Of a stretch of DNA of 64,000 nucleotides, positions 1 to 64,000 are shown piece after piece. The stretch is taken from the NCBI GenBank assembly GCA_029232285.1, contig JAOXFI010000005.1, forward strand, positions 230,349 through 294,348. The letters are read 5' to 3'. Numbering within the stretch: the stretch's first letter is position 1; each line of letters begins with the position of its first letter. This DNA comes from Agmasoma carcini (nom. nud.). Lineage: Eukaryota > Microsporidia > Thelohaniidae. The notes under the pieces are model-generated. The model saw nothing but the letters and a program-made list of their open reading frames with translations. It had not been told where the DNA came from and did no database searches. A program made the translations under genes and the position numbers.

Positions 1-433
1 CTGGTATTTTTAACAAGAAAATACTTAAAGTGGTACTTATCATTGTATAGCTTCATATTTAACAACACTACAAGCATTAAATGTGATAATAAACATTAAA
101 TTTGTCATAATTCATTTAAATTACAAGCAGGAGTGTTATATGTGATTAATATATTAAAAATAGTTAACATTTCTTAAAATTAGCTATAAATACATTCAAA
201 GTGTGACATATATATAAATTTTTCTTTTGATTTGAATATTTTCATCAAATCTACAGTTTTTATTATTAAAAAAAATATAAATAAATTTGATCGTTTTATT
301 TTTCTTAATTTTAACATAAAATGTTAATATCGAACACAACCAAATGCAATTATTCATTCTCCTATTACTTTCTCCTTTATTTATTAATAATTTGTATTTC
401 CTTTTATATTTTTTAAAAAAAAACTTCACCATT
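1..433. other. AT-rich leader, no gene seen
   Basis: Very AT-rich sequence with no credible coding frame. An in-frame ATG at 344 would add 30 mostly hydrophobic residues to the AAA ATPase that follows. The ATG at 434, right after an A-run, is the better start. Confidence 0.6.
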
Positions 434-1840
434 ATGACTTTGAATGAAAATGGAAAAGAATTTCCAAATGATATAAAAAATAACTCTGCGTCTGATACTG
501 GGATAAATAATGGTAATATAGATCAAAATTATGCTGCTTATTCAAAAAATGATGAAGCAGCAACTTCTATACCATCTGAAATAAATACACAGAAGGATAG
601 TAGCAACATCACTGACCCCGGAAACAAAAATAGTAATGAACAAAAGTCTAAAGACCCTTCCGATTCGCATTTTAATACTATTTTGAGAAGTTCATCATTT
701 ATAAGACTAAATAAGAAAATTGGTGAAATTTCAAAAATAATGGACAAACAACAAAGATACAGTTTAATTATGATGTTAATCTTGTATATTGGTGGTGGTG
801 TTTTAATAATGTACCTTGTTAATATAGTTGACAGAGTATATAAATATGATTTTTCTACAGGAACTGGTAGTGAAATAGAATTTATCAATAATTGGGAAAA
901 GGGTGAAACATATGCTAAACTTCCCTTTTTTGGTTATAAGAAGCAAATGAAAGGTTTAATAGATAAGCTTTATGAACAATGTGATGGGCTTGATAATTGG
1001 TCTGATGAAGAAATTAAAATGAGAATGACCCCTCCTGACAGAGCCTTTTTACTTTATGGTCCCCCTGGTACAGGTAAAACGTTGATTCTAAAGAAATTGA
1101 TGTATTATGTTGATCTTAAGTATCGTACGAAAGAATATGCTGATGATAATGCTACAGAGGAAGAAATATATGACAAAACTGATCCTATTGTTTATTTCTT
1201 ATATATTACACCCCAAGATATATTTGGTAAATACTTAGGACAGACTGAAGGTAATATTGATAAAGTTTTTAAAGAAGCAAGGAAATTATCTGATAGGGGT
1301 CATATTGTATGTATAATCTATGAAGAGGCTGAGATATTCTTTAGTGATAGAAATTTTGGGTCGTTAAGTAGTCCTGAGCTTCGTTATAAGTCTGAATTTT
1401 TACAACGAGTTTCTGAAACTAAATTTTCACGTGAGAAAATATTTTCATTTGCAATTACAAATCTTCCTCATCATTTTGACGATGCATTTTTCCGTAGATT
1501 TGGGCATCAGTTCCATATGGATAATTTGAAAGGATCTGAGAGGTATTTATATATAAAAGAACATATAAATTCTATTTCAAATATAGTAACTAAAAAAATA
1601 CCAAATATAAAAGAAATGGTTTATGAATTCAATTATAATCTTAAGAAAGATTTGAGTACGCAACTTTTATTTGATAGTATCAGTAGTTGTGTAGTTGATG
1701 AGGAGGATTGTGATAATAACGATATAATAATATTTGACAAGAGTAGGGTTAGCGAGGAATATATGAAAAATGACAAGTGGAAAACATTTGAAGAAATAAA
1801 AAAGAAAAAGGTGGCTAAAACTTCGAAAAATCCTCAATAA
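434..1840 (+). CDS. Msp1/ATAD1-like membrane-anchored AAA ATPase
   Basis: Predicted 468 aa. An acidic, Ser/Asn-rich N-terminal part is followed by one hydrophobic segment near residues 110-131 and then a single AAA domain. Walker A is GPPGTGKT at residues 209-216. The pore-loop-like stretch GKYLGQTEGNIDKVF and the arginine-finger region FFRRFG are visible. One N-terminal membrane span plus one AAA domain, with no protease motif, is the layout of Msp1/ATAD1. Msp1 extracts mislocalised tail-anchored proteins from the mitochondrial outer membrane; here that would be the mitosome or ER (inference). Walker B is unusual: it reads CIIYEEAEIF, so the usual Asp-Glu is Glu-Glu. ATAD3 or another AAA subfamily is possible. 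Confidence 0.7.
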   Translation: MTLNENGKEFPNDIKNNSASDTGINNGNIDQNYAAYSKNDEAATSIPSEINTQKDSSNITDPGNKNSNEQKSKDPSDSHFNTILRSSSFIRLNKKIGEISKIMDKQQRYSLIMMLILYIGGGVLIMYLVNIVDRVYKYDFSTGTGSEIEFINNWEKGETYAKLPFFGYKKQMKGLIDKLYEQCDGLDNWSDEEIKMRMTPPDRAFLLYGPPGTGKTLILKKLMYYVDLKYRTKEYADDNATEEEIYDKTDPIVYFLYITPQDIFGKYLGQTEGNIDKVFKEARKLSDRGHIVCIIYEEAEIFFSDRNFGSLSSPELRYKSEFLQRVSETKFSREKIFSFAITNLPHHFDDAFFRRFGHQFHMDNLKGSERYLYIKEHINSISNIVTKKIPNIKEMVYEFNYNLKKDLSTQLLFDSISSCVVDEEDCDNNDIIIFDKSRVSEEYMKNDKWKTFEEIKKKKVAKTSKNPQ

Positions 1841-1978
1841 ATTTATTTAATTAAAATTTTTGATATAAGAAGGGTGTAATCAGTTAATGATATGATAATA
1901 TGTAAGAGGGCTATTAATCTTGTTGTCTATACTAAGATAAATTAGTGAAAATATGATTTTTTAAATTTTTTTTTCATA

Positions 1979-2853
1979 CAGGGTTGGCAAAAAAAAACGG
2001 AAAAGCTATTATGACACAACCAGTGTATATCATAGATAAATTTCTTTTAAATAAATATAATAGTTTTGTATAACTCAATTTATTATTTTTAATAATCAAT
2101 ATGACTACCTTTAGCTAAAATGATGGCTTTTTATCTTTCTAACAAGGTTTTTGCAAAAATCAATTGGTATGCCATACCAATTACGTTTAAAAATTTCATC
2201 ACCTTTTTTAGCTTTAAAATTTGTATTTTTGATTCAAAAGATTCTCATTTAGATTTAAATCTGAGATTGGATCAGCCATTCATGTTTTTAAATCCTCTTT
2301 GACCTAAAGAATTAATGAGCATGCTTTGATGCATGTTTAGGATTTTTATCTTGTTGAAAAACAAGATTTTCAAAGTTTTATTTATCCAAAGAGTATTCAA
2401 GATTCTAATTAAAACCAAATTATAAACTTCTATAGATGAAAAACCACCTACACTATATTTTTACCTTCCCTGTGTTTTATTTTTGGCACAAAATGTTTGT
2501 GATCATAAGTCATAACTTCTCTTCGGCAACAATATTGCTTTCTTTATTCATAAATAAATTCAATGATGATACATCAGTCCATTGAAAAGTATATATTTGC
2601 TTTTGTTGCAATAAATCTATTTTTAATGCTACAACCCGTCCTTTAATAAATTAAGATATACGTTTACACTTATAACATGAATGCGAAGGTAATATATTTT
2701 CCGTTTTTTCATATTATTTGATGTTTTGGTATTTTTGATTGATTTACATTATTATAAAATATAATGATAAATTGTGTTATATAATACGATAATATTAATT
2801 TAAAAATGAATTTGGATATGATATGCACAGTAGGGTCATAATAGCTTTCCCTG
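1979..2853 (-). mobile_element. Degenerate mariner/Tc1 element, CAGGGTTGG family, internally deleted
   Basis: The left end starts CAGGGTTGG after a TA (1977-1978). The right end is CCCTG followed by TA (2854-2855). Subterminal sequences are inverted: AAAGCTATTATGAC on the left and its complement on the right. The interior matches the better preserved copy at 35310-36548 in several blocks, for example near 2630-2660 and 2700-2790. At 875 bp it is about 360 bp shorter than that copy. Its transposase frame, on the minus strand, is destroyed. Confidence 0.75.
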
Positions 2854-4229
2854 TAATTTACATCCTTCGCCAGAAATGATGTCTTTAGATGAGTTAGATC
2901 AAAGAGGTTTTCCTATATAAAGAAAAACATATCTGCTAAAAAATAAAATATTTAAATGATAATATAAGTTTTACCTTTTGACTAAAAAATAAAATTTTTA
3001 TACTGATTTTCATATTATAAGGAAATGGTATTAATGTAAGGGTTGTACAGTCTAATCACTTGACTTAACACAATCAGATCTATTTTATTATAAGGAAATG
3101 GTATTGATTACATGGCTTGTATAGTTCAATCACTTGACTTAACACAATCAAATCTATTTTAACTATATATAAAGAATTTTATTGAAAAGGGGCTAAATCA
3201 TTAAGTGATCTTAATAATAAAATATTAAAAATGGTCAAATATACAAAATAAACATGTGAAATGGTTGATTTAAATAAAAGAAAAGGTATTAAAGCAATTA
3301 GAGCTATTAAAATTATTATTTTTGATTTTTTCTATATAATTCATAATACAAGTAAATATTATAAAATAAATATTTTCATTATTCACTAATCACCAATTAT
3401 TTAGAGGTGTCCCATTTATAACCCAGTGTATTATAAACAAATTATATTAATCGGTAGAAACTATAATGTTGTATTTATTTAATAATGTTATACTATTGAT
3501 AATGATGGTATTAATATATATTGGTTATGAAATGAATATATCACTATAAACCTATAACAGTTTTAATATATTAATAGCTATAAATACAAACTAAGTATAA
3601 TATTGTTTTATATATTATATTATAGATCTATAATCACAGATTTATTGTATATTAATCATGATAATACATTATAATATTTGATACTCTTTAAAAAAATTAA
3701 CCCAGTAACAAATTATACTTAAATATGATGAATATCATTTAAATTCTAATAATTTAACATGTTTTTAACCAAATTCTTTAATTTTCAATGGCTCTAGTGA
3801 TGACTTAAAATCCATTCATTTCAAAATTTAAATAATAATGAAAATTTGTTTATCTTTTTTAAAATAAATCAAGTGAAAAGGCCTTTGTATTGAATAGATG
3901 AGGCAGGAATGGCTAAAAATAATTGTAAAATTTTATACTAGCCATGAATGTGTGAATTATTTACCTAAAAACAATGTTTATGTGCTGATAATAATAAAAA
4001 AGATAAAAGGAAAGCTTAAGGTGGTTTAAATGTTAAATATATTTTAGTGTTAAATATATCAAAGTGATAGCAATTGATATTAAGCATTGATTTATGCAAA
4101 ATAATACTAAAAATTATAAAAAAATTAAATATAATAGAATGAAATATAAAATTATGAAAAAGGGTAAATTTTCTTCCTATTCATTCAAAAACATTTATAA
4201 TAATATGACACTATAATATTATTAACAAA
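2854..4229. other. AT-rich spacer with no gene seen
   Basis: No coding frame is supported. It holds one 73-bp tandem duplication (listed separately) and several short AT palindromes. It may contain the unrecognised upstream flank of the Merlin relic that follows. Confidence 0.5.
3015..3161. repeat. Direct tandem duplication, 73-bp period, two copies
   Basis: Both copies begin TTATAAGGAAATGGTATT and both contain CACTTGACTTAACACAATCA before a shared TATTTTA end. The second copy starts at 3088. They differ by scattered substitutions, so this is not a very recent duplication. No function is suggested by the sequence. Confidence 0.85.
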
Positions 4230-5082
4230 TATTGAGCTTTTGTTAAATAGTAACGATGAATTAATAACATTTTTACAATATTTGGGTGTATTAAAAGAGA
4301 ACTATTCATGTCTAATCCCCTGTATACTATTTATAATAACATTTTTACAAGGTTTGGGTGTATTAAAAGAGAACTATTTGTTTCCAATCCTCTGTATACC
4401 ATTTATAACATCAAATTATACAAGAAACGTAGATAAGAAGGCTTTTGGGTGTTTTAATAAACCCCACATCAATTTTTAAATAGATTTTTCAATTCACAAA
4501 ACGGTTTTTTATGACTTTGAAAACAATTTATTTTTGGTTAATTTAACTAGATTATCTAAGAAAATGATAATTAAAATTTATGAAAAATAAAATTAAAGTG
4601 TATGGATTATTTTGATGAGCATCCGATGATGTGGGAAGGAATGAGTGTTGTTTGTAAGGTTGATGAAAGTCAATTCAAACACAAGAGGCAAAATCATAGG
4701 ACTGGGTATAAGAACAAGATCTATAGGTTTCAGTATCGCTTATACCCCATCAATACCTGCAAAAGTATACATGGAACATGTTACCGATAGAAGTACGCTG
4801 ACATTATTACCTATTATCAAACGTATCTGTAGAGAGGGTATAATGATCCATTTTGATGATCATATTCTAGAATATACTCTCACAGTTAATCATGGTGTTT
4901 ACTTTGTTGATCCATTATCCTCTAATTATACTCAGAATATTGAATCATATTGGGGAAAGGTCAAGACATGTATAAAAGCACGAAAGGGTTTACAATTTAT
5001 TAGAATAGAAGTTTTTCTGACAGAAATGATGGCAAAACACAGTATCATTAGTAAAGATTTTGAAAAAATGATGAAATTATGA
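4230..5082 (+). pseudogene. Merlin (ISXO2-like/IS1595-type) transposase relic, copy 1
   Basis: The zinc-ribbon part (about 4240-4479) and the catalytic part (about 4640-5082) of an ISXO2-like DDE transposase lie in different frames. Near the C-terminus the hallmark NIESYWGKVKTCIKARKG corresponds to the family's H-T-x-x-I-E-S-x-W-x-x-x-K block. LLPIIKRICREG precedes it, and VNHGVYFVDP matches the conserved V-N-H-S-x-x-F-V-D stretch. The first half carries a 72-bp in-frame direct duplication (4264-4335 and 4336-4407). Frame breaks near 4480-4640 make the gene inactive. A sister copy with the same upstream flank is at 40128-40970. Confidence 0.8.
4264..4407 (+). repeat. 72-bp in-frame tandem duplication inside Merlin relic
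   Basis: Two copies start ATAACATTTTTACAA, at 4264 and 4336. Each encodes a version of ITFLQ-x-LGVLKENY followed by IPFI-like residues. The copy at 40128-40970 has this segment once, so the duplication arose after the two relics separated. Confidence 0.85.
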
Positions 5083-5398
5083 TGAAAATAAACCATCAAT
5101 AATGATATTGAAAATATAATATTAAAAACTTGATAAATAAAAATAATCAACTTATGGAGAACCAATATAATAAAAAACCAGATTATGTAAGTGATAATTC
5201 ACTATAGCCATACAGTAAAAATATTTTTTATGTATCAATAAGAGGGGTGTTTTTATAATTTATGTAATTCTAGAAGAATAATTAATAATTCATTGAATAT
5301 CTTTAGTGGTAATGGTAGATTAATGAACTACACTTCTCTTATAAATACGCTCAATATTTTTTCAAGTATTTGGCTAAATTCAGATTTAATCACAAGTA

Positions 5399-6793
5399 CA
5401 CTGCTTCGCAAAAAAAAGTAGCTTCCCAAAAAACGAAAATCTTGTGCTAGATAAAACTAGATAGAAAAAATATATAATAAAATAAACCATTTAAATGCAT
5501 ATATATTCTTGTGTTTTTCAATGCTTCAATATGAATTCTAAATATAATATTTAGTGTGAACATGTTTGCAAAAAAAAAGTAGCACCTTGAAATTCATGAA
5601 TTAACATTACTCTCTCAGCTCTATAAATAGCCAAAGCTCTTTTTTAGAACTCAAAGCATAATGCCTCACTATTTCATGATCCATGTTTGAAAATTCTATC
5701 ATTTAATTCATCTTTCTTCAAAAGCCCAAAACCTCTTAATTTTAGCTTTATATATGCCCAATATACACGATAAAAATTAGATCGAGTGATTATGGTGGCT
5801 ATTTTATTATTTTCTATTTTTAGAAATAATCATTGTTTGAACTGACTTTGTTGTGTGGCAAAGTGCATTGTCTTGCTAGAAAATTAAATCTGAAATACTC
5901 ATCATAAATGCAGATTCTCCGAGATTTTGAGCAAAAGGTTGTTTATATTCAGCAGCGTCAATAGTTTGATTAATAAACACAGTCTACTTACCTTTTTGAA
6001 TGATATGCAGCCCATACCATTACTGATCTTCCGCCATGCTTTACTAATGGTAAAATATACTTTGGATTTAGCCTTTCCCATTTCTTTGTGCACAAAACAA
6101 GAACTATCTGGCTGATAAAGACTAAATCAGCATTTATCAGAAAAATAATTGATTCAAGCTAATCTTTTAAAAATTCATTACATAGTTTTTTCCGTATAAT
6201 AATGTTCTTCTTACTTAATAATAGCTTAATAACAGGAATAAATATGTTGATACTTTGTTTATTGATATAGTTGATATAGATACGTTGATATCGTACTGTT
6301 TTAACATGTTTTTTTATTTCTTGTAAAGTGATAAATAGATTTTTATCAATACACTTTATAAAAATTTTGATGATAAATAATTGAATTTCATATATCGTTC
6401 AGATCCCATTCTTCGATTTATTGATTTGTTGTTTTTCATTTATTATTGATGTTTTGCACTATTCTGCGCGAAACATTGTGTTTTAAAGAGATAGGATTTT
6501 TAAGTTAAACCATGTATTAAATCACTAATAACATTGATTTTTTTTGCTCTTCCGAAAAAATGTTTTGACATGGATTGGTCGTTAAATAGATTTTAAGTAT
6601 AAAAACAGAGGGAAATCCTAGGATGCTACTTTTTTTTGCAAACATGTTTACATTAAATTTAGAATTCATATTGAAAAACACAAGAACATATATGTATTTA
6701 AATAGTTTATTTTATTATATATTTTTTCTATCTAGTTTTATCTTGTACAAGATTTTCGTTTTTTGGGGTGCTACTTTTTTTTGCAAAGCAGTG
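5399..6793 (-). mobile_element. Tc1-like element with IR/DR ends, copy A
   Basis: A 1395-bp element bounded by CACTGCTTCGC and GCAAAGCAGTG and flanked by TA on both sides (5397-5398 and 6794-6795), the target duplication of Tc1/mariner insertion. Each end carries two versions of the motif GCAAAAAAAAGTAGC-ACC: outer at 5404-5430 and 6768-6790, inner near 5565-5590 and 6622-6647. This is the IR/DR arrangement known from Tc1-type transposons. The interior on the minus strand shows a broken transposase, including a QDNALCHTTKSVQT-like block and a following DLNPIEHLW-like region. Many stops make it inactive. Confidence 0.85.
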
Positions 6794-6920
6794 TATATTA
6801 TAGTTTTTTCTAAGGAATGATCATTTTTTAATCTTGTTATAAAAACACCTTTAACTTAATATAGTACCTTTAAGAATAATTCAAAATATAAAAATACCAT
6901 CACTATAACTCCTTTTATTA

Positions 6921-7682
6921 TTAATCAGGTGGTAATTTACCAAATACAATACAAATATATTTTCCATATTTTATCATTTCCTTTTCATTCTTCTCCTTCA
7001 TCGCCTTTTTAAACTTTTTTAACATTCCCATTGAATGTCTAGAAAGTACATCATGAAACAAATTATAATTTCCTATAATAAAGTCAACATAATTCTCTAA
7101 TGTCGTTCTATTCACAAGACAAATGTGATACGCTTCCCCTAGTTCATTCTTCAATATATCATCAATACATGGCTTAATCCTATCTAGAACTTGATTTTTA
7201 TATTTATTTATATATTCTTCACTAAAATTTATAACACTACCTTGTTGAATAAGTGCTATTATATCTTCAATTGACTTCGAATTCAATTCAAAACTATTTA
7301 TATTTACAGTGTGTGCCTTAAGTGACATCCCCCTGTCATTAGTCAAAAGAACGGGATTTTCAACTTTTAAACAATAATTTATGATTCTATCATCATTATT
7401 TTTAACTTCAACATTCTCCTTTTTATCTAAAATAACATCTAACTTACGATCATCTATCAGACCTTCAATCTCAGCATTTATCCCATCTTTGATAGAATAA
7501 ATAAATCTTAAAGCATCTCTTGCTTTGTATGAATTCACTTTCTGATAGTCTAACTCTTCAATAACTACTTTGGATAAGTTTATTGTTAAGAAGAATGGTA
7601 GTTTACATGAGTAAAGTCTCTTTATCACATCAAGATTGTCTAAAAGAACATTTGTGTCTGGAATTACTGAGTATTTCAACAT
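6921..7682 (-). CDS. SWT1: SWT1-like PIN-domain endoribonuclease
   Basis: Predicted 253 aa. The N-terminal half is a PIN domain with its acidic residues in order: D9 in VIPDTNVLLDNL, E42/E43 in VIEELDYQK, D97/D98 in NNDDRIINYCL and D116 in VLLTNDRGMSLKA. PIN domains cut single-stranded RNA using these residues and a divalent metal. The combination with a helical C-terminal half (about 150-253) fits Swt1, a yeast nuclease that removes defective mRNPs at the nuclear pore. The open frame continues about 100 codons upstream, but that part is low-complexity and hydrophobic. I chose the ATG at 7682 because the PIN core starts there and an A-run/T pair lies just before it. NMD4- or SMG6-type PIN proteins are alternatives. 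Confidence 0.75.
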   Translation of the reverse strand: MLKYSVIPDTNVLLDNLDVIKRLYSCKLPFFLTINLSKVVIEELDYQKVNSYKARDALRFIYSIKDGINAEIEGLIDDRKLDVILDKKENVEVKNNDDRIINYCLKVENPVLLTNDRGMSLKAHTVNINSFELNSKSIEDIIALIQQGSVINFSEEYINKYKNQVLDRIKPCIDDILKNELGEAYHICLVNRTTLENYVDFIIGNYNLFHDVLSRHSMGMLKKFKKAMKEKNEKEMIKYGKYICIVFGKLPPD

Positions 7683-9154
7683 CAAGCAATTTTTTTTACT
7701 GAATAAAATTAAATAAGTTTTTTTTGACATTAAAAGGAGGACGAAAATTAATATTTGTAAATATATTAGTATTAGTAAGTGTAATATATTATTATTAGTT
7801 ATAAATATATAATGGAACTGATCTTGAATGGATACTATTAAATTATATTTATAAAGATTCATAAGGGTTATCATATGAACATATAATATTTTTTTTAGCC
7901 TAAAGAGAATAGCAGCCATGGTTGATGTTGGATAGTCGATAATAGGAATTTCAATGGCATTAGAAATACTCACCAAAAGTATCAATGATTTTAAGACATT
8001 ATTTTGATACAGGATCTGTTTAATTAAAAATAAGGATTGATATAGGCACTATAACCTAATTTTAGAAGCAATATGTGGTTGGATTACGAGTGTTGTACAT
8101 TAACACTTAAGCAAATTTCAAATAAATACAGTTAAAATTATTACATTCGTACTTCTACATGCCATATTGATAGATGTTTTATGAATTTCAATATTCTTTA
8201 AAATCAATATCAAAAGATCCCGAGAAACGAAATTATGACAATACAATTGATATGACAGAAACATATGTAAGAAAGTATAGGTTATTAGAAGAAACCTAAA
8301 AAACAAAAACTATATTGAAATCGGGGGTTTTGATGAGGAAACACAAGGGCGTTCGCTGGTCGAGAGTTCAACAACAACATATACACCGATTTAAAACAAA
8401 CAATATTTATGTTTTTGTGGTAATAAAAACTACACTGTGTTATATAGTAAAATTATATATATTTTATAAATTGTGATGATTTTAGTATTAAAAGAAAATA
8501 TTCTAAGTTTATCAGTAAAATTCATATTCACTTTATCAATTGTGATGATTTTGATATTATTTGGTTCAATTAAAATAATATTGTGAAGAATGTGATATTC
8601 TTGACCTGGTTTTACTTTAGTATTAAATTATCATATCTTCGTCATTTAAGAATCTCATCTGAATTTGTTTTTTTCTTAATGGAGAACATGGCAGTGAGAG
8701 GTAATGCCAGAAAATAAACTAAAATCTTTGATATATTATATTCTTCAATTATAATATTTAAATATATTATAAGATGATTGGATATAAATCGTTAATATTA
8801 AATATTTTAATAATTATATCATCACCACTTTATTAGAAACATGATTAGTTAGTTAGTTTAAATCAAACATAAATTTATATTAGCTATAAAACAGGGGCTA
8901 TAAATTAAAACTGTTTAATATTGAACCAAACTTTACTATTCATTATTTAAATCTGGTTATTTATATCATAAACTATCTCTACACATTAATTATCAACATC
9001 TTACCTTTTCAATCACAAATTCTTAAAAAACACTTATAAATTCATAATCTAATCAAAAACATGTGCTTAAACCAATCCTTCTACATAATATCACATCTTT
9101 TAATTAAATTAATCATTATTACATGATTAGTAAATTATCAAAATAAAACAAAAA
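7683..9154. other. AT-rich intergenic stretch; one GC-rich island
   Basis: No protein gene is supported. The only outstanding feature is the 75-bp island at 8318-8392, listed separately. A 12-codon ATG frame at about 8681 is too short to call. Confidence 0.5.
8318..8392. ncRNA. Candidate structured RNA (stem-closed GC-rich island)
   Basis: A local GC-rich island stands out in about 1.4 kb of AT-rich spacer. Its ends pair perfectly: AAATCGG at 8318-8324 with CCGATTT at 8386-8392. Inside, GTTT/AAAC flanks the loop TGATGAGG, and GCGTTCGC is self-complementary. The 75-nt length and 7-bp end stem resemble a tRNA, but I find no T-arm on either strand. TGATGA resembles a snoRNA C box, but no D box is seen. 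Strand and class are unknown. Confidence 0.3.
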
Positions 9155-9334
9155 TTATTTATTTTTATGATAATTATTATATTTCATCTCATGTTTTACT
9201 TCATTGAGCATCTTAACTAGATTATCAGGTGCAACACCACTGTCCAGCAGCTTTAATAAAATTCTACAATCTTTCTCATTAAAATCCAAGCCTAAAGCTT
9301 CAGCTATGCTTGAAGTCAATTTTTCTCTGTTCAT
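9155..9334 (-). CDS. MZT1: MOZART1-like gamma-tubulin complex protein
   Basis: A 59-codon gene encoding a small helical protein. The core SIAEALGLDFNEKDCRILLK continues with LLDSGVAPDNLVKMLNEVKHE. This matches the MOZART1 pattern of IS-x-x-L-x-x-GLD, a cysteine, then LL-x-x-G-V-x-P-x-x-L-x-x-x-L-x-x-E. MZT1 binds the N-termini of gamma-tubulin complex proteins and recruits the complex to the spindle pole. Family members are about 60-80 aa, so it looks complete. The start is supported by AAAAATTTCCC immediately before the ATG. It is transcribed divergently from the GDI gene, 228 bp away. There is no internal stop or frameshift. Confidence 0.75.
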   Translation of the reverse strand: MNREKLTSSIAEALGLDFNEKDCRILLKLLDSGVAPDNLVKMLNEVKHEMKYNNYHKNK

Positions 9335-9467
9335 TGGGAAATTTTTGAATCATTGGAAAAGAGATTGATTCAAGTCAAATTATAATAATTTTGATACTAA
9401 AATATATTAATTTATGATTATATTCTTAATATAATATTAAGGATATAATAATTGACTAACATGACTT

Positions 9468-9536
9468 ACCTAACCTAACCTAAACTAAACTAACCTAATC
9501 TAACCTAACCTATTCTAATCTAACATAATCAACTAA
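9468..9536. repeat. Degenerate CCTAA (TTAGG-type) telomere-like repeat
   Basis: About 13 imperfect units of CTAAC/CCTAA on the plus strand, equivalent to TTAGG on the other strand. It is internal, lying in the divergent promoter between the MZT1 and GDI genes. TTAGG is the arthropod telomere repeat. Here it could be a fossil chromosome end, a healed break or a simple repeat. Confidence 0.7.
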
Positions 9537-9562
9537 AATTTTTATTTCAAACAAATTCTCCT

Positions 9563-10564
9563 ATGGAAAGAGAATTCTTGGATACAGCCATAGAAGGAAC
9601 AACAGTAATTGATTGTCTTAAGGTTGTATCTCCAAATGGTCAAGTTGTAGTCATATCTGATGAAAATCAATACGGAACAACCTACAATAGAGAAATCGCA
9701 CTTAGAAAATCAAAAATAATTCAAAACCTAAAACTTTTGACTAAATACCACGAACCTATGTCAGTCGAAGCCCTCCCATTTCTTATAAGAACAAATAGTC
9801 CAATACTAAAATTTATAAGTAAAAACTATTTCGCTAGCGAACTGAAATTCAAGGACATCAATGATGTCTTTTATATTGATAAAAATGATACAATTTTCAA
9901 ATATCCAAATAATAAAACTGACATAGCAACCAACAAAAAAATCACAAAAATTAACAAATTTTATTTACATAAATCAATAAAAGAAAAAAATTTCAATATT
10001 TTTAAAGAAAACTGTTCAGATGATGACAGTAAATTGATAAAAACAGCATATGAAGCAATAAACTTCGATAAATACTGCCAAACATTTGAATTACCACCTT
10101 ATGTGTATCCCTTGTACGGTATGAGTGAAATATCAGAGAACTTAAGCATGGCAAATGCACTGAAAGGTGTGATATACTTCTTGAACGACAACCTTAAGTA
10201 TGATATTAATGATGACTACGAAGGTTATAACTTTAAATTTGAAAGTGATTTGGGTGTTTTGTACACTAAAAAATTTATAAGTCAATCATTGTTAAAGGTT
10301 AAGCATTACGTTAGAGTCATAAAAACAATGAAACAGAAGTTTAATGGTTGTTTTAAGGCTTATGTAGAGGATGATGAGGTCATGACAGCAATAGGTCTTG
10401 ATAGCTCAGTATGTGTTACGAATGGATATAGTCAAATTATATATTTCATAAAGAAAGAATCATCAGTGACTTATTCTAACTTAGCTAAGTTCAAAATATA
10501 TCCTAATGATATTATTTGTGATATAATGTTTGAGACTTTATCAGATTTGAGTCAATTTGAGTAA
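9563..10564 (+). CDS. GDI1: Rab GDP-dissociation inhibitor / Rab escort family
   Basis: 333 aa, against about 450 for fungal GDI. The N-terminus (about 8-50) follows the FAD-like GDI fold: D-T-A-I-E-G-T-T-V-I-D-C-L, then SPNGQVVVISDENQYG, equivalent to the family's G-K-x-V-L-H-x-D-R-N-x-Y-Y-G. A second block, PPYVYPLYGMSEISENL near residues 180-196, corresponds to SPYLYPLYGLGELPQ of GDI. GDI extracts prenylated GDP-bound Rab GTPases from membranes and recycles them; the related escort protein presents new Rabs to the prenyltransferase. The glycine motif is degenerate, which is normal because GDI does not bind FAD. GDI and REP cannot be told apart with certainty here. Confidence 0.8.
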   Translation: MEREFLDTAIEGTTVIDCLKVVSPNGQVVVISDENQYGTTYNREIALRKSKIIQNLKLLTKYHEPMSVEALPFLIRTNSPILKFISKNYFASELKFKDINDVFYIDKNDTIFKYPNNKTDIATNKKITKINKFYLHKSIKEKNFNIFKENCSDDDSKLIKTAYEAINFDKYCQTFELPPYVYPLYGMSEISENLSMANALKGVIYFLNDNLKYDINDDYEGYNFKFESDLGVLYTKKFISQSLLKVKHYVRVIKTMKQKFNGCFKAYVEDDEVMTAIGLDSSVCVTNGYSQIIYFIKKESSVTYSNLAKFKIYPNDIICDIMFETLSDLSQFE

Positions 10565-10827
10565 AATTTGTTGTTTTTTTGTTAGTTAAAAGAAGTTGAT
10601 TTTCTATAAAATTTATTATTTTTTATATTAAAATATGATTTTTTTAATAACCAAAAGACGAATCAAAATGCTAAAAAATAAACATTTTTTTAATTAAATT
10701 GAACTATATACAAATACACAATACATGTACAACAACCACAAGTCATTTGATGCATTTTAATGTTTTTATTTCTGTTTATTTACCAAAATATACAAAATTT
10801 CTTAACCAACAAAGAATTTTTATCCAT

Positions 10828-11373
10828 ATGCTCGTACAATTTATAAAGACAACCGGAATATTATTAGTTATAGTTACAGCTCTATTAGGTGGTGGAATAG
10901 GCGTAATGAGAAGCATAGACTTCATTGAACAGAAACCACATCAAGCTAAAGGAAGAATTCAATACATAGTGATGGGCGTTACCTTCGCTCACGTCTTCTT
11001 CTTAATGAGAGGCATGTCAATATTACAACTAATCTTTAGCTTGTCAATTCAATACTGCTACAATACAATGTTTGATATCTACCCAATTGTGAAGCCGGAG
11101 GACGTAAGATTCCTATACGGAACATTCGCTTCCCTCATCAATCACTTCCTATTAATTAGATTTTTTGTACAGCAAAACGTTGGCATCATCACAATCCTCT
11201 TATCATTCCTCATCATTTGGACCACCCCCTTCGCTTTCTTCTTCTCAATGAACGCAGTAGATAACACCCTCTTCATCAGAAGGTCAGGCATACAAAGAAA
11301 AACATACGTCGCTCAGATCATTGATTTCTTAATGTCACTTGGAAGGCCTAGGAAAAGTTCAACTCCAGAATAA
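10828..11373 (+). CDS. SVP26: SVP26/TEX261-like COPII cargo adaptor
   Basis: Predicted 181 aa with four hydrophobic segments (about 5-22, 46-75, 97-120 and 124-150). The layout and the ASLINHFLLIRFF block match the N-H-F-L-W-x-x-x-F signature of the TEX261/Svp26 family. These ER-Golgi membrane proteins load glycosyltransferases and other type II membrane proteins into COPII vesicles. The open frame extends 43 codons upstream, but only from a non-ATG codon. The ATG at 10828 gives the family's usual N-terminus and follows AAAGAATTTTTATCC. It ends with a basic tail (GRPRKSSTPE). Confidence 0.75.
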   Translation: MLVQFIKTTGILLVIVTALLGGGIGVMRSIDFIEQKPHQAKGRIQYIVMGVTFAHVFFLMRGMSILQLIFSLSIQYCYNTMFDIYPIVKPEDVRFLYGTFASLINHFLLIRFFVQQNVGIITILLSFLIIWTTPFAFFFSMNAVDNTLFIRRSGIQRKTYVAQIIDFLMSLGRPRKSSTPE

Positions 11374-11414
11374 ATTTTGATCAAATATTTTAAAACATTT
11401 ATTTTATCTTTTAT

Positions 11415-11987
11415 TTAAAAGAAATTATGGTATGGATTCAATGAAAAATCATCAAAGCTTGATTTCTTTTTTTCACTTTCAGTAGACGACTTTTCTGACT
11501 TTAAAGGTGACTCTGACTTTCTAAGGGGCTGTTTTTTTGGAATTTCTCTTTGGAAAACATCCCTTTCAGGCATCAATTTATTATTTTGTTCATTCTTCGA
11601 AACTATGTTTTTGTTATTATATGCAGGAAAACTAGGTTCTATGGATGGTACATCTGTTACTGATTTCATCGTCTTACTTTTAGGCTTAGCGGTCGAATAT
11701 ACTGGATTTTGCATCACTCCAGATGTTGGCCTGGGAGATCCAAGAGCCTTCCAATTAGAATATACCAAATCAAAAAAGGGGGTTGGCATGAGAACGTTCC
11801 CAACACTTGAAGGCTTCGAATTATTAATTACAGGAGGATGAGGCATGCGCACTGGAGATACTCTCTGGTTTATACTACATATATGTCCTGATAGATCTTT
11901 AGAATACACAACTTCACTACATTTATTACATTGTTCAATCCCGTTTGAAAATGCACTAAAGTCTAAATCTCTATTTGGCTTTCTCAT
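11415..11987 (-). CDS. Hypothetical protein with N-terminal C2HC zinc finger
   Basis: Predicted 190 aa. Near the N-terminus, C20, C23, H35 and C37 form a C-x2-C-x11-H-x-C set that could bind one zinc, like the short zf-C2HC fingers of some nucleic-acid-binding proteins. The rest is Pro/Ser/Lys-rich and looks disordered, with a repeated K-S-E-S/K-S-E-K pattern near residues 155-172 and an aromatic end (NPYHNFF). I do not recognise the family. The first true ATG is at 11987, preceded by ATATTTTTGACC. It converges on SVP26, whose stop is 42 bp away. Confidence 0.6.
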   Translation of the reverse strand: MRKPNRDLDFSAFSNGIEQCNKCSEVVYSKDLSGHICSINQRVSPVRMPHPPVINNSKPSSVGNVLMPTPFFDLVYSNWKALGSPRPTSGVMQNPVYSTAKPKSKTMKSVTDVPSIEPSFPAYNNKNIVSKNEQNNKLMPERDVFQREIPKKQPLRKSESPLKSEKSSTESEKKKSSFDDFSLNPYHNFF

Positions 11988-12055
11988 GGTCAAAAATATC
12001 TTTTCAGTATAATATTTATATGATACTATATATGTCTAATATATAACTTTTTTAA

Positions 12056-12137
12056 AGTGTGGTGGCCGAGTGGTCTAAGGCGCTAGGTTTAGGTCCTAGT
12101 ATCTTCGGATGCGAGGGTTCGAATCCCTTCCACACTA
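12056..12137 (+). tRNA. tRNA-Leu (anticodon UAG)
   Basis: The acceptor stem AGTGTGG pairs with CCACACT. The anticodon stem CTAGG/CCTAG encloses TTTAGGT, giving anticodon TAG. A long variable arm (ATCTTCGGAT) is typical of leucine tRNA. The T arm GAGGGTTCGAATCCCTT is canonical. It ends 36 bp before the NEDD8 start. Confidence 0.97.
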
Positions 12138-12173
12138 TTTTTTGCTTATTTATTTATTTTTTAATTTTTACCC

Positions 12174-12407
12174 ATGATCTTAAAGCTCAAGTCGTTGACT
12201 CAGGGAGATAAAGAGATTTCGATTGATGGCACTGCTACTGTTGCTGAGCTTAAAGAGATAATTTATCAATTAGAAGAGATTCCTCCACAGCAACAGCGTT
12301 TAGTCTGTTCTGGTTCGATACTTGGAAATAACAATTCAACCCTTGCACAATATAAAATAACAAGTGGTAATTACATTCATATGGTGCTTGCCTTGAGAGG
12401 TGGATAA
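12174..12407 (+). CDS. RUB1: NEDD8/Rub1 ubiquitin-like modifier, encoded in mature form
   Basis: 77 aa, a full ubiquitin fold. IPPQQQRLVCSG matches NEDD8 (ubiquitin has PDQQRL), and the C-terminus is MVLALRGG. Alanine at the position equivalent to 72 is the residue by which the NEDD8 E1 tells NEDD8 from ubiquitin, which has arginine there. NEDD8 is ligated to cullins to activate SCF-type ubiquitin ligases. The stop codon follows the diglycine directly, so no protease is needed to expose it. Lys-Glu-Ile-Ile near residue 31 aligns with the central helix. The start follows TTTTTAATTTTTACCC. CBP20 starts 43 bp downstream on the same strand. Confidence 0.85.
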   Translation: MILKLKSLTQGDKEISIDGTATVAELKEIIYQLEEIPPQQQRLVCSGSILGNNNSTLAQYKITSGNYIHMVLALRGG

Positions 12408-12450
12408 ATATTTTTCTGATTATTTTTATTTTGTTTCCAAAAAATTTTGT

Positions 12451-12873
12451 ATGGTTTTGAGCGACTTAGATCATAGAAGACGTAAAGTTTATATTGAAAA
12501 GACGTTTAAGGGGGACTTGGAGCAATTCCATCGTGAACTAAATGAAAGTTCGACTGTTTATGTTGGTAATTTGCCTAGTACTTTGGTAGAGGAACGTATT
12601 TGGGGGATGTTCGGATTTTGTGGAGAGGTGAAGCGTGTAGTGTATGGAATTAATAAGACTACTAAGACACCTTGTGGGTTTGCTTTTGTTGAGTATTATG
12701 ACAAGTATAGTGCAGATAATGCGGTTGATTTCTTTGATATGTACAGAATTGATACGCATTTTATTTCTGTAAATAAGGACATAGGTTTTACACCAGGAAG
12801 ACAATTCGGAAGAGGTGATTATGGTAACGCTAAGAAATCGGACGAGGTTGTAAAAAGGAGAATGGTGGATTAA
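12451..12873 (+). CDS. CBC2: Nuclear cap-binding complex small subunit (CBP20)
   Basis: 140 aa with one RRM. RNP2 is VYVGNLP and RNP1 is CGFAFVEYY. The family-specific tail GFTPGRQFGRGDYG corresponds to G-F-x-x-G-R-Q-x-G-R-G of CBP20. The tyrosine in the N-terminal RRRKVYIEK and the RNP2 tyrosine sit where the two residues that stack on the m7G cap are found. CBP20 with CBP80 binds capped nuclear RNA and helps splicing, 3' processing and export. The frame is open upstream into the NEDD8 stop, but the ATG at 12451, after CAAAAAATTTTGT, gives the normal N-terminus. Length is close to the usual 150-210 aa. Confidence 0.88.
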   Translation: MVLSDLDHRRRKVYIEKTFKGDLEQFHRELNESSTVYVGNLPSTLVEERIWGMFGFCGEVKRVVYGINKTTKTPCGFAFVEYYDKYSADNAVDFFDMYRIDTHFISVNKDIGFTPGRQFGRGDYGNAKKSDEVVKRRMVD

Positions 12874-12998
12874 ATTAATTTAAAATATTTGTCTATTATA
12901 AGAATCCGTTTTTAGAGATAATGTTTAAGTGATATTTTATGTTACAATGGGGTGTGTATTTAGAAAATGATTTTTTAATTTTTCTTAAAAATTTTGTT

Positions 12999-13913
12999 AT
13001 GAGATTGGGAATAAGTTTAAAGGTGGAGAACTTGTGTCAAAATGACGTTAAAGACTTTATTGGACAAATAGATGGTGGTATTTTTGTAGATTTCTTCGAA
13101 GAGACACCATTAGAATACAAAGGAATGTTTGTATTGATAAAATCTTGTGAAGATGGTCTTATTTTAGAGATACCACGATTCAAAATTGTAAAAATATATA
13201 AAGATAAAAATCTATTAAATATTTTTATTGATGTGCTTGGATACAAAAAGATTGATCTTCAAGGGATCACTGTTAAGGATGCTAATGGAGTAAAGACTAA
13301 ACCTGTAATGATTTTATATGTAAAAAGCTCAATTCAACTTAGTTTGCCAGATGCAATGAATTTTATTAAGAAGAATGTTGATTTTACGACCAATCAGGAG
13401 ATTAGCTGTTTTACTGATTCAGAAATATTAAAATCAATCTCATTAAGCACTGATCTATACTTTAATTCTGAGGATGATGAATTTACACTAAGGAACAGCG
13501 GAGGAAAGCTTATGCTGATGTATAAGCATAAGTCAAGCACATTTAACAACATTCTTTTTGATTCGGGGGTTTATACGACGTTCAAATCGAACCTTGAATG
13601 CAGTAATTTTAGATTTAAAAATGAGTTTATCAATATTTTTGTGAATGAGTGCACGGATTACGAAAAAGTTTTAAATTTTAAAGATTTTCTAGAAAAAAAT
13701 GTTGATTTCAATGATTTTAACTTTTTATATAAAGTTTTGGTGACTTTGCCTTTGTTTAATGATTACAGAGACAACATTGTTATGATTATAAAGCATTTTA
13801 TAGGTAGCAAATCATTCCCAAGAAAGATTAAAAAGGGCACTTATTTAGATATAAAAGAAAAAAGATATTTGACAATTTTTCATAAATATTCAATTAAGAA
13901 GACTTTTAAATAA
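12999..13913 (+). CDS. Hypothetical protein, 304 aa
   Basis: No family recognised. It is a mixed alpha/beta protein without a membrane segment or clear motif. The N-terminal 90 residues are beta-rich (KGMFVLIKSC, LILEIPRFKIV, NIFIDVLGYKKIDL), and the last 100 are helical and basic. An earlier in-frame ATG at 12939 would add 20 residues, but the ATG at 12999 is preceded by the local AAAAATTTTGTT start signal, so I prefer it. It lies in a same-strand run with NEDD8, CBP20 and MED31. Confidence 0.65.
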   Translation: MRLGISLKVENLCQNDVKDFIGQIDGGIFVDFFEETPLEYKGMFVLIKSCEDGLILEIPRFKIVKIYKDKNLLNIFIDVLGYKKIDLQGITVKDANGVKTKPVMILYVKSSIQLSLPDAMNFIKKNVDFTTNQEISCFTDSEILKSISLSTDLYFNSEDDEFTLRNSGGKLMLMYKHKSSTFNNILFDSGVYTTFKSNLECSNFRFKNEFINIFVNECTDYEKVLNFKDFLEKNVDFNDFNFLYKVLVTLPLFNDYRDNIVMIIKHFIGSKSFPRKIKKGTYLDIKEKRYLTIFHKYSIKKTFK

Positions 13914-13991
13914 ATTGTAAAATCAAATAAATAATTTTATTTAATTGAGATGGTCCATTTTATAATAAATTTAAATATAAAAATTTATCCC

Positions 13992-14282
13992 ATGGCAACT
14001 ATTTTTGAAAAAGAGCTTGAATTTGTTCAATTATTATGCAACCCTGATTACATACGTTGGCTATACAATGAAGGTCATTTCTCTGATCCTAATTTTACAG
14101 AATATTTAAAAATGCTCAAATATTTCAAAAACGAAAAATATAAAAAATTTCTCACATACCCGCAATCTACAATCATCTTAGAAAGACTGCTTGATGAGAA
14201 CATACTTGAAAGCCTGGCAGATGAATCTTTCTATGAACACTTAACACAAGAACAATTCTTTATATGGAGGCACAAGAAATAA
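13992..14282 (+). CDS. MED31: Mediator subunit 31 (Soh1)
   Basis: 96 aa. Nearly the whole protein follows the MED31 signature: FEKELEFVQLLCNPDYIRWL, then a hydrophobic -YL--L-Y block, KYKKFLTYPQSTIILERLL and a C-terminal Q-x-x-x-W (EQFFIWRH). MED31 is a small helical subunit of the Mediator middle module that binds the MED7 N-terminus; a MED7 candidate is encoded at 41405. An in-frame ATG at 13950 is less likely because AAATTTATCCC precedes the ATG at 13992. The length is about normal. Confidence 0.92.
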   Translation: MATIFEKELEFVQLLCNPDYIRWLYNEGHFSDPNFTEYLKMLKYFKNEKYKKFLTYPQSTIILERLLDENILESLADESFYEHLTQEQFFIWRHKK

Positions 14283-14460
14283 AATGTTAATATTTTTTAT
14301 ATTTGGGTGAACCTTTTGAATTTTATATAAATCTTCATAAATTCAATTATGTTATAAATATTCGATAATTAAATATTTAGATAAATAAACAAATGTAATA
14401 TCTATTAAGAAAAAAACAAATAAAATATACTAATTTGAAGTTGTACTGTTGTTTTTATAA

Positions 14461-14531
14461 GCGCCAATGGTTTAGTGGTATAATTGTCGGTTGCCATCTG
14501 ATAGTCCCGGGTTCGATTCCCGGTTGGCGCA
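14461..14531 (+). tRNA. tRNA-Gly (anticodon GCC)
   Basis: Acceptor GCGCCAA pairs with TTGGCGC, discriminator A. The anticodon loop TTGCCAT gives GCC. The T arm CCGGGTTCGATTCCCGG is canonical, and the D arm is TGGTTTAGTGGTATAA. There is no intron. Confidence 0.97.
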
Positions 14532-14624
14532 TTTTTGTTTATCTTTTTTTGAATTTTTGTGGTCTGAAAGCTTAAAGACTTAGTATCGTAAACTCAATTA
14601 ACATTTATTTATAAAATATAAACA

Positions 14625-14771
14625 ATGTTTTTTAACAACAACAGAAATAACCCACAGGCAACACTTGCTTATAATAAAATAAATAAAGCGCCTACCCCAA
14701 TTTATTCAATTTTTGTATCATACCTTAAAAATGATACAATCCCACAAGCACGACACTTTGGTTTATGCTAG
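14625..14771 (+). CDS. Doubtful small ORF, 48 aa
   Basis: An ATG frame of 48 codons whose codon use is less AT-biased than the surrounding spacer. The peptide starts MFFNNNRNNPQATLAY and ends QARHFGLC. No motif is recognised and the AAATTT start signal is weak. It could be a real short gene or chance. Confidence 0.25.
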   Translation: MFFNNNRNNPQATLAYNKINKAPTPIYSIFVSYLKNDTIPQARHFGLC

Positions 14772-15307
14772 TTATTTTTAATTTTACTTACTATTGTACA
14801 TAAATTAATAATTAATTTTGTATTTTCTTATGCTTTTGCAAAAAATCGATAAATAGATGATAATATCTTGTTACCGTCCTATATACAGCCTATTTTCTAA
14901 TTTTTGTTTGATTAATATGTTTTTATTTAGTGATTTGCCTTTATCTAAGTTAACTGATATATAGATTATTTAGAAAACACGAAAATATGCAAAAAAATTC
15001 CAATCGATACTACTTTGTTATTTTTGTCTGAGCAAAGATTTTAATACTGTTATAATCTTTAAAACTGTTATTATCTTTAAAATTTGAATATTAGGTTATA
15101 CTTAATGAAGTATCAATATTGATCACTCAAATAATTTGCTTGTCTCTTTGAATTACAAACATCCAAAATATCTTGATTATATATATTCGTTATTTAGTGC
15201 CATAATTTAACTTCAAAACACAAGTAAATAAGATAATTCTTCTTATATTTAATATAATTCATAAATATATTGATAAAACCCAAAAATCATATATAAATTA
15301 TTTTTAT
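14772..15307. other. AT-rich spacer between tRNA-Gly and RPC2
   Basis: No gene. Around 14991-15036 is a stretch containing ATTCCAATCGATACTA that recurs in inverted orientation near 29927-29965. Confidence 0.5.
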
Positions 15308-18300
15308 TTAATCTAATTCTATTTTCGGCATAATATTCATTCCCATCAACTCTTGTAATAACAGCTTACACGCATACGGCATCTTCACAGAAACAGGTTT
15401 GTTCCTCTTACACATAGGACACTCATCTTTATAACAAATAATTCCACACTCCTCACAAACAAATGCCTCAAAAACATCTGATGACAACATAAGTCGTTCA
15501 TTGATAAGAGAAGAAGCACCATATCCAATTAAACAATCCCTTTCCATTTCTCCCAATCTCAAACCACCATCTCTTGATCGTCCTTCAGTGGGTTGTCTTG
15601 TTAAAACTGATCTAGGTCCTCGTGATCTACAATGCATCTTATCAGCGACCATATGTTTTAACCTTTGATAGAATATGGGTCCATAGAAAATGTAGGCTTC
15701 AATTTGCTCACCAGTAATTCCACTAGTAAATACATCTTTTCCTGAATAACTAAATCCATTTTTTACCAACTCGTCACATGTTTCTAGTACCCTGTTGCTA
15801 GTAAAAGCAGTCGCATCAGCAAAATTTCCGGTTTGTGTGGATTCTTTACCACTAACTAATTCAATTATTTTACCAACCGTCATACGCGAAGGAAATCCAT
15901 GAGGGTTCATAATGATATCTGGAATGTTACCACTCTCGCTAAAAGGAAGATCAATACTTTTCACAACAAGTCCAACAACACCTTTTTGACCATGCCTAGA
16001 TGAAAATTTATCTCCAATCTCTGGTATTCTTGTTTCTCTTGTTACTATTTTAATCATAGCTTCTCCATCTGAAGTGGTTTTTATAACTTTATCAATATAA
16101 ACAGGTCCACTTCCTTTATATGTCACCTTACGTCCATTAGCATGAACAAAAAGTGGCTCGCCTGGATGTATTTCTTTTCCTACATCAGCTGAAACACCAG
16201 GCTCTTTATTCTTGTGTGTAACAATGGTTGTCCTATACACCTCAACACGAGCAAAGCCCCTTTCAAGTGAACTCTTATTCAATATAATGGCATCCTCTAT
16301 ATCATATCCACTATAACTCATAACAGCCACCATTGCATTAAGACCAGCTGGTATTTTATTGTATTTGACTATATCTAAGGTTTTTGATGCTGCCAATGGT
16401 CTTTCAGTATAATTAAGCTGTAATATCAAATTATCAGCCCTCTGGTGTGAGTTAGTAGATATATGACCAATGGCTTGCTTACCCATAGCACATTGATATG
16501 TGTTTCTAGGACTTTGATTATGATGTGGAAAAGGTACAAGACCTGCAACATACCCCAAAATAGTAAATTCACTTATTTCTAGATGTGTTGTGTTTTCATT
16601 TACATCCTCAAACTTAAAAGCAATTGACATATCACTTTCTTCATTAACATCTAAGTATTCAATAATGCCTTCCTTTATCATATTTGAGAATGTTTTATAT
16701 CTTAGGTTTTCAAATTTCAAACCAAGAATATCTTTCTTCCTTTCCAAAATAAGTTTTATGTGTGATGGAATTTCAGTCCTGCTAAAATTGTCTTTTATCC
16801 GTAACGATTTCACGAAATTGATAAGCATCTTCTCATCTTCATTCATATAGAAATCCTTTAGCTTAGTTTGATCTATAATAAAAAGTGGCCTGCAGATTCT
16901 TCCATTATCAGTTGAGATACACACCTGCCTTTCCACTTCCGAATGATTAATACTGATGAATTTATCAAGGATACCCTGTCTTCTATGAATCCTAAACATT
17001 CTCAACAAGCTCTTAACGTTAGATGTAAGACCAAATAATGTACCATTGACAAAAACAAGGGTGTTTTGAGCATATGAAAATTCTTTACCATAACAATCTA
17101 CAACCGTTCTAACACCGAAATCTGTCAAAAAGTTGTAGACTGAGCTTACATCTGAATCAGTAGTAATTTCAGTCAGAAGAGCCAAATTTTTAACTAAACC
17201 ACAGCTTTCACCTTCGGGTGTATCAGCTGGACAAAACATTCCCCATGAACTTGTATGCAATGCTCTAGGACCACTTACTTTCCTTGATTTTTCAAAATGA
17301 CTGTTAATCTTTGTCATCATACCTAACGCACACATGTACGAATACCTAGTTAAAACGTGTGTAACACCACTACGATCCATTTTAAATCTTTTTAAATTCC
17401 AATTACCAGAAGCAATTGCCCTAGTTAGAGTACTAGTTATACTTCCTGTTTGAAGGTTAAAGAATGTTAACGCATCAAATTCTTGTGTTCGGGTTCTTTT
17501 ACTTAAAATTTTGTCTATTGATTTTTTTAGTTCAAATGCAAACCTTTTAAAGGTATCTTCAAATAGAATGCTTAATAACTGACCAGCTAATTCAAATCTC
17601 TTATTTCCCAGAAAATCCTTGTCATCTAACTTCAATTTCTTTGTTTTAACATCTATGTATTTCTTTATCATCATACAAATACAAATAGCCCTATTCCTCA
17701 AATTATCTACGATTTCAATGTTAGGGAGAAGTCTTTCGGCTATGATCTGCCTGCAATATTCTATTTTTGAAACATCTAACGGTACTCTCATGTACTTTGA
17801 TAAGTAAATAAGTGCCTTTTCCGCTCTAAAGGTCTGATTCTCAATTGCAATATCGAAGCTTTGAGCTATTAAATTTGAATTTTCTTCACCAACTATTTCA
17901 CAGATTTCTTTATCTGAGCCCATCCCAAGCGCCTTTAAAACAATAATAGCTGGAACATCTTCAGTGAAAATTGAATTCTGTATGTAAAAACAATCATTTT
18001 TCATGATTAAACTTGTTTTACTTTTATTTTCAAGTGATGATGAAGAAACAGAACATACTATGCCCTTTGGACCCATTTCAGTTACGATTCGATTCTTTGA
18101 TAAGTTCTCTTGTATGAGTATTACTCTTTCTATTCCTTTGATGATAAAATAACCACCGGTGTCATAAAGGCACTCCTTTGATTCACAAATTCTCTTTTTT
18201 CTGGTGAATTCGCTCTCGATAAGGTCATTTGGTTTCTTAGAAAGATGACATCGGTTGGAACGAAGCATGATTGGTATTTTACCGAAGTATAGATCACGTT

Positions 18301-18622
18301 TAACAACGATTTGCTTGTTCTTAATATACTCAATGTCTACATAAATATTAGCTGAGTAGTTCATATCTCTTAATCTGCACTCTAAAGGATAATTATCATA
18401 CTCAACCATGTTTTCAGAGTATGTTGGCCTTCCCACACGTATGTCCAAGAATTTCAAATAAAAAGTATGGTCAATATCTGAGTCGATAATGTTATTGGCC
18501 TTCATTATTAGCCTCATATCATTGTCTACAAAGTAGTTGAAGGAGTCTATGTGCTGTCTTACTAGATTTTTCTCCTTAAAGAACATCTTAATAATGTCAT
18601 AATTACAATTTCCACTTTCCAT
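15308..18622 (-). CDS. RET1: RNA polymerase III second-largest subunit (RPC2)
   Basis: 1104 aa, close to yeast Ret1 (about 1150). Pol III rather than Pol I or II is indicated by LVRQHIDSFNYFVD near the N-terminus, LECRLRDMNYSANIYVDIEY, RFKMDRSGVTHVLTRYSY and FEKSRKVSGPRALH. Shared beta-subunit motifs follow: DTPEGESCGLVKNLALL, SYSGYDIEDAIILNKSSLER, GDKFSSRHGQKGVVG, HGFPSRMTVGKIIE and GGLRLGEMERDCLIGYG. A C-terminal zinc site is formed by C1056, C1059, C1068 and C1071. The enzyme transcribes tRNA, 5S and U6 genes. AAAAATTTTTTAC precedes the ATG. All large beta-subunit motifs look intact. Confidence 0.95.
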   Translation of the reverse strand: MESGNCNYDIIKMFFKEKNLVRQHIDSFNYFVDNDMRLIMKANNIIDSDIDHTFYLKFLDIRVGRPTYSENMVEYDNYPLECRLRDMNYSANIYVDIEYIKNKQIVVKRDLYFGKIPIMLRSNRCHLSKKPNDLIESEFTRKKRICESKECLYDTGGYFIIKGIERVILIQENLSKNRIVTEMGPKGIVCSVSSSSLENKSKTSLIMKNDCFYIQNSIFTEDVPAIIVLKALGMGSDKEICEIVGEENSNLIAQSFDIAIENQTFRAEKALIYLSKYMRVPLDVSKIEYCRQIIAERLLPNIEIVDNLRNRAICICMMIKKYIDVKTKKLKLDDKDFLGNKRFELAGQLLSILFEDTFKRFAFELKKSIDKILSKRTRTQEFDALTFFNLQTGSITSTLTRAIASGNWNLKRFKMDRSGVTHVLTRYSYMCALGMMTKINSHFEKSRKVSGPRALHTSSWGMFCPADTPEGESCGLVKNLALLTEITTDSDVSSVYNFLTDFGVRTVVDCYGKEFSYAQNTLVFVNGTLFGLTSNVKSLLRMFRIHRRQGILDKFISINHSEVERQVCISTDNGRICRPLFIIDQTKLKDFYMNEDEKMLINFVKSLRIKDNFSRTEIPSHIKLILERKKDILGLKFENLRYKTFSNMIKEGIIEYLDVNEESDMSIAFKFEDVNENTTHLEISEFTILGYVAGLVPFPHHNQSPRNTYQCAMGKQAIGHISTNSHQRADNLILQLNYTERPLAASKTLDIVKYNKIPAGLNAMVAVMSYSGYDIEDAIILNKSSLERGFARVEVYRTTIVTHKNKEPGVSADVGKEIHPGEPLFVHANGRKVTYKGSGPVYIDKVIKTTSDGEAMIKIVTRETRIPEIGDKFSSRHGQKGVVGLVVKSIDLPFSESGNIPDIIMNPHGFPSRMTVGKIIELVSGKESTQTGNFADATAFTSNRVLETCDELVKNGFSYSGKDVFTSGITGEQIEAYIFYGPIFYQRLKHMVADKMHCRSRGPRSVLTRQPTEGRSRDGGLRLGEMERDCLIGYGASSLINERLMLSSDVFEAFVCEECGIICYKDECPMCKRNKPVSVKMPYACKLLLQELMGMNIMPKIELD

Positions 18623-18735
18623 GTAAAAAATTTTTAATTTTTTTTAAAAATATAATAAACTGGTTTAAATACTTTGATATCTTCAAAGTAGGGCTATTTA
18701 TGTCTTAAGATCAACATTTAAAGATAAAAATGTTT

Positions 18736-18894
18736 TTATTGATTTAAAGATTCTTTCTTTTTATTTTTCATTTGCATAACGGTAGTTTCAACATGTTGCG
18801 TTATAAATTTGGATTCCTTTTCAAGTTTCCTTAAGGATCTGTCAAGTTCGTTTATGTTGTTTTGGAGTTTGGAGAATATTTCTTCAACATTCAT
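18736..18894 (-). CDS. Small coiled-coil protein (possible DASH-type kinetochore subunit)
   Basis: 52 aa, almost entirely one amphipathic helix with heptad spacing (IFSKLQNNINELDRSLRKLE) and a basic tail. The ATG at 18894 is directly preceded by AAATTTTTAGCC, the local start signal, and the gene sits 113 bp upstream of RPC2 on the same strand. Size and the N-I-x-x-L-x-R-x-L pattern recall DASH subunits Dad1 or Dad4, but the match is weak and function should be left open. Confidence 0.5.
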   Translation of the reverse strand: MNVEEIFSKLQNNINELDRSLRKLEKESKFITQHVETTVMQMKNKKKESLNQ

Positions 18895-19485
18895 GGCTAA
18901 AAATTTATCTATTTGCCTGTAATGGACTGGTAGATGTGATTTCACTAACAATATATCTAAAATATAGATTTATTGATGTTAGGTGTGTTGATATTAGAAT
19001 AATTGAAATATTATACGTTTTTCCTTATAAGATCTAACGAATAATTAAGTTTGTTCGTTTATCTTATCTCATTCTAATGATTATTTAGATATGTTTTCTG
19101 ATTGTTATCAATATGTTACAACATATTTATTTTGATACATCTTGTATACTCATAAATAGATTTTTGTTAAACTTTCCAATATTTGAATAGAGGCTCTTCT
19201 TAATAAATAAATTTATTATTATTTTTGGTCTAAAAAATTAAAAAATTTGCTCTAAGAATATAAAGACGCGTATAACAAGGGTTTACTGCCTAAACTTAAT
19301 ATATTCAACTATTTTTTGTATAAAAGTGGTATATTTTATATATTATGATCAAGGAACGTTAATATTGTGACAATATCATAATAATATTAAATTTTATTTA
19401 TATATAAAAAAAATCAGCTATTTTCAGTTAAATTATAATCAGTTGAATATTTAAATAAATTTTATGTTTTATTTGATATAAATAG
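18895..19485. other. AT-rich spacer, no gene seen
   Basis: No coding frame or RNA gene recognised. Composition is uniformly AT-rich up to the dispersed repeat that follows. Confidence 0.5.
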
Positions 19486-19489
19486 CTCT

Positions 19490-19800
19490 AGAATGAGTCC
19501 AGACTTCCAAGTGGTAACGTTTGAAACAAGGACTAATCCGACTATAACAGTTTAGGGTCTGCAGGCGGGTAAAGTGAGCCTAAGAGGGTACGGATAACCT
19601 TGTTCACTTTAAACTAGTATGCGTAAGATAGATAGATTCTTCTTCAATGACAGGGAAAGACCACTTCAGGACTAGAAAATATAAACTAGTTGGTGTGCGT
19701 AACAGCACTAAGTCCATTTACAGATGCATCTTATGGTAGATTATTTTAATTTTAACCAAAGCATGATAATGTATGATAGCTAACTTTCACGTTTCTTTTT
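19490..19800 (-). repeat. Unidentified dispersed repeat, copy 1 (inverted)
   Basis: GC-richer than its surroundings. Read on the minus strand it shares ordered blocks with the three other copies: GCTTTGGT, an AGTGCTGTTACGCACACC block, an ACTAGTTTAAAGTGAACA block running into AGGTTATCCG, and CCTAAACTGTTATA. No coding frame is shared. No terminal inverted repeat or target duplication was found. Confidence 0.65.
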
Positions 19801-20197
19801 TTTAATATTATTGTTAAGTGTTCCAATTTTTAATTAATTTTGATCTTCTTATAGAGGAAGAAGTGGTTTCCAATCTCAATTAATCATTTTATTACATTCT
19901 TTTCTTTTTTTATTATTATTCTGATATAACTAACAATATTTAATTATACTTTTGTAGTTATCAATTTAAGTGATATAAAGGATTTTCAATTTCTTATAAA
20001 TTAAAACTAATACCGCTCTCTTGAAACAAGATTTTTTACAAACGATTGATGTTTATATAAAATGAAGCAGAACAGTTACTTAAAAACACCCACAATGGTT
20101 TAAATCACATCTAAATTTGTTTCCAATAGTTTTAAGGTTGATTATTTTGAAACGTTTCATGTGTTGTTGGATAAATTCCTACGGTGTGATGTAAACA

Positions 20198-20989
20198 ATG
20201 GTTTACTTTAAATTCAAGCAAATGCTTTTTGTATTCATAAGCCTTATAATGGCAAGAGTTCAGGACAACAATACATCTGAAATAGGTGGTTTAGTCTGTA
20301 CAAATAGATCATCAACAGCGGTGATAACAATACATCCACATCTATCTTCTGAAGTTATGAATGCCATAACTAGTATAGCAAGAAACCTAAACGAGAGTGT
20401 AGGTGATAATATTAAACCTATTGACGCAGCAATGTCATACTTGTCTAGGCCTATACAAGAACTCAATGACCAGCTCAAAAACTACAATGTTCAGCTAAAT
20501 CTTTCACTTAATGAAAGTAATATTTCCGAAATCGATTTGTCAAGCAGTACTGATCCTTCATGTGAATTATGGGACACACTTTCACAGGAAACCGCGAACC
20601 AACTTTCAAAGCTTAAGCATGAATTTTCAAACAATGTTGGTATTCATTTCTACTTACTTGGGTGTATTTTTGATACTCGTAAGTTTGAGCCTATTCGTAT
20701 TGAAGAGAAGGATAAATGTGGAAGAGTGATGGGTATCAAATGGCAGGGATCTAAAGATACAACTGAACTGATAAAATCAGCAATAATGGAATCTTTAACA
20801 GGTGCACCTGATGCTTATCAGAATGGTATTTTGAATGAAGATGTTGTGAGCAATCTTTGTGGCTTCGTTAATAATTGCATCGGAACAACAGCATCAACTA
20901 ATGGTATTGTAATTGAGAGTTCAAGATATTACAATTATTATAATAACAAAAACACTGATCTTAACGAGTCTTTCGATGGTTTAGTATAA
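20198..20989 (+). CDS. Secreted hypothetical protein, 263 aa
   Basis: A likely signal peptide: a short basic start (MVYFKFKQ) and a hydrophobic core MLFVFISLIM ending near an A-R-V-Q cleavage zone. An in-frame ATG at residue 9 is an alternative start. The mature part is helical with six cysteines (about 34, 121, 155, 174, 228 and 235) that could form disulphides, and it has no further membrane segment. I recognise no family. It stands alone between a dispersed repeat and the U2 gene. The A-run/T-run start signal seen elsewhere is weak. Secretion to the spore wall or host is inference. Confidence 0.65.
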   Translation: MVYFKFKQMLFVFISLIMARVQDNNTSEIGGLVCTNRSSTAVITIHPHLSSEVMNAITSIARNLNESVGDNIKPIDAAMSYLSRPIQELNDQLKNYNVQLNLSLNESNISEIDLSSSTDPSCELWDTLSQETANQLSKLKHEFSNNVGIHFYLLGCIFDTRKFEPIRIEEKDKCGRVMGIKWQGSKDTTELIKSAIMESLTGAPDAYQNGILNEDVVSNLCGFVNNCIGTTASTNGIVIESSRYYNYYNNKNTDLNESFDGLV

Positions 20990-21244
20990 ATAATTTATTC
21001 AATTTATTTTTTTGTATATTTTTGATATTTTTAAATTTATATAAAAATATGTTTTATATTGACCTATGAACTTAAGCTAATACAATTAATTGGTTATTTG
21101 TTTAGTTTAATATATTTAATATAATATTTTTATACTTGTAAGAATGATTATTATTAAGAGATGTGATAAATTAGTTGTTAGATTTATTTAAATATTTTTT
21201 ATTAAATATAAACAAACTTAATATTTAAACAAATAAAAAAAATT

Positions 21245-21360
21245 ACCCACCTCCTGAGGTCGGCTTTGATCAAGTGTAGTATCGGTTGTGCCAGTGTAAG
21301 AACTGGCATTCCTTCGGGAAAAGTAAATATTTGGAATACGCCAATGTGGCAATTTATCAT
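21245..21360 (+). ncRNA. U2 spliceosomal snRNA
   Basis: The invariant core GATCAAGTGTAGTATC is present at 21268-21283, including the branch-point-pairing GTAGTA. Upstream, ACCTC/GAGGT can form stem I. Downstream, GCCAGT-GTAAGA-ACTGGC forms stem-loop IIa and TTCC-TTCG-GGAA a UUCG-capped IIb hairpin. An Sm-like site AAATATTTGG and a terminal hairpin CGCCA-ATG-TGGC complete the order found in U2. Ends are approximate; the 3' stem-loops look shorter than in yeast or human. U2 selects the intron branch point. SmF at 49239 is consistent with a functioning Sm ring. Confidence 0.85.
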
Positions 21361-21564
21361 AATTTTTTTGTTTTAATATTAAGAATTTATTTATCAAGTG
21401 ACACGAGTAAAAATATTTGGAAAAAATAGCACAAAGAGTATCGATTTGAAACATTTTCTCATATTTTATACAATTGGAGAAAAGACGAACCACCAAGTAA
21501 AAAATCACAAAACAAAAATCAAAATAGAAGGTACGAAAATACAGAAATAATGACCATGCACTGT

Positions 21565-21900
21565 TCCTGCTTTGGTAAAAGATAATAGAAAAACTTGAAT
21601 TTATACCATTTTAGATTATGACAGTAAGGATATAAAGACACTACACTATATTGTAGCTTGACTTAATGCTATTACGCACACCAACCAGATTATATCTTTA
21701 GAAAGTGGCACTTGTCTCCCAATGAGTAAGGTGTGTCTGTATATATCGACCCCAAACCAGTTTCCCAGAATGAACAAGGTTATCCGCACGCCTACGGTCC
21801 TACTTTAACCCCTAACCTGTTATGATATAATTAGCCGTTGTTTCTACTCTGCCTACGTAAAGGTCTAGACTCTTTACAGAGCAACAAACATTTGCATTCT
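21565..21900 (+). repeat. Unidentified dispersed repeat, copy 2
   Basis: The best plus-strand copy. Blocks in order: TGCTTTGGTAAAA, TTAATGCTATTACGCACACC, ATCGACCCCAAACCAGTTTC, GAACAAGGTTATCCG, CCTAACCTGTTATGATATAA and TTAGCCGTTGTTTC. GC content is clearly above the local background. An open frame on the other strand is not shared with the other copies. Confidence 0.65.
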
Positions 21901-22849
21901 TTATATTCATCTTAGTCCTAACTAACTTACCCAACATTTTGTGACTTGGTAAATAACGATTTTTAAAATGATCTACCTTAAACCATAATAGAATATTCAA
22001 ATACGAGAATAGTATATATTATTATTGTATATTTAGAGATTTTTCTGGTTTTAATCCAATTAGCAATCAATTAAGATGTTTCCATTCTTCATTACTAAGA
22101 TTTTTCAAATTCTTTGCAGAACTTATTTTTTGTTAAAAAATTTTAACCATCCATCGTTTGCAAGCGCGTTATTTAATGGGCCTCTCAACGTGGATGATAA
22201 TTGTTATTTATGTAACAAACATTTGTATAAAAGTCTTTTGTTTATATATATGGAAATTATAGATATATTTGTCATTAATAGATAGTTAGTTATAATATAA
22301 AATTTGAAGTCACTCTCGATATCAACTCGTGTTGTATTAAGTCATCACAAATATTAAGTATAATTTATAGAACAGATAATGTATTTATTGAAATTTACAT
22401 TTCTTACTAAGGTATAGGGTTTCTCCATCTAATTGTAAATAATTCATACCTACGTGTAAATTTATTATTTGGGATTCAAATAGAGATTAACTAATATTAA
22501 ATTAAAATATATATTTACCGATTGATGTGTAAAATTTGTAATTGGATGGAGAACTCTTATAATATGTTTATTTTTTATTCACATCCTCAAACATAACCTT
22601 TACATTTTTATGAAGTTTTAAAAAATAGATATAGATGTTTTGTTTAATCTAAGTCTTCGATATATTAAAGTTATCGCACCAATTTTCTTTAACGTGAGTT
22701 CCACGGTTCACACCCATAACTAATATAAAATTTAATAAAAAATCAAGCATTTTCTAATGCTTAAGTATAATTTTTAACAAATGAAACTAGGTCGTACCAT
22801 ATTTTAAATATTTCGAATTTAAGTAATTTTTCTTAAAAACCACTATACC
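21901..22849. other. AT-rich spacer, no gene seen
   Basis: No coding frame with a start signal and no RNA gene recognised. Confidence 0.5.
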
Positions 22850-24400
22850 TGTTAATTCCCTTTAATATATGCTTAAATACACAAGATAGCATTTAAATCA
22901 AGGTTTGAGTGGATAAGGCATCACATTCCATTGTTTCGTTTTAATAAAATTTTGGCTCAAGTCTGTTATAGAGTATTTTTGAAAAATATACAATATTATA
23001 ATAAATATGAATAAAATTTTTGAACTATAATTAACGAAAGATTTATTGTTATGCTGGAGTTGGTTTTTACTTTAAGTGAAATCTTAAATTATCCAATGAG
23101 TGAAGATTTTTTCACCTTTAAATGATATACACTCATACCATAATTGTTCTTTACAGAAGAAGAACATACTTAATTCAGCCTTACACCTTCAACAAAAGTA
23201 TTATTATCTGGCTGGTAAAGGTTAAATTTAAATTCATCAGAAAATATTATGATTTTGGTTTTTTTCGTTTGAACACCCCAAAAATCTATAACAAAACATT
23301 CTTACTTAATAATGGTTAAATTTTTGGAGTAAACCACAGATATTATTGAGTTGCTGTTAGTATAATAATATAAATGAAGGATTAAATCGATTTTTACAAG
23401 GTTATGATAGATTTACCTAATCCGATCCTAGTAATTTGGTTTTCCTATAGGCCTTTATATTACCCTTCGATTCAAAATAATATTTTTGAATTTACATTTG
23501 ATATTATGGTATGACGACTTACTTTCAGTGTACAGTTACCTACCGCTCGTCATACAGAATTCTTTAGCAACTCAATAAAGAAAAAAACATTTTTATTTAT
23601 TTAAACCGAAATATAGGTGTTAGTCACCAGGAAATACACATTCATCACTCCAAATAATTGAGCCGATAGAACAAATGTTGTAAATAATTGGCAAAAGAGT
23701 ATTTGCACTTCGATCCAGAAATATTTTAAAAATCTTCTGGAAACATCACATATACCAAATACCCACCTGACAAACTATACTTTCTCCACTAAGCATATAA
23801 ACGATCTTCAAAATACTTCACAACCTATTTTTTATAAATTGATAATTCTCTTATAACCTGAATCTGTGGAACATCATTAAACCACCTGTAGCATACAAGA
23901 ATAATTTTCTTTAGTTCAACATTAAATTCATCAAAGAAACAATTCGCCTTATTAAAATGTATTTTTAAAAGCTGGACATTTAGCAAAATAATTAATAAAT
24001 GCTACTTTATCCACATTTTTCTTATAAGCAAATTCTTTCAGAATGTTATTACATTTCGAACAGTATAGAAAACTTCTTAGGATACCTTATTCTCTTAATT
24101 AGCTCTGTCGTAGAATTTAAAATAGGAAATAACTTAGTATCATACTTGAATATCATTTTTATCTTTGATCCAAATAATCAATTCAACAATTTCACTTATA
24201 ACATTAGAAATTAAATTTCGATGCGAACGAAAATCTTTAAATACAAAATCTTGTAACGTTTGGTGCAAATTTAGTGTTAAAAACATAATTGAACTAAATT
24301 CATGTAATTTTTTTTTCAAATAAAACCCAATTCTTACGGAAAAAATATATTGGTTTTTTTTACAAGATATACTCATGCATATCCAAATATTCTCGTATTT
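22850..24400 (-). pseudogene. Strongly decayed Tc1-like transposase relic
   Basis: The stretch at about 23205-23255 (ATTATCTGGCTGGTAAAGGT and the ATTCATCAGAAAATATTATG that follows) matches the same part of Tc1 copies A and B. Stops and frameshifts are everywhere and no ends were found, so the limits given are only a guess. Confidence 0.4.
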
Positions 24401-24901
24401 ATACGATGTAACACATTTATTACAAATATAAAACGTTTTAGTAGAATTAAATCTATTAAAACATGATTAACTCACGTTTATCAGTTTTGAGTATATTCCT
24501 CTCAAATTCAATCATTGTAGGTAATTTTTAAAAAAAATAAAAAGTCTATTTTTCAACGTTAATTCTTAATTTTTAATACAAATAAATCTATATAGATGTA
24601 TATAGAATATAAAAATCATTGAAATGGATTTATTTTATTCTTGTTATGAACTAATCACAAAAATAGTATATTTTGGGCGCTATTTTTATTCAAGACATTG
24701 TATTATGTTTTCAAATTTGAATATTAGTCCCTCATCATTTTTGAAATTAACTGTTTAAATTACAGAAAATGGTATTTTTGATAAATATTTGGTTTTTTCG
24801 CTAAAATATAATCATGTGTTTTTTTGTTTTATTTCACTTTTTTGACAATTTTGATAAATTTTTTATTTAAAACCCAATAAAAATACAAAACAAATACCCT
24901 A

Positions 24902-26007
24902 ATGGGTAAACGTGTTTCTGAATTCGACAAAGGTCGAATTTCTAGCTTTTTCTATGGGGCTTTCAATACGCGAAATCAATGTAAAAACTGACTTAAAAAA
25001 TCCACAATACAAGAATGATAAAGAGGATAAAAAAAGGGTGGTAGAGGCAGGAAGAAATTAATTGATATCAGCAATATTAAATTAATTAAAAAAGGTTCAT
25101 AAAAACTTCTACGCTAAATGCCGTAATAAAAAAATAATTGAAGATGAATCGAACGTATATATCTGTGATAAAAGTATGCACCCTTTTCTAAAGAAAAATC
25201 ACTTTAGATGTGTTTATCCTTCTTCTAAGCCAAAATTATAAAATTTGCAAAAATTCACGGATTAAAATTGCATAAACGTGGTGTTATTTTTCAGATGAAA
25301 CTTTTTTAATATTTATAATGGCTCTAAGAGGCAAAAAATGTGGGTTGAAGAACGAAAATCGACGCCTATAAATGAAATTGTTAAATTTGGTAAGAAGAAA
25401 ATATTTGTTTGGGTTGTATGAGTAAAAATGGTATTGGGGATTTAAAGTTTTTGGATGAAACCTTAAATGCACTATATATACTCAAATTTTAAGCAATAAT
25501 TTAAATGAGAGTGCACTAAAATTCTAATTTTAACAAGACAATGATCTAAAGCATAAAAGTAAAATAGCAGCAGAATTTTTAAATATATGATCATTGAGAT
25601 GTTAGAATGGCACTACAGAGCCTAGATCTTATCCCTATAGAACATCTATGTGCTTATTTAAAACAGAAACTAAGAAATGTTGTTTTTGAAAACGAGGCGT
25701 GTTTAATATCAAAAATTAGAAAATATAATCTGAATCGGAACCTTTTATTATAGAACACTAGTAGATTTTATTTCTGACGGAATTAAAAAATTTATCGTAG
25801 CAAAAGGTGGTCATACACCATATTAAACAAAGGTGTCGTGTTTTTTATTGGGTTTTAATCAATTTTTTTTCAAAATTATTAAAAGAGTTTATATAAAATG
25901 AGCGATTTTTAAAATAAATTAGATATACTATAAAATTCATGTTTTTTAAAAAAAATTACACTTTTTATATAATCTTTTTGGGATGTCCGTTTATTTTTGG
26001 AGTACTG
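24902..26007 (+). pseudogene. Tc1-like transposase relic, CAGTACTCC family
   Basis: Frame fragments follow Tc1 order. First comes a helix-turn-helix part beginning MGKRVSEFDKGRIS, with LSIREI in another frame. A central VKFGKKKIFVWVV matches the T-V-K-F-G-G-G-S-x-M-V-W-G block. QDND-x-KHKSKIAAEFL is the second catalytic aspartate region. The element ends with GGAGTACTG at 26007, followed by TA. The last 125 bp match the ends at 41152 and 63914. Many stops and frameshifts make it inactive. No matching left end was found upstream. Confidence 0.75.
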
Positions 26008-26479
26008 TATGTAATTCACTATTCATCTGTAAGGGCATCCTTCTTAAATATATTTTGAAATATTGTTACATCATTTCTGCGACAATAACTTTTCAAATCA
26101 ATAGAATATAATAATTATTATAACAGTTATATTTATTAAATTAATTTTGTGAATCTTTGAAAACAAATATTTTAGAGGTATCCAATTTTTATCAGTATAT
26201 ATTTTTAGATAGAATTTAGACAAATATTACAACTTCCAGTTATGTGAAGAGCAATACTCTCACATATCAAATCTACTGAGAAATAGGTAATCCAATATCC
26301 TAATTGAACAAAATATAAATTCAATGATTGAATCACGTCATTATAACTAAAATAATATTTAATAATCAAAAAAATTGAAGGTCATAATGATTTGGTCACA
26401 ACCTTGAGTTTTTTAAAATATTGTAATATAAAATATTTTTATTGTAAATTTAAACTAAAATTTGATTAACCACTTTATT
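26008..26479. other. AT-rich spacer downstream of AspRS
   Basis: No gene or recognised repeat. Confidence 0.5.
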
Positions 26480-27856
26480 TTATGGTTCAATACGCTCAGG
26501 CGTACGAGGGAATAGATTGAAATATCTTATATCACTAAATCCAAAGTAAGATTTTACCAACCTTTCAAGACCAATACCACATCCTCCATGGGGTGGTACA
26601 CCATACTTAAATGGCTCAAGGTAAGATGAAAGACATTCTGGATCAATATCCTTGCTCTTGATTGCTTTAACTAGATCATCATAGTTGTTAACCCTTTGTG
26701 CACCAGAAAGAATTTCTTCACCTCTCAAAATAAAATCATATGAGCGTGTTTGACCTGTTTCCCTATCAACATAAGTGTAGAATGGTCTTGCGCTGACAGG
26801 ATAATCCTTTACTACAAAGAAATCAACACCTTCCTTGGTTTTAATGATATCACCTAACATTTTCTCTTGACTACGACTGAAATCTTCTTCATACGTTAAT
26901 TTCTCTCCAGCCTCATTAAGTAGATCAATAGCCTCAGAATGTTTGATAACGATAGGCTTTTTATTGTACTTAAGATCCTCAAAATTTTTGAATTTTCTAA
27001 TTATTTCAATTTCCTTAGAATACTCTTCACTTAGAAGATCAAAAATTGAAACAAAAACTGAATATATGAATTCAATCACTTGATCATAGTTTTCAGTGAT
27101 TTCCATTTCCAAATCAAGACCAGTAAATTCACTTAAGTAACGATTGCTGTTTTGTTCTTCAGCCCTATAGACATGTCCTATTTCATATACTCTTTTAAAA
27201 CCACCAATTATGGCCATTTGCTTATATAATTGTGGACTTTGAGCCATAAAGGCTTCTTTTCCATAATAGTCAACTTTAAACAAGTTAGCACCCCCTTCAG
27301 AACCAGATTTAATCAATTTAGAAGATTTAATTTCCATAAAACCTTTTGATCTTAAAAAAGTTCTAAATTGATACATAATTCCATCAATTACCCTAAATAT
27401 TGCCTGAGTATGTTCACATCTGAAGTCAAGTGTCCTAAAGTCAAGTTTTGTAGAAAGATCAACAGAATTTGTTTCTTTAGGGGCATCTAATGATGTTGAT
27501 GCAACTTTTAGTGTAAAAGGGAGTTGTAATGTTGCAGGTCCTATATTCTTCAACTCATTTAGATCAATTTCAAAATCTGAAATTGAGCATGCAACAACCT
27601 TTGCGGTTTTGACTACACCTGTGACTTCAACAAAACTTTCAACAAGAGCGTCGATCTTATGGCTTGTGATGCATTGGATTGTTTCATATCCACTTCTTAT
27701 AGAAAGAAAGCTGAATTTTTTGCCTTCTTTGTAGGTTCTAAGAAACCCACGCAATGTTACAATGTCTCCTTCTTTTATTGCACCAGTTTTAAAATCCTCG
27801 ATTGTTGATAACTTATCACCTAATGCTTGATACATATTAGTTAGATCAACAGACAT
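26480..27856 (-). CDS. DPS1: Cytoplasmic aspartyl-tRNA synthetase
   Basis: 458 aa, the class IIb synthetase layout. An N-terminal OB-fold anticodon-binding domain (about 25-110, GDIVTLRGFLRTYKEGKKFS) is followed by a catalytic domain. FMEIKSSKLIKSGSEGGANL and FMAQSPQLYKQM bind the amino acid and ATP. Motif 2 is GHVYRAEEQNSNRYLSEFTG, and motif 3 is GIGLERL at about 427-433. It charges tRNA-Asp. The yeast N-terminal basic extension is missing, as expected in a reduced genome. GTAAAAAAATTTACCC precedes the ATG. It is divergent from the hypothetical at 28153, 296 bp away. Confidence 0.93.
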   Translation of the reverse strand: MSVDLTNMYQALGDKLSTIEDFKTGAIKEGDIVTLRGFLRTYKEGKKFSFLSIRSGYETIQCITSHKIDALVESFVEVTGVVKTAKVVACSISDFEIDLNELKNIGPATLQLPFTLKVASTSLDAPKETNSVDLSTKLDFRTLDFRCEHTQAIFRVIDGIMYQFRTFLRSKGFMEIKSSKLIKSGSEGGANLFKVDYYGKEAFMAQSPQLYKQMAIIGGFKRVYEIGHVYRAEEQNSNRYLSEFTGLDLEMEITENYDQVIEFIYSVFVSIFDLLSEEYSKEIEIIRKFKNFEDLKYNKKPIVIKHSEAIDLLNEAGEKLTYEEDFSRSQEKMLGDIIKTKEGVDFFVVKDYPVSARPFYTYVDRETGQTRSYDFILRGEEILSGAQRVNNYDDLVKAIKSKDIDPECLSSYLEPFKYGVPPHGGCGIGLERLVKSYFGFSDIRYFNLFPRTPERIEP

Positions 27857-28152
27857 GGGTAAATTTTTTTACTAAGATAAAATTAATTAACTTGTAAAAG
27901 GAACTTGAGGTAACCTATTTATTTTAGCGCAAATAACTTATGATATGAACAATATTTACTATTATTTTACATTTTCAATTATAAATATTTCAAATATAAA
28001 TTTTGATCATTTTATTAGAAAAATAATATTGTTTGATTTATTTATATGAGATTGTTCACTTAAAATACACTATTTATATTCTCATGATATTTTTTTATTA
28101 AATATATTAAGAATGTTTTTTTTAATTTTTAAAAAATTCTCGTAGACTAGCC

Positions 28153-29604
28153 ATGGACGAAATAATTTCTAAAATTCTTAAAGAACGTCATAAGTATCCA
28201 AAATATGTTCTTAAACTTGCAGGTATTGATAAAGAATGTATGAAATGTCAATATGATTTAGCCATGTCTGATAGCAAACCCGATTTAGATCAAATGAAAA
28301 AATTAAAGGGAAATGAGGCATATCCTTCCTTAAAGATAAATGAATATAAAATTACTTTGTATAATTTAGGATTTATAACAATTGATGATGTAAATCGCCA
28401 TCGATTAGTCAAAACACCACCAAAAGTTGATCAATTTGATTTAATTTCTACTTTCTATGATTTTTACGATTGTATTGATCTTACTACTAGCAAAATGTCT
28501 GTAAATAAGTTCAATCTTAATACATTTTATGATTTTTACGTAAATTATAATTTATTTTCTGATAAAACAACTGAAAAATATTTAATAAAATTAATTGATG
28601 ATCCAATGGCTTATGAAAAGCATGATAAGATGAAATTTGTAAATATTCTTATTTTTGCATACATAGCAACGAATGATAGCAGACTTAAATCTAAGTTAAA
28701 GAGAGTTAAGTTTCTATTTAAATGCTTCGGATACTTCGAATTTAGCTTTCAAAATGATCTTTTCATGGATCAGTTCGTGCTTAGCTTTCATGATGCTGAT
28801 GTATCATATTATTCAGCTTATAAGCTACACCAATTTTATAGTACGTATAGAACTAATGCAGATATTGTAAAAGAAGTGAATAGAAAAGCTTTAGAAGCCA
28901 TAAAAAATTATTCAAGTATAAAAACCCAAAAACCTGATTTTTCATATATTTTGGACTATTTGGCTGTGGTATATGCTGGTACAGCTGTTTATTATAAAAC
29001 TTTAGAACCTAAAATGATAGTTGATCTTGTATATTCTATTCATTCTAATCTAAAGGTGTGCTCTAAGCAGCTTTTAAAGGTTTTATTTGATAATTGTGAT
29101 TCTTATGATTTAAAGGTTTATATTTCAGAGAAAATGGATGTAGAAACATATTTATTTTATAGATATACGAGCTTGAATGAGTTTATAGACTATATGAAGG
29201 ATAATAAAGACAGTTTTAACAGTATAAAAACAACTCTAACAAAAATGATCAGCCTTTTTAACTTTTACCTACAGTGGGAAAATAAGAAAAAAACAATAGA
29301 AAAAGTTAGCAAAGATTTTTTATTGATATTTTTGGATATATTTGAAGTTCTTAAACCAGAATTTGTAACACAATTATTGCAATTTTATATAAACACAGTT
29401 AATTTGGTGATTGATTATGTTGATGAGATTGATAAGTGTTATTGGGATAAAATTTCAAATATTATTTTATCAGTTAAAAGAGTAAATGCGGGTATTAGCG
29501 GTAAGAAGAAGACAAGGCTACAGATCAATGGTGTTGAAGAATTATGTAAGAAATTAAACTTAAGGGATGATTGTAAGCTTAAAAAGATAGGGTATGTTTT
29601 ATAA
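28153..29604 (+). CDS. Hypothetical helical protein, 483 aa
   Basis: No family recognised. The sequence is almost all helical, rich in Lys, Asp, Tyr and Phe, with no membrane segment or catalytic motif. Repeating amphipathic helices (for example KLKRVKFLFKCFGYFEFSF and DLVYSIHSNLKVCSKQLLKV) suggest an alpha-solenoid, such as a HEAT or nucleolar scaffold protein; this is inference. The C-terminus is basic. The ATG follows AAAAAATTCTCGTAGACTAGCC at a slightly greater distance than in most genes here. The frame is intact and long for this AT-rich sequence, so it is certainly a real gene. Confidence 0.75.
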   Translation: MDEIISKILKERHKYPKYVLKLAGIDKECMKCQYDLAMSDSKPDLDQMKKLKGNEAYPSLKINEYKITLYNLGFITIDDVNRHRLVKTPPKVDQFDLISTFYDFYDCIDLTTSKMSVNKFNLNTFYDFYVNYNLFSDKTTEKYLIKLIDDPMAYEKHDKMKFVNILIFAYIATNDSRLKSKLKRVKFLFKCFGYFEFSFQNDLFMDQFVLSFHDADVSYYSAYKLHQFYSTYRTNADIVKEVNRKALEAIKNYSSIKTQKPDFSYILDYLAVVYAGTAVYYKTLEPKMIVDLVYSIHSNLKVCSKQLLKVLFDNCDSYDLKVYISEKMDVETYLFYRYTSLNEFIDYMKDNKDSFNSIKTTLTKMISLFNFYLQWENKKKTIEKVSKDFLLIFLDIFEVLKPEFVTQLLQFYINTVNLVIDYVDEIDKCYWDKISNIILSVKRVNAGISGKKKTRLQINGVEELCKKLNLRDDCKLKKIGYVL

Positions 29605-30064
29605 AGTATCAATTTTTTAATCTTTTATGTTAATATTGATTTAGAAATGTTGTAATATAATAAAAATTACTTATTTGATTCTTTTTATATATAAAAGAAA
29701 GGTATTTAAAATTAAAATTTTTATTTAAGTTTTTTTGTTATTCATTTATAAAATTTAACTAGTATAAAATACAAAAATCAAAAATATAAATTTGTTTTAT
29801 TTTCTTGCTATAAATTGGTCAAAAAATATTATTTTTTAGTAAGGCAGTATAATTCAAAGATTATGAGTGGCTGAATTTTTGCTTCATGTGTATAAACTAT
29901 AAGGTTTATTTATCTAATATGCTTGATCAGACAAAAATAGCATCGATTGGAATCCTTCAAATTAATTTTCAAAGAATTTTAAGTATTAATTAACTTATAA
30001 AAGGAGAAAAGTTAAATTATTAAGTAAGAATTCTTAAAATCAAACAACAATAATAAAAAGGAAT
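29605..30064. other. AT-rich spacer with one short shared repeat
   Basis: No gene. Around 29927-29965 (CAGACAAAAATAGCATCGAT then TGGAAT) the sequence resembles 14991-15036 in inverted orientation. Confidence 0.5.
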
Positions 30065-30345
30065 ATAAAAGGTAGTACAAAACTTGTTATCATACCATCT
30101 TATATAATAACAGTAATACTATATTGTAACTAGGTTTAGTGCTATTGCGTATATCCTATCTTATATCTTTGAAATATTGGTCTTTTTCTGTCAATAAAGA
30201 TGGGGTGTTATTATATCGATCGAAAACCAGTTCCAACATGAACAATGTTGTATCACACGGCCCTGATCTGTTATAGCTAAGTTAACTGTTATTACGATAA
30301 GTTCTAGTTTCTTTGTAGAGTAATGCTATGAATATCACTTTCTAA
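30065..30345 (+). repeat. Unidentified dispersed repeat, copy 3
   Basis: Same block order as the copy at 21565: TTTAGTGCTATTGCGTATA, ATCGATCGAAAACCAGTTCC, ACATGAACAATGTTG, TCTGTTATAGCTAAGTTAAC. It is more diverged and ends about 120 bp before the first tRNA-Arg. Confidence 0.6.
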
Positions 30346-30465
30346 TAATATTATGACATATAACTATTGATAATTGGTGCTATTTGATTTATATTATCTA
30401 AAAAATTATCAGATCACAGATTAAAAGAATGTAAATTGACTTATATGTATAATTTAGTTGTAAAT

Positions 30466-30537
30466 GCTTAAGTAGCGCAATGGTAGCGCACCTGCCTTCT
30501 AAGCAGGGGGTTGCGGGTTCGAGTCCCGTCTTGGGTG
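30466..30537 (+). tRNA. tRNA-Arg (anticodon UCU), copy 1
   Basis: The anticodon stem CCTGC/GCAGG encloses CTTCTAA, giving TCT. The T arm is GCGGGTTCGAGTCCCGT and the D arm GTAGCGCAATGGTAGCGC. The acceptor starts GCTTAAG and pairs with CTTGGGT through several G-U pairs. It differs from copy 2 only at acceptor position 3 (T for C). Confidence 0.93.
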
Positions 30538-30632
30538 TTTAATTTTTATAATTTTAAGATTGATAAATTTTTGCTAATGTTAGATTTTTCTTTATAAACT
30601 TTTAATTCTAAACTTCGTTTCTAATTTCTTAT

Positions 30633-30704
30633 GCCTAAGTAGCGCAATGGTAGCGCACCTGCCTTCTAAGCAGGGGGTTGCGGGTTCGAGTCCCGTCTTG
30701 GGTG
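30633..30704 (+). tRNA. tRNA-Arg (anticodon UCU), copy 2
   Basis: Identical to copy 1 except for C at acceptor position 3 (GCCTAAG), which gives one more Watson-Crick pair. Spacing between the copies is 95 bp and the spacers are not alike, so only the tRNA itself stayed conserved after duplication. Confidence 0.95.
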
Positions 30705-31323
30705 TTTAATATTTTTTAAAATTTACTTTGTTTACTTTTTTTATATATGAATTTGTTTATTGTTATTATTATACATGAAAGAACCTTTTTCAAGGTACGA
30801 TACATATAAAATATGTTTCTATGGTTTATTGAACAGTTTTTTCTTTTCCTGTTAAACTATGTTATAAGGGTAATTTTTATTATTTATAGTTTTATTTTGA
30901 TTAAAAATGTTTATGATATTTATTAATCAGAGTACACCTTTTTAGTTATTAGGTTAGATTTTATATAAATATGATTCAATATTATAGAGATAAGATTAAA
31001 GGTGATGTAACAATGGAATTTAATTCTAACAATAATTCTGTGATTTCTTGAAAGTATGTTTGTTTATATTGTTCTATTCTTTAACTATTTATGTATTAAC
31101 AAATTAATACAATATTTGTATTTGTTGTATTTATAAATATTTTGTTTGTTTATACAAACAATCTTTTAATATTTTTGATTTCTTTTAATAAATAAAGAAA
31201 TAGCTAATAAGGTTGATTTAACTGTTATTACTATTTCAGATATACAATTACTTAGCGAAAAATGAAATTCAAGAGCTGGAGAGAATAGTATGACTAGAAT
31301 CACAAATAAATATAAATTAGAAT
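30705..31323. other. AT-rich spacer, no gene seen
   Basis: No supported gene. Short frames are not preceded by a start signal. Confidence 0.5.
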
Positions 31324-31900
31324 ACACTGTTTTTCAAAAAAGGGGGCCTAAAAAAACTTGAACTGTATAAAATTAAGTATTTATATTTAAAATCATAATA
31401 TTTGATAAAAGTAAATCCTAATATCTAACACCGAGCTCTATAAAAAGCCAATACTATTTTTAATACTCAAAATACATTATAATGTATTTTATTATTACAT
31501 AATGCACCATATCTGAGATAATTTTGTCTTTGATTATTCATTCTTAAAACTCCAAAAATTCTTATTTTTCGCTTAAAAATTGTTTGAACAGGACTTCGTG
31601 TGTAGTAAAATGTATTGTCTTGTAATAGAATTAAATAAAAAATATTCATCATAATAGCTGATTTTTTAAAATTAAAAGAAAAACTGCTTTTAACATACAT
31701 CAGCAATAAACACAGAAATATATTCTTTTGGATTGTATTCGGGTACATTTCATTACCAATATTCTAGAATAAAATATACTTAAGGTTTAGTCTCGCTTAC
31801 TAGAAAATAAAAGAAAAAACCAAAATTTAGCCAAATTACTAATAAAAAACAATATTTTATTAAGTTAAGACATTTATGAATAATATTTTGATTGTTGTTG
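31324..31900 (-). pseudogene. Truncated Tc1-like element relic, same family as copies A and B
   Basis: The left end TACACTGTTTTTCAAAAAAG resembles the Tc1 end of copies A and B, and GAGCTCTATAAAAAGCCAA matches the subterminal sequence of copy A near 5618. On the minus strand LLQDNTFYYTRSPVQTIFK is the second catalytic-aspartate block of a Tc1 transposase. The right half is missing; Merlin-like sequence follows. Confidence 0.65.
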
Positions 31901-31939
31901 AAAAAACAGATTCAATTTAGAAATAAATTTATTTTATCG

Positions 31940-32400
31940 TATGTTTACTATTACGTGTTTAATTTTATAGCATTTTGAAGGTTTTAACTGCTTGTGCGTT
32001 CACGCTATATTATAATTTATAATTTGATGTTTATGACAAACGCTATTATGTGTATAATTATAGAATCTGTGTTCATCAGTACAAATTATTGAGTTTGTCA
32101 CTAGCTGAGATTCAATTATCAGGATTAGTGTTTCTTTAATTTTAAAATTGTAATTTTTTCAATTTCGGTATAACCATCAATTCTATTATGTGGTGATCTT
32201 ACACGAAATTTTTACTTTTAAAACTCAACATGGTTACATCTATTTAGATAACTTTGTCTGGACCCTTCGTTTTCCAAAAACAAATCAGTAATTTGAATTT
32301 TACTAATCATTTCATCCACAATGTTTCTACTAATATTACAATTGGTTTTGATTACAGAAATGTTTTACTAAAATTCTAAATATCAATTTTAATTCCATGG
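31940..32400 (-). pseudogene. Merlin-like transposase relic, heavily decayed
   Basis: TTATGACAAACGCTATTATG near 32030 matches the Merlin relic at 62415. On the minus strand a FRVRSPHNRIDGY-like block fits the N-terminal zinc-ribbon region. No ends recognised. Confidence 0.45.
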
Positions 32401-32702
32401 GGTGGTGTATTTTATATGCATACATTGATCGCTATTTTGTGTATAAATTCATACTTTCAAGTATTATAATGTGTTTCATTGTATAACAGGTTTTGGATCA
32501 TCAAAAATTAATAAGATTATAAGCCTTTTCTTCAAATTTTTATACATAAATTATTTTTATATTGAGGGGTAAATCTTTTAAAAATTAAATAATTTCATCA
32601 CTTATTATTTTTATACTTAATGTCAAAGAAAAATCAATATTGTATTTTGTTAGAGCATTTGAGATCATTTATGTATCAAATTGTGTTGTTTTCATAGGTT
32701 AT

Positions 32703-33462
32703 GGTGGCAAAGTTTTACATCGAGAAAACACACTGTAAAAAATATTCACTTAAATAAATATAAAAGTTTATTAAAGAGAATCAAAGTAAATTATTTCTTT
32801 TCTTCATTTCTAAATAATTTTTCTTTTTAAATTTATTGATTAAACCCCATTGACACTCAATGTTCTGTGTATGAATTAGTGGGTTGTTTGGATCGATTAA
32901 ATTTCTTTTAGGATTTACATGTCCAATAAATGTGTTACTTAGTTCATTATTCGACAAAGGAGTATGTGTCAAAAAACCATCAGAAATTTTATTGGGGGTA
33001 TTTACAAAATTTAAAATTCTTATATACTCTACAATCACCACCAAATATAAGATATGGTTTTACTTTACGGCTTTGTTTGTTTTTGCGTTTTAATTATTTA
33101 GATTCAGCAATCACAATCTTCATGACATCAATTTTATTTTCTTCCTAAATCAAATTTTAAATGATTTTTAAATACAAACAACATTTCTTCTTACATATTC
33201 TCGGTAATATTTCTGTTGTTTTATAATTTATTTAATAAATATACCAAAAAATCAAAATTCGTTATTTGATTGATTTTTTGAAAAAAATAATTATCCTTAT
33301 GTTTATTGTATATTTAAAGTTTATAACCCGTTTTCTTATAATGATAAACTTTGAAAGTTCATCATTGGTTTGTATTTTGATATTTTTAAATAAATTTCAT
33401 AGATTATATTTAAGTTAATGATTTTTTTCACAGTGTGTTTTCTCAGCAGAAACTTAGCCACC
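32703..33462 (-). mobile_element. Merlin-like element with intact inverted ends (760 bp)
   Basis: The ends are inverted over about 60 bp: GGTGGCAAAGTTTTACATC on the left against CAGAAACTTAGCCACC on the right, both followed inward by GAGAAAACACACTG or its complement. On the minus strand a C-terminal ISXO2-like fragment survives (LIDPNNPLIHTQNIECQWGL, about 32800-33040). The interior is too short for a whole transposase. The flanks TAGGTTAT and TAGCTTTT could be a decayed 8-bp target duplication, the size Merlin elements make. Confidence 0.75.
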
Positions 33463-33535
33463 ACTAGCTTTTAGACATGCAATTTTCTATTTTAAAACAG
33501 ATGAAAATTATTTTTATTTAATATTAACTGACATA

Positions 33536-34865
33536 CACTGCTTTGTAAAAAAAGTAGCACCCCAAAAAATGAAAATCTTGTGCTAGATAAAACTAGATAG
33601 AAAAATTAATAAATTCTCAAAATATATATTCTTGTTAATTTTCAATATAAATTCTAAATATAATATTTAATGTGAACATGTTTGCAAAAAAAAAGTAGCA
33701 CCTTGAGATTTAGTAATTAAAATGTTTACCTTAGCTCTATAAATAGCCAAAGTTCTTTTGCCTCACCATTTCATGATCTATATTGTTCCATATTTGAAGG
33801 ATTTTATCCTTTAATTATCTTTCTTCAAAAACCAAAAATCTTTCAATTTTCGCTTTATATATGCCCAAATATGCTCGATAGGGTTTAGATCAGGTGATTG
33901 TGGTAGTTATTTTATTAAGTTCTAATTTTTAGAATTAATCATTGTTTAAACTGATTTTGCTGTGTGATAAGGCGCATTGTCTTTCTAGAAAGATAAAATC
34001 TGAAATACCCATCATAAATGCAGATTCTTCGATATTTTAAGTAAGAAGTTGTTTATATGCATCAGCGTCAATAGTTTGATCAATAAACACAACTCTTCCT
34101 ACTTTTTGATGATATGCAGCCCCATACTATTCTGATCTTCAACCATGCTTTACTGATGGTAAAATATACTTTGGATTTAGTCGTCCTTTTTTCTTAATCG
34201 CACAAAACAAGAACTATCTGGCTGATAAAGACTAAATCAGCATTTATCAAAAAAATAATTGATTCAAGCTCATCTTTTGAAGATTCTAAAAATTCTTTAC
34301 ATATCTTTTTCCGTATAATAATATTCTTCTTACTTAATAACAGAATAAATGTGTTGATATCTTGTTGATTTATAGCTCTTGATATAGATACATTGATATC
34401 GTATTGCTCTAACAGATGATTTTATTGTTTCTGATAAAGTGAAAAATAGATTTTTATCAATACACTTTATCAAATATTTTATTGATATAGAATTGCGCTT
34501 TATATATCGTTTTTCGATTTATTGATTTGTTGTTTTCTATTTATTATTGATGTTTTGCATTGTTATGTGCAATGTTGTGTTTTAAAGGGATAGTATTTTG
34601 AGTAAAACTATTTATTAAATCACTAATAACATTGTTTTTTGCTCTTCCGAAAGATGTTTTGACATGGGTTATTTGTTAAATGAAATTTCATTATAAAAAC
34701 AGAGGAAGACTTTAGGGTGCTACTTTTTTTGCAAACATATTCACACTAAATATTATATTTAGAATTTATATTGAAAATTAACAAGAATATATATTTTGAG
34801 AATTTATTATATTTTTTCTATCTAGTTTTATCTAGCACAAGATTTTCATTTTTTGCAATGCAGTG
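33536..34865 (-). mobile_element. Tc1-like element with IR/DR ends, copy B
   Basis: 1330 bp, flanked by TA at 33534-33535 and 34866-34867. Left-end motifs are near 33536-33562 and 33681-33704. On the right the inner motif is at 34716-34738, and the outer one keeps only GCAATGCAGTG. The ends are about 150-170 bp long and the interior lines up with copy A throughout. The transposase, on the minus strand, is broken by many stops. It lies only 73 bp from the Merlin-like element. Confidence 0.85.
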
Positions 34866-35218
34866 TATCTAATTCGAACATTTTTTATTTAACACTCTGT
34901 CATGTTTTTATTTTGTTGATCTAATTGATGGTGTTCACAATCAAAATATTGAAAAAACTAAAAATAAGATTAAAATATAATAAATTCTTATCCTGGGTTG
35001 TTAAAGCCGTGTTTACTTGAGTGGATATAGAAAAGATTATATTGCAAAAACTGATGTGACCATTTATTCGAATTAATTATACAATTTTAGTATTTTTTCT
35101 TATTTGAACATTTTGGTGATTTTGTTTATAATTTTATAGTTATATGTTATACAATAAGAAAAATAATTTATATTATTTTTGAAATTATTATATGTGAGAA
35201 AAAGTAATAAAATTGATA

Positions 35219-35309
35219 TATGGGAAGACCACATTCAAAAATTCAAATCAATTCTGAGTGTGATTTAATTTATGATCTGTTGTTTAATGTTGATAGTTTT
35301 GAACAAATA
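35219..35309 (+). pseudogene. Possible short coding fragment cut by a mariner insertion
   Basis: An ATG frame starting MGRPHSKIQINSECDLIYDL stays open for 31 codons up to the TA where the mariner element at 35310 begins. After the element the frame meets a stop within about four codons. It may be the start of an interrupted gene or of an older transposon, or chance. Confidence 0.25.
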
Positions 35310-36548
35310 CAGGGTTGGAAACCCCCAGAAAATTATCATGACTCTACCAATGCACGTTGGAGATTTTTTTTTTAATAAATACAATAATATTATATAACAC
35401 AATTCATTATTTTTTATAAGAATTTGAATCAATTAAAAACACCAAAACATTAAATATTGTGGCAAAAATAAAACTTATATTTTCCCAAATATCACTTGAT
35501 ATGCTATACCAAATAAACTTATATTCGTTAAAAAATTCATCAGTGTTTTTAGCTTTAAACACCGTATTATTTGATCCACATTAAGCTTTAAGATGCTCAA
35601 TTGGTTTTAAATCGAGAGATTGAACCGTTATTCAAATTTTTGATTCTTTTTAACCTAAATAATTATTGAACATGCTTTGATGTATGTTTAGAATCATTAT
35701 CTTGTTAGAAATTTAATTTACAGAATTTAAGATTTCCATTATAATATCAACATATTTGTATTTTTCATTTTACCTTATATTAAAACCAAATTATTATCTC
35801 CTGCAGATGAAAACCCCCGCACCATAATCTAACCTCTTCCGCGTTTTATTGTTGGTACAAAATGTTCGTGATCATAAGCCGTACCTTCTATTCGCCAACA
35901 ACAATGTCTTTCTTTGTTCATAAAAAAATGATTCATCACTTTATAAAATTTTATCCGCATGCTATTATTATAATAAATCTACTTTTGTGCCAATTTAAAC
36001 CTATCCAAATATTTGCTGAAGAAGAGGCTTACGCATAGCAACACACTCTTAAACCTTCACAATTCAACCAATATCTAACATTACATGAACTAACATCTAT
36101 ATTTAAAACCCTACTCACTATTTTTTGGATTTTATATGATGTAATTAGCGATATTTTAGCCACAATTCTGATCATTTTCCCCTTATTTTGATCATTAATT
36201 ATACTATAAGTATCATTTACTGTACTGATATATACGTTTACTCTTTCAGCGATTTCTTTAAGTCTGAAATCCAAATCTTTTAATGCTACAACCAGTCCTT
36301 TAATAAAATCAGGTGTATGTTTATCCATATAAGAGTTTTTGATGAAATTATATCGTAAATGCAAGGGAATTAAATTTCTAGAAACTTTACCACATTATTT
36401 GATGTTTTGGTCTTTTTTAATTAATTTACATTGTTATAAAATACAAAATATATTGTATTATATAATGTCATTGGGTTTATTCAAAATCCAGCTCATAACA
36501 TGCACTGGTAGATTCGTGATAACTTTTCCGATTTTTTTACCAACCCTG
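35310..36548 (-). mobile_element. Mariner/Tc1 element, CAGGGTTGG family
   Basis: 1239 bp with ends CAGGGTTGG and CCAACCCTG, flanked by TA at 35308-35309 and 36549-36550. The transposase N-terminus survives on the minus strand (36029-36328). Downstream the frame is broken, and only traces of the catalytic region remain. Same family as 1979-2853. Confidence 0.85.
36029..36328 (-). pseudogene. Mariner/Tc1 transposase, N-terminal DNA-binding part only
   Basis: About 100 codons beginning MDKHTPDFIKGLVVALKDLD. Two helix-turn-helix units can be seen: the first in RLKEIAERVNVYISTVN, the second around TSYKIQKIVSRVLNIDVSSC with WLNCEGLRVCCYA after it. This is the paired-like DNA-binding domain that recognises the transposon ends. 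The frame closes before the catalytic DDE domain, so it cannot transpose alone, although it could still bind transposon ends. Confidence 0.7.
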
Positions 36549-36949
36549 TACATGATTTAGAAATTTACCTAAACTATATCATATACTCTTCTATAGATGT
36601 TTTGGCGTGGTTGTTTGTTAAATTGAAATTCATAATAAAAATTGAAACAAAGTTATGAATGTACTTTTTTGTAAACTTGATGTCTTTTAAATAACATCTT
36701 ATATATTTTGTTATCATATTCTATCCAGCTCAATATTTTAACCCTATAAGAAATATTCAAGCATGGTGTCTTTCTCAGATTGAATACATAATTATATTAT
36801 ATTTTTTTATCTTAAATTTACTCTTAAAGATGCACAATGTTTAAGACATAAACCTAATTTCAGATAAATTATATTGATTTGTTTCTCCATAGAAAACATA
36901 TTTTATCAAAATTATTAAGTTTTATACAATTAATCACCCTAATCAGTAT
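36549..36949. other. AT-rich spacer downstream of MSH2
   Basis: No gene or recognised repeat. Confidence 0.5.
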
Positions 36950-39010
36950 TTATTCTTCATTCATATACTTTTCTGCTAGTTTTATAACATCATTTGGGAA
37001 TCTCACCTTCCTTGCAACATTAATTCCAAAGCTCATATCACAAACACCATCCCTGATTTTATATGTTAAAACATCACCATCTACCGCCATAATCTTATTC
37101 AATGTTCTTTCACATCCTAATTCACTAAAATGAGTAGCAAATACTGAACGAATATTCTTTTCTAATAAAAATTCTTTCACTGCAGATACTAAACTAAATC
37201 CATCTATAGCTGAAGTACCCCTACCAAGCTCATCTATTAAAACAAGTGATTCAGATGTTGAACACCTCAATATTTTGTTCAATTCCATCATCTCAACCAT
37301 AAACGTAGAAAGCTGTCGGCTAGAACAATCTTTAGCACCAATTCTCATCAAAATCTTATCAAACACTGGAAGAACAGCTAACTCACATGGAACAAAAGAA
37401 CCTATTTGCGCAAAAAGGGAAACCATTGCAAGCGTTTTTATAAATGTACTCTTGCCACCCATATTTGGTCCTGTTATGATCATTACATTTTTATTAAAAG
37501 AAACATCATTAACTATACAATCCTTATTCTCCAGGAGTGGATGAAACATACCTTTCACAGTATAATCAACTTTTGAGAATGAAGGCCTATTATAAATACC
37601 AACCTTTTGAGAAAAACAGTTAAAAATGTCCATCATAGCTATAATGTAGTTAAATATCTCCAAAGAACTCATAAACTTAAGACAAAAATCTCTAATGCTA
37701 TTGATTATCTCACGTTCTGCCGTTTCAACCCTTTCTTCGATATCTTCTAAATCTTTTCTATAAAGAGACATGTTTCTAGAGAGGAAAGTTACGCTATTTT
37801 TCAAAAGGTTAGTAACAACAAATTTCTTTTTGTTAAATTCACCATCAGAACTGAAGTAAGATTTTTTTTCATTATACTCAGTTTTTGTAATCTTAAAACC
37901 TTTGTTATGATATTTAGCACTATTGATCAATTTTTTAATATCATTAAATTCACTTTCAACCTTTTCAAATATCGAAATCTTTTCATCGTTCAATCGACTT
38001 AATTCTTGGTTAAGATCCACTTTGATCCTTCCCGTTTTAAAATCAATAGAATCTTCGATTTTATCCTGTAAAGGAGAGCATATCTTAAAAAAGCTCGTTA
38101 AAGGTTCTATAAACACTTCTTTAACTATTTCACTCTCATCAGGATATTCTTTTATCCGCTCAATTATTATTTTAACTCTTTCGATCGCTTTATAAACTTT
38201 TAGAAGTTCTGGTATGTTTATTTTTCTTATCTTCATTCTATGAACAATCTTTTTTATATCTGGAAAGTTTAAAAGTGAAATGTTATAATTTCTAAATTGT
38301 TCAACAATGTCTAATCTTTTCTCAATTTCATTTTTACATTTTAACGGTGCTCTAATCCACTGATTTAACAGTCTTTTACCCTGTGGTGTGCTTATGTTAA
38401 ATTGAGGTAAATCAAAGTCATCGATATTAACTGTACAATAGCTATCACATGTGAATTGTACATGCTCAAACTTCATATTCATATGCTTCTCAATTAAAGA
38501 CACGTTAGCATCTTTCTGAATTTTATATGAAGAACAGCCCCAGTTATTAAAATAACTTTCTAAGGTTGGACTTGAATAAAGAATCTCAACACAGTTGTAC
38601 ATGCTAATCAGAGAATAAGTGATAGAGAGTAGATCATCATCTAAATAACTACTGAAATTTATATTTTTTTCACATAAATAGCTAAATTTAATATAATTGT
38701 CTTGTATTTCCACTGAACACAAAGATGCCAATATATTATCGTCAATACAAATATCTGTGAAGTCATGAAAATCATAAGGAAAGCCTTTCTTTGATAATTT
38801 AAAGTTACAATATTCAGCAACTGGTATTTTCTCAGTGATTAACAATTTTTTAATAATCGAGTCAATGCAGTCTAATTTAACATCATTTCTTCCTTTGTAC
38901 TCTTTAGGCAGATACTTTACATCATCAGAGTAAACATGGAATGTTCCATCCTCTATGAAATAGTTGAAAACGTCTTTTGGAAGTTTTTTGTAAAAAGATT
39001 GAAAATCCAT
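36950..39010 (-). CDS. MSH2: DNA mismatch repair ATPase MSH2, shortened
   Basis: 686 aa against about 930-960 in human and yeast. The lever/connector part includes QFNISTPQGKRLLNQWIRAP, the MutS core block. The ATPase domain has Walker A TGPNMGGKST (about 513-522), STFMVEMMELNKIL, Walker B VLIDELGRGTSAIDGFS (from about 590) and the signature FATHFSEL. GVCDMSFGINVA near the end is typical of MSH2. It would pair with MSH6 to recognise mismatches, acting with PMS1 (51296). The N-terminal region is about 150 residues shorter than usual, and the roughly 70 residues after the last ATPase helix are missing. ATAAAAAAATTTCC precedes the ATG. Confidence 0.88.
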   Translation of the reverse strand: MDFQSFYKKLPKDVFNYFIEDGTFHVYSDDVKYLPKEYKGRNDVKLDCIDSIIKKLLITEKIPVAEYCNFKLSKKGFPYDFHDFTDICIDDNILASLCSVEIQDNYIKFSYLCEKNINFSSYLDDDLLSITYSLISMYNCVEILYSSPTLESYFNNWGCSSYKIQKDANVSLIEKHMNMKFEHVQFTCDSYCTVNIDDFDLPQFNISTPQGKRLLNQWIRAPLKCKNEIEKRLDIVEQFRNYNISLLNFPDIKKIVHRMKIRKINIPELLKVYKAIERVKIIIERIKEYPDESEIVKEVFIEPLTSFFKICSPLQDKIEDSIDFKTGRIKVDLNQELSRLNDEKISIFEKVESEFNDIKKLINSAKYHNKGFKITKTEYNEKKSYFSSDGEFNKKKFVVTNLLKNSVTFLSRNMSLYRKDLEDIEERVETAEREIINSIRDFCLKFMSSLEIFNYIIAMMDIFNCFSQKVGIYNRPSFSKVDYTVKGMFHPLLENKDCIVNDVSFNKNVMIITGPNMGGKSTFIKTLAMVSLFAQIGSFVPCELAVLPVFDKILMRIGAKDCSSRQLSTFMVEMMELNKILRCSTSESLVLIDELGRGTSAIDGFSLVSAVKEFLLEKNIRSVFATHFSELGCERTLNKIMAVDGDVLTYKIRDGVCDMSFGINVARKVRFPNDVIKLAEKYMNEE

Positions 39011-39469
39011 GGAAATTTTTTTATTACAATATAAATATAAAATGCATAAAAATATTGAATTTTATGCAAATAATGTAGTCATGAATATATGCATATTTAT
39101 AGCTACTCAATCTTTTAATGTATTAAGAAAAATATAAATGTTACAGGGTTGAAAAATATAAGAATTGTTAGTGTATAGATTAAATAAACAACTTTAACTC
39201 TAATATTATATCATAAACAGTAATAAACAAATAGTTATAACTATAAAAAACTAAAATTAAGAATTAAATCAATTTTAATCATAACCCAAGAAAGAAATAT
39301 TTATAAAAATAATATTAAATGAAATATCTTGAATTTTTGTATGAAGATCAAAATTTATGAAAAAAATCAATACAGCATGTAAAACACCACAAATTGGAGT
39401 ACATTAACAATAAGATCAATTGGAGAAGGTACATATAACTGAAATCAACACTTATTATGTTTTAATAAA
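39011..39469. other. AT-rich spacer upstream of MSH2
   Basis: No gene seen. The MSH2 start signal is at its left edge. Confidence 0.5.
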
Positions 39470-39765
39470 TGTTAAAAAAGGTATAATGTCACACTCTCTT
39501 AAAACATCTTAAATGAGAAAAACAAGACTTTAACGAAACCTGCCGTAGGATCTGTTTTAAGTGTTCTATGACACTGGGCAGCTTAAATCTTTGATTTCTG
39601 GAAGTGGCGTCCATCTATCGATCTCAAACTAGTTTCCCAAGGTGAACAGGGTTATTTGTATCACCTCGTCCTTGCTTTAATTTAGTCAACATAACATGTT
39701 ATACCATAATTAGTTGTTATTTCGAAATAGATATTTAGATTCTTCTTTATAAAAGAAAAAAAATT
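39470..39765 (+). repeat. Unidentified dispersed repeat, copy 4
   Basis: Blocks shared with the other copies: GTGTTCTATGACAC, CTATCGATCTCAAACTAGTT, TCCCAAGGTGAACAGGGTTA, ATAACATGTTATACCATAAT and TTAGTTGTTATTTCG. The left half is less conserved. Confidence 0.6.
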
Positions 39766-40127
39766 ATCATTGAGATATACATTTTCATATCAATGTTATA
39801 TATATCAAATAAAAAACTTCGATTAAAATAATTTCTTAAAAGAACCCCAAAAAACATGTAAGTTTTCTCGATATAGTTTAAAAGATTTCGTACCTACGCT
39901 CAAAGTATTAAAATCAACCAATAAATATTTTTAATCAAATAATATATTTTCATTATTTTTCACCTCATTGTATTATATTTTCATCAAATTAGCAAACTCT
40001 TTTACACCAATGAGTAAATTAAAAAAATGTAAAATTTTCATTATATTTCCTATATATTTTTGATTCTTCTACAATAAGCTAACAAACATTAAGGTTTTTT
40101 AATACAGTGCCACTTAATTGTTTTTTA

Positions 40128-40970
40128 AGAAATATTAAGCCATTGTTAAATAGTAACGATGAATTAATTACATTTCTACAAGATTTGGGTGTATTTAAGA
40201 GGAACTATTCATGCCAATCTATAGTGCCCCGTTTATAATATCAAATTATACAAGAAACGTAGATAAGAATGTTTTTAAGTGTTTTAGTAAACCCTGCACC
40301 AATTTTAAAAATATTTCTCAATTCGTAAAAATAGTTTTTTGATAAATCATTAGCCATTATATTAAAAATAATTATTTTTTGGTTAAATGGTACAACAGTT
40401 ATCAAAATTGACAATTTAACTGGATTATCTAAGAAAACGATAATTAAAATTTATGAAAAGTTAAATTCAAGGTGTTTGATTATTTTGATGCGCATCCTAT
40501 GATGTTGGGAGGAACGGGTGTTGTTTGTCAGGTTTATGAAAGTCAATTCAAACACAAAAGAAAAAAATCATGAGGGTGGGTATCAGAATAATGATCTATG
40601 GGTGTTCAGTATCGCTGATACCCCATCAATACCTTCCAAAGTATACATGGAACATATTACTGATAGAAGGCGCTGGTTTATTACCTATTATTAGACGTGT
40701 CTATAGAAAGGGTACAGTGATCCATTCTGATGAATGGTGATCACATTCTAGAATATACTCTTGGCTTGATTCATCGCACAGTTAATCATAGTGTTAACTT
40801 TGTTGATCTTTAACCTCTACTCATACTCAGAATTTTGAGTCATATTGGAGAAAGGTCAAGACACGTATAAAAGCAAGAAAGGGTTTACAAACTAATAGAA
40901 TAGAAGTTTTTCAAGCGAAAATAGTGGCAAAAAGCAGCATCATTAGAGGTGATTTGAATAAAAATTAATA
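40128..40970 (+). pseudogene. Merlin (ISXO2-like) transposase relic, copy 2
   Basis: Collinear with the relic at 4230-5082, from TTGTTAAATAGTAACGATGA to the C-terminal region. It lacks the 72-bp duplication of copy 1. Readable pieces include TFLQDLGVFKRNYSC, YMEHITDRR and SYWRKVKTRIKARKG, in shifting frames. Deletions and stops make it inactive. Confidence 0.75.
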
Positions 40971-40974
40971 AATA

Positions 40975-41152
40975 TTTTTTTGTTCAGGGAGAAAATTTAC
41001 CAAAAATATCAAAAGAGTTTATATATAATGCGAAATTTAAGAAATAAAAACATTATAGATATACTTATACAAATAGGTTCTAATTATTCTCTTATTCAAT
41101 ATTCTCTTGTCTTCATCAAATTTTTGGGGTGTCCGGTTTTTTTGGAGTACTG
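40975..41152 (+). mobile_element. Right end of a CAGTACTCC-family Tc1 element
   Basis: Ends GGGGTGTCCGG, a T-run and GGAGTACTG, followed by TA. The preceding 125 bp match 25880-26007, including AAAAGAGTTTATAT. It directly follows the Merlin relic. No transposase part is present, so this is a solo end or a deletion product. Confidence 0.7.
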
Positions 41153-41404
41153 TATATACAACGAATGTTTTTAAAAAAACTACAAATTACAGTTGTTATT
41201 AATGAGATTCCATATACTATGCTATAATTTAATGCAAATATAGCGTTCATTACAAAAATCTGTACTCTTTGCATTTTTAAAAATTTGAGATCACAATTTT
41301 TTTCTGAGGTCGCAAAACAGAACAGCACCGAAATTTTACACCTGATACATGCTGGGAAAATTTTGCCCTTGATCCAAATATTTTTTTAAAAATTAATAAA
41401 AAAA

Positions 41405-41779
41405 TTATAATTTAATTTTATTCAAAAGTTCATCTACAGATTCATTTCTTTCATTGGTTGTATTCCTTTTCACCTTATCTATCACATACTCTGAGTTATA
41501 ACATACAGCTTGATTTATTGTTTCATTAATCTCACCATGTATAGCTTCTATCTCTGTCACATGTTTCTTATCAAATGTTTCAATTAATTTCAAAAAAGTT
41601 TCCAAAGAATCATTTACTAAAGATTTTATCTTAAAAACGTCCAATTTTGAAGACGGGAGATCTAAAACAGGATTTCCATCAATAATATTGTATGTGACAC
41701 CAAAAATAGTGAACTTTTCGGGTATTGAAGGTGGATCACCACTTCTGATTGGTGGCTTTGGCCAACTTTGGAAGTCCAT
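41405..41779 (-). CDS. MED7: Mediator subunit 7 (short)
   Basis: 124 aa; fungal MED7 is about 200-230. The proline-rich start WPKPPIRSGDPPSIPEKFT, then FGVTYNIIDGNPVLDLP, mirrors the P-P-x-x-P...Y-x-x-F-G...L-P-x-L order of MED7. A helix (VFKIKSLVNDSLETFLKLIE) corresponds to the K-x-L-x-x-S-L-L-L-N-x-L-E-L block, and EIEAIHGEINETINQA to the second helix of the MED7-MED21 coiled coil. MED7 bridges to MED31, encoded at 13992. TAAATTTTTATC precedes the ATG. NCS2-like ends only 9 bp upstream on the same strand. The C-terminal coiled coil is shortened. Confidence 0.68.
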   Translation of the reverse strand: MDFQSWPKPPIRSGDPPSIPEKFTIFGVTYNIIDGNPVLDLPSSKLDVFKIKSLVNDSLETFLKLIETFDKKHVTEIEAIHGEINETINQAVCYNSEYVIDKVKRNTTNERNESVDELLNKIKL

Positions 41780-41788
41780 GATAAAAAT

Positions 41789-42382
41789 TTACTTAAAAAT
41801 ATTTAATTTCTTTACAACAGTTATAAAATTGTAAAATATTAAATTATTTTTTGTTTCTATCTCCTGTAAAAATCTTTTAATTCTTTGTCTTAGACCATTT
41901 GCTTTGACAGGCTTGTCATGCCTATGTATTTGATTTATATGTAAATAATATATTATTTCTTTTTGCCTTATATCAATAAGAGCATTGATCACCTCTTTTG
42001 CACCATGATTACTATATTTTATGGTCTCACCATTTGTTATCATATTTTCAAGCAAATCAATAATAATCTTTTCCATATGTACACCAAGTATTACATAGTC
42101 ATAGATAATGGTGCTATCATATGTTTTAAATGAAGAGGTATTATCCTTACCATGTATTTCTATATAAACATCAACTTTATATTTAGTAGAAAAGAACCTT
42201 TCAAGTATTGGTATTAGAAATATGTTATAGTGATCTAAGCTAATTAAAACTTTGCATCCCTTTTGGTACTTACCCAAAGCTTTAGTTATTTTTGTCTCAA
42301 CACGACGGTTAAAGCAAGAGTTACAATATGCAATTTTGTTTATTTCTATATTTGGCTTTGAATTACAGATTGAACATTTCAT
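41789..42382 (-). CDS. NCS2/CTU2-like tRNA thiolation protein
   Basis: 197 aa. The N-terminal zinc ribbon has CSICNS, then AYCNSCFNRRVETKI, i.e. two C-x-x-C pairs followed by a basic helix, as in Ncs2/Ctu2 and Ncs6/Ctu1. These partner proteins thiolate U34 of tRNA-Lys, -Glu and -Gln in the cytosol using Urm1. The next strand, GCKVLISLDHYNIFLIPILE, lies where Ncs6 has its PP-loop SGGxDS. Here the motif is absent, which fits the non-catalytic Ncs2 partner. It is about half the size of fungal Ncs2, and the rest is poorly conserved. It ends 9 bp before MED7. An unrelated zinc-ribbon protein remains possible. Confidence 0.5.
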   Translation of the reverse strand: MKCSICNSKPNIEINKIAYCNSCFNRRVETKITKALGKYQKGCKVLISLDHYNIFLIPILERFFSTKYKVDVYIEIHGKDNTSSFKTYDSTIIYDYVILGVHMEKIIIDLLENMITNGETIKYSNHGAKEVINALIDIRQKEIIYYLHINQIHRHDKPVKANGLRQRIKRFLQEIETKNNLIFYNFITVVKKLNIFK

Positions 42383-42687
42383 GAAAAAAATTATTCAAAA
42401 TTTTTTAAAGATTATTTATTAAGAAATATGATTTTTATCAATGTATTTATAAAATAAATTATAATATTTGACTCATTATATACAAATTTATTAATTCTTA
42501 ACTAATCATGTATAAATAAAATTGATATTTGTAATATAGTTTATAACTGTTTTCAAATCCATTTAATAGATTTTTAACCACTTTCACATCTATTTAATCA
42601 CTTTCAAACACATTTTTTAATGTTTCAATATCATCCCAAAAATTATTGGATGTTTATAATATTCCTAAAAAAATTTATTTCCATACA
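42383..42687. other. Divergent spacer between NCS2-like and TAF8
   Basis: AT-rich. A repeated CTTTCA-A/C-A-x-ATTTA pattern occurs near 42540-42620. Start signals lie at both edges. Confidence 0.5.
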
Positions 42688-43215
42688 ATGATAGAAATAG
42701 TTAAGAAAAGAACAATTCTCATGATTTGTAAGGAATACGGCTTTGAATCAATCGAATCTAAAGCACTAGAAATGTATGTTGATGTATTTGATAGGTGGTT
42801 AACTAAAGAACTTTATGTAGCTAAATCCAGAACAACACATACCAGAAGACCAACATCTTCACTTTTAGATATTGTACATCAGGATACCCCTTCATCATCG
42901 GTAAATCTTATAAAAATTAAGAAAGATGAATACAAATATGAAGTATATGAACCAGAAGCATCAACACATGTTGACTTAGGTTCAAGTATAGATAATTTCA
43001 TACATATATACGACTTCATGCCTAAATTTCCACCTTTTCATACTTTTAGAAGAACCTATGATAAATCAGTGACTAACTCAAATGAGCCTTCCAATGTTAA
43101 AAGGAGGTTGGAACAAAGTCTTAAATGTGAAAAGAATTTAGTTAGATTGATGAGAGCTAGTGGTAAATTTCCAGGATTTGTAAATTATTTATATAGAAGA
43201 AATAAATTCGATTGA
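42688..43215 (+). CDS. TAF8: TFIID subunit TAF8-like histone-fold protein
   Basis: 175 aa. Residues 1-45 form a histone fold of the bromodomain-associated type (MIEIVKKRTILMICKEYGFE, then an acidic helix ending FDRWLTKE). Near residues 112-125 the sequence FMPKFPPFHTFRRT matches the TAF8 P-x-F-P-P-x-H-T-Y/F-x-x-T signature that lies C-terminal of the histone fold. TAF8 pairs with TAF10 in TFIID. The frame upstream to 42646 starts at a non-ATG codon. AAAAAAATTTATTTCC precedes the ATG at 42688. TAF3, which shares the histone fold, lacks this proline signature. Confidence 0.7.
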   Translation: MIEIVKKRTILMICKEYGFESIESKALEMYVDVFDRWLTKELYVAKSRTTHTRRPTSSLLDIVHQDTPSSSVNLIKIKKDEYKYEVYEPEASTHVDLGSSIDNFIHIYDFMPKFPPFHTFRRTYDKSVTNSNEPSNVKRRLEQSLKCEKNLVRLMRASGKFPGFVNYLYRRNKFD

Positions 43216-43487
43216 TTTTAAAAAATTGGTAATTAACAACAAACTTTCATCAATAAAGACATATATTGCCTTAATGGTATTTTTAGAAGGTATATAAGCA
43301 AAATAACTGATAAAACGAACATTACCTACCTTTATGACCTATTATAATACAATTAAGAATTTTATTATAGTTTACATAGCCAGTTCTCTTGGTGATATAT
43401 TTTTATCTGATATGGTCTTATAAACAAAAATAGTTAATTAATTTATTAAATTTTCATATTATTCATAATCAATGTAAAAACAAGTGT

Positions 43488-44279
43488 TTAACAACCATTT
43501 GGTTTCTTTTTCTTTCTTATTGGAACAGAAATGAAGGTTTCAATGGCCTTAACATTCCTTTCAAGCGGTTTATCATCTGTTTGAACCACAACGTAACTAA
43601 GATTGAATTTTTTTGTAAAATCTTCTGTTTTCTCCAAATATTTATCTTTTAAATCAATATTTCTAATATATTTTAGCATATCCTTAATATTATTGTCTTC
43701 ATACTTAAATTTATCACTGTGATTACCACAATTAGAAAATAAATAACCACCCTTACTGAAATCACGGCGTAAGAGTGTTGTATTGAATAGTTCATCAACA
43801 TTTATATCACTTTTTGGTATTTTTGAATATGGATTATCATCAAAATCGTCTAACTCTTGAATTGTAGTATAAGGATGTGACTTTTCTCCTGAAAAATGGC
43901 CCCATTTATATATTTTAGACTTATCTCCACAATTTGTACATCTGCTTTTTAAAATAAATAGCCAAAGATCGTTTAACTCAGTAGGCAATAGTGACTTTTT
44001 TGTGTTACTATTGAATAAAAGTGTTTCTTTTGGATATGAAAACAAAATAATGTTAGATTTGGTATTTTTAAGCAGGAATATCATGAAATGAACATTATAG
44101 CCTCTGCTATGACCTACAGAATCAAAAAAGGAAATATATGTGCTTCTTTTTTGTTCAAGAAGAACAGCTGATTCAATAATATCATCCACTAGCAAAATAT
44201 GTAGTCTTAAGTTATCTTGTTTACAAAAATAAAGAGAAAGTTTTTTATTCCCACCCAGTTTTTTTAGCTCTGAGAACAT
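43488..44279 (-). CDS. RTT109: RTT109-like H3K56 acetyltransferase
   Basis: 263 aa. ESAVLLEQKRSTYISFFDSV corresponds to the first conserved strands of Rtt109. FSYPKETLLFNSNTKKSLLP followed by LNDLWLFIL corresponds to its L-F-P-x-S-x-x-N...L-L-x-W-W segment. DELFNTTLLRRDFSKGGYLF resembles the F-W-x-x-x-x-x-R-Q-E-x-x-x-G acetyl-CoA-site region. Rtt109 acetylates histone H3 K56 during chromatin assembly. The length is well below the 430 aa of yeast, and the basic C-terminus (RKKKKPNGC) may be a nuclear signal. Identification rests on pattern only. CTAAAATTTTACC lies just before the start. Confidence 0.5.
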   Translation of the reverse strand: MFSELKKLGGNKKLSLYFCKQDNLRLHILLVDDIIESAVLLEQKRSTYISFFDSVGHSRGYNVHFMIFLLKNTKSNIILFSYPKETLLFNSNTKKSLLPTELNDLWLFILKSRCTNCGDKSKIYKWGHFSGEKSHPYTTIQELDDFDDNPYSKIPKSDINVDELFNTTLLRRDFSKGGYLFSNCGNHSDKFKYEDNNIKDMLKYIRNIDLKDKYLEKTEDFTKKFNLSYVVVQTDDKPLERNVKAIETFISVPIRKKKKPNGC

Positions 44280-44624
44280 TTGAATATGGTAAAATTTTAG
44301 TATAAAATTTCTTAAAAATAACTAAAACATAATTATATATAATGACGTTGATTCTTTTACTGATTTAAATGTTTGAAATATAAAATTTATATATTTCATA
44401 CTAGAATTTGTTTGTTAGTGCCTTATGTCTGTTATATAAATAAATATACATGGTATTAACTTAAATTAGTTTATTAACATCAATACTAATTTTATATCAT
44501 ATCTATAATCTTTGAAGCTTACTATGGTAATTTTATAATCATTCCATCAATTTATATTGATTATATTATTTTACAACTATAAATACTTATTATAGTAATT
44601 TTATATTAAAAATAATAATTTCAT
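44280..44624. other. AT-rich spacer, no gene seen
   Basis: Only the RTT109 start signal at the left edge is recognised. Confidence 0.5.
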
Positions 44625-44870
44625 TTACATTTTATTTAATTTATCTTTAAAGAACTTTTGTTTGGTATTTAATATTTTGACCTGCATCTTAAGCTCACGA
44701 TTCTCAATCAACAACGCAAGGTATTTCTTCATTGTACTCTCTTCTTTAGTAACTGAACGTTTTATTTCCATGTTCTTCTCAAATACAACCTGTTTTATTC
44801 TATTATTGAAATATTTCTCCATCTCTTCATCAACCCTACCCCTTATGATCTTACTTCTTTTTTCAGCCAT
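44625..44870 (-). CDS. Small basic coiled-coil protein, 81 aa
   Basis: No family recognised. It is basic at the N-terminus (MAEKRSKIIRGR), then a continuous helix with leucines and isoleucines in heptad positions (YLALLIENRELKMQVKIL). It is divergent from SPC25 with only 39 bp between the start codons, so the two probably share a promoter. Size and helix pattern would suit a kinetochore, Mediator or chromatin accessory subunit. The frame is intact and has an ATG. Confidence 0.55.
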   Translation of the reverse strand: MAEKRSKIIRGRVDEEMEKYFNNRIKQVVFEKNMEIKRSVTKEESTMKKYLALLIENRELKMQVKILNTKQKFFKDKLNKM

Positions 44871-44909
44871 TCAAGATAAAATAATTTAACAAATAAATAA
44901 AAATTTTCC
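44871..44909. promoter_or_regulatory. 39-bp bidirectional promoter
   Basis: It separates two divergent start codons. It contains AAAAATTTTCC directly before the SPC25 ATG and AAATTATTTTATC before the opposite ATG, showing how little upstream sequence these genes need. Confidence 0.65.
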
Positions 44910-45599
44910 ATGAGTGACAAATTAACCGAAAGTAATTCACAAATTACACCAATTGTATCTCTCATAGAGGAAATAACAGATCTCTTGGCTTCTCACACTA
45001 AGAATCTCAAATCCAAGACATCTGCCATGATTAAGAAAAATGGAAATTTCGCTAAAGCCTCCAAAAATGAAATATTTAAATCAAAGCAAACTCTTGAAAC
45101 TTTACAATCTAACTATGAAATAGCTGATAAACAATGCAAATCATTGCTGGAGTACCACGAAAACGATAAAAACTTGATCAAAGATGCAGAAGAAGAAAAT
45201 ACAAAACTAACAACACAATTTAAACTCTTAGAACACAAAAACAAGATTCTTAAATCAGAATGTCAGGAAAAGGACATGAAATCAAGCAAATTGATGATTA
45301 AACACGAGGCTGTGGTTGAAAAGTGTCAAAGACAAGCTGAAAAACAAAATATTATAAATTCTGAGTACCAAAAATTCTTAGGAATTGATATTGTACCACT
45401 AGAAATCAATGTAGTTAAAATTACTTTCTTAGGCTTACCTACTGAATCATACTTGATATTCAACCCAGAATTGGAAGACCCTGTGCTTGAAATCATGCCT
45501 GAAATGCCATTAGAGAAGATAAACGAGGATTATAAGTCTAGAAATTGCTTTTATAAGTTTATTTTACATCTAAGGAAGGATATTAAGTCATGTTTCTGA
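44910..45599 (+). CDS. SPC25: Kinetochore subunit Spc25 of the Ndc80 complex
   Basis: 229 aa, the usual length (about 220). Residues about 55-150 form a long coiled coil that pairs with Spc24. The C-terminal globular RWD domain begins with EYQKFLGIDIVPLEINVVKI. It has a strand NPELEDPVLEIM and ends CFYKFILHLRKDI, matching the F-x-x-F-L-x-x-x-R-x-x-F end of Spc25. The complex links the inner kinetochore to Ndc80/Nuf2 at microtubules. TAAAAATTTTCC precedes the ATG. Confidence 0.78.
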   Translation: MSDKLTESNSQITPIVSLIEEITDLLASHTKNLKSKTSAMIKKNGNFAKASKNEIFKSKQTLETLQSNYEIADKQCKSLLEYHENDKNLIKDAEEENTKLTTQFKLLEHKNKILKSECQEKDMKSSKLMIKHEAVVEKCQRQAEKQNIINSEYQKFLGIDIVPLEINVVKITFLGLPTESYLIFNPELEDPVLEIMPEMPLEKINEDYKSRNCFYKFILHLRKDIKSCF

Positions 45600-45680
45600 T
45601 GCTTATTTAAATAAATCTTGTGTTAAGATGTGTCTTTATTTGTTTAATATTAAAATTTAAAAAATTTTACCAGTTGAGAA

Positions 45681-46541
45681 ATGTCTGAATATGAAATAGT
45701 ATATGATCCAGAATTTAACATTGACTCCTTCGTCTTTAACAATATTGACTTTCAAAATCTTCTTGAACCACTTACGATTGTAAGAAATGAATCAAATCCA
45801 TTGGAAGAGAACCTATTTGGTAAGAAAAAGAGTGAGATCGTAGATTATGAGACTGAAGAATATATAAAATTGAAAGAAGAAGAACAAGAACCTTATATTG
45901 TATCAGATAACGATCAGAATGCATTTTCTGGTAAGCTACAAAATATTTTAGGTGATAAGGATAGTTACTTTGTACTTATCAACCAAGGGAATAATATTTT
46001 AAATCTAGTACCGGTTACAAAGTGGTATGATTTCTCTAAGAAAAATATGTATTTTGAAAATGACGTTGATGGGTTAGAAAAGAAAATTAAAATGACACAA
46101 GTTGTTGATGATAGCTCTTCCGGTGCAGGTGACGTTGAAATTGATTTTGAGAATGCTTTTGATGATGATGATGGTGAAGAGGGTGTTGTTTATAGGAAGG
46201 AGAAGAAATTAAATACAGCAGGAAAGGAACTTAAAGGTCTTGTTGATAATTTGGGGCAAAGTTACAGTGTTGATAAAGGTGAATCTCAAGACAAAGAAAA
46301 GTTAAAGGATGATGATGACAATGTTAAGAGGATGAAAGTTGAGAAAAATCTCTCTGAAAAGGATCTTAGGAAGGTGTTTGGACGTGCTAAATTGTCACTT
46401 AAACAGCTTTTGGTTAACTTAAAGGTTTTTAAACTGGATGAATCTGCAAAGGAATTAATAAGGGAATTCTTAAAGAATAGTTGCGAGTTTGAAGTTGATC
46501 AAATTACAAATGAAAAAATGTATAAACTTAAAAGAAATTGA
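45681..46541 (+). CDS. TFG1: TFIIF large subunit (Tfg1/RAP74)
   Basis: 286 aa, much shorter than yeast Tfg1 (735). The N-terminal dimerization domain contains KDSYFVLINQGNNILNLVPV followed by TKWYDFSKK, equivalent to Y-x-x-F-x-x-x-x-x-x-x-F-x-x-x-P-x-x-x-W-Y-x-F in RAP74. A highly acidic linker with Asp runs follows (about 140-170). The C-terminal 60 residues (EKDLRKVFGRAKLSLKQLLV) look like the RAP74 winged helix that binds the FCP1 phosphatase tail. TFIIF escorts Pol II to promoters. ATTTAAAAAATTTTACC lies shortly before the ATG. Confidence 0.72.
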   Translation: MSEYEIVYDPEFNIDSFVFNNIDFQNLLEPLTIVRNESNPLEENLFGKKKSEIVDYETEEYIKLKEEEQEPYIVSDNDQNAFSGKLQNILGDKDSYFVLINQGNNILNLVPVTKWYDFSKKNMYFENDVDGLEKKIKMTQVVDDSSSGAGDVEIDFENAFDDDDGEEGVVYRKEKKLNTAGKELKGLVDNLGQSYSVDKGESQDKEKLKDDDDNVKRMKVEKNLSEKDLRKVFGRAKLSLKQLLVNLKVFKLDESAKELIREFLKNSCEFEVDQITNEKMYKLKRN

Positions 46542-46607
46542 AATGATTAAATATTTTATTTTATTGAAATATGTTTTGAGATAATTAGTGATATTTAAGG
46601 GGAAGAA

Positions 46608-46784
46608 ATGTTTACCCAAGAAAAGATGAATTCAATAAAATATAATCTAAAAAATCAATTATGGTGTTTGTATTCTAAAGCAGTAATTAATATTGTAGGT
46701 TTTGATCATAGAATGATCTGGTTCAATCCTCAATTATATGACTTCAGTTACGTAAATGATTCAATCATACTAAATTATATCTAA
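46608..46784 (+). CDS. Doubtful small ORF, 58 aa
   Basis: An ATG frame of 58 codons with mixed composition (GFDHRMIWFNPQLYDFSYV). It has no start signal of the local type and no recognised family. It could be a transposon remnant because Merlin-type sequence follows about 900 bp downstream. Confidence 0.25.
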   Translation: MFTQEKMNSIKYNLKNQLWCLYSKAVINIVGFDHRMIWFNPQLYDFSYVNDSIILNYI

Positions 46785-47659
46785 AAATATACATACAATA
46801 TTATGAACAATCAACATCAAATGCAATACCAGATAACATCACAAGGCCATCAAATAAAACATTTATTATAAAATTTATTACGTTCAAGGCTTAATGGGAC
46901 AACCCATAGGTGTATGTCACAATAATATAAAATTAGCTTATAAGAGATTTTATTTTTGTATTGAAGGCTTATACCCAGCTGGAAAAAAGTACAACCCTAA
47001 ATATTTTTTTAAAAATATGGTTCAATATAAACATTATTTAAATAATTTTTAATATTATTTATATTTTTGTAAATTTGCTGAAAATAACATACATTATAGC
47101 CTTTATGATTAGACATTGATATTCATACATAAGAGCCATTTCTAAAAACAAAACTGTACTTAAATTCTCAATATATTTTATAAGATATCGAGAATGAACA
47201 ACATTTAAAGGAAAAGTGAATATGGTAGGAACAAGTTATATAAAAAGAGTGATTTTAAGTATTACAGTTTGAATTAGGTAAAAAAACTGTCAGAATAATT
47301 ATAAGGAACGTTTTTGATTAAGTTACAAAAGAAAATCGTTTAAGATGAACATTAAAATATTTTGAGCACAAAAGATGTTGAGTTGAATGATCTGGTGTGA
47401 AGAATGTTGGTATAATTTGAATATATGTGATAGGAAGAGTTTGGTATGAAGAAATTTAAATTATAGCTTTAAAGAAGGCTGTATCAGTAAAACTACAAAT
47501 TTAGAAGTTTAAAGGTTCGAGCTAGGTATCATGTAAAGGCAATTTAGTTTACTAAATAGAAGATAAAATTATGTGGTTATAATTATCACATTTTTGAATC
47601 TTCAGTATAAAATATATGATAATGACCCAAAAATTTTTAACCTAAAAATAAGGGAAATG
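46785..47659. other. AT-rich spacer upstream of Merlin relic
   Basis: No supported gene. It may include decayed transposon flank. Confidence 0.45.
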
Positions 47660-48430
47660 GGAAAATGTTGATTTTATGTCAGATTTCGAACTCATAGAGT
47701 TCTCGCAAGCATACAGATTGGTTAATAATGAACTCAAATGCCAATCTTATGAATATAAAGAAATACAATCATAATAAATATGGTTATGTGTGTAGATGTA
47801 TTAAAAAGAACTGTTAAAAAATTAAAGCTTACACCTCTTTACGTAAAGGTTCATTTTTTAAGACTTTAATATTGATATGAGGTAAATATTTAAAGTAATT
47901 ATTCGGTATTGTGAGCAAGTTGGGTCGAGAGCTACAGTCATAGGGTTAAATACGGCAAAAAGAATAGCTAAAAATTATACAAATCTGATCCAAATTTAAA
48001 TATAATAAGCTCAGAGGCTTGAACAAAATAGATGAAATTGATGAAACGGTGACGAATTTCAAGTGTAAGTCTCATCGTGGAAGAAGTCTATTTAACAAAT
48101 CGGAAGCATTATATATAGTTGAAGTTGAAGATGGTCATATACAGCGCACATCTGCAAAATTATTCCTAATAAACAAGCATCAACTATTCTACCAATAATA
48201 ACTGAGCAAGTTTTACCAATCAGTATAATACATACATATGAAGCATCAATATATAAAAGGTTTAATAAATTAGGTTTTACATATGGTAAAGTATATCATA
48301 AATACTGCTTTGTTGATAAAAATACCAGAATTCATATCTAAAATATTGGAAGCTTCAATAATTTATTAAAGGTACAAATAAAACAAGATCTAGAGAGCAA
48401 ATTATTAAATAATTTTGCTTTGTGTGGAAT
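47660..48430 (+). pseudogene. Merlin (ISXO2-like) transposase relic, third lineage
   Basis: Frame fragments follow the family order. A zinc-ribbon start MSDFELIEFSQAYRLVNNEL (47675-47770) comes first, then a helical stretch KVIIRYCEQVGSRATVIGLN (47895-47955). EIDETVTNFKCKSHRGRSLF carries the first catalytic Asp, and YIVEVEDGHIQRTSAK follows. A trailing FVDKNTRIHIQNIGSF-like end is seen near 48310-48350 after frame shifts. It differs clearly from the relics at 4230 and 40128. Many stops; inactive. Confidence 0.7.
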
Positions 48431-49238
48431 AAATAATATTCTAATATAAAAAATAAAAGCCTAAATATGAATTTGGATTGGATTATCTTTTAATAGAACA
48501 AAACTTCTTGTTGTGTTCATGGGTTGACAAGATTTTAATTTAAATAAAATAATGTTAATAACATATATTAACCACAGAATCGACGTAAGTGAAGCTATTT
48601 GGGGACTTTAGAGAAATAATTTTGATAAAAATATAAGATTGGAGTAATGTTTTTATATATTTGACCATGATTTCTTTTCTTTAATGATAAAAATGTGAAT
48701 TTTCTCGCGTGATCTTTTTTTCCTAAAATTTACAAACCCTGTCAAATATATAAAAACAATTACAATATGAATATTTATTAAAAATATTCTATTAATATTA
48801 GAAAAACGTAATTTAATGGTTTCTGTTTATTCCTAACCATGAACATAATATGTTTATCATTCATTTATGATCTATTATAACTCCTCTATAGATATTTTCT
48901 ATTATTTTATTAAATCTTATAAAATTGTATAATTCTAATATTTCTGTGATCGTTGACTATAAACACGCTTAAATGCTTTTATCATGCCCAGAAACATTAT
49001 AGATGATATACCAAACCATAACAATTTCATTATCTTATTTATAGCCCTCCTTAACAATTAATATTGATGATCGTCTTGAATAGCATCATAAATATATAAT
49101 AACAACTATTAATAAAACCTCATAATTTACGTAATATTAAATATAATTACTTTTATAATATACTATTAGCTATCACTTGTATCTTTACTTCTTAATATTA
49201 GCAATAAAACAAATTAATACACTTTTTACTAAATAAGT
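48431..49238. other. AT-rich spacer, no gene seen
   Basis: No coding frame or RNA recognised. Confidence 0.5.
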
Positions 49239-49484
49239 TCATTCATGACACTTCTTCATTGCTTTAATGTTATTGCATCTTATAAAAAGATCACCTTTCT
49301 TTATTTTTGTATCTTTTAGTATTTCAAAAGGCTTCTTTATCACAATGTTATAAAAAGAATCAAAACTTGATAATATACCTTCATAAATAGTTCCCCACTT
49401 TAAAGTAACAATTATTCTCTCATCAATTAGGCTATTCAGAAAGTCACATGGCTTTTGCTTCAACACTTCAATTTCATTCTTCAT
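49239..49484 (-). CDS. SMX3: Sm protein F of spliceosomal snRNPs
   Basis: 81 aa, full length for SmF. The Sm1 motif is ERIIVTLKWGTIYEGILSSF, with the SmF/LSm6-type K-W-G-x-x-Y-x-G. D-S-F-Y-N-I-V holds the Asp and Asn that contact U-rich RNA, and Sm2 is LFIRCNNIKAM (I-R-C/G-N). N-terminal PCDFLNSLIDE matches P-x-x-F-L-N-x-L. RCNN in Sm2 favours SmF over LSm6 (RGNN). It would assemble in the seven-member ring on U1, U2, U4 and U5; a U2 gene is present at 21245. The ATG follows ATATAAAATTTT. Confidence 0.85.
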   Translation of the reverse strand: MKNEIEVLKQKPCDFLNSLIDERIIVTLKWGTIYEGILSSFDSFYNIVIKKPFEILKDTKIKKGDLFIRCNNIKAMKKCHE

Positions 49485-49688
49485 AAAATTTTATATAAAC
49501 AAAGCATCAGAGATTTATTCAAAAACAATTGATTATATTTCATTGATAAATATTAAATAAAATTATTCAAAGTCACTCTGTTAACACCATCTGAAAAACA
49601 AAATACTAAATCAATTTAATATTTTGTTTGTAACTGCACAACACAATTTTTTTTTAAAAAAAGATCTAAAAGTTTTATATAGCCATCC

Positions 49689-50783
49689 ATGAGTAGAGAA
49701 GAAATCGAGTCATTTATTTTAGATGGTGAATTTACGTATTATGAGGAGCCTAATATGTCAAAAAGCATAGATACAATGGTAAAGATAGGATTGAAGCAAA
49801 AAAATTCAATATTTGCAATCTCTGGCCCACCAGGATCTGCTAAAAAGACATTAGCCAAGAAAATAGCCAGTCAACTAAATGGAAGAAAAATATTTATAAG
49901 TGCTACTGAGATTAACAGTTTAGATGAGTTTATCAAAATAAAAAGAATGACACAAATCGTTAAACTAACAGAAGAAGTAAAAGTCGCAGAAGGTGAAGTT
50001 GTAAGCTTGGGGCCAAATGAAATTACACTAAAAACAGTTGATATGGACTCAGTCTTTACTATTGGGAATAAAATTGCTAGAGGATTGGAAGAGGAGAGAG
50101 TATGTGCTGGTGATATCGTAAAAATATACAAAGAAACCGGTTTTGTTATTAAATTGGGTATGTCAGCAACATCAAAAAGTGAAAATACAGATTTGGAGGT
50201 TTTACCACCGGTTGAAGGAGAAATAATTAAAAAGGAGATGTCAACAACGGATATAACATTTGACTCTTTAGATATTTTAAATTATAACAATGATGGAGAG
50301 CGTTTGCTATTTACTGATCAAATTGTACCAGAATTTATAAAAACTGGTGTGAATGAAGAAATTAATGAGTGGGTTAGCCAGGGTAAGGCCTCCGTTGAAG
50401 GTGGTGTTATCATTTTATACAATTCTCATTTATTAAGTGATGAAATACTAAACTATATATCACTAAACAAATTATCTTCATACAATCCAAATATAATTCT
50501 AGTAGGTTCGATGGATGCAGCAAAAACCAAGGCATGTGATTTTATGATACAGACACGCTCTCGTAACAAGACTGAGCTTGAAGGACTATTGAAATCAATT
50601 TTAAAATATGGGAACATGGAAATTGATGTTGAATTATTTGAGGTTGTTTTAGGTATTGCTTTTGATACTTGCCTGAAATATTCCTTGAAGCTGCTGAGGT
50701 GTTCGATGGGTAACGGAAAGTTTTGCTTGAATAGGTTTAAAGTTATTTATTCATATTTTAACAATAAAAGAAATGTTATTTGA
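49689..50783 (+). CDS. RVB2: RVB2/RUVBL2-like AAA+ protein with a ruined ATP site
   Basis: 364 aa against about 470. The inserted OB domain shows RVB2 identity: EGEVVSLGPNEITLKTVDMD, then KIARGLEEERVCAGDIVKIY and ETGFVIKLGMS, matching E-G-E-V-V-E-I...L-K-T-x-x-M. EEINEWVSQGKASVEGGVII precedes Walker B. The catalytic residues are lost. Walker A reads GPPGSAKKTL at 46-55 (normally GPPGTGKTA). Walker B is IILYNSH with Y244-N245 instead of Asp-Glu. Sensor 1 reads GSMDA rather than ATNRG, and the sensor 2 arginine is lysine (LKYSLKL). Rvb1/Rvb2 hexamers build chromatin remodellers, box C/D snoRNPs and TTT complexes. The long conserved frame shows it is a maintained gene, so a structural role is likely. 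Confidence 0.8.
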   Translation: MSREEIESFILDGEFTYYEEPNMSKSIDTMVKIGLKQKNSIFAISGPPGSAKKTLAKKIASQLNGRKIFISATEINSLDEFIKIKRMTQIVKLTEEVKVAEGEVVSLGPNEITLKTVDMDSVFTIGNKIARGLEEERVCAGDIVKIYKETGFVIKLGMSATSKSENTDLEVLPPVEGEIIKKEMSTTDITFDSLDILNYNNDGERLLFTDQIVPEFIKTGVNEEINEWVSQGKASVEGGVIILYNSHLLSDEILNYISLNKLSSYNPNIILVGSMDAAKTKACDFMIQTRSRNKTELEGLLKSILKYGNMEIDVELFEVVLGIAFDTCLKYSLKLLRCSMGNGKFCLNRFKVIYSYFNNKRNVI

Positions 50784-51295
50784 GTATTTATTTTGTTGTT
50801 TTGTTGATAATCAGAAATATACAAAATTTTATCAATCATATATTACACGACTTATATAATATGATTTTTTTGAATTTGATTTAGTTATGGTAATTGTTAT
50901 ATATTGATAAATTTTAGTTATGATAATTGCTATATAAATATTAATAAGAAAGTTTTTATATAATCATTTTAGCCCAATATATTTATAATGTTTCTTCAGC
51001 AAATATGATACAGTCACAGCATTGATCAAAATTTTATAATAAATATTTTTAATTTGTATGTTTTTTGACTACAGGATCACTCACAATGCCACTTTAAATA
51101 GATTACAATAAAATTATTAATTATTGTTATTTATGATTTTTTATTTTATACTGATTATAACTAACAACAAAATCATATCTTTTTAATTATATATACAAAT
51201 GTTTAGTTTTTAGAATGTCAGCCAGTCTTAATCATATTGATTTATCACATAGAATGTTTATAACAGAAATATCAAAAAAACTTGACCTTCGTACA
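50784..51295. other. Spacer between convergent RVB2 and PMS1
   Basis: AT-rich. An ATG frame at 51215 (MSASLNHIDLSHRMFITEIS, about 54 codons) runs antisense into the end of PMS1. It is probably chance, though its first 28 codons lie outside PMS1. Confidence 0.45.
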
Positions 51296-53389
51296 TCAAT
51301 TATCCAGCTTCATCAGCACTTTAAATGTTGGTCGTCCGTGTGGACACCTCCATGGCAATCTTAATTCGCTTAACCTATCAAGTATTCTTCTCATAGCACG
51401 TATCTCTAGTTTTGTTCCTATCATAATACTCCCTCTACATGCTTTGGATGCCATTACATCTCTAAATTTATCACTTTCATGCTTATCACTTTTTATATTG
51501 TCCAACAAATTATGAAAATCATTAAGATCAAAAAATTTACCATGAAAAACAGGAAAGGTTAAAAGCCTCCCATCCTCCACCACAAATCCATTCTTTAAGA
51601 GTATATCCTTATGATCTTCAATTATGAGCTGGTTTTCAACATCTAAATTTAAAACTATTGGCTCAATAAGAGTCTGCTTGCTCAATGTAAATGTATTTTG
51701 CAGATTTTCAAAGTTATAAATCTCATCAGCCGCATGTTGATCAACTAACATTAAATATTCGAAATTATTCTTTTCTAATTTTGATAATATAAAGCCTTTG
51801 TTAAACTGCCCAATAATTTTTAGTTTTCTAAAGTCTGCCTTTTCAATTACAAGATCAGGAAAATCCTCATTGTTCACTTTAATTTGTGAAATTGTATCAT
51901 AAAAACTCGTATTCTCTGTCTCACTTCTCATAGATAAAGATGAATCTATCGTATCATTCATATAACTATCCTCCTTACTAGGTTTCTCTGTAATAAAACT
52001 AAAATCATTGTTTAGAAACTGATTTATCTGTTGGGATAACAATGATTGCTTAATATCATTATTAGAATCAAAGTCAATTGTGTTTTCATGAACATTCTCT
52101 ATATTTGTTGCTGGGCCTTTCTTTAAAGAAAATATCGAATCGTCATATTTTATTTTCTTGACAAAACTCGGGTGATCAATATCAGAATCATTTTCAACAA
52201 TTCTAGATTCTAAGATTTCCTTTGATTTTATATTCGATAAATATTTCATTTGATCTTGAATTACAGTTCTTTTATCAATACCTTCACTTATAATAGGCTC
52301 TTGTCTGTTAGATGTATTACCACTATTTTCAAAATCAACTGATAAATTATTATTGTCAGAATTTTTCCCTTTTAATACCATTTTTTGATTCAGAGGTGGG
52401 TTCAATTCTCTCTGTGGGGTACTTTCGAATTCTTCAATATTTTCAATCTTTCTGGATCTAGACTCACTATATACATGTATCCTCTTAGTCATAAACATAT
52501 CAATCTCTTCATTAATTCTGAATTCAATTTTTTTATAATTCTTAATCAATGCCTCAGTCTTATCGTTAGAAAGATTGACATCAGCAACATCATAAAGTTC
52601 CATCACAAAGCCAGGATTTGTTTTAGAATAATTTTTGAATTTTTTGTTTATCAAGGCTTTGAGCTTTGGTAATTTTATGACTCTTTTGTCTAAAAAGAAC
52701 AACTGAGAACCATCTTTTGAATTTTGAAATATATAAAGCTTAAACAAATCATCTTCTACTGATAAAAAATCAATACCATGTATCTTTTGTGCATATTCTA
52801 TTAATGTAGAATTATTATGTAAATTTAATATCATTTTATTTTTATGATATATTAGAAAATTAACATTATAAACATATGATATCGCTTTTATAAAGCTAAC
52901 CACCTTCTGAACCTCACTTTTTGATTTTTTATTAATTTCTCTCCTGATTTTAGAATTTTGAAACAAATTCTTTACTCTGACTGTAGTACCATTGGATCTA
53001 GCGCATTTAATTTCTTCCTTGGTTTTAAAATTCCTTTTATAAGCTCGCCCATCATGATTAGTTGTTATTTCTACATCACATAGCTGACTTATAGAGAATA
53101 ATGCTTGTCCCTTGTACCCATGAGTAAATATATCAGATCTTAACTGGTTTATGACATCATAGGTTGATGTATGCTTGGAAGTATAACCAAAAAGACATAC
53201 CTTAGATAAATCTGATATTCCGCATCCATTATCTTCAACAACGATCTCGTCACCGACCGTAATTTTTATTTGAGTTGAATCTGCGTCTAATGAATTCTCT
53301 ACCAGTTCTTTAACAATGATATATGTGCTAAATATGTATTGCTCTGACTTCATTTTAGATACAACCTCATCGGATAGCTTTTCAATCAT
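51296..53389 (-). CDS. PMS1: MutL-type mismatch repair endonuclease PMS1 (PMS2 orthologue)
   Basis: 697 aa. The GHKL ATPase domain (1 to about 330) has VKELVENSLDADST with E28 and N32 at the catalytic/Mg positions, EDNGCGI and HGYKGQALFSISQL; the last has Gln where the family has Glu. A low-complexity linker covers about 330-520. The C-terminal endonuclease domain has the metal motif DQHAADEIYNFENL from residue 550 (D-Q-H-A-x2-E-x4-E), then KACRGSIMIG and WRCPHGRPTF. These three show the nicking activity of the PMS1/PMS2 branch, not MLH1. It works with MLH1 after MSH2 (36950). It is divergent from PCH2. Confidence 0.93.
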   Translation of the reverse strand: MIEKLSDEVVSKMKSEQYIFSTYIIVKELVENSLDADSTQIKITVGDEIVVEDNGCGISDLSKVCLFGYTSKHTSTYDVINQLRSDIFTHGYKGQALFSISQLCDVEITTNHDGRAYKRNFKTKEEIKCARSNGTTVRVKNLFQNSKIRREINKKSKSEVQKVVSFIKAISYVYNVNFLIYHKNKMILNLHNNSTLIEYAQKIHGIDFLSVEDDLFKLYIFQNSKDGSQLFFLDKRVIKLPKLKALINKKFKNYSKTNPGFVMELYDVADVNLSNDKTEALIKNYKKIEFRINEEIDMFMTKRIHVYSESRSRKIENIEEFESTPQRELNPPLNQKMVLKGKNSDNNNLSVDFENSGNTSNRQEPIISEGIDKRTVIQDQMKYLSNIKSKEILESRIVENDSDIDHPSFVKKIKYDDSIFSLKKGPATNIENVHENTIDFDSNNDIKQSLLSQQINQFLNNDFSFITEKPSKEDSYMNDTIDSSLSMRSETENTSFYDTISQIKVNNEDFPDLVIEKADFRKLKIIGQFNKGFILSKLEKNNFEYLMLVDQHAADEIYNFENLQNTFTLSKQTLIEPIVLNLDVENQLIIEDHKDILLKNGFVVEDGRLLTFPVFHGKFFDLNDFHNLLDNIKSDKHESDKFRDVMASKACRGSIMIGTKLEIRAMRRILDRLSELRLPWRCPHGRPTFKVLMKLDN

Positions 53390-53581
53390 GCCATTTGGGT
53401 TTTCGTTTTTTTTTCTACAAAAAGGCGGGAAATAAAGTTTTAAAAAATTGAAGGAATTTGTGTAAAAGTAAAAGAATACTTAAATGGAATAATTTCCTTA
53501 AGTTTGCATTAATATATGTTCTCTTAAATTATTTATATTGCAACAATTTTTATATTTAAAAAATATGTTTTGCATAAATAT

Positions 53582-54631
53582 ATGATTGTCTTTGAGACAA
53601 CATCAATTAGGGGTGTAGACACACAGGCAGGTTTAATTAAGCTTAATTCACAGCTTAATGAGGAAACATTGGTATGTGAGATGCTAGGAGATACTGTAAA
53701 GTTAAGCGGATATATATTTATGGATGCTTCAACCCCAAAATGTGTATATAACTATACTTTAAAAGACGATTGTGAAATTAAACCCTTTGGAACAATATAT
53801 AAGTTACCTCAGAAAAGGTATGTCAATTATTGGAATAATTTTATATACAATGAGCATGAAAAATTTAATATTTTGTCTCATATACTCAAAGCTGATTATT
53901 TTAGATCAAATATTGATAAATTATTGATGACAAGTGCAACCTTGTTGCTACACGGAGAACCTGGTGTTGGTAAATCAATGTTTGCAAGAGCCATTTGTAA
54001 CAAGCTTGCTATAAGAGGAAATTCGACAGAGATGGTTGAAATTAACTGTGCAAATCTATTCAGTAAATTTTATGGTGAGTCGTTAAAAATATTCAATAAT
54101 GCCATAAATAACGTAGAAGGAAGGATTTATGTTATTGATGAGATTGAATCTATTATGATTGAAAGGAATTTAATGATTAATAAAAATGAACCATGTGATT
54201 CAGTCAGATTAGTTAATTTACTACTATCAAAAATTGATAATTCAAATTCTATTTTTATATTTACAACCAATTTTATTGATAAATTAGATAAAGCCTTTAT
54301 TGATAGATGTGATCAAATTATTGATATTAAACACTTGGAGGTGGATATGTTGTATAAAATGTGTAAATATATTATAGAACAATTGATGGCTGAAAATATT
54401 TTAGAAAAATACGATTTGTTTGATTATAGCGATACTGTCCGAATAAAAGAATTGGGAGATGAAATGAGTTGGGATTTACTACAAATATGCAATATTATTC
54501 AAGGCCATAGTGGCAGGATGATCAAAAAACTATTATTTGAGGCCCTAGAAATAAATAACAAGAGTTTATTTGAATTCTTAAAGAGGTTAAAGAAAATAAT
54601 TATGAAATCTGTTAAAAATAAACAAAATTGA
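53582..54631 (+). CDS. PCH2: PCH2/TRIP13 AAA+ ATPase
   Basis: 349 aa. The AAA domain starts with LLLHGEPGVGKSMFARAICN (Walker A at 125-132). VEINCANLFSKFYGES is the TRIP13 S-L-F-S-K-W-F-x-E-S block, Walker B is RIYVIDEIESIM, and NEPCDSVRLVNLLLSKID is very typical of Pch2. FIFTTNFIDKLDKAFIDRCD has sensor 1 and the Arg finger, and GHSGRMIKKLLFEAL has sensor 2. Pch2 remodels HORMA-domain proteins such as Hop1 and Mad2 in the meiotic and spindle checkpoints. All catalytic residues look intact, though the N-terminal domain is short. The ATG is at 53582; the upstream codons are not ATG in frame. Confidence 0.88.
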   Translation: MIVFETTSIRGVDTQAGLIKLNSQLNEETLVCEMLGDTVKLSGYIFMDASTPKCVYNYTLKDDCEIKPFGTIYKLPQKRYVNYWNNFIYNEHEKFNILSHILKADYFRSNIDKLLMTSATLLLHGEPGVGKSMFARAICNKLAIRGNSTEMVEINCANLFSKFYGESLKIFNNAINNVEGRIYVIDEIESIMIERNLMINKNEPCDSVRLVNLLLSKIDNSNSIFIFTTNFIDKLDKAFIDRCDQIIDIKHLEVDMLYKMCKYIIEQLMAENILEKYDLFDYSDTVRIKELGDEMSWDLLQICNIIQGHSGRMIKKLLFEALEINNKSLFEFLKRLKKIIMKSVKNKQN

Positions 54632-54770
54632 TAAATTTTACTAGAGATAGCCAAGCAACCAATTTTGTGTCAAAATGTCTCATATTTTCTAATTATTGGT
54701 TAAAATGTGTTTACTCAATTACAAATAAACATTTTTTGAAACATATAAAAATCATGAAATAAACAAACAT

Positions 54771-56597
54771 ATGGAGAATACTGATTTGGTGGCTGATTTA
54801 TTAAGAGAATTAGAAACGAAATACACAAAAGAGTCAAACCAAGGATACGTTTTTTCTGTTAGTGGACCTGTAGTTGTAGGAAGGAATATGGCAGGTTGTG
54901 CAATGTATGAACTTGTTAAGGTTGGCACTCTAAATCTCATAGGAGAGGTAATTCGTATCGAAGGAGATAAGGCAACCATACAAGTATATGAAGACACTAC
55001 TGGGCTATGTGTAGACGAAATAATTACACGAACTGAATCATCACTATCAGTTCAATTGGGACCTGGTCTATTTGAAAATATTTTCGATGGTATACAAAGA
55101 CCACTCAACAGTATCAAAAAAATTAGTAAAAGTATTTACATACCTCGAGGTATTAATGTACAGGCTCTAGATAAAAGTAGAATATATGAATTTATACCAG
55201 CACTAAGATTAAATACTTGTGTTGATGAAGGAGATATCCTAGGATTGGTCCAGGAAAATTCACTTATGACATTGAAAATACTTGTTCCACCCAAAAAGAA
55301 AGGTAAAATCGTATTTATCGCACCTAAGGGTGAGTATACATTAAATGATGTGATTGCAGAACTAGAATTCAATGGTAAGACAGAACAAATATTTTTATAT
55401 CATGAATGGCCTGTAAGAACACCAAGACCAGTAAAGCAAAAAATAACAGCATCTGAACAACTGTTCACAGGACAAAGAATATTGGATTCATTATTTCCAT
55501 GTGTATTGGGTGGTACAACAGCTATACCAGGAGCCTTTGGTTGTGGTAAAACGGTGATATCACAATCTTTATCAAAGTTTTCTAATTCAGATGCCATAGT
55601 GTATGTTGGATGTGGAGAAAGAGGAAATGAAATGAGTGAAGTTCTACAAGAATTTCCTAAACTAAAAGTAGGAAACACTGAACATAGTATTATGAAACGA
55701 ACTATTTTGGTGGCAAATACATCAAACATGCCTGTTGCAGCTCGTGAAGCTTCAATCTACACTGGTATCACTTTAGCTGAATATTTCCGTGATCAAGGAA
55801 TGAATATTGCCATGATGGCGGATTCAACATCAAGATGGGCTGAGGCTTTGAGGGAAATTTCAGGAAGGCTGTGTGAGATGCCAGCTGATAGTGGATATCC
55901 TGCATATTTAGCTGCAAAGTTATCGTTTTTTTATGAGAGGGCTGGTCTTGCTGAATGTTTAGGAAGCCCAAGTAGAAAAGGTTCAGTATCAATTATTGGA
56001 GCTGTTTCTCCACCTGGTGGTGATTTTTCTGATCCTGTTACAACAGCAACTTTAGGAATAGTGCAAGTGTTTTGGGGGCTTGATAAAAAGTTAGCACAAA
56101 GGAAGCATTTTCCATCTGTTAATTGGCATTTAAGCTACAGTAAAAGTATTGGGCAGCTAGAACCATTCTATAACAATGTAGATAAAGATTATGTTAGGTG
56201 TAGGACCAAATGTAGGGAGATTCTACAGTATGAAAAAGAAATTGATGAAATAGTGCAACTTGTTGGTAGAAATAGTCTTTCAAATTTAGAGAAATTGATT
56301 TTAGATATTGCTAAAATTATAAAGGAAGATTTTTTACAGCAGAATGGATATTCTAAATATGACAGAAATTGTCCTTTCCTTAAGACAAGGATGATGTTAA
56401 AGAATATAATTTTTTTTTATGAATATGCGGTTGAGAAGATTGCTAAGAAACATTCATGGGATCATATTAAAGTGAAAACGCATGATGTTTTGTACAAACT
56501 GACTAGAATGAAGTTTTTTGCCATTGATGAAGACTTTGAGGTTGAATTGAATAACCTTAAGATTGAGATTGAAAAATCTTTTTCAAATATGAAATAA
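54771..56597 (+). CDS. VMA1: Vacuolar H+-ATPase catalytic subunit A
   Basis: 608 aa, full length without an intein (mature yeast Vma1 is 617). The N-terminal beta barrel is [20 protein letters not shown]. Walker A is GAFGCGKT at 254-261, followed by [20 protein letters not shown] with the catalytic Glu. [20 protein letters not shown] and [20 protein letters not shown] are subunit A hallmarks. It hydrolyses ATP in the V1 head to drive proton pumping into vacuole-like compartments. It is co-directional with PCH2 and ARH1, with 31 bp before the ARH1 start. All key residues are present. This is the most conserved protein in the window. Confidence 0.96.
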
Positions 56598-56628
56598 AAT
56601 TTCCGTTATTTTTTTATTTTTATCCAAA

Positions 56629-57480
56629 ATGAAAGCTTGTGTCGTTGGAGGTGGTATTTCTGGTTTATTGTCGGCTAAACACCTTTTAAAGGGAGGTGTT
56701 AAAGTTAAATTGTTTGAAAAAACAGATAAATTACTAGGGAATTATAATTTAGCTTACAATAAGACGTTCAATTCCAATAGAATAGTTAAAGATTCTAATT
56801 TAGAGGTAGTTTATAACAAGAAAGACAATGATTATTCTTCAGAGGATTGTGATTTTATAATAGCAGCAACAGGTGGGATTCCTAAACTATTAAATGTTAA
56901 GGGAAATGAATTATCAATGAATGCTATTGATGTAATCAAAAACAACAAAAAAAATATTTTAGGTAATAAAATTTGTATTATTGGACTTGGAAATGTTACT
57001 ATGGATATTTTGAAGCATGTTAATTCAAAAAATGTGACAGTATTATCAAGAAGATCAGTGGATGCAGCTCCTTTTGATAATTATAAGATTTCTGAAATTG
57101 GTAATAAGTATGATATTGAAGTATCAAGTAAGAAACCATTAACATTTAAGGGTTTTAAGAGATTTGATCTTTTTAATAAAATAAGAGGGGGTGTTAATAA
57201 GTTAAAAATGGTTTTTGAGAGTAAAGTTGATTCTTTATCACGGAAAGGGGATAAAATTGAGGTTTCTTATGAAGATATAGATGGTCTTAAGCAGGAAATA
57301 TTTGATAATGTAATTTCTAGTATTGGATTTGAACCGAATGAAGTTAAAATAAATACAAATAAAAATGTATATCGTGTTGGATGGTGCAAACATGCGAGAG
57401 GAAGTCTTGGAGAAGCTATGATTGATTCAAAGTTGACTGTTGAGGAAGCTTTACAGAAGGAATGTAAAACTAGAAAATAA
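56629..57480 (+). CDS. ARH1: Adrenodoxin (ferredoxin) reductase, mitosomal
   Basis: 283 aa, about 60% of the fungal length. The FAD-binding VVGGGISGLLSAKHLLKGGV with acidic end LFEK is at residues 4-28. The NADPH-binding CIIGLGNVTMDILKHV is followed by LSRRS, whose arginines bind the 2'-phosphate. The C-terminal VYRVGWCKHARGSLGEAMID matches the adrenodoxin reductase G-W-x-x-x-G-P-x-G-x-I-x-x-x signature. It passes electrons from NADPH to mitosomal ferredoxin for Fe-S cluster assembly. There is no obvious targeting peptide, as is common for mitosomal proteins. The region between the FAD motif and the NADP domain is strongly shortened. The start follows a T-rich tract ending TTATCCAAA. Confidence 0.85.
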   Translation: MKACVVGGGISGLLSAKHLLKGGVKVKLFEKTDKLLGNYNLAYNKTFNSNRIVKDSNLEVVYNKKDNDYSSEDCDFIIAATGGIPKLLNVKGNELSMNAIDVIKNNKKNILGNKICIIGLGNVTMDILKHVNSKNVTVLSRRSVDAAPFDNYKISEIGNKYDIEVSSKKPLTFKGFKRFDLFNKIRGGVNKLKMVFESKVDSLSRKGDKIEVSYEDIDGLKQEIFDNVISSIGFEPNEVKINTNKNVYRVGWCKHARGSLGEAMIDSKLTVEEALQKECKTRK

Positions 57481-58130
57481 TGTGATTTTAAGTTAAAATA
57501 TTATTAAATTATGTCAAATTTTTGATTTTAGAATTTTAAATATGAAGTTATGATTATTTGTTAGATGTCTAAATTTGAGGTCTTCTTGACATTGGACCAG
57601 AACCATTGTATATAAATTAGGGTTAATAATAATTTCATTAAATGGAAGTGTTTTTAAAAATTATTATTTTAAAAAGCGAATTCGTGTGTCAGAAGCATAA
57701 TTATCGTTCTAAATCAAAACAGAATATAAAAGAAAAATAACAAATTTTAGATCCATTAATATAAAATATATTCTTGTAATATTAAGTTTTTTTTAGCGAT
57801 TTTAATATATTTTTTGTTTATTTTACTTGATGGTTGTCTATATAAACAAATCAATAGATAATTTAGCATTTGTGATATTTAACTATATAGAATTGAGGAA
57901 AATATAAAATACATTCTTATATAAGAAAAAAAGTATTGAATGGATATAATTGTGGTATATAAGTTACTTTAAGAGTATTATAACAAGATTAGCCTAATTA
58001 ATAATACAAAGTTATAATATAAGCCATAATTCTATTATTAAGATCAATTTCAGCAATAAATTTTATTATTTTTCCACGTATATTGATACTTTCTCCATAT
58101 ATAAATATTATTTAAACAAAGAATTTTTAT
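57481..58130. other. AT-rich spacer between ARH1 and the minisatellite
   Basis: No gene or RNA recognised. Confidence 0.5.
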
Positions 58131-58487
58131 ATATTTGACTATATTTGACTATATTTGACTATATTTGACCATATTTGACCATATTTGACCATATTTGACC
58201 ATATTTGACCATATTTGACCATATTTGACCATATTTGACTATATTTGACTATATTTGACCATATTTGACTATATTTGACTATATTTGACTATATTTGACT
58301 ATATTTGACTATATTTGACCATATTTGACTATATTTGACCATATTTGACCATATTTGACTATATTTGACCATATTTGACCATATTGACCATATTGACCAT
58401 ATTGACCATATTTGAACACATTTGAACACATTTGAACACATTTGAACACATTTGAACACATTTGAACATATTTGAACACATTTGACT
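58131..58487. repeat. Phased 10-bp minisatellite with three zones
   Basis: Zone 1 (58131-58380) is 25 perfect-length units of ATATTTGACY with C or T last. Zone 2 (58381-58407) is three 9-bp units ATATTGACC. Zone 3 (58408-58487) is eight units near ACATTTGAAC. A minus-strand frame stays open across much of it because of the repeat. I do not count that as a gene. Confidence 0.97.
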
Positions 58488-60188
58488 TTCCAGATTCATT
58501 CAAGTAAATACGATTTCAATAAACTAAGATGAGAATTTCGGTGTTTTTGATTTCTTTTCAATTTATTCTATATTTTGAGAATGAACCCATTTTAAATAAC
58601 TAACTCTAATATATTATTCTTTTTATATATTTTGTTAATCAATAATAAAGTTGCTGGACTCTTGTCATCATTAGCTTTTTTCTATTGTATTTTTGCTTAT
58701 GTTTGAACTAAGATTTATCAATTTGACAAAATTCTTTTTCAAACCACTTACGAGAAAATAAAACGAATATGATTTTTTTGTTTCTGTAATTATAATGTGT
58801 GATATTTCAATGAAGCAGAAATATAAACAATAGATATTATTTTTTGGACATTATCAATTTATTTCACATAAAATGCGATCAAGTCCAAAATCTACACCCA
58901 TAGTGCTAGTTGTTGATCTGTCATCAAACAAATGTTTATGTTTTAGCAAAAATAACAATATTTACATTATAAACATTTGAATATTTTAAAAATCTGATAA
59001 TTTATTATAGTCAAAAGATAAAAACCTTGGCTTATATTCAAACTTAGTATTAAAAATGAATAATATAACTGAAAAGGAATTATTTATTTTTAAACTATTT
59101 TAACATAGTACAAGAATCTAAATTATTTATATTGTTTTTTGAAAATATATTTTTGGAAGCGGTTCAAAGAATTAAAAAGAAATCATCCATACGATAATTT
59201 AGGTTGAGGCTAGACAAAATCCTTTAAATCAAATTTTACTTTAGCTTTATTGAATTTGATGATATTTTTATGTACATTTAAGGTAGAGATGATCAATTTT
59301 GTGTAAGCCTTGCTGGGTTTTTTTCGAGAGCAAAATTTATTTTATTTAGATCTGATTATGAGAGAAGGATGGGTTAAGATTTTTAATAAATACTAATTTA
59401 TTCTTAAAAAATCGGTTAATAAAAGTCATATTCTTATCTTTATGGTGTTGGTGAATTGAAGTGAACTGGTAGTTCCAGATGTCTATAGTTAGATAACGTT
59501 GATAATCTTATTTACTTTAAATTAATATATAATCTATTGTGGGATGGCACACATTGTTTTTATTGTGATTTAATATTATTCTCAGGTTTAAACAAACTAT
59601 CCAGTCAATCTATATTTTACGATAACTTAAAAGACGGATACTCTCAATATTCAACAGTATACTTAATATATGATGTCAAAAATAAATCATATATCTTACA
59701 AATATCTATTCCAGTGACTTACCTAAAACAAGGCTGGAGACTCTACTGTATTTATGATTTGTGAATTAAAATTTTGTTTATAAAATAAAAATAATTGGTT
59801 ACTGATGGGAATATTTATAAAGTCAACCCATTTCTAGTGATAAACCCTTATAAATAATAAAAAATTGATTGCTTTGATGAGGATTTTCAGCAATCGGACA
59901 CACTTGAAAAGGTACAAAAAATAAAATATTTAACAACGAATTAATGCGGATTATTTAAAACTTTCTGTTGTTCGGGCATATCCGTCCAGATCACAACAAA
60001 CATAGTTTATTTGTCACCATACTGTAGTACAAAAGAGTTTAATATTTATTTTTATTTTATAAAATATTAGAACTAAACAAAATAATATAAATATCATAAT
60101 ACAAATCATAACACCAAAAGTATATGAAACATTGTAAGAGAGACGTGGAATAAAACACCCACAAAAAAAATTTATTATTTAAAAAAAA
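58488..60188. other. AT-rich spacer, no gene seen
   Basis: 1.7 kb without a supported gene. A 75-codon frame at 59537 begins at a non-ATG codon and lacks a start signal. Confidence 0.5.
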
Positions 60189-60270
60189 TCTCCAGGACTG
60201 GAATCGAACCAGCATCCATCGGGATCTACAAACTTTACAGCCGAACGCTCAACCACTGAGCTACCTAGAG
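60189..60270 (-). tRNA. tRNA-Tyr (anticodon GUA) with a short intron
   Basis: On the minus strand acceptor CTCTAGG pairs with CCTGGAG. The D arm GCTCAGTGGTTGAGC and T arm GCTGGTTCGATTCCAGT are canonical. The anticodon region reads CGGCTGTAA, then about 11 extra bases, then CCCGAT. This fits GTA with an intron just after position 37, the normal site for tRNA-Tyr. The exact splice boundaries are inferred. Confidence 0.9.
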
Positions 60271-61049
60271 TTAAGAAAATATTTACATGACTATTTAAAT
60301 ATAATTATTGATAGTAACATTTGTAAATGTATCTTAATTTCTAATAATATTATGAAATAATTATAATAGAGTTATAAGAAAAATAAGTTTAAATATTTAT
60401 TGTTTTGATAATACAAGAAAATTTTAAGCTACGAACGATCTAAAATCAATAGAATCTCGTAATTGCTTTAACTATTTTTTCATTTTGATATTTTAATAAT
60501 TTTTGTTTAGATTTGCGATTTGACAAATTTATAGATAATACAAATAAAATGTTTCATTTATATTTAAAGATTTACAAAAGTTAAACAATTTTCTTAAGTA
60601 TATTATTTGAATATTTATTTTATTAAAGTTTAATTCATAATCCCTAAAAACATAAAAATTATCCGTTTAGAAAATCTTGTTTTTAATTCAAAATTGCATA
60701 TATCTCAATAAAATATCATCATTTTCAAAATATAAAAAATACTTAAAAACCCCAAAAAATCGAACGAAAAACAGATTTTTGGGTGTTTTTTTTACATATT
60801 TTTAGGAAATATGAATTAAGCTTTAAATAATTTAAAATAAAACTTATATATATTTTAATAAAATGAATATTCTTTATATTTTAAACTTTATATTTTAAAT
60901 ATTAAATTTTTAAAATAAAATAATCTAAGAAATTTATTTTTCCTTCTGTAAAAATTGTGTAACTTTTCATAAAACAAAAATATTAATTATCTGAATTTTT
61001 GATCTTTTCCAATAGCCGAAATAAGAATGCAAAGATTGATATTTACACA
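60271..61049. other. AT-rich spacer, no gene seen
   Basis: Long A/T palindromic stretches near 60820-60920; nothing else. Confidence 0.5.
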
Positions 61050-61776
61050 TCCCTAAAACTCTCATAGGTACCGTAATACGGAATTATGTATGAATTGGTG
61101 TTCGTGAAATCCACTATAGGAAATATAGAAGGAAGTCTAAGTTTGATGCAAATCAGGTTTAATATTATAAAGAAAGAGTTAATGATAAGATAGAATTAAG
61201 TATAAGGGGTTAAAGAAGACTTTAGTTCACAAATCTCAATTACAACAATTTATAAGATTTTGGACAATTTTTATTATAAACTTAAAAATATGGTTAGTAT
61301 TGTTGAAAATAAAAATTCAGTTCAAACTATCGAGAGGAAGAAAAATATGTTACAGAATTTAAAATAAGATTCTTGAATTTTCTGATACAATTTGTTTTTT
61401 GGATGAAGTGGGTTTTATTTTATCACTATGGACGAAACGAGGAAGATCTATAAAGGGAACAACACCATCTACAGGCGTATCTACTATAATATCAAAGAAC
61501 TTGAGTATTTGCGCAGCATATACAAGATCATATGATGGTGTGTTATTTTGTGAGTTTCTACAGCATCTACTTTCAAACTTTGATAAAATAAATATTCATC
61601 CCTTTGTGCTTATCGTGTATAATGCAAGGATTCATAAAATATCACATGATAGCAGCATAATTAAACAAAGCAGACATTCAGTTCTCTATTTACCACCATT
61701 AAAGAATCCAATTGAAAATTGTCTATCAAAGTGGAAAAATTTCGTTATTAGGTCAAACTCAAAAACTGAACCTTAA
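61050..61776 (+). pseudogene. IS630/Tc1-superfamily transposase relic (DDE_3 type)
   Basis: The C-terminal catalytic part is open from 61399. FWMDEVGFILSLWTKRGRS holds the first Asp, PSTGVSTIISKNLSICAAY follows, and LPPLKNPIENCLSKWKNF holds the last acidic residue. The middle catalytic position is mutated: VYNARIHK where the family has D-N-A-x-x-H. Upstream pieces (REIHYRKYRRKSKF and YVTEFKIRFLNFL) are in broken frames. Inactive. It belongs to a different lineage from the Tc1 elements with known ends in this window. Confidence 0.75.
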
Positions 61777-62234
61777 TTCCTTTTAATATCACGATAAATG
61801 ATTGTTATTGGATACACAAAGTATCCTATTTGGTAAAATTTGAGCAAGAAGAAACAATATTCATTAAATTCAAAATTCTTTTTATGTTTAATGTGGTGTT
61901 ATTAAATGATTCATTTTTCTTTTAGTGCTCCCTTCTCATCACCATAATATTTCTTTAAAGTTAAAAAATTATGATTTTTTTTGTATTTATTGGTTTTTGG
62001 CGCGAAAGCAAGTTTTAGTATTACCAGATAGATCAAAATATCACAACATTATGATTGATTTCAATCAATATACCATTTAATAATAATTTCAACATTGTAA
62101 AGATCTAAAATCATGGTAACTTCGTATGTTGATGATTCAAAAACCATTAAGTGCATCTTTTCTTGTTAGACGATTATTTTCAAAGTCTTATTTTTCCATT
62201 TTGAACACAAGTCTGTTTTCCCCCAATAAAAATA
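61777..62234. other. Spacer between two transposon relics
   Basis: No gene recognised. Confidence 0.45.
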
Positions 62235-62650
62235 TTAATCAAAGAAATTATTCAAACCCAACCCGCTGTTAATAATAATGCTTTTATTATTTAAGAACCA
62301 ACAAAACTCTCGTAAAAAATTAAGTCTTGAAGCAGTGCGTACGCCTTTTATTTTAAGTTTTAATTCATTGTTAAAAGATTCCACAATTTGTGTCTTTACC
62401 AGGACATTTGAATTTATGACAAACATTATTATGTATAAAGGTATGCTGAGTTAAATTGTTAATACTTTTATTGATACATCCTTTGTTATCAAGTAAGACT
62501 CTAACAAATACAAGTATAATACCAAGACTACATTCAATAATACAAAAAGCATCTTCTTATTCATTGATGATCTTCCCTATGGCTTTTAATTTACTAATCT
62601 AAAAATCAATTTCTGTAATTTTATCAATAAAGTTGAAATAGTCTATTATT
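62235..62650 (-). pseudogene. Merlin-like transposase C-terminal relic
   Basis: The minus-strand fragment KTQIVESFNNELKLKIKGVR followed by TASRLNFLREFCWF matches the H-T-Q-x-I-E-x-x-N-x-x-L-K-x-x-I-K end of ISXO2-like transposases. The upstream part is out of frame. Sequence near 62415 is shared with the relic at 31940. No ends found. Confidence 0.6.
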
Positions 62651-63229
62651 GAGTTTCGACTTTGTTAAGACAAAGGCGTATTAATATTGTCAATATAATG
62701 TTGAAATTCACTGTTAAAAGGTTTAAAAAAGACCCTGCTATCATATTAAAGTGTTTATAAGTTTATTCAAACACCTCTAAGAAATCATCAATATTGTGAT
62801 TATATTTTCAATGTTATTGGGGATTGACATTTTACACCTTGTTTCTTTTATCACATATCAAAATATCATCAGATAGCTTACAAGACCTAAATCACTCATA
62901 CTTCTTGTCGTTTGTTCTAATTCATCAGCCAACATAAAAATTATTATATAATCAAGTATATCTTTTATAAAACAAGATAAGCGGTTGAAATTCTATTCTT
63001 TTAAAGTTACTAAAAATATTCATTATTATTGCTTTTCTGTAAGTTATAAAATATCTTTCAAATTCCATTTATCACCTGTAATCGAACTGTCGAATAGATT
63101 ATCATTAAATTTATATTCAAATGATTCTTCAAAGTTTCTTTCTTCATCATTGATTGTGTTAAAACTAGGATGCTTATGAAACAATTAAAATGGAGTTTCA
63201 AGGTTGCTCTGTGAGAAATGATGTTATAA
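62651..63229. other. Degenerate spacer, probably transposon-derived
   Basis: Minus-strand frames downstream of the integrase fragment continue in pieces (for example NTINDEERNFEESFEYKFND near 63130), so part may be retroelement tail. No supported gene. Confidence 0.4.
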
Positions 63230-63620
63230 TCAAATAAAACAAGATTCTTTTAAACAAACATATTCGCCTTTTTAGTTCCTGATTAAGCCTTTCTACCTGT
63301 CACCGGGTTTTAGATGTCTTGGTCTACCGTATACGTATACTGGGTGAACTAAAAATTTAAATAAAAAAGAAAAAGTTAAATTTTAGAATTTTTAGCCATT
63401 ATCAGAATGCATAAAAATGTGTCTGTGTTTTTCTGTATTTTACTATCTGTTTTAAATTTTTATAAAAACATCTACGCATACTTTGTAAAATTTACTCTTT
63501 ATAACACATAAAGTCAATACAGTCGATCATATTGGCACAGACCCGCAATACCTTTAAGGTTTAATTGTTTTTATAATTTTTTTATTATAACACTATATAT
63601 TTTGTGAAAATTAGAAATAT
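63230..63620 (-). pseudogene. LTR-retroelement-type integrase fragment
   Basis: On the minus strand, in two frames, FMHSDNG (the second catalytic Asp context S-D-N-G) is followed about 30 codons later by QVERLNQELKRRICL (near 63260-63300), the G-x-V-E-R-x-N-x-x-L-K-x-x-I block of retroviral-type integrases. Between them HPVYVYGRPRHLKPGDR occupies the H-x-x-T/P-Q-G position in altered form. Frame breaks and loss of flanking domains mean it is dead. Ty3/gypsy is likely, but the clade is not certain. Confidence 0.5.
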
Positions 63621-63913
63621 GATCACATATATTTGTAAATTTAATTTTTTGATCTTCTGTGCTTCTGTTGCATAATTTTTTGAATTGGCGTGTTTTCATC
63701 TATGCAAACTAGTAATTTTTGGGCGGTTTATTTGCCTCTATAGAAGTTTAAAACATCACTAAATACAAACAAAATGATTTGCTTTTCTACAAGATTTTCT
63801 GATCTTTATCTAGGTCGCCCGAGTATAAACAGGATTAAATATAACTTTTAATACTGTTTTTTAGTCGCATTTTCAATTTTATTAGAGCGAAAAAAAATAA
63901 AACTTTTTATGTA

Positions 63914-64000
63914 CAGTACTCCAAAAAAAAAACCGGACACCTCAAAAAATTTGTTTAAAAGGTGTAAATTTATAAATAAAAAGATAATTTGAGCATAATT
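63914..64000 (-). mobile_element. End of a CAGTACTCC-family Tc1 element, running off the window
   Basis: After TA (63912-63913), CAGTACTCC, an A-run and CCGGACACCTC are the inverted form of the ends at 26007 and 41152. The rest of the element lies beyond the window. Confidence 0.75.

Follow-up and report, generated by a model that had tools for sequence, protein, structure and literature searches.

Rvb1 and Rvb2 are considered to be essential, active ATPases, and it is not settled what this activity contributes to INO80, as distinct from R2TP. The 64,000-nucleotide stretch of DNA analyzed in this work (hereafter the window; part of contig C30, with a GC content of 27%) contains an RVB2-like gene in which several residues of the ATP site have been replaced. 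This locus raises the question of why a cell would keep an Rvb protein that most likely cannot hydrolyze ATP, and what a ring built from such proteins might do. The features discussed below are listed in Table 1.

Table 1. Coordinates of the RVB2-derived gene and its motifs, and of the RVB1 candidate and Arp5 genes found elsewhere in the assembly. Coordinates without a locus prefix refer to the window.
Feature	Position	Strand	Remarks
RVB2-derived pseudo-ATPase gene	49689..50783	+	364 aa, single open frame
Degenerate Walker A GPPGSAKK, residues 46-53	49824..49847	+	From alignment; canonical GPPGSGKT
Domain II (OB-like insert), residues ~92-189	49962..50255	+	20/33 family-conserved columns kept
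Walker B Asp-Glu replaced by Tyr244-Asn245	50418..50423	+	From alignment
Sensor 1 Asn replaced by Ser274	50508..50510	+	From alignment
Junction at the missing Arg-finger loop (PHGIPxDLLDR region)	50537..50538	+	Same gap in P0001, P0006, and P0007
Sensor 2 Arg replaced by Lys330	50676..50678	+	From alignment
RVB1 candidate, 306 aa	L002:1093-2013 (contig C22)	minus	TIP49 43.3 bits, residues 52-171
Arp5	L017:1441-3063		Only actin-related protein found besides actin

The RVB2 gene and its ATP site

The longest open frame at this locus has 366 codons, whereas none of 300 mononucleotide shuffles gave a frame of more than 130. Its codon score of 0.166 per codon falls within the range of seven neighboring known genes (0.150-0.221), on which the codon table was itself trained, and the other frames at the locus scored between -0.054 and 0.127. 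The description of this gene as a long frame that has been kept, made in a sequence-only reading of the locus, was thus borne out, and the intact frame and ordinary codon usage led us to reject a misassembly or a shifted frame. That the locus is a decaying pseudogene or an assembly error, as its strong divergence and many lost motifs might suggest, has a very low probability given these two properties and the existence of three further proteins, described below, that share its losses and derived residues.

The assignment to RVB2 was also confirmed. The protein has a TIP49 domain (Pfam PF06068; 96.9 bits vs. a cut-off of 23.8), its top PDB relatives are RuvB-like 2 (4e-26), and the RVB2 profile scored 115.5 bits vs. 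53.3 bits for the RVB1 profile. Domain II is the best preserved long region. In the structural model, for which a complete RuvBL/AAA fold was predicted, this OB insert sits within the AAA core, and residues 90-160 form a predicted beta-rich block (pLDDT ~90). Together with the conserved columns, this block agrees with the initial claim that the inserted OB-like domain is recognizable.

The motifs were read in a 20-row alignment, in which 16 of 25 canonical proteins (i.e., without P0005, P0020, and P0022-P0028) made up the canonical set, and conserved columns were counted only where filled in at least 12 of these 16 rows. In Walker A, a Gly is replaced by Ala and the Thr by Lys, while Lys52 and 4/7 conserved columns are retained. 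A pattern scan of the whole protein found [AG]xxxxGK[ST] nowhere, and the alternative that intact motifs are merely shifted in this reading therefore fails. The statement that every ATP-site motif has been lost holds for Walker B and sensor 1, but it goes too far for Walker A, which is largely kept with its lysine, and for sensor 2, where the Arg to Lys change is conservative. Two further losses had not been noted in the sequence-only reading. The Arg-finger loop is missing, with 9/9 of its conserved columns gapped in 4/4 sequences (the window protein, P0001, P0006, and P0007), as is the N-terminal arm HSHIRGLGL with its His-Ser-His motif. Among the hallmarks of an active AAA+ ATPase, the GxxxxGK[ST] pattern, the Walker B Asp-Glu pair, and the trans Arg finger are all lacking. 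Judged by its sequence, this ORF is a descendant of RVB2 without a working ATP site. The loss of hydrolysis is close to certain, and nucleotide binding may persist through the retained lysine and Walker A columns.

Other degenerate RVB2s and the RVB1 candidate

A search with the window protein and P0001, in which the best 7999 candidates by shared words were scored, found at least 24 proteins, including three short RVB2s (P0001, P0006, and P0007; 361-368 aa); further such RVB2s may exist. The identity between these three and the window protein is ~33%. Across the 25 canonical relatives, in which RVB2, RVB1, and proteins of uncertain type were pooled, the GxxxxGK[ST], ATNR/ASNR, and Arg-finger motifs are each present in all 25, and the Walker B pattern, SLRY, and HSH are each present in 23. 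None of these six motifs is carried by any of the three short proteins. The remnants of the P-loop consist of SGKH in P0001 and P0007, and Arg replaces Lys in P0006. The Thr/Ser that follows the P-loop Lys is missing in all four degenerate proteins.

In a tree that took in 18 of the 28 P-proteins, the window protein, P0001, P0006, and P0007 formed a clade with a support of 99/99. The fork that places these four within RVB2 was supported at 93/94, which is under the mark set by the tool, and came with a long-branch warning. Very long branches lead to L002, the C22 locus discussed below (9.29), and to the window RVB2 (2.7). There are 62 columns identical across the four degenerate proteins, 40 of which have the canonical majority residue. 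Ten columns have a residue that is common to the four and missing from the 16 canonical rows (a count made with no null model). The conserved columns kept, as ranges over the four, are 19-21/33 in domain II, 3-5/7 in Walker A, 8-11/27 in the linker to Walker B, 5-8/21 in the C-terminal core, 0-3/5 in Walker B, 0-1/6 in sensor 1 and its loop, 0-3/14 in the N-arm, and 0/9 in the Arg-finger loop. Because of the shared losses and the grouping of these proteins with the window RVB2, the dead form looks old and appears to have been maintained under constraint afterwards.

If RVB2 is a pseudo-ATPase, the ring could rely on the active sites of one partner or act only as a scaffold, as had been proposed from the window sequence. 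A search of the whole assembly with the TIP49 profile (9/9 candidates scored) produced four hits, namely, the window gene, one gene on contig C22, and two in a single 800-aa frame that carries two intact AAA domains. A second intact RVB2 was sought in this search and none was found, and the C22 protein is the only candidate for RVB1 found in the same genome. All of its 11 PDB matches are RuvB-like 1/RVB1, and it scored 31.4 bits with the RVB1 profile vs. 12.1 bits with the RVB2 profile. Only ~51 residues precede its TIP49 match, and its BLAST match with P0023 begins at residue 57, against residue 119 in P0023. No P-loop was found in this protein by a pattern scan, and a six-frame scan of C22 had one match (8691, + strand), which is away from the candidate gene. 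The start of the candidate is separated from the next gene (L002:2097-2867) by 83 bases, leaving little space for a missing exon.

A search over 1143 candidates found no homolog of the C22 protein at E ≤ 0.01. When its C-terminal half was aligned with P0023, P0026, and P0028, equally good scores were reached by 278, 269, and 99 of 500 shuffles, respectively, so the alignment does not rise above chance, and the placement of its C-terminus by hhalign with RVB1 was unconvincing. The stretch TLVIDNCGAL resembles by eye a Walker B motif with a Glu to Asn change; this likeness was not counted. The RVB1 identity of this candidate thus rests on domain II (residues ~52-171), and Walker B and the sensors are not established in it. 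The GC content of C22 (28%) is the same as that of the window, and C22 bears one of the eight loci matched by a CCT control, which argues for C22 being part of this genome and for a fairly complete assembly.

The absence of a P-loop from the only RVB1 candidate found leaves a ring that works with a single set of active sites unsupported. For RVB2 alone to be dead, an active RVB1 would have to be unassembled or too divergent to detect. Pieces may be missing, given the 69 contigs and an SSU rRNA that was unmatched (5/64 candidates scored), yet the TIP49 profile had no hits beyond those in the window, on C22, and in the 800-aa frame with its two intact AAA domains, the CCT control recovers its eight loci with one on C22, and the C22 protein favors the RVB1 profile over that of RVB2. 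We therefore consider such a one-sided ring very improbable.

A different possibility is that domain II has been freed, such that the two proteins form no ring and use their OB domains as adaptors that contact RNA, DNA, or protein, with no connection to INO80. This would fit with domain II, which is better preserved than any other long region of RVB2 and is the sole recognizable region of the RVB1 candidate, as well as with the short segment before TIP49 and the BLAST offset in the latter. However, a full AAA fold is predicted for RVB2 and other genes of the INO80 C-module are present (see below), and we regard such adaptors as improbable.

A ring that has lost hydrolysis alone, and in which what is left of the RVB2 P-loop still binds ADP/ATP in a structural role, is slightly less improbable than free adaptors, although still unlikely. 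The window protein retains Lys52 together with much of the P-loop, SGKH occurs in P0001 and P0007, and nucleotide is reported to be trapped in all Rvb subunits in the structures of INO80 and SWR1 (PMC6494491). Against such binding, all four proteins lack the Thr/Ser after the lysine and the HSH arm, P0006 has Arg in place of the lysine, and the RVB1 candidate is without a P-loop.

INO80 subunits and genome context

There are eight SNF2-type frames in this genome, two of which (L009 and L012) were compared with PDB. L009 corresponds to Ino80, with a DBINO domain and a match to Ino80 in PDB at 1e-173. L007 has a SLIDE domain and is ISWI-like, L008 has chromodomains and is CHD-like, L012 is Rad5-like, and L015 is XPB; L010, L011, and L013 were left without individual names. 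The aligned motor blocks of L009 are 108 residues apart, compared with 241 in solved Ino80. As measured between Pfam domains, the spacing is 148 in L009, 10-20 in L007, L010, L011, and L013, 75 in L008, and 80 in L012 (where a RING is located). The L009 spacer lies outside of the aligned stretches and may correspond, by its position, to the insert of solved Ino80, which threads the Rvb ring in canonical complexes (as described in PMC7445562).

The actin family is represented by two genes, actin and Arp5 (3/3 candidates scored), and the sole YL1_C gene found in the genome is Ies6. Arp4, Arp6, and Arp8 are not among the two actin-family genes, and the Arps of the INO80 A-module (Arp4 and Arp8) seem to be absent. 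Ies2 (PAPA-1) had no hit in the genome in a search that was positive in no control either, and PIH1 (PF08190) had no hit in a search that came without a eukaryotic positive control. A Swr1 ATPase, Arp6, or second YL1_C protein was not recognized among the eight SNF2-type frames, two actin-family genes, and one YL1_C gene. The genome thus keeps the genes for Ino80, Arp5, and Ies6, and other Rvb clients were not recognized, in some cases by searches without positive controls. These C-module subunits surround the Rvb ring in the complex described in PMC9733932.

The assembly is 4.26 Mb in 69 contigs. No match to the microsporidian SSU rRNA model was found among the 5 of 64 candidates that were scored. 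The nearest PDB entries of the uL3 of this genome (L022) are 7qep (413.9 bits) and 6rm3 (408.1 bits), which we take to be from Encephalitozoon cuniculi and Vairimorpha necatrix, and the next row has 367.7 bits. The genome is therefore probably that of a microsporidian. The scores with 6zu5 (360.1 bits) and 7qca (343.6 bits), both presumably microsporidian as well, are below those of some rows that are presumably from plants. Phosphoglycerate kinase (PGK) was not found in the assembly by a search that was positive in 14/14 controls, which suggests a loss of glycolysis. The Enterocytozoon group is reported to have no functional glycolytic pathway, with lineages that retain differing parts of it (PMC6497299). 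The missing PGK hints at this group as the origin of the genome, without proving it.

We rejected a genome-wide decay of AAA proteins, as P-loops are intact in the three other proteins checked (four P-loops); the Walker B pattern occurs in only one of these three (the 800-aa protein). Several other loci of this genome are of note. One of the CCT loci (G000:C13:68107-69099, minus strand) is very weakly conserved, with matches of 75.6 and 20.4 bits within a frame of 448 aa, compared with 281-466 bits for the other seven, and is possibly another ring subunit that is losing its ATP site. Two matches to the TIP49_C lid domain below the cut-off were found at C32:16303-16494 (E = 0.02) and C23:61073-61204 (E = 0.12), where the frames are 715 and 770 aa long, respectively. 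Within the window, a Rab GDI/escort-like gene (9563-10564) looks strongly divergent, with a Pfam match for just residues 171-254 (34.7 bits). A 686-aa MutS homolog (36950-39010) matches only MutS domains III and V at Pfam E ≤ 0.001, and its N-terminal mismatch-binding domain was undetected by Pfam. Two adjacent tRNA-Arg(TCT) genes are located at 30465-30705 on the + strand.

A proposed scaffold role and comparison with known systems

Taken together, we favor the explanation that an Rvb1/Rvb2 ring has lost hydrolysis, probably in both subunits, and is kept as a static scaffold of a reduced INO80 C-module, and we hold this to be reasonably likely. Ring formation by the two proteins, as well as the scaffold role, is inferred from their sequences and gene content. 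Among the outcomes proposed from the window sequence, the pseudo-ATPase nature of RVB2 is supported and a scaffold fits, together with the genes for Ino80, Arp5, and Ies6, and the one-sided ring is unsupported. The scaffold explanation gains because genes for these ring-surrounding subunits are present.

Under this scaffold model, INO80 would be the main remaining Rvb client in this lineage. With the loss of R2TP-type chaperoning and of the exchange factor Pih1 that serves it, hydrolysis would have become dispensable; the gate and hydrolysis would have drifted away, followed by the ATP site. Domain II and the ring body would have been held by Ino80, Arp5, and Ies6, with the Ino80 spacer and Arp5-Ies6 sitting on the ring. 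Published work provides some context for these steps. In R2TP, the binding of PIH1D1 on domain II opens the N-terminal gate to nucleotide exchange (PMC6494491). The exchange reaction of Swr1 is reported to need no hydrolysis by the Rvb ring (PMC7445562), and the entry of Arp5 into INO80 requires the Rvb proteins (PMC4428354). On the opposing side, an Ino80 insertion is reported to stimulate the Rvb ATPase (PMC6494491), and hydrolysis may thus be useful in INO80 assembly elsewhere. The shuffle-level C-terminal half of the RVB1 candidate, the long branches, and the 93/94 fork for RVB2 also count against the scaffold. A stricter version, in which the INO80 of a microsporidian lineage is carried by an Rvb ring that neither binds nor hydrolyzes nucleotide in either subunit, is plausible but somewhat short of an even chance.

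If the ring is indeed nucleotide-free, neither the architecture of the ring, nor the recruitment of Arp5-Ies6, nor the function of INO80 would require the Rvb ATP site after the loss of R2TP-type clients. A genome that has kept INO80 core genes and discarded the Rvb active sites would represent a natural separation-of-function experiment, which predicts a hydrolysis-free scaffold role. Such a loss may be restricted in distribution. A primer that amplified the RuvB-like 1 gene of Nosema ceranae (PMC4320070) reads PKGCGKTA in our hand translation, which is an intact P-loop and suggests that the loss of the Rvb ATP site is not phylum-wide. An INO80 ATPase has been reported in Encephalitozoon (PMC10158259). 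Within the open-licence literature searched, we found no description of degenerate Rvb proteins in microsporidia.

Compared with RVB2/reptin, the window protein is homologous over most of its length, has the domain II insert, and is predicted to have the full RuvBL fold. It differs in having a degenerate Walker A, in lacking the Walker B acids, the sensor 1 Asn, the Arg-finger loop, and the N-arm histidines, and in being ~90 residues shorter than most canonical rows. The C22 protein resembles RVB1/pontin over domain II and its linkers, and differs in having only ~51 residues before that region and no P-loop. The INO80 C-module consists of Ino80, Rvb1, Rvb2, Arp5, Ies6, and Ies2. This genome encodes an Ino80 that carries DBINO and a spacer, as well as Arp5, Ies6, and two proteins derived from Rvb, whereas the Rvb proteins are catalytically degenerate, the spacer is about half the length, Ies2 was undetected, and Arp4/Arp8 were not found. 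Loss of catalytic residues in a protein that is kept is likewise known from other pseudoenzymes, e.g., the fungal Dis3-like pseudonucleases as reported in PMC8097288. Unlike in that case, the loss apparently extends here to both subunits of a hetero-ring.
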